Positions 1-14,771 of a DNA stretch of 14,771 nt are shown piece by piece. Position 1 is the stretch's first letter. Each line of letters starts with the position of its first letter. Under the pieces are notes generated by a model, which worked only from the letters and a program-made list of their open reading frames with translations, was not told the origin of the DNA and ran no database searches. The translations under genes and the position numbers were made by a program. The DNA is from Acidimicrobiaceae bacterium (GTDB taxonomy: Bacteria; Actinomycetota; Acidimicrobiia; Acidimicrobiales; RAAP-2), in assembly GCA_003131665.1 (NCBI GenBank), contig PKWA01000104.1, positions 18,528 through 33,298 on the forward strand, read 5' to 3'.

Positions 1-1
1 C

Positions 2-379
2 AAAAAGTCGGTGCCGCCGGCTCCGCTCAAAGCCCCGAAAAAGACCGCGAAGACTCCTTCGGCCTCGCTGGCGCCCGCGGTGGCGCTTCGACGTGGTCGC
101 CAACCCGTCAACCCCGAGGCTGATTTCACGCTCTTTAAGACCACGTTTCGAGTGGGATCGCGGGTACCGGGCGAAGTCACCGCCTTCACGTCGCACGGGG
201 CCGTGATCAAAGTGCAGTTAAAGGGTGGCAAACAGGTCGAGTGTTACGCGCCCACTACGCTGCTCGGATCTCCGGCTCCGGCGCGCGCGAGGGACGTGCT
301 GACTCGTGGTGACCAACGCACCTTTCGACTGGTGACGGTGGACAGCGAGCGGCGAATCGCGGAGTTGGCCCTGCAGTGA
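2..379 (+). CDS. S1 RNA-binding domain protein, C-terminal part (5' truncated by window)
   Basis: The reading frame is open to the left edge (codons from base 2), so this is probably the end of a longer protein; the GTG at 11 is only a possible start and has no ribosome binding site. The visible part begins with a Lys/Pro/Ala-rich linker (about residues 1-35), typical of disordered basic tails in actinobacterial nucleic-acid-binding proteins. A beta-rich domain of about 80 residues follows, containing RVGSRVPGEVTAFTSHGAVI, which reads like the first strands of an S1/OB fold. The family binds single-stranded RNA. The stop codon overlaps the GTG of the dehydratase gene by 4 bases (GTGA), implying cotranscription and translational coupling. 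Nothing shows the specific role; the S1 call is by pattern only. Confidence 0.6.
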   Translation, partial: KKSVPPAPLKAPKKTAKTPSASLAPAVALRRGRQPVNPEADFTLFKTTFRVGSRVPGEVTAFTSHGAVIKVQLKGGKQVECYAPTTLLGSPAPARARDVLTRGDQRTFRLVTVDSERRIAELALQ

Positions 380-810
380 GCGATCTCTCACTCGATCCAA
401 CGCACTGGCTGCCGCACCGGCCGCCCTTTTTGTTCCTCGATTCTCTGGTCAGCATTGAACCAGGTGTTCGCGCGACCGCACACTGGACGCCGCGCGGAGA
501 CGAGTGGTTCTTTCCAGGCCACTTTCCTGGACGCCCGACCACACCGGGCGTCCTGCTCCTCGAATCGATTGCCCAGTGCGGCGCGGTCGCGGTACTGTCA
601 GATCCGCGATACGTGGGACGCCTGCCGCTTTTTGGTGGGGTCGAGCACGCCCGGTTTCGACGTCAGGTTCTGCCGGGCGACACGGTGGAGGTGACGTGCG
701 AGATGACCCAGCTCTCGGCACGCGGTGGCAAGGGAGTCGGTCGAGCGACCATCGCGGGAAAAGTCGCGGTGGAGACCGAACTGTTCTTCATCCTCGCTGA
801 CGCATCGTGA
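376..810 (+). CDS. FabZ-like 3-hydroxyacyl-ACP dehydratase (hotdog fold)
   Basis: A 144-residue hotdog-fold protein, the usual FabZ length. Visible FabZ signatures are LPHRPPFLFLD (about residues 12-22), the catalytic histidine H49 in GHFPGRP, and the catalytic glutamate E63 in PGVLLLESIAQ. FabZ enzymes remove water from (3R)-hydroxyacyl-ACP in each fatty-acid elongation cycle in the cytoplasm. The GTG start at 376 overlaps the previous stop and the stop overlaps the next GTG, so all three genes read as one operon. It is not next to lpxA or lpxD, and the C-terminal half diverges from classical FabZ, so it could be a specialised dehydratase of a lipid or polyketide route; hence no gene symbol. 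Confidence 0.85.
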   Translation: MSDLSLDPTHWLPHRPPFLFLDSLVSIEPGVRATAHWTPRGDEWFFPGHFPGRPTTPGVLLLESIAQCGAVAVLSDPRYVGRLPLFGGVEHARFRRQVLPGDTVEVTCEMTQLSARGGKGVGRATIAGKVAVETELFFILADAS

Positions 811-1568
811 TCGTCGCGACGTGGAACGTTAACTCTCTCACCGCGCGTTGGCCCCGGGTCGAGGCGTGGCTGGGCGAGAAGCGTCCCGACATTGTGCTGG
901 TCCAAGAGACCAAGCAGAACGACGCGAAGTTTCCCTTCGACGCGCTCGCATCGCTCGGGTATCAGTCCGCGCACCACGGCCAGGGCCAGTGGAACGGCGT
1001 GGCCATCCTCTCGCGAGTCGGACTCGACGACGTGACGCGTGGTTTCGACGACGACGACCCCGAGGCTCGCCTCTTGGGCGCGATCTGTGGAGGCGTGCAG
1101 GTCTACTCGTGTTACGTGCCCAATGGTCGCGCGCTCGACAATCCTCACTACCAGTACAAGTTGCAGTGGCTGGCCAAGCTGGCGGAACTGCTCGAGCGGC
1201 GCGATCGAACGCGCCACGTGGTGGTCGGCGGCGACTTCAACGTCGCGCCGAGCGATCTCGACGTGTACGACCCCAGTGTTTTTGTGGGCTTGACCCACGT
1301 GAGCGAGCCCGAGCGAGCCGCGCTGGGGGCGATCGAAGCGCAAGGTCTGGTGGACCTCACCCGAGCGCTGCACCCCGACGAGCCCTGTTACTCGTGGTGG
1401 GACTATCGCAACGGCGCGTTTCATCGAGGATGGGGACTGCGCATCGACCTGCTCTACGTGGACGAGGCTCTGGCCCAAAAGGCCACGGCCAGCTACGTGG
1501 ATCGTGAGTCACGAAAGGGCGAGAAGCCCTCGGACCACGCCCCGGTGCTGGCGGAGTTTTCTCTCTAG
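807..1568 (+). CDS. xthA: Exodeoxyribonuclease III (AP endonuclease, EEP family)
   Basis: A 253-residue Mg-dependent nuclease of the exonuclease/endonuclease/phosphatase superfamily that cuts DNA at abasic sites and trims 3' ends during base-excision repair. The active-site series is complete: N7 and N9 in WNVNS, E34 in VQETK, Y103 in YVPNG, D143 and N145 in GGDFNVAP, D214 in LRIDLL, and the SDHAPV box (D243-H244) at the C-terminus. WWDYRNGAF (187-195) is also typical of the family. The GTG start at 807 overlaps the previous stop by 4 bases. The TAG stop lies in a CTAG shared with the stop of the converging ThDP enzyme gene. Length is normal for the short actinobacterial XthA form. Confidence 0.93.
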   Translation: MIVATWNVNSLTARWPRVEAWLGEKRPDIVLVQETKQNDAKFPFDALASLGYQSAHHGQGQWNGVAILSRVGLDDVTRGFDDDDPEARLLGAICGGVQVYSCYVPNGRALDNPHYQYKLQWLAKLAELLERRDRTRHVVVGGDFNVAPSDLDVYDPSVFVGLTHVSEPERAALGAIEAQGLVDLTRALHPDEPCYSWWDYRNGAFHRGWGLRIDLLYVDEALAQKATASYVDRESRKGEKPSDHAPVLAEFSL

Positions 1569-3121
1569 TGCAGGCCCTTCGGTAGCATTGCTTCAATAAA
1601 CATCGGCCCGGGCGTGTCGTACGAGCGCTCGAGGGCCGACACCAGTTCCTCCGCACTTTCTACACGCGTACTTGGCACGCCCAGGGCTCGAGCGAGCGCC
1701 GCAAGGTCCAGTGTGGGATCGTCAAGTTCGAGCATGCGCGAACTGGCCGACCCCTCACTCACCGCGCCGACGCGGATCAGCTCCCAATTGAGCACCGCGT
1801 AGCTTCGATTTGAGAGTCCCACGACGGTGACGTCGAGTCCTTCGCGCGCCATAGTCCATAGCGCCTGGAGGGTGTACATCATCGAGCCGTCAGATTCCAA
1901 GGCGAGTACGCGACGCTTCGAGGCGACCGCGGCGCCCAACGCCACTGGCAGCCCGTAGCCAATCGCTCCTCCGGTCAACATCAGCCACTGGTGTTCGGGC
2001 GCGAAGCGCGTGGCCTCAAAGAGGTGCACCCCGCTGGTATTGGACTCGTCGGCGACGATGATGCCTTCTCGCAAGGTGGCGCCGACCGCCGCGGCGAAGG
2101 ACCTCGTTGAGAGCTCGCCGCTCGGTGCAGCGGCCCGTTCTCCGTTTTCGAGTGGGACCTGCGGAGCGTGGAGATCTTCGACCATCGAGCGAAGCGCACC
2201 AAGCGTGTCGCTGCCCGGCGGCGCGACATTGATGATTTCGCACTCTTCGGGAGCGAGGCGGCTCGCCACTTTGGGGTAGGCAAAAAATCCGACGGGTTCT
2301 CGAGCGCCAATGAGAATGATGGCTTCGGACTCCTTCAACTGATCGATCGCGAATTCACTCAGATAGATGAGTCGCTCGGGACTAGCCACACCCGCGCCGC
2401 GGTCAATCTTCGTGGCGAAGGTCTCCATGAAGAATCGTGACGACGTCGCAGATGCCACCCGTCGGGCAAGGTCAAGTTGTTCCTTCTCCAGCGCACCGCC
2501 GCCAACCAGCAACGAACATCGCTTGGAGCGAAGAGCTTGAAGAGCTGACGTCAATGCCGCCTCGTCAATGGCGTGGAGCGCGGGCACCTTAGAAGTTGGC
2601 CACGTCGTTGGCACGGAACTCACGTCGCCCCACGACACGTCAGCGGGCAGAATCAAAGTGGCGATGCGACCGGGAGGTCCGTAGGCGCCGGCGACCGCGT
2701 CAGCCACGTCGGTGGCCACGTCGTTCGCCGAGGTGCTGCGCCGGCTCCAGCCCTCGAGTGCGTTGGCGAGCAGTCCGATGTTGCTCTGCAAGGGCGCGTC
2801 GAAGGCGCCGTGGTACGTGGCGTGATCACCTACGACATTGACGATCGGCACGTGCGCGCGCCGCGCATTATGCAGGTTGGCCCAACCGTTGGCCAGTCCC
2901 GGTCCGAGGTGGAGCAGCGTGGCAGCGGGAGTACCGAGGACCCGGGCGTAACCATCGGCGGCTCCCGTCGCGACACCTTCAAAGAGGCAGAGAATTCCCC
3001 GCATGCCGGGCGCGTCGTCGAGAGCGGCGACGAAGTGCATCTCGGACGATCCGGGATTGGAAAAGCAGACCGTGACTTCGTTGGCTTGCAACGTGGCCAG
3101 AAGTGCGTGCGCACCGTTCAT
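1565..3121 (-). CDS. Acetolactate-synthase-like thiamine-diphosphate enzyme (IlvB/IlvX-type)
   Basis: A 518-residue enzyme of the ThDP-dependent acetolactate synthase / benzoylformate decarboxylase superfamily. The N-terminal PYR domain carries the catalytic glutamate E48 in CLFEGVATGAADGYAR; the middle domain covers roughly residues 180-320; the C-terminal PP domain has the metal/ThDP motif ESDGS (409-413) ending at N438 in GLSNRS. The motif reads SDG instead of the canonical GDG, and the protein is about 50 residues shorter than housekeeping IlvB. There is no regulatory subunit (ilvH/ilvN) nearby. It resembles the stand-alone 'acetolactate synthase large subunit IlvX-like' group, whose substrate is unknown to me, so calling it valine/isoleucine biosynthesis would be unsafe. 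ATG at 3121 is preceded by AGAGG with an 8-base spacer. It lies 44 bp downstream of the helicase gene on the same strand. Confidence 0.85.
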   Translation of the reverse strand: MNGAHALLATLQANEVTVCFSNPGSSEMHFVAALDDAPGMRGILCLFEGVATGAADGYARVLGTPAATLLHLGPGLANGWANLHNARRAHVPIVNVVGDHATYHGAFDAPLQSNIGLLANALEGWSRRSTSANDVATDVADAVAGAYGPPGRIATLILPADVSWGDVSSVPTTWPTSKVPALHAIDEAALTSALQALRSKRCSLLVGGGALEKEQLDLARRVASATSSRFFMETFATKIDRGAGVASPERLIYLSEFAIDQLKESEAIILIGAREPVGFFAYPKVASRLAPEECEIINVAPPGSDTLGALRSMVEDLHAPQVPLENGERAAAPSGELSTRSFAAAVGATLREGIIVADESNTSGVHLFEATRFAPEHQWLMLTGGAIGYGLPVALGAAVASKRRVLALESDGSMMYTLQALWTMAREGLDVTVVGLSNRSYAVLNWELIRVGAVSEGSASSRMLELDDPTLDLAALARALGVPSTRVESAEELVSALERSYDTPGPMFIEAMLPKGLH

Positions 3122-3164
3122 CGACGTGGCCTCTTTCGTGGTTCTCTTACGACGCCCGGTGCGA

Positions 3165-3170
3165 ACTATA
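3165..3170 (-). promoter_or_regulatory. Possible -10 box (TATAGT) for the ThDP enzyme gene
   Basis: On the minus strand, TATAGT overlaps the TAG stop of the helicase gene and lies 43 bases before the ATG at 3121. It would give the ThDP gene its own transcript in addition to readthrough from the helicase. I see no convincing -35, so this rests on the hexamer alone. Confidence 0.35.
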
Positions 3171-4794
3171 CCCGCGGCGACTCGTCACGCGGAGCGGCGA
3201 GTTCGTCGTCGAGGCGCTCGACACTCTGCTCGAGCGACGCTCGAATCGCGGCGAGGCGGGCCTTTCGTGCGTCGCCTCTCAGGGGGGCGTTGCGGGCGTC
3301 GAGTTCGCGAACGACCTTGTCAATGGGTGCCAGAAAACGTGACGGCGACCGGTCCGGATAGCGGGGATCGTTTCGTCCCCGGCTCCACGTCATCAGCAGT
3401 GATCGTTCGGCCCGGCTGAGGGCCACGTACGCGAGGCGCTGCTCCTCGGCGACTTCTTCGGGTGTCGTCGCGTTGTAGTTCGGTAACTGTCCCTCGGCCC
3501 AGCCAATCGTCGCCACGTGTTGAAACTCCAGTCCCTTTGCGCGATGAATCGTCGAGAGTGCGACGGCGTCGCGATCGGTTTCGAGTAGTCGCCGTGACGT
3601 GAGTTCCGGCGCCGTGAGATCAGAGGCGGGCGAGTGTTCGGGACCTCGTCGCTCATTGGGGATGTCGGCGGCATCGAGATAACCGGCGACGAGTTCGAGT
3701 TGGGCGTTCGTGCGAGCCAACACCGCCATCGATCTCCAGGGGCTCCCGGGCTGATGTTTCGCGGCGAGCCACGTCGCGACGTGTTCGGCCTCTTCTTCGT
3801 CGGTGTTGTAGTGACGTATTAACGGCACCTCCCCTTCGTCCTTGGCGGGCATGATGCCGCGCGCCCCTTCTTCGAGCAAGGTGTTGGCGACCGCGATGAT
3901 GTTGGCGGTGGAACGATGGTTGCGCGTCAGATCGAGTACCACCGTGTCGGGCCAGGTAACGAGAATCTCGTTCATCAGCGTCGGCGTACCTCCATTGAAG
4001 CCGTAGATGGACTGGTTGGGGTCGCCCACGCAAAACAGGTCGGGGTCGTCACCGGCCATTTGGAGCAACAACATGAACTGCAAGGGATTCATGTCCTGGG
4101 TTTCGTCGACGTAGAGGGATCGATTCCGGTAACGAAAGGACGCGAGTACGTCGGGCTCCTCTCGTAGCAAGGTGATGGCCTCGCTCAGCAAGAGATCGAA
4201 GTCCAAGAGGCCACGACTACGACAGAGCCCGACGTAGCGATCGAGTACTTCGGCCATCTGCGCGGGCGCGAGGGGCACGTCGCGGCGAAGTCGCCGCGCG
4301 TTCTTTGCGTAGAGCGTGCCGTTGTATCCCTGGCTGAGGGCCCAGCCGATCTCTTGCTCGAGACGCGGCAGCTGCCAGTCCTCGAGTTTCAACTCACCGC
4401 TCTCACGAAGCTGCTTGGCGAGCGCACTCACGAGCTTTCGCCGGTTGGGCTCGAGGGTCAGCGCTCGCAAATGGCGGTCCTCGCGGTACTGAGAGACCAA
4501 ATTCAGCGCGGCCCGGTGGAACGTGCCCGCGCGAACGTCGCGCACGCCGGCGCGAAAGAGTCGCCGGCGAAGTTCGTCGCCAGCCTTGCGAGTAAACGTC
4601 ATGGCGAGTACTTGATCGGCGGCGACGTCGTGATCGGCCACTCTTCGTTGGATGCGCAAGGTCAAGACGTGCGTTTTGCCTGAACCGGCTGTTGCACGCA
4701 CCAGATGGCGGCGCGCGGGCGACATCACGGCTTCACGCTGCTCCGGAGTCAGGCCGACGAGCAGTTCGTTAGAGAATGTCGCTTCGTCACTCAT
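3166..4794 (-). CDS. Compact UvrD/Rep-family superfamily 1 DNA helicase
   Basis: A 542-residue SF1A helicase, an ATP-driven 3'-5' DNA translocase. All motifs are present in order: Q-motif region LTPEQREAV (15-23), Walker A ATAGSGKT (34-41), motif Ia MTFTRKAGDEL (65-75), GTFHRAA (90-96), Walker B YVDETQD (228-234), motif III GDPNQSIYGF (257-266), motif IV RNHRST (291-296), motif V TIHRAKGLEF (415-424) and motif VI YVALSRAERSL (456-466). It is much shorter than UvrD or PcrA (about 700 residues), mainly from reduced inserted subdomains, and lacks a nuclease domain. The start is ATG 4794, because the frame further upstream runs into the divergent hydrolase gene. No ribosome binding site is seen; a -10-like TAGCGT lies 10 bases before the ATG. 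Its exact repair role is unknown. Confidence 0.9.
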   Translation of the reverse strand: MSDEATFSNELLVGLTPEQREAVMSPARRHLVRATAGSGKTHVLTLRIQRRVADHDVAADQVLAMTFTRKAGDELRRRLFRAGVRDVRAGTFHRAALNLVSQYREDRHLRALTLEPNRRKLVSALAKQLRESGELKLEDWQLPRLEQEIGWALSQGYNGTLYAKNARRLRRDVPLAPAQMAEVLDRYVGLCRSRGLLDFDLLLSEAITLLREEPDVLASFRYRNRSLYVDETQDMNPLQFMLLLQMAGDDPDLFCVGDPNQSIYGFNGGTPTLMNEILVTWPDTVVLDLTRNHRSTANIIAVANTLLEEGARGIMPAKDEGEVPLIRHYNTDEEEAEHVATWLAAKHQPGSPWRSMAVLARTNAQLELVAGYLDAADIPNERRGPEHSPASDLTAPELTSRRLLETDRDAVALSTIHRAKGLEFQHVATIGWAEGQLPNYNATTPEEVAEEQRLAYVALSRAERSLLMTWSRGRNDPRYPDRSPSRFLAPIDKVVRELDARNAPLRGDARKARLAAIRASLEQSVERLDDELAAPRDESPRV

Positions 4795-4804
4795 GGTGAC
4801 TACG

Positions 4805-4810
4805 ACGCTA
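4805..4810 (-). promoter_or_regulatory. Candidate -10 (TAGCGT) for the helicase gene
   Basis: TAGCGT on the minus strand fits the actinobacterial TANNNT -10 and ends 10 bases before ATG 4794. The transcript would have a leader of only a few bases with no Shine-Dalgarno sequence. No clear -35 is visible. Confidence 0.35.
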
Positions 4811-4853
4811 CCGGCAGGTCGTGACGTCGTCTTAGGCCCGCGAGGCGCTTCAC

Positions 4854-4859
4854 TAACCT
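4854..4859 (+). promoter_or_regulatory. Candidate -10 (TAACCT) giving a leaderless hydrolase transcript
   Basis: TAACCT matches TANNNT and is followed by 7 bases and then the GTG at 4867, placing the expected transcription start on or next to the start codon. An AAGGAG string (4861-4866) directly abuts the GTG, too close to act as a normal Shine-Dalgarno for it. The 72-bp gap 4795-4866 would hold both divergent promoters. Confidence 0.45.
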
Positions 4860-4866
4860 GAAGGAG

Positions 4867-5616
4867 GTGCTGCGCAGCTACGGTGACACGAATCTCTTTG
4901 GAGAGTCCTACGGCGAAGGCCCGGCTCGGGTGCTGTGGCTCCACGGGTGGGCTCGACGCGGCGAGGACTTTCGCGCCGTGGCGCTCGAGTTGGCTCAGCG
5001 TGGCGTGGCCTCGGTCGCCTTGGACTTGCCGGGCTTTGGCGCTTCGCCGGTGCCCGGGCTCGCGGGTGGTGCACGCCACTACGCCGAGCTGATTCTGCCC
5101 GCGGTGAGGGAGATCGCCGATGAACCAGTAGTGCTGGTGGGACACTCCTTCGGCGGTTGTGTGGCGACCGTGATCGCGAGTACGCGCCCAGAGTTGGTTC
5201 GTTCGTTGGTGCTCGTGGCGGCGCCACTTCTTCGAGCCGCGCCGTCACGTGCACCGCGCACGTATCGGATGGTGCGGTGGCTCCACTCGAAAGCTCTCGT
5301 GAGCGACGGGCGAATGGAGGCCGCTCGCCAGAAGTACGGCTCGAGCGACTATCGACGAGCGCACGGTGTGATGCGCGACGTTCTGGTAGCCAGTGTCAAC
5401 GAGAGTTACGAAGGCGAACTCGCGCGTTTGCGCGTGCCCATCGTGTTCCTATGGGGCGAGAACGACCGGGAGGTTCCCGTGGAGGTGGCCAGTCGTTCGG
5501 CCTCGCTACTCACCACCACGCACGAGGAACGCGTTGTCAGTGGCGTTGGTCATCTTGTACCCACAGAAGCGCCCGAAGCCCTCCTGAGCGCCGTCGAAGC
5601 GTCACTGCGATTATGA
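4867..5616 (+). CDS. Alpha/beta-fold hydrolase
   Basis: A 249-residue soluble alpha/beta hydrolase. The oxyanion-hole HGW is at residues 26-28, the nucleophile elbow GHSFGG has S94, the acid is D200 in WGEND, and the catalytic histidine is H229 in GVGHLVP, so the Ser-Asp-His triad is complete with a normal small cap region. The substrate cannot be read from sequence. The stop overlaps the ATG of the Mur ligase gene by 4 bases (ATGA), and a D-Ala-D-Ala-ligase-like gene follows, so an ester, amide or peptide substrate linked to cell-wall precursors is a reasonable inference. The start is uncertain: GTG 4867 is preferred as leaderless (see the -10 at 4854); CTG 4870 would have AAGGAG at 3-base spacing, and no ATG is near. 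The following gene's coding makes an early stop unlikely. Confidence 0.85.
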   Translation: MLRSYGDTNLFGESYGEGPARVLWLHGWARRGEDFRAVALELAQRGVASVALDLPGFGASPVPGLAGGARHYAELILPAVREIADEPVVLVGHSFGGCVATVIASTRPELVRSLVLVAAPLLRAAPSRAPRTYRMVRWLHSKALVSDGRMEAARQKYGSSDYRRAHGVMRDVLVASVNESYEGELARLRVPIVFLWGENDREVPVEVASRSASLLTTTHEERVVSGVGHLVPTEAPEALLSAVEASLRL

Positions 5617-7181
5617 AAGTGGTCGGCGCCGTACTCGTGGCGGTCCTGCTCGCCGTGGCCTACGGCGCGCAGATGTCGCGCTGGCTTCGCGTCCTTCAAC
5701 GCGAGCACTACGACCCACGCTCGATGCTGCGATTCCTCGCTCGATGGTCCTCGCCGTTGGTCGCCGGAGCGAAAGCGCGTACGCGAGTGCGCCCGCACCG
5801 TCCCTTCACGTGGAGTCACGCCTTCCTCGTCGCGATCGCCGCCACCATTGTTCTTCGCTCTTACGTGCTGCTGGCCGTGGTGGGCGCGGGGTACGGACTG
5901 TTCTGTCCCCAGGGACTCTCGATCCGCGGAACGACCAGTCCTTTGGAGTGGACTCGACGTCTTCGCGCAGTGGCGCTGCTCGCCGTCGGACTCTCACTGG
6001 TGGTGGCCGTGCTCGGGGCGTTCACGTCCGAGCCGTACTTGGGCGCCGTGGTCATGGTCTTAGCGGTGCCGCCGATGCTTGATCTCTCGACGCGCCTGCT
6101 TCACCCGCTCGAAGAGCGGCGAGCCCAGAAGTTTGTCGACCAAGCCGTGACGCGGCTCGAACGAATCCACCCGACGGTGGTGGCGATCACCGGATCGTAC
6201 GGAAAGACTTCGACCAAGCACTATCTCGCCGAGCTCTTGAGTGGTGACGGCGCCGTGGTTGCCTCGCCGCGCAGCTACAACAATCGGGCCGGACTGTCGC
6301 GGGCCATCAATGAGAACTTGGCCGAAGGGACGCGGGTTTTCATCGCCGAGATGGGCACGTACGGACCCGGTGAGATTCGCGCGCTCACCTCGTGGTGCCC
6401 GCCCGAGATCGCCGTCATCACCGCCATCGGTCCGGTCCACCTGGAGCGCATGAAGACCCTCGAGGTGGTCGAAGCGGCCAAGCGCGAGATTACCGAGCCG
6501 GCCAAGACCGTCGTGCTCAACGTCGACGACCTGCGCCTCGCCGCGTGGCCCGAGTCGCTGCGAGCGGCGGGCAAGCGCGTCATCGCCGTGGGCTCGATCA
6601 GTACCGAAGCTGAAGTTCGCGTCACGCTCGACGCCAAACGCTGGACGCTGATCGTGGGGGGCGTCAATCTCGGCTCCCTCGATGAAGTGGTGGGCGTGTT
6701 GCCAACGAACCTGGCCTGTGCGCTGGGCGCGGCGCTAGCCCTCGGGCTCGGCCCGACCGAGATGCTCGAGCGCGCCCGGCGCGTGTCGCCCGTCCCCAAT
6801 CGATTGAACGTCGTGACCGCGGAGTCGGGCGTCGTTGTAGTCGATGACACGTTCAACGCGAACCCCGCGAGTGCGAAGGCCGCACTCGCGGTGCTGAGCG
6901 CGCTTGATCTCACCGGCCGTCGAGTCGTCGTCACGCCCGGACTCGTGGAGCTGGGCGAAGAGCAACACACGGAGAATCTTCTGCTCGCTCAACGCGTCGC
7001 GGCCGTGCCGGCCGAGCTCGTCGTTGTCGCGCGAACGAACGTCGCGGCGCTCGAGGCCGGTTACCACAAATCGCTTCGGCGTTTTGACTCGCGTGACGAG
7101 GCCACGGCGTGGATACGCTCGTCGCTCGTGCCCGGTGACGCCGCGTTGTACCTCAACGACCTGCCCGACCACTACCCTTGA
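5613..7181 (+). CDS. Membrane-anchored Mur ligase with MurF-like catalytic core
   Basis: A 522-residue protein with an N-terminal membrane part (about 1-18, 69-98, 117-136 and 142-158 hydrophobic) and a Mur ligase central and C-terminal core. The ATP P-loop is GSYGKTS (194-200), followed by SYNNRAGLSRAI, EMGTYGPGEIRAL and AIGPVHLERM, which are MurF-type elements, then NVDDLRL and DDTFNANPASAK (from D411), the MurF C-terminal signature. True MurF adds D-Ala-D-Ala to UDP-MurNAc-tripeptide, but its N-terminal substrate-binding domain is absent here and replaced by membrane helices. The product may therefore act on a different or lipid-linked acceptor. ATG 5613 overlaps the hydrolase stop (ATGA). 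A Ddl-like gene follows after 30-33 bases, supporting a shared dipeptide-ligation pathway. The frame is open upstream of 5613 but that part lies inside the hydrolase gene. Confidence 0.85.
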   Translation: MKVVGAVLVAVLLAVAYGAQMSRWLRVLQREHYDPRSMLRFLARWSSPLVAGAKARTRVRPHRPFTWSHAFLVAIAATIVLRSYVLLAVVGAGYGLFCPQGLSIRGTTSPLEWTRRLRAVALLAVGLSLVVAVLGAFTSEPYLGAVVMVLAVPPMLDLSTRLLHPLEERRAQKFVDQAVTRLERIHPTVVAITGSYGKTSTKHYLAELLSGDGAVVASPRSYNNRAGLSRAINENLAEGTRVFIAEMGTYGPGEIRALTSWCPPEIAVITAIGPVHLERMKTLEVVEAAKREITEPAKTVVLNVDDLRLAAWPESLRAAGKRVIAVGSISTEAEVRVTLDAKRWTLIVGGVNLGSLDEVVGVLPTNLACALGAALALGLGPTEMLERARRVSPVPNRLNVVTAESGVVVVDDTFNANPASAKAALAVLSALDLTGRRVVVTPGLVELGEEQHTENLLLAQRVAAVPAELVVVARTNVAALEAGYHKSLRRFDSRDEATAWIRSSLVPGDAALYLNDLPDHYP

Positions 7182-7198
7182 GGTCTTAGTGACGCGGT

Positions 7199-7205
7199 GG
7201 AGAGG
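7199..7205 (+). promoter_or_regulatory. Ribosome binding site of the Ddl-like gene
   Basis: GGAGAGG lies 9 bases before ATG 7215 (6 before GTG 7212). This is one of the few clear Shine-Dalgarno sequences in the window and favours ATG 7215 as the start. Confidence 0.6.
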
Positions 7206-7214
7206 TGACCGGTG

Positions 7215-8318
7215 ATGAGTGGAGTGCTCTTTGGGGGTCCCTCTCCCGAACACGACATTTCGGTCCTGACCGGGCTGCAAGCGCTGCGCGAACTCGAACG
7301 AGCCGGGGACGACCCTTTGGGCATCTATTGGACGAAGACGGGATCCTTTTTCTCGGTGGCCAGTGACGTCGAGGCGGACGCTTTCCTCGATGGAGTGCCC
7401 AAAGGCTCTAGCGAACTCGCGCTGCACCTCGGCGACGAAGGGGGTTTGTACGCGAGCGGCGGACGTCGCGGTCGTGGTCGTCGCCTGGACGTGGAGGCCC
7501 TCGTGCTCGCGACGCACGGCGGCCCGGGCGAAGACGGCACCCTCCAAGGAGCCCTCGATCTCGCCGGCATTAACTACACCGGACCCAGCGTGGCCGGGGC
7601 GGCGTTGGGCATGGACAAGTGGACGTTCGCCTCGCTGGTGGAACGGGCGGGACTGCCAACACTGCCTCGCTCACTCCTCACCGGTGACATGTCGTCGTTG
7701 CCCTTCGACGGCCCCTACATCTTGAAGCCTCGTTTTGGCGGTTCGTCGATCGGCATCGACGTCGTCAGCGACTTCGCCACCGCCAAGGCGCGCCTGAAGT
7801 CAAACGCCCACCTCGAGAACGGGTGTGTCGTCGAGACCTTTCGCCACGACTTGACGGATCTTCAGATCGCTATTCGAACCTATCCCGCGCTCGATCTATC
7901 GGCCATTGAACGACCGCTTCGACGTTCCAGTGACGCCGAGATACTCAACTACCGCGATAAGTACGTGGGCGGCGAAGGCATGGTCACGGCGCCGCGCGAG
8001 TTGCCCGCCGTACTGCGCGCTGAGCAGCGCGACGCGATCATTCGCTACGCCACGACGATCGCCGATCTGGCCGCCGTGCGCGGTGTCGCGCGAGTCGATT
8101 TCTTGGCGAGTGAGACCGAGCTCTACGTGAACGAGATCAACACGATTCCCGGCTCACTGGCCAAGCACCTCTTCGTCGATCCGCCGCTGGCGTTCGCGAC
8201 GTTACTTCGAGACCTGTTGAGTGAAGCGCGCGAACGACCAGCTCATCGCTACAGCGTCGCGGGAGCGGACGGCGTCGTTCTTCGTTCCGCGGGTTCCATC
8301 GCCGCCAAACTCGCGTAG
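7215..8318 (+). CDS. D-alanine--D-alanine ligase-like ATP-grasp enzyme
   Basis: A 367-residue ATP-grasp ligase of the Ddl family, which joins two D-alanines (or a D-amino/hydroxy acid pair) in the cytoplasm using ATP. N-terminal LFGGPSPEHDIS matches the Ddl opening box; ATHGGPGEDGTLQG and GMDKW follow; the ATP-grasp lysine region is ILKPRFGGSSIG; the C-terminal catalytic box is RVDFLASETELYVNEINTIPG. After NTIPG the usual Ser-Met-Tyr-Pro type continuation is replaced by SLAKHLF, so the terminal substrate may differ from plain D-Ala. The start is ATG 7215 on the basis of GGAGAGG spacing; GTG 7212 is the alternative. It follows the Mur ligase closely on the same strand. Its last 117 bases overlap the 3' end of the converging BTAD gene, an unusually long overlap. 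Confidence 0.88.
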   Translation: MSGVLFGGPSPEHDISVLTGLQALRELERAGDDPLGIYWTKTGSFFSVASDVEADAFLDGVPKGSSELALHLGDEGGLYASGGRRGRGRRLDVEALVLATHGGPGEDGTLQGALDLAGINYTGPSVAGAALGMDKWTFASLVERAGLPTLPRSLLTGDMSSLPFDGPYILKPRFGGSSIGIDVVSDFATAKARLKSNAHLENGCVVETFRHDLTDLQIAIRTYPALDLSAIERPLRRSSDAEILNYRDKYVGGEGMVTAPRELPAVLRAEQRDAIIRYATTIADLAAVRGVARVDFLASETELYVNEINTIPGSLAKHLFVDPPLAFATLLRDLLSEARERPAHRYSVAGADGVVLRSAGSIAAKLA

Positions 8319-9917
8319 TCGAGGCACGCGGCTCAGGGCCTCGCTCAGCGCGTCGCTAAAGGGATCGATGAGGAGACCTTGCTGTAGCGCCCAAAAGGCC
8401 AAGTCGTAGTTGCGGCGTTCGAGCGAAGTGTGGTGCAGCGCGAGCGCGGCCCACTCGCCATCGCGCGCCAGGCGCGCGCCGTGGCCCTCGGCAAGGAACC
8501 ACTCAAAGCCTCGCAGCGCGCTGGCCAACGGTTCGCCCTTGATGAGTAAGAGGGCCTGGTGGATGAGCGACGACCCGTCGTTGACGGGGAGTTGGCGGGC
8601 GCGTCCAATCAACGTGGAGAAGAGCTCGACGTCGCTGGACAGTCCGTGGGTGACGTACAGCCCCGACGAGGTCACGGGATGAAGTCGCGGACCTCGCGCG
8701 TCGAGCCCCAGACTCCGGCGCACGGCGCTCGCGGTATTGGCCAGGGTGCGATTGGAGGCGTCAACGTCGGCGTGGGTCAAGACGCGCGAACGCAGCCGCT
8801 CTCCGGTGACGGGTTCGTGGCGATGCAGGGCGAGGTACGCCACCATCTCCACGCACCGGCGCCGAAGGGTCGCCGTGAAGGGTTCGAGCAGTCCCAGCAC
8901 CTGGGGGTCGGCCCGCAAGAGTTCCACGCGCAGGTCACTCGACAGAGGGGCGTCACTGGGTGTCACGTGCGCGTAGGAACCCGAGAGTGAGCGGGGATCG
9001 GCGTTGGGCTGCAGGGTTATCGCGCAGGCGGCGAGTTCGTCGTCGAGTTCATTGGCCGCGCCCAGGTAGACGACCAGATTTTGGCGCAGCGATCGAGTCG
9101 CCAGGAACCGTAAGAGTTCTGGTTCGCTTCGAGCGAAGAGCAGCTTGCCGTCGTGTAACGCGACCACGTTGGCCACCACGTCGTCGTGGTTCCACGCCGC
9201 AAGAATTGGTAGTCGACCGCCTTCGCGAGCGAATCCCACGAGCGCACCGTTCGACGTGGCGTCAAGGACGCAGGCCACGACGGGCACGATGGGTCCGTTC
9301 AACGCTCTCGTGGGCGTGGTGTCACGCAGGTTCAGTACGCCCTCGATCCCCTCGCCAATGAGGCAGGCGAGTTGGCCAATGAGTTCGGGGTTGCGTGCGC
9401 GAAGTAGTTCGATGGACTCGTCGACGTCCAATGTCTCAAGATTGTCGGGTTGTTCGCGTAGCAAGTCGCTTCGGCGCTTGGCCATCAGGGCCATTGGCAC
9501 GCCGGCGAGTCCCAGGGGCACACTCGGCGCGTGGTGACGCGGCGTGGGTGTCGAGGTCGCAAAGCCCACGTAAGGAACAGTGATCGTCACCGGCGCCTTC
9601 AGCGTCAGAGCGGACGTTGGTATGACGAGGGCCAGCAGCGCGACGACCAACCCGGCCAACCAGGCACTGCCACCCCCGTTGACGTGCCGGCCCTGTTTGA
9701 GGCGCCAAACGTTCAGCCCGATCTGGATGAGAAAACCTAACCAGAAGATGGCGAGCACGACGAGGAGAGAGTGAACGAGCGCGCCGTTGCGCTCAGTGCT
9801 CGCGAGTCGCCATTTCGTCAAGACCACGTACGGCAGCAGCGCGAAGTATGCCACCAGCGCGGCCCCGTGCACGCGCGCCGCGAGCGGTCGCTTTAGGTGA
9901 CGGGAGTGAGTCGCCAC
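8202..9917 (-). CDS. Membrane-tethered SARP/BTAD-type regulator
   Basis: About 571 residues from GTG 9917. The N-terminus has three hydrophobic segments (about 18-33, 49-68, 84-104), then a possible weak fourth near PLGLAGVPMALMA before a basic AKRR stretch. A long cytoplasmic middle region follows, then a C-terminal winged-helix-like block (RRRCVEMVAYLALHRHEPVT... and a second half with ASNRTLANTASAVRRSLGLD) and a helical bacterial-transcriptional-activation-like (BTAD) tail ending near FGGDGTRGT. Known actinobacterial relatives are TM-LysM-BTAD proteins; I see no LysM here. Such a protein would carry a DNA-binding module tethered to the membrane. The start is uncertain: GTG 9917 overlaps the upstream gene by 25 bp and GTG 9872 would start just before the first helix; neither has a ribosome binding site. 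The frame remains open to 10523, but that stretch is antisense-like Arg/His-rich shadow over the secreted protein gene. Confidence 0.75.
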   Translation of the reverse strand: MATHSRHLKRPLAARVHGAALVAYFALLPYVVLTKWRLASTERNGALVHSLLVVLAIFWLGFLIQIGLNVWRLKQGRHVNGGGSAWLAGLVVALLALVIPTSALTLKAPVTITVPYVGFATSTPTPRHHAPSVPLGLAGVPMALMAKRRSDLLREQPDNLETLDVDESIELLRARNPELIGQLACLIGEGIEGVLNLRDTTPTRALNGPIVPVVACVLDATSNGALVGFAREGGRLPILAAWNHDDVVANVVALHDGKLLFARSEPELLRFLATRSLRQNLVVYLGAANELDDELAACAITLQPNADPRSLSGSYAHVTPSDAPLSSDLRVELLRADPQVLGLLEPFTATLRRRCVEMVAYLALHRHEPVTGERLRSRVLTHADVDASNRTLANTASAVRRSLGLDARGPRLHPVTSSGLYVTHGLSSDVELFSTLIGRARQLPVNDGSSLIHQALLLIKGEPLASALRGFEWFLAEGHGARLARDGEWAALALHHTSLERRNYDLAFWALQQGLLIDPFSDALSEALSRVPRLREFGGDGTRGTKNDAVRSRDAVAMSWSFARFTQQVSK

Positions 9918-10474
9918 GTCAGTGCGGTCACGGGTGAGAGGGCGGAGATGATGAGTTGACAGCTTTGCTTCGAGCCGACCACTATCTCGCCCTGGACCTT
10001 CGTCTCGAGATTGGCGCACTGCACCGTGGTTCTCGCCGGCGAGCTCGTGGCGATTGACCAGGTGCCGGGGCCCTCGAGCGGGACGTCGGCGACGTCGAAG
10101 GACGGACGCAGTCGACCCGTGAGCACGCCGTTCGTCGCGCTCTCGGCGCGTGCGTAGACGACGGGCTTGGCGCTCCAGGCGATCTCGTTCGAGGAGTTGT
10201 TGGCGTTGGGCGCGTTCGTCGACGCCACGGTCGTCAGAGGTCGCGGCGCGAGCGTCGTACTCGTCGTCGTGGCTGATTGCGCGATCGGCGACGAGCTCGT
10301 CGTGGTCGAAGTAATTCGTGGAGTCGTTCGAAGCGTGGTCGCCACGATTGGTTGGTTCGTCGTAACGCTCGGCGTGGAACTCGACGCGGTCAGGGTGAAA
10401 ACGAGGACCAGTAGCAAAAGGGGGCTCGACCACGTCACCCAGTGAGTGCTCTTGAGTGAGTGGGGCATTCGCAT
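9893..10474 (-). CDS. Secreted or membrane-anchored Ser/Thr-rich protein
   Basis: A 193-residue exported protein of no recognised family. ATG 10474 is chosen because CGAGG sits 6 bases before it; the frame opens earlier at GTG 10507, without such a site. The N-terminus has a basic/polar stretch, then the hydrophobic core SSPLLLLVLVFTLTA (about 16-30), a signal peptide or anchor; there is no lipobox cysteine. Residues about 31-85 are almost entirely Ser, Thr, Pro, Ala and Val, a likely extended, possibly glycosylated stalk. The last about 90 residues form a globular part with two cysteines (in QCANLE and QSCQL) that could form a disulfide outside the cell. The gene ends inside the start of the BTAD regulator gene, so the two are probably coupled, suggesting that this protein is an extracytoplasmic partner or sensor. 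Confidence 0.72.
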   Translation of the reverse strand: MRMPHSLKSTHWVTWSSPLLLLVLVFTLTASSSTPSVTTNQPIVATTLRTTPRITSTTTSSSPIAQSATTTSTTLAPRPLTTVASTNAPNANNSSNEIAWSAKPVVYARAESATNGVLTGRLRPSFDVADVPLEGPGTWSIATSSPARTTVQCANLETKVQGEIVVGSKQSCQLIISALSPVTALTWRLTPVT

Positions 10475-10539
10475 GGTGGTCCTCGCACGGTACTCGGTCT
10501 GTTTCACGCAGAAATTTGCTCATATGGTGTCGACGACGC

Positions 10540-11241
10540 TCAAAGTAAGAAGCGCACGGCGAAGTGTTGTAGTTCGCTCTGCAGCGTCAGTGGAGCACTG
10601 TGATCATGGGCCGCGAGCTCGCGCAAGGAGCGGCCCTCGAAGACTCGGGCGTAGGTAAGTCGTACCAATCGGTCGTGCTCGCCGCCGCGCAAGGTTTCGA
10701 GGCGAGTGAGGAGTGGCGACGTCTCCGCCGCCGGCTCGTCCACTTGATCGAAGTGAGAGACGTGTCGTAGCGCGGCCTTTTCTTTCAAGAGCCAGCGACG
10801 CAGACGTCCTCGAAGGGCTGAGAGCAGATCCGGCGCGGCGTACTGTCGCGACTGTCCAGCCCAGTCCACCAGTAACTCACTCAGTAAGGAGATGGCCATC
10901 GAAAGGGTCTCGCTCGCTTCGTCGATGATGCCCTCGCCGAATCGCAGTTGTCGACAGACGCTGACGACGCCGGGTAACAGTGTCTGTAAGAGGGCCCGAT
11001 GGACGTCGGGGTCGCTCGCTTCTTCTAAGAGCGCGCGCACGATCTGCGCTCTTTCCAAGACGTTGCGGCCGCTTCTGGTCTCCAGCAGCGCCACGACCGC
11101 GTGCAGATCTTCCAGCGCGCCGAGTTGGAGTTCCGGGTGACGCTGCGCCACTCGACCACAGGCCTCGCGCGCGCTCGGACTTCTTCCGGCCCTCCGCCAT
11201 TCGAGTCGCAGATTGCCCAGGAGGTCGTAGTTGGTTGTCAT
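10540..11241 (-). CDS. Sigma-factor-like regulatory protein (uncertain)
   Basis: A 233-residue, mostly helical protein. The C-terminus (about 190-230) reads RLVRLTYARVFEGRSLRELA, similar to region 4 of sigma-70 factors and related helix-turn-helix proteins, but the tail after it is short. The middle (about 80-165), with RALLQTLLPGVVSVCRQLR, an acidic DEASETLSMAISLL segment and a basic GRLRRWLLKEKA stretch, recalls sigma-like actinobacterial proteins of unknown role. I infer a DNA- or RNA-polymerase-binding regulator; no function is proven. ATG 11241 is preferred to the longer frame from 11355, whose extra part shows no protein-like pattern and covers the divergent promoter region. The 65-bp gap to the next gene suggests one operon with the secreted protein and the BTAD regulator. 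Confidence 0.65.
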   Translation of the reverse strand: MTTNYDLLGNLRLEWRRAGRSPSAREACGRVAQRHPELQLGALEDLHAVVALLETRSGRNVLERAQIVRALLEEASDPDVHRALLQTLLPGVVSVCRQLRFGEGIIDEASETLSMAISLLSELLVDWAGQSRQYAAPDLLSALRGRLRRWLLKEKAALRHVSHFDQVDEPAAETSPLLTRLETLRGGEHDRLVRLTYARVFEGRSLRELAAHDHSAPLTLQSELQHFAVRFLL

Positions 11242-11248
11242 GGGCCTC

Positions 11249-11279
11249 AGTAAAAGACCCCGCACGCACGTGGTGGCAA
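11249..11279 (-). promoter_or_regulatory. Possible promoter of the sigma-like gene
   Basis: On the minus strand TTGCCA (11279-11274) is followed after 19 bases by TTTACT (11254-11249), which ends 7 bases before ATG 11241. The -35 is 5/6 to TTGACA; the -10 departs from TANNNT and the spacer is long, so this is a weak call. If right, the transcript is leaderless or nearly so. Confidence 0.3.
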
Positions 11280-11365
11280 CTTCGCGCACACCCGTCGTGG
11301 TGACATTTCTCATGACGGACAGCGTGGACCAGGGCACGCACCTCGCGGCGCACATAGTGGCGGCG

Positions 11366-11371
11366 TAGGCT
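11366..11371 (+). promoter_or_regulatory. Candidate -10 (TAGGCT) for a leaderless transcript
   Basis: TAGGCT fits TANNNT and is followed by exactly 6 bases (GGGCCG) and then ATG 11378, the spacing at which the start codon is the transcription start. No Shine-Dalgarno and no clear -35 are visible. Confidence 0.5.
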
Positions 11372-11377
11372 GGGCCG

Positions 11378-11722
11378 ATGGATATCGAATCCTTTTACGA
11401 ACAAAATGAGGCCCGTCGCGAGAGCGCCGAGTTCGAGTTCGGTGGTGAGTGGACTGACGCTTCGGACAACGAGTACGAACTGTCGTGGGTGGAAGCTACC
11501 GGCGAGCTCTACTTGATGGTCGAGCCAGACGCGCTCGTGACCGAGGACATGTTCGGAGATTTCCTGGTGTCCGACGAGCCGGTCAACGATCTGACGGTCG
11601 TGGTCATCGGCAAAGTCGCCTCACTGGCCGCCATTGAAGATCTCCTCCAAGGCTGGGAAGAATCAATGCTCGAGGAGAACTCCCTCGCGTGGCTCCACGA
11701 GCGCCTGCCCCGCACTGCCTAG
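11378..11722 (+). CDS. Small acidic protein of unknown function
   Basis: A 114-residue, strongly acidic soluble protein with no signal peptide or membrane segment. Tryptophan- and Glu/Asp-rich strands are seen early (EFGGEWTDAS, YELSWVEATGELYLMVEP), and a helix near the end (EDLLQGWEESMLEENSLAWLHERLP). The pattern of a small beta sheet followed by a helix looks like a folded, conserved protein, but I cannot name a family. ATG 11378 is preceded by a well-placed -10 and no ribosome binding site, so it is probably a leaderless single gene. Its TAG stop lies in the same CTAG as the stop of the converging lipoprotein gene. Confidence 0.72.
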   Translation: MDIESFYEQNEARRESAEFEFGGEWTDASDNEYELSWVEATGELYLMVEPDALVTEDMFGDFLVSDEPVNDLTVVVIGKVASLAAIEDLLQGWEESMLEENSLAWLHERLPRTA

Positions 11723-12093
11723 AGATACGGCGTCGAAGAGTCCGCGACGTTGCACAGTCGCGTCAGTGACGCGACGAGATGCGACATCGGCACCCGTTCG
11801 GCTTCGTTAATCGTGGTCATGAGCGGGTTCCAACTTCCATCGAGTGACGTCGCCGCCGCCGCCGAGGGCGTCGCCTTTAAGAGCCGGCTCAGCGCGCGGG
11901 CTTGAAGGTGGGTGCGTTGTGCGCCACTGAGTCCTGGTAGCTCGCTCTGCTGTTCGATAACGAGCGCGCGTTTCACGTCAACGCAGGAGTGACGCACATC
12001 GGCCACTGCGCTACTTGATCCGCACGACGCGAGCAACACGCTCGCCAACGTGAGTGTCGCCAGAACGCTGAGCGGCCGGACTAGCCGAGCCAC
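11719..12093 (-). CDS. Small predicted lipoprotein
   Basis: A 124-residue exported protein of unknown function. Residues 1-23 form a lipoprotein signal peptide: basic start (MARLVR), hydrophobic core and lipobox LLASC with the lipidated cysteine at 24. The mature part holds two further cysteines, one near its start (HSCVDVK) and one near its end (RLCNVAD), which may pair by disulfide, and an otherwise helical region. The GTG start at 12093 overlaps the upstream gene's stop by 13 bases and has no Shine-Dalgarno, so it is probably translated by coupling from that gene. It would be anchored to the outer face of the cytoplasmic membrane. Confidence 0.72.
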   Translation of the reverse strand: MARLVRPLSVLATLTLASVLLASCGSSSAVADVRHSCVDVKRALVIEQQSELPGLSGAQRTHLQARALSRLLKATPSAAAATSLDGSWNPLMTTINEAERVPMSHLVASLTRLCNVADSSTPYL

Positions 12094-12638
12094 GAGTCAG
12101 CGGATTGGAGCAAGAAATCGCTCACGCTGCGCCCGCGCTCAAAGATGTCACAGAGTGGGTCGTCGCCCTTGGCGACCTGGCTCAAGGAGATGGCCCGACG
12201 CGCCACGATGGAGATGCGACGTTCCGAACTTTCGGTGGGCGACGCGAAGACGTCGGTCGCGGTGACTTCGAGGGGCATCTCCAGTCCGCCAATCGGCGCA
12301 AGGTCGATCGCCAGTCGCAAGAGGTCGGGCCCGTGGGGCATCGGCGGCAGACTCCAGGTCAACACGAGTGGGAAGTGGAACTCATCGGGCGGATCGACCT
12401 CGTCGGGCAGTCCCAGCACCGCGTCTTCAAAGGCGAGGAGAGTCCTTGGATCGACGTCGAGTTCGATGTGAAGATCGACCGGCCCGCCGCAGCCGTCCTC
12501 GGGGTGGAGATCAACCTCCCAGGCTTGGCGCAAAGAGTAGGTCTCAACGAAGTGACGTTCATCGTGCACGTGAAAGCCGTGGGTAACGGCGTGGTCTTTA
12601 AGGTCGGCAACGAATCCAGCGACGTCAATGGCGGCCAT
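12081..12638 (-). CDS. Acidic protein of unknown function
   Basis: A 185-residue soluble, acidic protein from ATG 12638 (186 from GTG 12641). It has no signal peptide, membrane segment or recognised motif. Segments such as WEVDLHPEDGCGGPVDLHIE, the DEFHFPLVLTWSLPP stretch and a helical C-terminus (GDDPLCDIFERGRSVSDFLL) look like a genuine alpha/beta fold, and I judge it to be real coding against the antisense frame 12105-12653. A -10 box lies immediately upstream (12647-12652) with no ribosome binding site, and the lipoprotein gene overlaps its end, so the two form an operon. Function cannot be assigned. Confidence 0.68.
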   Translation of the reverse strand: MAAIDVAGFVADLKDHAVTHGFHVHDERHFVETYSLRQAWEVDLHPEDGCGGPVDLHIELDVDPRTLLAFEDAVLGLPDEVDPPDEFHFPLVLTWSLPPMPHGPDLLRLAIDLAPIGGLEMPLEVTATDVFASPTESSERRISIVARRAISLSQVAKGDDPLCDIFERGRSVSDFLLQSADSWLG

Positions 12639-12646
12639 CACTACTC

Positions 12647-12652
12647 AGGCTA
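12647..12652 (-). promoter_or_regulatory. Candidate -10 (TAGCCT), divergent promoter, minus side
   Basis: On the minus strand TAGCCT is followed by 5 bases and then GTG 12641, or 8 bases and then ATG 12638. Either fits leaderless initiation; no Shine-Dalgarno is present. Confidence 0.45.
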
Positions 12653-12665
12653 GCCTCCGCCCCAC

Positions 12666-12671
12666 TACCGT
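12666..12671 (+). promoter_or_regulatory. Candidate -10 (TACCGT), divergent promoter, plus side
   Basis: TACCGT is followed by exactly 6 bases (TACTAC) and then GTG 12678. The expected transcription start falls on the start codon. It lies 13 bp from the opposing -10 box, so polymerases on the two promoters could not bind at the same time. Confidence 0.5.
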
Positions 12672-12677
12672 TACTAC

Positions 12678-13409
12678 GTGACACCATCACTTTTGATCCC
12701 ACTTCGTGAGTGTGCGCACGAGATCGGTGAGATGGTCGAGTCCGGTCGGCACGGCGGGTTTAGCGGTCTTCGTGACTCGCAATATCGCCTCGATATAGTT
12801 GCGGACGAAATTGCGCTACGTGTCTTGCACGGTGCCGGCTTTCGCGTCGTGAGTGAGGAGTCGGGCGAGTCGGGTAGTGGTGAGTTCACGGTGGTCGTCG
12901 ATCCGATCGATGGTTCGACCAACGCTGATCATGGCGTTCCGTTCTATGCCACGAGCCTTGCGGTGCTTCGAGACGATGAACTGGTGGCCGCCCTGGTAAT
13001 GAACCAAGCGACGGGCACTGTCTACGAAGCCGAATTGGGCGGTGGCGCCTTCCGTGATGGGCAGGTGATTTCGCCGAGTAGCCAGAAGGACTTTACTCAC
13101 GCCGTTGCGAGTTTTTCCGGGCTGCCGTCGCGTCATCTTGGGTGGGCGCAGTATCGATCACTCGGTGCGGCGAGTCTGGAAATATGCCTGGTCGCTGACG
13201 GATCGCTCGACGTCTTTTCCGTCGCGCAACAGTCCAAACTCAATCCGTGGGACTACCTCGCTGGTCTCCTCGTGACGCGAGAGGCTGGCGCGGTCGCGGG
13301 CGAATACGACGATGAAGAGCTCGTGACGACGATGCGGGTTCGTCGTCGCCCTGTTTTCGCCGCGACCAAGGAACTGCTGACGTTCATGTTGGAAGCGGAA
13401 ACCTTCTAG
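12678..13409 (+). CDS. Inositol-monophosphatase-family phosphatase
   Basis: A 243-residue Mg-dependent phosphatase of the IMPase/FBPase/CysQ superfamily. Metal-binding elements are E60/E61 in SEESG, D75 and D78 in DPIDGSTN (75-82), and D192 in PWDYLAG; these form the complete two-metal site. Substrates in the family include inositol phosphate, PAP and histidinol phosphate; the sequence does not decide among them, although histidinol phosphatase and myo-inositol monophosphatase are the usual actinobacterial roles. The GTG start at 12678 follows a -10 box at leaderless spacing, with no Shine-Dalgarno. tRNA-Val begins 13 bp after the stop. Confidence 0.87.
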   Translation: MTPSLLIPLRECAHEIGEMVESGRHGGFSGLRDSQYRLDIVADEIALRVLHGAGFRVVSEESGESGSGEFTVVVDPIDGSTNADHGVPFYATSLAVLRDDELVAALVMNQATGTVYEAELGGGAFRDGQVISPSSQKDFTHAVASFSGLPSRHLGWAQYRSLGAASLEICLVADGSLDVFSVAQQSKLNPWDYLAGLLVTREAGAVAGEYDDEELVTTMRVRRRPVFAATKELLTFMLEAETF

Positions 13410-13422
13410 GCTTTAACTCTCC

Positions 13423-13496
13423 GGGCGCTTAGCTCAGTTGGCTAGAGCAGCTGATTTACACTCAGCAGGTCGGGGGTTCGAGTCCCTCAGCGCCCA
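13423..13496 (+). tRNA. tRNA-Val (anticodon UAC)
   Basis: A 74-base cloverleaf. The acceptor GGGCGCT (13423-13429) pairs with AGCGCCC (13489-13495) and the discriminator is A13496. The D arm is AGCTCAGTTGGCTAGAGC-like. The anticodon stem GCTGA (13450-13454) pairs with TCAGC (13462-13466) around the loop TTTACAC, giving TAC at 13457-13459, which reads GUA and other valine codons. The T stem GGGGG (13472-13476) pairs with CCCTC (13484-13488) with one G-T pair, around the loop TTCGAGT. The 3' CCA is not encoded. The gene starts 13 bp after the phosphatase stop, so it is either cotranscribed or uses a promoter within that gene. Confidence 0.96.
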
Positions 13497-13505
13497 CTCC
13501 TGTTT

Positions 13506-13524
13506 TGTAGCGAGACATCGTGGA
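13506..13524 (+). repeat. Left terminal inverted repeat of the IS
   Basis: TGTAGCGAGACATCGTGGA here matches, inverted, TGTTGCGAGACATAGTGGA at the right end, with 17 of 19 bases identical. Similarity stops outward of base 13506, which supports that base as the left boundary. Confidence 0.7.
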
Positions 13525-13542
13525 AAAACGAACCCCTGAATT

Positions 13543-14697
13543 CTAGCTTTCCTTCGGCTTGGCCATCGTTTGGTAGTTCCTTTCGGGGTTGATGGTGATC
13601 TCTCCTAAGAAGGTTCCGTCGTCGTCGAGCACGCGGATGTGCTCGTCGACGATGTAGAGACGCACGCGCTTGCCGCGGTGGTGGTGACCGATGCGCACGT
13701 GCAGTACCCGTCCACGGTAGCGGAGAGTGATCTTGCCCCAAGGGTCGACCACATCCTTTCTGAGTCGGTGGTGCGGCTGATTGATCAACGTGTGGGCCGT
13801 GGCTTTGCCCCGGGCCTCGTAGGCCTGGCGCGGCGTGACGCGGCCCTTGGAACGGTGCGGTCGCTGCTCGTTGTAACGAAGAACGACGCGGTCGAGCACT
13901 TGCTGCAGCTCCTCGAGCGACGACGCCGGGTTCTTCACGAGGTAGCGCTTCAAGGTCTGATGCCAGCGCTCGACCTTTCCGCAGGTCTGGGGGTGATAGG
14001 GCGAGGAGTGCTTATAGAGCACGCCGGCGCTGAGCAGATCGCTCTCGAAACCACTGCGACCCCCGCGGTGCGCGGCGTTAAAGATGGCCCCATTGTCCGT
14101 CAACACCGAAGCGGGCGTTCCCCAGATGACACAGGCCCTTTTAAAGAGGTCGCGCACGTCGTGGGCCCGGACAACTGCGTGCACTTCGCAACCGACCACC
14201 ACGCGTGAGTGGTCGTCGATGAAGTTGATGATCTCGACCTCGGTGCCGTCATCTAACTGCCAGTGGGTCATGTCCCCCTGCCAGCACTCATTGGGTAGGT
14301 CCGCCTCGAAGCGAATGTAGGAGGCTTTCGGGCGCTTTCGCGGTTCGGGGGTGATGAAGCCGCGTCGCTTTAACGCGAAGTAGATCGCACTCGCCGAGGG
14401 CACGTTCTCTCGGCGCTTCTCTAAGTGCCAGAGGATCGTCTGCGCGCCGGCGTCGTCACCGCCATCGAGGAGTTCTTTGCGCAGCGCCACGATCTCGTCC
14501 TCCACGTCGTGGCTCATCTGGCGCGGGTTGGCGTGGGGACGCTTGGAGCGTGGCTCGAGCGCCGCCGCGCCGCCACTTCGGTAACGACGGACGAGCTCGT
14601 AGACCCAGGACTTCGAGACGCCGTAAGCGAGGGCCGTCGCTCGGATCGAGCGACCCTCCAACACCACCGAATCGACCACCATCTGCGCCAAAACCAT
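13543..14697 (-). CDS. IS481-family DDE transposase
   Basis: A 384-residue cut-and-paste-type DDE transposase with an integrase (rve) core. An N-terminal helix-turn-helix (about 12-42, with GRSIRATALAYGVSKSWVYE) binds the ends. The catalytic triad is D142 in QGDMTHW, D201 in VLTDNGA and E243 in GKVERWH, with the IS481 hallmark SSPYHPQTCGKVERWHQTL. The C-terminal part ends in a small beta domain (RGKRVRLYIVDEHIRVLDDD). All residues are intact and there is no frameshift, so the enzyme may be active. ATG 14697 is chosen because AGGGG lies 8 bases before it; GTG 14706 is the alternative in-frame start. It points towards the tRNA gene. Confidence 0.92.
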   Translation of the reverse strand: MVLAQMVVDSVVLEGRSIRATALAYGVSKSWVYELVRRYRSGGAAALEPRSKRPHANPRQMSHDVEDEIVALRKELLDGGDDAGAQTILWHLEKRRENVPSASAIYFALKRRGFITPEPRKRPKASYIRFEADLPNECWQGDMTHWQLDDGTEVEIINFIDDHSRVVVGCEVHAVVRAHDVRDLFKRACVIWGTPASVLTDNGAIFNAAHRGGRSGFESDLLSAGVLYKHSSPYHPQTCGKVERWHQTLKRYLVKNPASSLEELQQVLDRVVLRYNEQRPHRSKGRVTPRQAYEARGKATAHTLINQPHHRLRKDVVDPWGKITLRYRGRVLHVRIGHHHRGKRVRLYIVDEHIRVLDDDGTFLGEITINPERNYQTMAKPKES

Positions 14698-14718
14698 AGG
14701 AAGCACCCCTAAAGAAAG

Positions 14719-14753
14719 TGTCCACTATGTCTCGCAACAGCTGTCCATTATGT
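14719..14753. repeat. Two direct copies of the IS end motif
   Basis: TGTCCACTATGT (14719-14730) and TGTCCATTATGT (14742-14753) match at 11 of 12 bases with a period of 23. Tandem end motifs are a feature of IS481-type ends and probably bind transposase. At the left end only one copy is present. Confidence 0.6.
14721..14739 (-). repeat. Right terminal inverted repeat of the IS
   Basis: The reverse complement reads TGTTGCGAGACATAGTGGA and pairs with the left repeat at 13506-13524. The bases from 14740 to the end of the window (32 bases) hold the second copy of the end motif and no gene. Confidence 0.68.
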
Positions 14754-14771
14754 TAAAAACTCAGACACCTC

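Follow-up and report, generated by a model that had tools for sequence, protein, structure and literature searches.

A probable same-strand nested gene pair within a conserved sigma, stalk and membrane-tethered BTAD regulator locus of an actinobacterial family

Regulators related to the one described here fall into several known groups. EmbR and AfsR, of the SARP type, carry a winged helix followed by a BTAD domain, and the chains matched in this work are soluble regulators. CadC and ToxR join an OmpR-type winged helix to a membrane protein, with the winged helix at the N-terminus and one membrane helix. A further group is what we take to be the LysM-BTAD membrane proteins of actinobacteria, a name we apply to members in loci L112-L114, L118-L125 and others. 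Long same-strand nested genes are, to our knowledge, rarely established in bacteria. In Thermus, rpmH is nested in rnpA, and both starts share one ribosome-binding site (AUGGAUG), according to PMC9841429.

We analysed a 14,771-nucleotide stretch (the window) from a little-studied actinobacterium. Open reading frames on its minus strand give three adjoining genes in the order sigma-like, Ser/Thr-rich (stalk) and BTAD, as a first-pass annotation of this DNA had claimed (Table 1). As in the Thermus pair, one gene would lie wholly within another on one strand in a different frame. Here, by contrast, 49 nt separate the two starts in the window. The outer gene encodes a membrane regulator, and constraint alternates between the frames along the overlap. 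One DNA stretch thus seems to encode two proteins at once. Our reading of the overlap, to which we give a probability of roughly 0.8, is that a nested pair is present genus-wide: an old stalk gene has been overprinted by a 5' extension of the regulator gene, and the regulator has thereby gained a conserved basic segment at the very place where the stalk protein varies freely. The nested arrangement, the most unusual feature of the locus, was missed in the first-pass annotation, from which the convergent overlap at the 3' end of the BTAD gene was also absent.

Table 1. Features of the locus in window coordinates
Feature	Position	Strand	Length or detail	Basis
Sigma-like gene	10540..11241	-	233 aa; predicted sigma2 (residues 1-155) and sigma4 (172-233)	AlphaFold2, PDB, family Pfam matches
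Ser/Thr-rich stalk-protein gene	9893..10474	-	193 aa; nested in BTAD frame	Stalk-frame dN/dS, homologues in other genera
BTAD regulator gene, proposed full length	8202..10523	-	773 aa; start ATG 10523, 16 nt past sigma stop	Open frame, stop depletion, segment tests
Proposed N-terminal tail of BTAD protein, overprinted on stalk gene	9918..10523	-	about 200 codons	Stop depletion, segment tests
Conserved basic segment of tail	10119..10190	-	ERDRLERQARRLRTRRERDERR in window	BTAD frame more conserved than stalk frame here
Three hydrophobic helices of BTAD protein	9603..9872	-	about 9872-9816, 9782-9726, 9659-9603	Hydropathy scan
Possible fourth helix, a short hydrophobic run ahead of A-K-R-R	9480..9524	-		Conserved columns, LysM positions
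Winged helix and BTAD region, EmbR/AfsR type	8286..8951	-		Matches of profile A5 to solved structures; 51 members scanned with Pfam
Convergent overlap of BTAD end with D-Ala-D-Ala-ligase-like gene (7212-8318, +)	8202..8318		117 nt	

The BTAD frame is open up to ATG 10523, just past the sigma stop, which would place the Ser/Thr-rich gene inside the BTAD gene. The first-pass annotation had given an overlap of 25 bp if GTG 9917 was the start; the arithmetic is right, but the BTAD gene probably does not begin there. Since the frame is kept open across the stalk gene in 44 of 48 genus loci (the other four lack an open frame), the overlap would be the whole Ser/Thr-rich gene. These 48 were analysed out of 54 genus loci. 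Of the six left out, four lay at contig edges, one contained N and one had no recognised stalk gene; two pairs of the 48 share identical stalk genes. Within the stalk gene, 10 stops were observed in the BTAD frame against 116 expected, compared with 0.82–0.90 of expectation in controls and 0.76 in the stalk genes of 21 other-genus loci. A second count over 46 loci, leaving out L110 and one locus without a frame offset, found 43 open frames where 6.0 were expected. The frame was also kept open beyond chance among 25 divergent representatives (chosen from the full set of 48 at < 70% sigma identity), as expected of a same-strand nested pair, with 9–10 stops against 57 expected and 21–22 open frames against 4.3. 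A representative test with 0 stops against 47 expected (21 loci) was not used and was repeated from all 48, because only open loci had been sampled and the zero arose by construction. About 200 codons of apparent same-strand dual coding is the signature of overprinting.

Starts of the BTAD frame were found to cluster at the sigma stop. Among the 44 open loci, 43 have a BTAD-frame start codon at -6 to +24 of that stop; in the remaining frames the count is 20 and 13. A Shine-Dalgarno match of at least 4 accompanies this start in 15/42 loci (control 12%), while ATG 10523 of the window has none. We considered whether G+C-rich, Thr-rich codons could produce the long frame as an artefact, with a start at GTG 9917 or 9872 and a stalk overlap of 25 nt or none. 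The missing Shine-Dalgarno match would fit this, as would the many database entries that begin near 9917 or 9872, a codon shuffle for the window alone in which 4.9% of trials retain an open frame, and a whole-gene BTAD-frame dN/dS above 1 in 8/8 pairs. On the strength of that ratio the 773-aa frame had been treated as a mis-annotation, a reading that was dropped when the stop and segment tests reversed it; the ratio is not decisive, because constraint on the stalk frame alone raises it. Stop depletion across divergent loci with controls, the conservation and periodicity of the segment described below, and starts placed at the sigma stop all speak against an artefact, which we regard as improbable.

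A programmed frameshift joining the stalk frame to the BTAD frame, so that a stalk-regulator fusion is made beside the stalk protein, would need an open frame only past the shift site. The depletion, however, is even along the stalk gene and already present in its first fifth (1 stop observed, 19.7 expected there), and the BTAD frame has a start codon of its own at the sigma stop; we give the frameshift very little weight. In a second genus (g2), the frame is open in 4/5 genomes, where it starts at the sigma stop with GTGA or ATGA and encodes a tail unrelated to that of the window genus, so nesting would be older than both genera or would have arisen twice. The overprinted tail was not seen in most other genera, and nothing of relevance was listed in a search for overlapping genes in Acidimicrobiia.

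Members of the genus differ at more than half of their sigma residues, a divergence that makes the sharing of constraint between two frames directly measurable. The segment identity, periodicity, dNN/dNS, window and fourfold identity-bin analyses were run on the 44 open loci or on a subset of 21. In a segment of ~ 33 codons, 690 distant pairs showed an identity of 0.273 in the BTAD frame and 0.181 in the stalk frame, against a null of 0.130 (maximum 0.143 of 100). The substitution periodicity is flipped here, the fastest position being every third base at the BTAD-frame wobble, and BTAD-frame dNN/dNS was 0.58 (0.46–0.74) and 0.69 (0.55–0.81). The companion dSN/dSS values of 1.49 and 1.26 indicate no constraint even here but are uninformative, because SS sites are very few and the intervals wide. 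Outside the segment the pattern is the converse: dNN/dSN for the stalk frame was 0.61–0.73, no amino-acid constraint was found on the BTAD frame (dNN/dNS 1.18–1.44), and BTAD-frame identity in columns 50–120 and 120–183 fell inside the null range. Both frames thus show purifying selection at the amino-acid level, in different segments: the stalk frame outside the conserved segment and the BTAD frame within it. The +2 frame rose above the true frame in 30/150 stalk windows versus 0/577 control windows; the +1 frame rose above the stalk frame in 32/150 versus 1/577, a less strong result than for +2. Fourfold sites of the stalk gene diverged less than those of sigma in 6/6 pairs and less than those of BTAD in 5/6; across identity bins their divergence lay below all three controls in 4/5, while in the remaining bin it exceeded that of the BTAD core. 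This is supportive rather than decisive, because the sites saturate.

A conserved segment could also be a DNA or RNA element (an operator, promoter or structured leader) instead of protein. Such elements are possible inside genes, and both proteins are poorly conserved around the segment. A DNA or RNA element would nevertheless sit badly with the fastest-changing position falling at the BTAD-frame wobble, with a BTAD frame open on either side of the segment, and with a window segment that folds as RNA no better than shuffles (z -0.02, one sequence only). We consider this explanation highly unlikely. Under the nested-pair reading, the overlap would extend the regulator by a charged tail, part of which is the conserved basic segment.

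The C-terminus of the regulator, presumably cytoplasmic, was described in the first-pass annotation as a SARP/BTAD module, with a reading staked on a winged helix or helical repeat there. A profile of 51 relatives, window protein included, supports such a module, and predicts the winged helix from sequence, by matching EmbR (E 7.5e-9) and AfsR (E 2.1e-5) across both domains; CadC and ToxR are weaker matches. The window protein alone has no Pfam match above cut-off, only a sub-threshold one to Trans_reg_C (E 0.0048), whose 17.4 bits fall short of the 26.2 required. Of the other profiles run against solved structures, A3 gave chance matches only and A4 only LysM. The order of winged helix then BTAD is that of EmbR and AfsR, but here the module ends a polytopic membrane protein. 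The joining of an OmpR-type winged helix to a membrane protein is shared with CadC and ToxR, but here it would be C-terminal after several helices, with a BTAD domain in addition. Three helices, the number annotated, are clear in the window protein, and there is an additional weaker hydrophobic stretch before a conserved A-K-R-R that stays under the hydropathy-scan threshold. In LysM-bearing relatives the LysM lies just before this place, and several have a fourth helix there. The LysM-BTAD proteins share the syntenic place, the helices and the wHTH-BTAD C-terminus of the window protein, which differs in having no LysM and an overprinted tail. LysM was found at the corresponding place in 18/23 other-genus loci and 3/54 window-genus loci. 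The LysM-free form, described at first pass as unfamiliar, is by this comparison no kind of its own but a derived syntenic counterpart of the LysM-BTAD proteins, with repeated loss of LysM. In searches for LysM with BTAD or SARP, nothing of relevance was listed.

The stalk protein starts at ATG 10474, with GAGGA at 10484–10480 (alternative start GTG 10507). It is 31% S+T, with a single N-terminal hydrophobic segment and two Cys; its frame has a dN/dS of 0.33–0.66 (8 pairs), and homologues are present in other genera. The Ser/Thr-rich character and the cysteines agree with the first-pass annotation, which had also called the protein secreted. Judged by eye, no signal-peptidase site is conserved, and an uncleaved anchor is as likely as secretion.

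The annotated sigma-like character was upheld. The AlphaFold2 model (pLDDT 90.5) has predicted sigma2 and sigma4 folds in that order, as in the sigma-70 family, and the titles of all 50 PDB matches listed name sigma factors or polymerase complexes holding one. Among 22 family members, Pfam found Sigma70_r4_2 in 9, Sigma70_r4 in 2 (best 1.6e-5) and Sigma70_ECF in 3, and the 25 families listed included no separate model of region 2; the window member had no curated sigma profile match in the Pfam scan. The two folds and the adjoining membrane-protein gene recall an ECF-type sigma factor with a neighbouring membrane partner. Differences from that type are extra N-terminal helices, which superpose on the part of group 1/2 factors that precedes sigma2, and a stalk protein without a recognisable anti-sigma domain (no Pfam match).

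The first-pass annotation would have given up its signalling unit if homologues were never adjacent. Sigma was observed directly upstream of BTAD (same strand, <= 5 kb) in 80/91 family genomes with a strong BTAD match; in the remaining 11, a sigma match lies on another contig in 7 and is absent in 4. Almost every locus in which both genes were read has a Ser/Thr-rich gene in between. The annotated interpretation is thus not refuted by its own check and is supported in part, and the three genes of the annotated observation stand, with start, helix count and secretion corrected. The wider neighbourhood (helicase, hydrolase, Mur-ligase-like, Ddl-like and inositol-phosphatase-like genes) is conserved too, which weakens the argument from adjacency. 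The three genes could be neighbours merely by conserved chromosome order, with no functional unit, the sigma-like protein belonging to a conjugative-element family with another role. Its relatives do occur near a relaxase of the TrwC type (L133, and the same cluster in L129 and L135) and near a coupling protein of the TraG/TraD type (L134, and the same cluster in L136), and the window genome has a sigma-like paralogue near an FtsK-like gene (L131). Yet 23 of the 29 family genomes without a strong BTAD match also lack a sigma match (G248, of the window genus, has neither), gene order is constant while spacing and LysM vary, and nesting would tie two of the three genes together. Neighbourhood by chromosome order without a functional unit is unlikely on this evidence, if less so than the alternatives above. 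We think it likely that the family-conserved operon encodes a dedicated sigma factor together with a stalk protein anchored in the membrane and an EmbR/AfsR-type regulator tethered to it, and that in the window genus the stalk gene is nested in the regulator gene.

That these genes form a signalling unit is our inference, and it might work as follows. In the window genus, the regulator gene would begin at the sigma stop codon and hold the stalk gene whole inside its first ~ 200 codons in another frame, its tail lying in the cytoplasm. The stalk and the extracytoplasmic loop of the regulator, a LysM domain in most other genera, may report the state of the wall; the C-terminal part of the regulator, with the sigma factor, would then alter transcription of envelope genes. 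A single mRNA and coupled starts might tie the amounts of the three proteins together.

Databases give the same BTAD protein at about 550–580 or about 775–790 aa, which points to a systematic annotation problem. Loci with and without the overlap, and with and without LysM, offer natural contrasts. The comparison defines a family-wide operon of sigma, stalk and BTAD genes and, if the nested reading is true, a new protein segment would have arisen by overprinting in a cell.

The first-pass annotation had described three successive minus-strand genes, sigma-like, Ser/Thr-rich, and BTAD, and this arrangement stands at the coordinates tabulated below. The source genome is a 1.9 Mb draft (completeness 80%), and its closest named relatives are Acidimicrobiaceae MAGs labeled palsa, bog, and fen. 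Whether the gene order is kept elsewhere, a question raised in that annotation, can be answered for the family: 91 of 120 genomes had a strong BTAD match, and in 80 of these a sigma match was found directly upstream on the same strand within 5 kb (on another contig in 7, no match in 4). Among the 29 genomes with no strong BTAD match, 23 also had no sigma match. The intervening gene, here called the stalk gene, encodes a Ser/Thr-rich product that has a hydrophobic segment near its N-terminus; its C-terminal domain as a rule carries two cysteines, although some genera have one to four. The genes around the trio are likewise conserved across the family, so order alone is no proof of a functional unit.

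Features of the gene trio and the 3' overlap (window positions)
Feature	Position	Strand	Remark
Sigma-like gene, 233 aa	11241-10540	-	transcribed first of three
Ser/Thr-rich (stalk) gene	ATG 10474 or GTG 10507 to 9893	-	second of three
Membrane protein gene with wHTH/BTAD C-terminus	end at 8202	-	third of three
Overlap of BTAD end with end of convergent D-Ala-D-Ala-ligase-like gene, 117 nt	8202-8318		

The reading frame of the BTAD gene was found to be open upstream across the entire stalk gene to ATG 10523, 16 nt past the sigma stop. The annotated length is at least 740 aa for 44 of the 120 database homologues listed. Expected stops were obtained by shuffling synonymous codons in 48 loci of the genus; within the stalk gene, 10 stops were observed in the BTAD frame versus 116 expected, and 44 of the 48 loci had none (the exceptions were G245, G199, G231, and G205). 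Stops are missing evenly over the length of the gene, with 1, 1, 1, 4, and 3 observed by fifths versus 19.7, 18.1, 29.3, 23.1, and 23.1 expected. Control ratios of observed to expected stops were 0.82 for sigma, 0.90 for the BTAD middle, and 0.86 for the BTAD core, while the stalk genes of 21 loci from other genera had 0.76 of the expected stops. In the stalk gene's third frame, stops were not depleted (390 versus 328). Representatives below 70% sigma identity, drawn from all 48 loci, left 25 loci with 9–10 stops versus 57 expected, and 21–22 open versus 4.3 expected.

Frame openness by itself might have another cause. Conservation was examined in an alignment built on the stalk protein. Columns 183–216 (window about 10190–10119) show little conservation when read in the stalk frame; read in the BTAD frame, this segment is approximately R-D-x-F-x-R-x-x-x-R-x-R-x-x-R-E-x-x-E-R-R, and its arginines are shared by as many as 41 of the 44 loci. 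Across 690 distant pairs, identity was 0.273 in the BTAD frame versus 0.181 in the stalk frame, with a null of 0.130 (100 shuffles, maximum 0.143). Here the second codon position of the stalk frame, the wobble position of the BTAD frame, changes fastest (0.609 versus 0.570 and 0.506 in distant pairs; 0.545 versus 0.382 and 0.378 in nearer pairs); in the five other sub-segments, the stalk third position does. Site classes, evaluated with our own implementation of the OLGenie idea, gave the BTAD frame a dNN/dNS of 0.58 (0.46–0.74) and 0.69 (0.55–0.81) within the segment; the stalk frame scored 0.91 and 1.00 there. Outside it, the values were 0.61–0.73 for stalk and 1.18–1.44 for the BTAD frame. 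The companion ratio dSN/dSS was above 1 but is based on few sites. In windows of 30 codons, the +2 frame was above the true frame in 0 of 577 controls versus 30 of 150 stalk windows.

A BTAD-frame start codon lies at −6 to +24 of the sigma stop in 43 of 44 open loci (20 and 13 loci for the other two frames), and at −4 in 15. Shine-Dalgarno matches of 4 or more were observed at this start in 15 of 42 scanned loci (control 12%); none was found in the window. BTAD translation may perhaps be coupled to sigma translation. The stalk start ATG 10474 is preceded by GAGGA at 10484–10480. In a second genus (g2), 4 of 5 genomes (loci L168, L169, L170, and L171) keep the frame open through the stalk gene, with GTGA or ATGA starts at the sigma stop, at −4. 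The basic segment was not seen in the two tails read from this genus, the stalk proteins of these loci have one cysteine, and L168 and L169, those scanned, keep LysM despite the open frame.

The genes, their fold or domain matches, the gene order, and an evolutionary signature of dual coding are established, and we put the probability that the stalk gene is nested within the BTAD gene at about 0.82. At the 3' end, the overlap with the convergent D-Ala-D-Ala-ligase-like gene has identical length in 9 of 26 compared gene pairs, the window counted, and is 63–102 nt in some others; the BTAD gene would therefore share DNA with a neighbor at both ends. Published sources describe rpmH nested in rnpA in Thermus and only few known overlapping frames in bacteria beyond terminal overlaps (PMC9841429), few fully established long overlapping genes in prokaryotes, those known tending to taxonomic restriction (PMC9927249), long same-strand overlaps that are rarer the longer they are (PMC3887535), and embedded genes in archaea and bacteria (PMC8665328). 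In a search that took in little of the subscription literature, nothing relevant was found on this family or on LysM-BTAD proteins, which is a weak negative.

The SARP/BTAD module proposed earlier for the membrane protein was borne out: a profile of 51 relatives matched EmbR (7.5e-9) and AfsR (2.1e-5) over both domains. Of these 51, 30 have a Pfam Trans_reg_C match and 19 a BTAD match. The C-terminus is thus a predicted EmbR/AfsR-type module. The window protein has three clear helices and then a short hydrophobic stretch preceding A-K-R-R; in relatives, LysM is located past helix 3 and, where seen, ahead of a fourth helix. LysM binds peptidoglycan, which would place the segment after helix 3 outside and the C-terminus inside. 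Pfam LysM matches occur in 14 of 26 members. Scored with a home-made profile, LysM is absent from 51 of 54 genus loci (one, L163, cut short), present in genus genomes G110, G240, and G261, and present in 18 of 23 loci of other genera (all but G163, G158, G190, G208, and the cut-short G196). Given this distribution and a C-terminal-domain tree on which the label must change five times, with well supported branches forcing four of the changes, the LysM-free form reads as a repeatedly derived state.

The source genome carries a paralogue of the sigma-like protein (38% identity; contig C85, L131 8667–9395), whose contig also has genes for an FtsK-like protein and for a DUF4365-bearing HEAT-repeat protein. 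Distant relatives of the sigma-like protein lie near a TrwC-type relaxase or TraG/TraD-type coupling protein (L133, L134; clustered relatives L129, L135, L136) and may represent a family of sigma factors that belongs to conjugative elements. Elsewhere in the window, a tRNA-Val (tac) at 13423–13497 adjoins a gene matching integrase-core and IS481-type; this region (13423–14706) is a possible insertion site.

In many family loci, Mur-ligase-like and D-Ala-D-Ala-ligase-like genes (window 5613–8318) are convergent to the operon, and these neighbors are a cell-wall context for the regulator. We consider the chances of shared envelope regulation by the unit to be about even. The stalk protein would be anchored with its domain outside, the state of the wall would reach the wHTH-BTAD part, and the sigma factor may act on the same regulon; nesting would tie the amount of stalk to that of the regulator.
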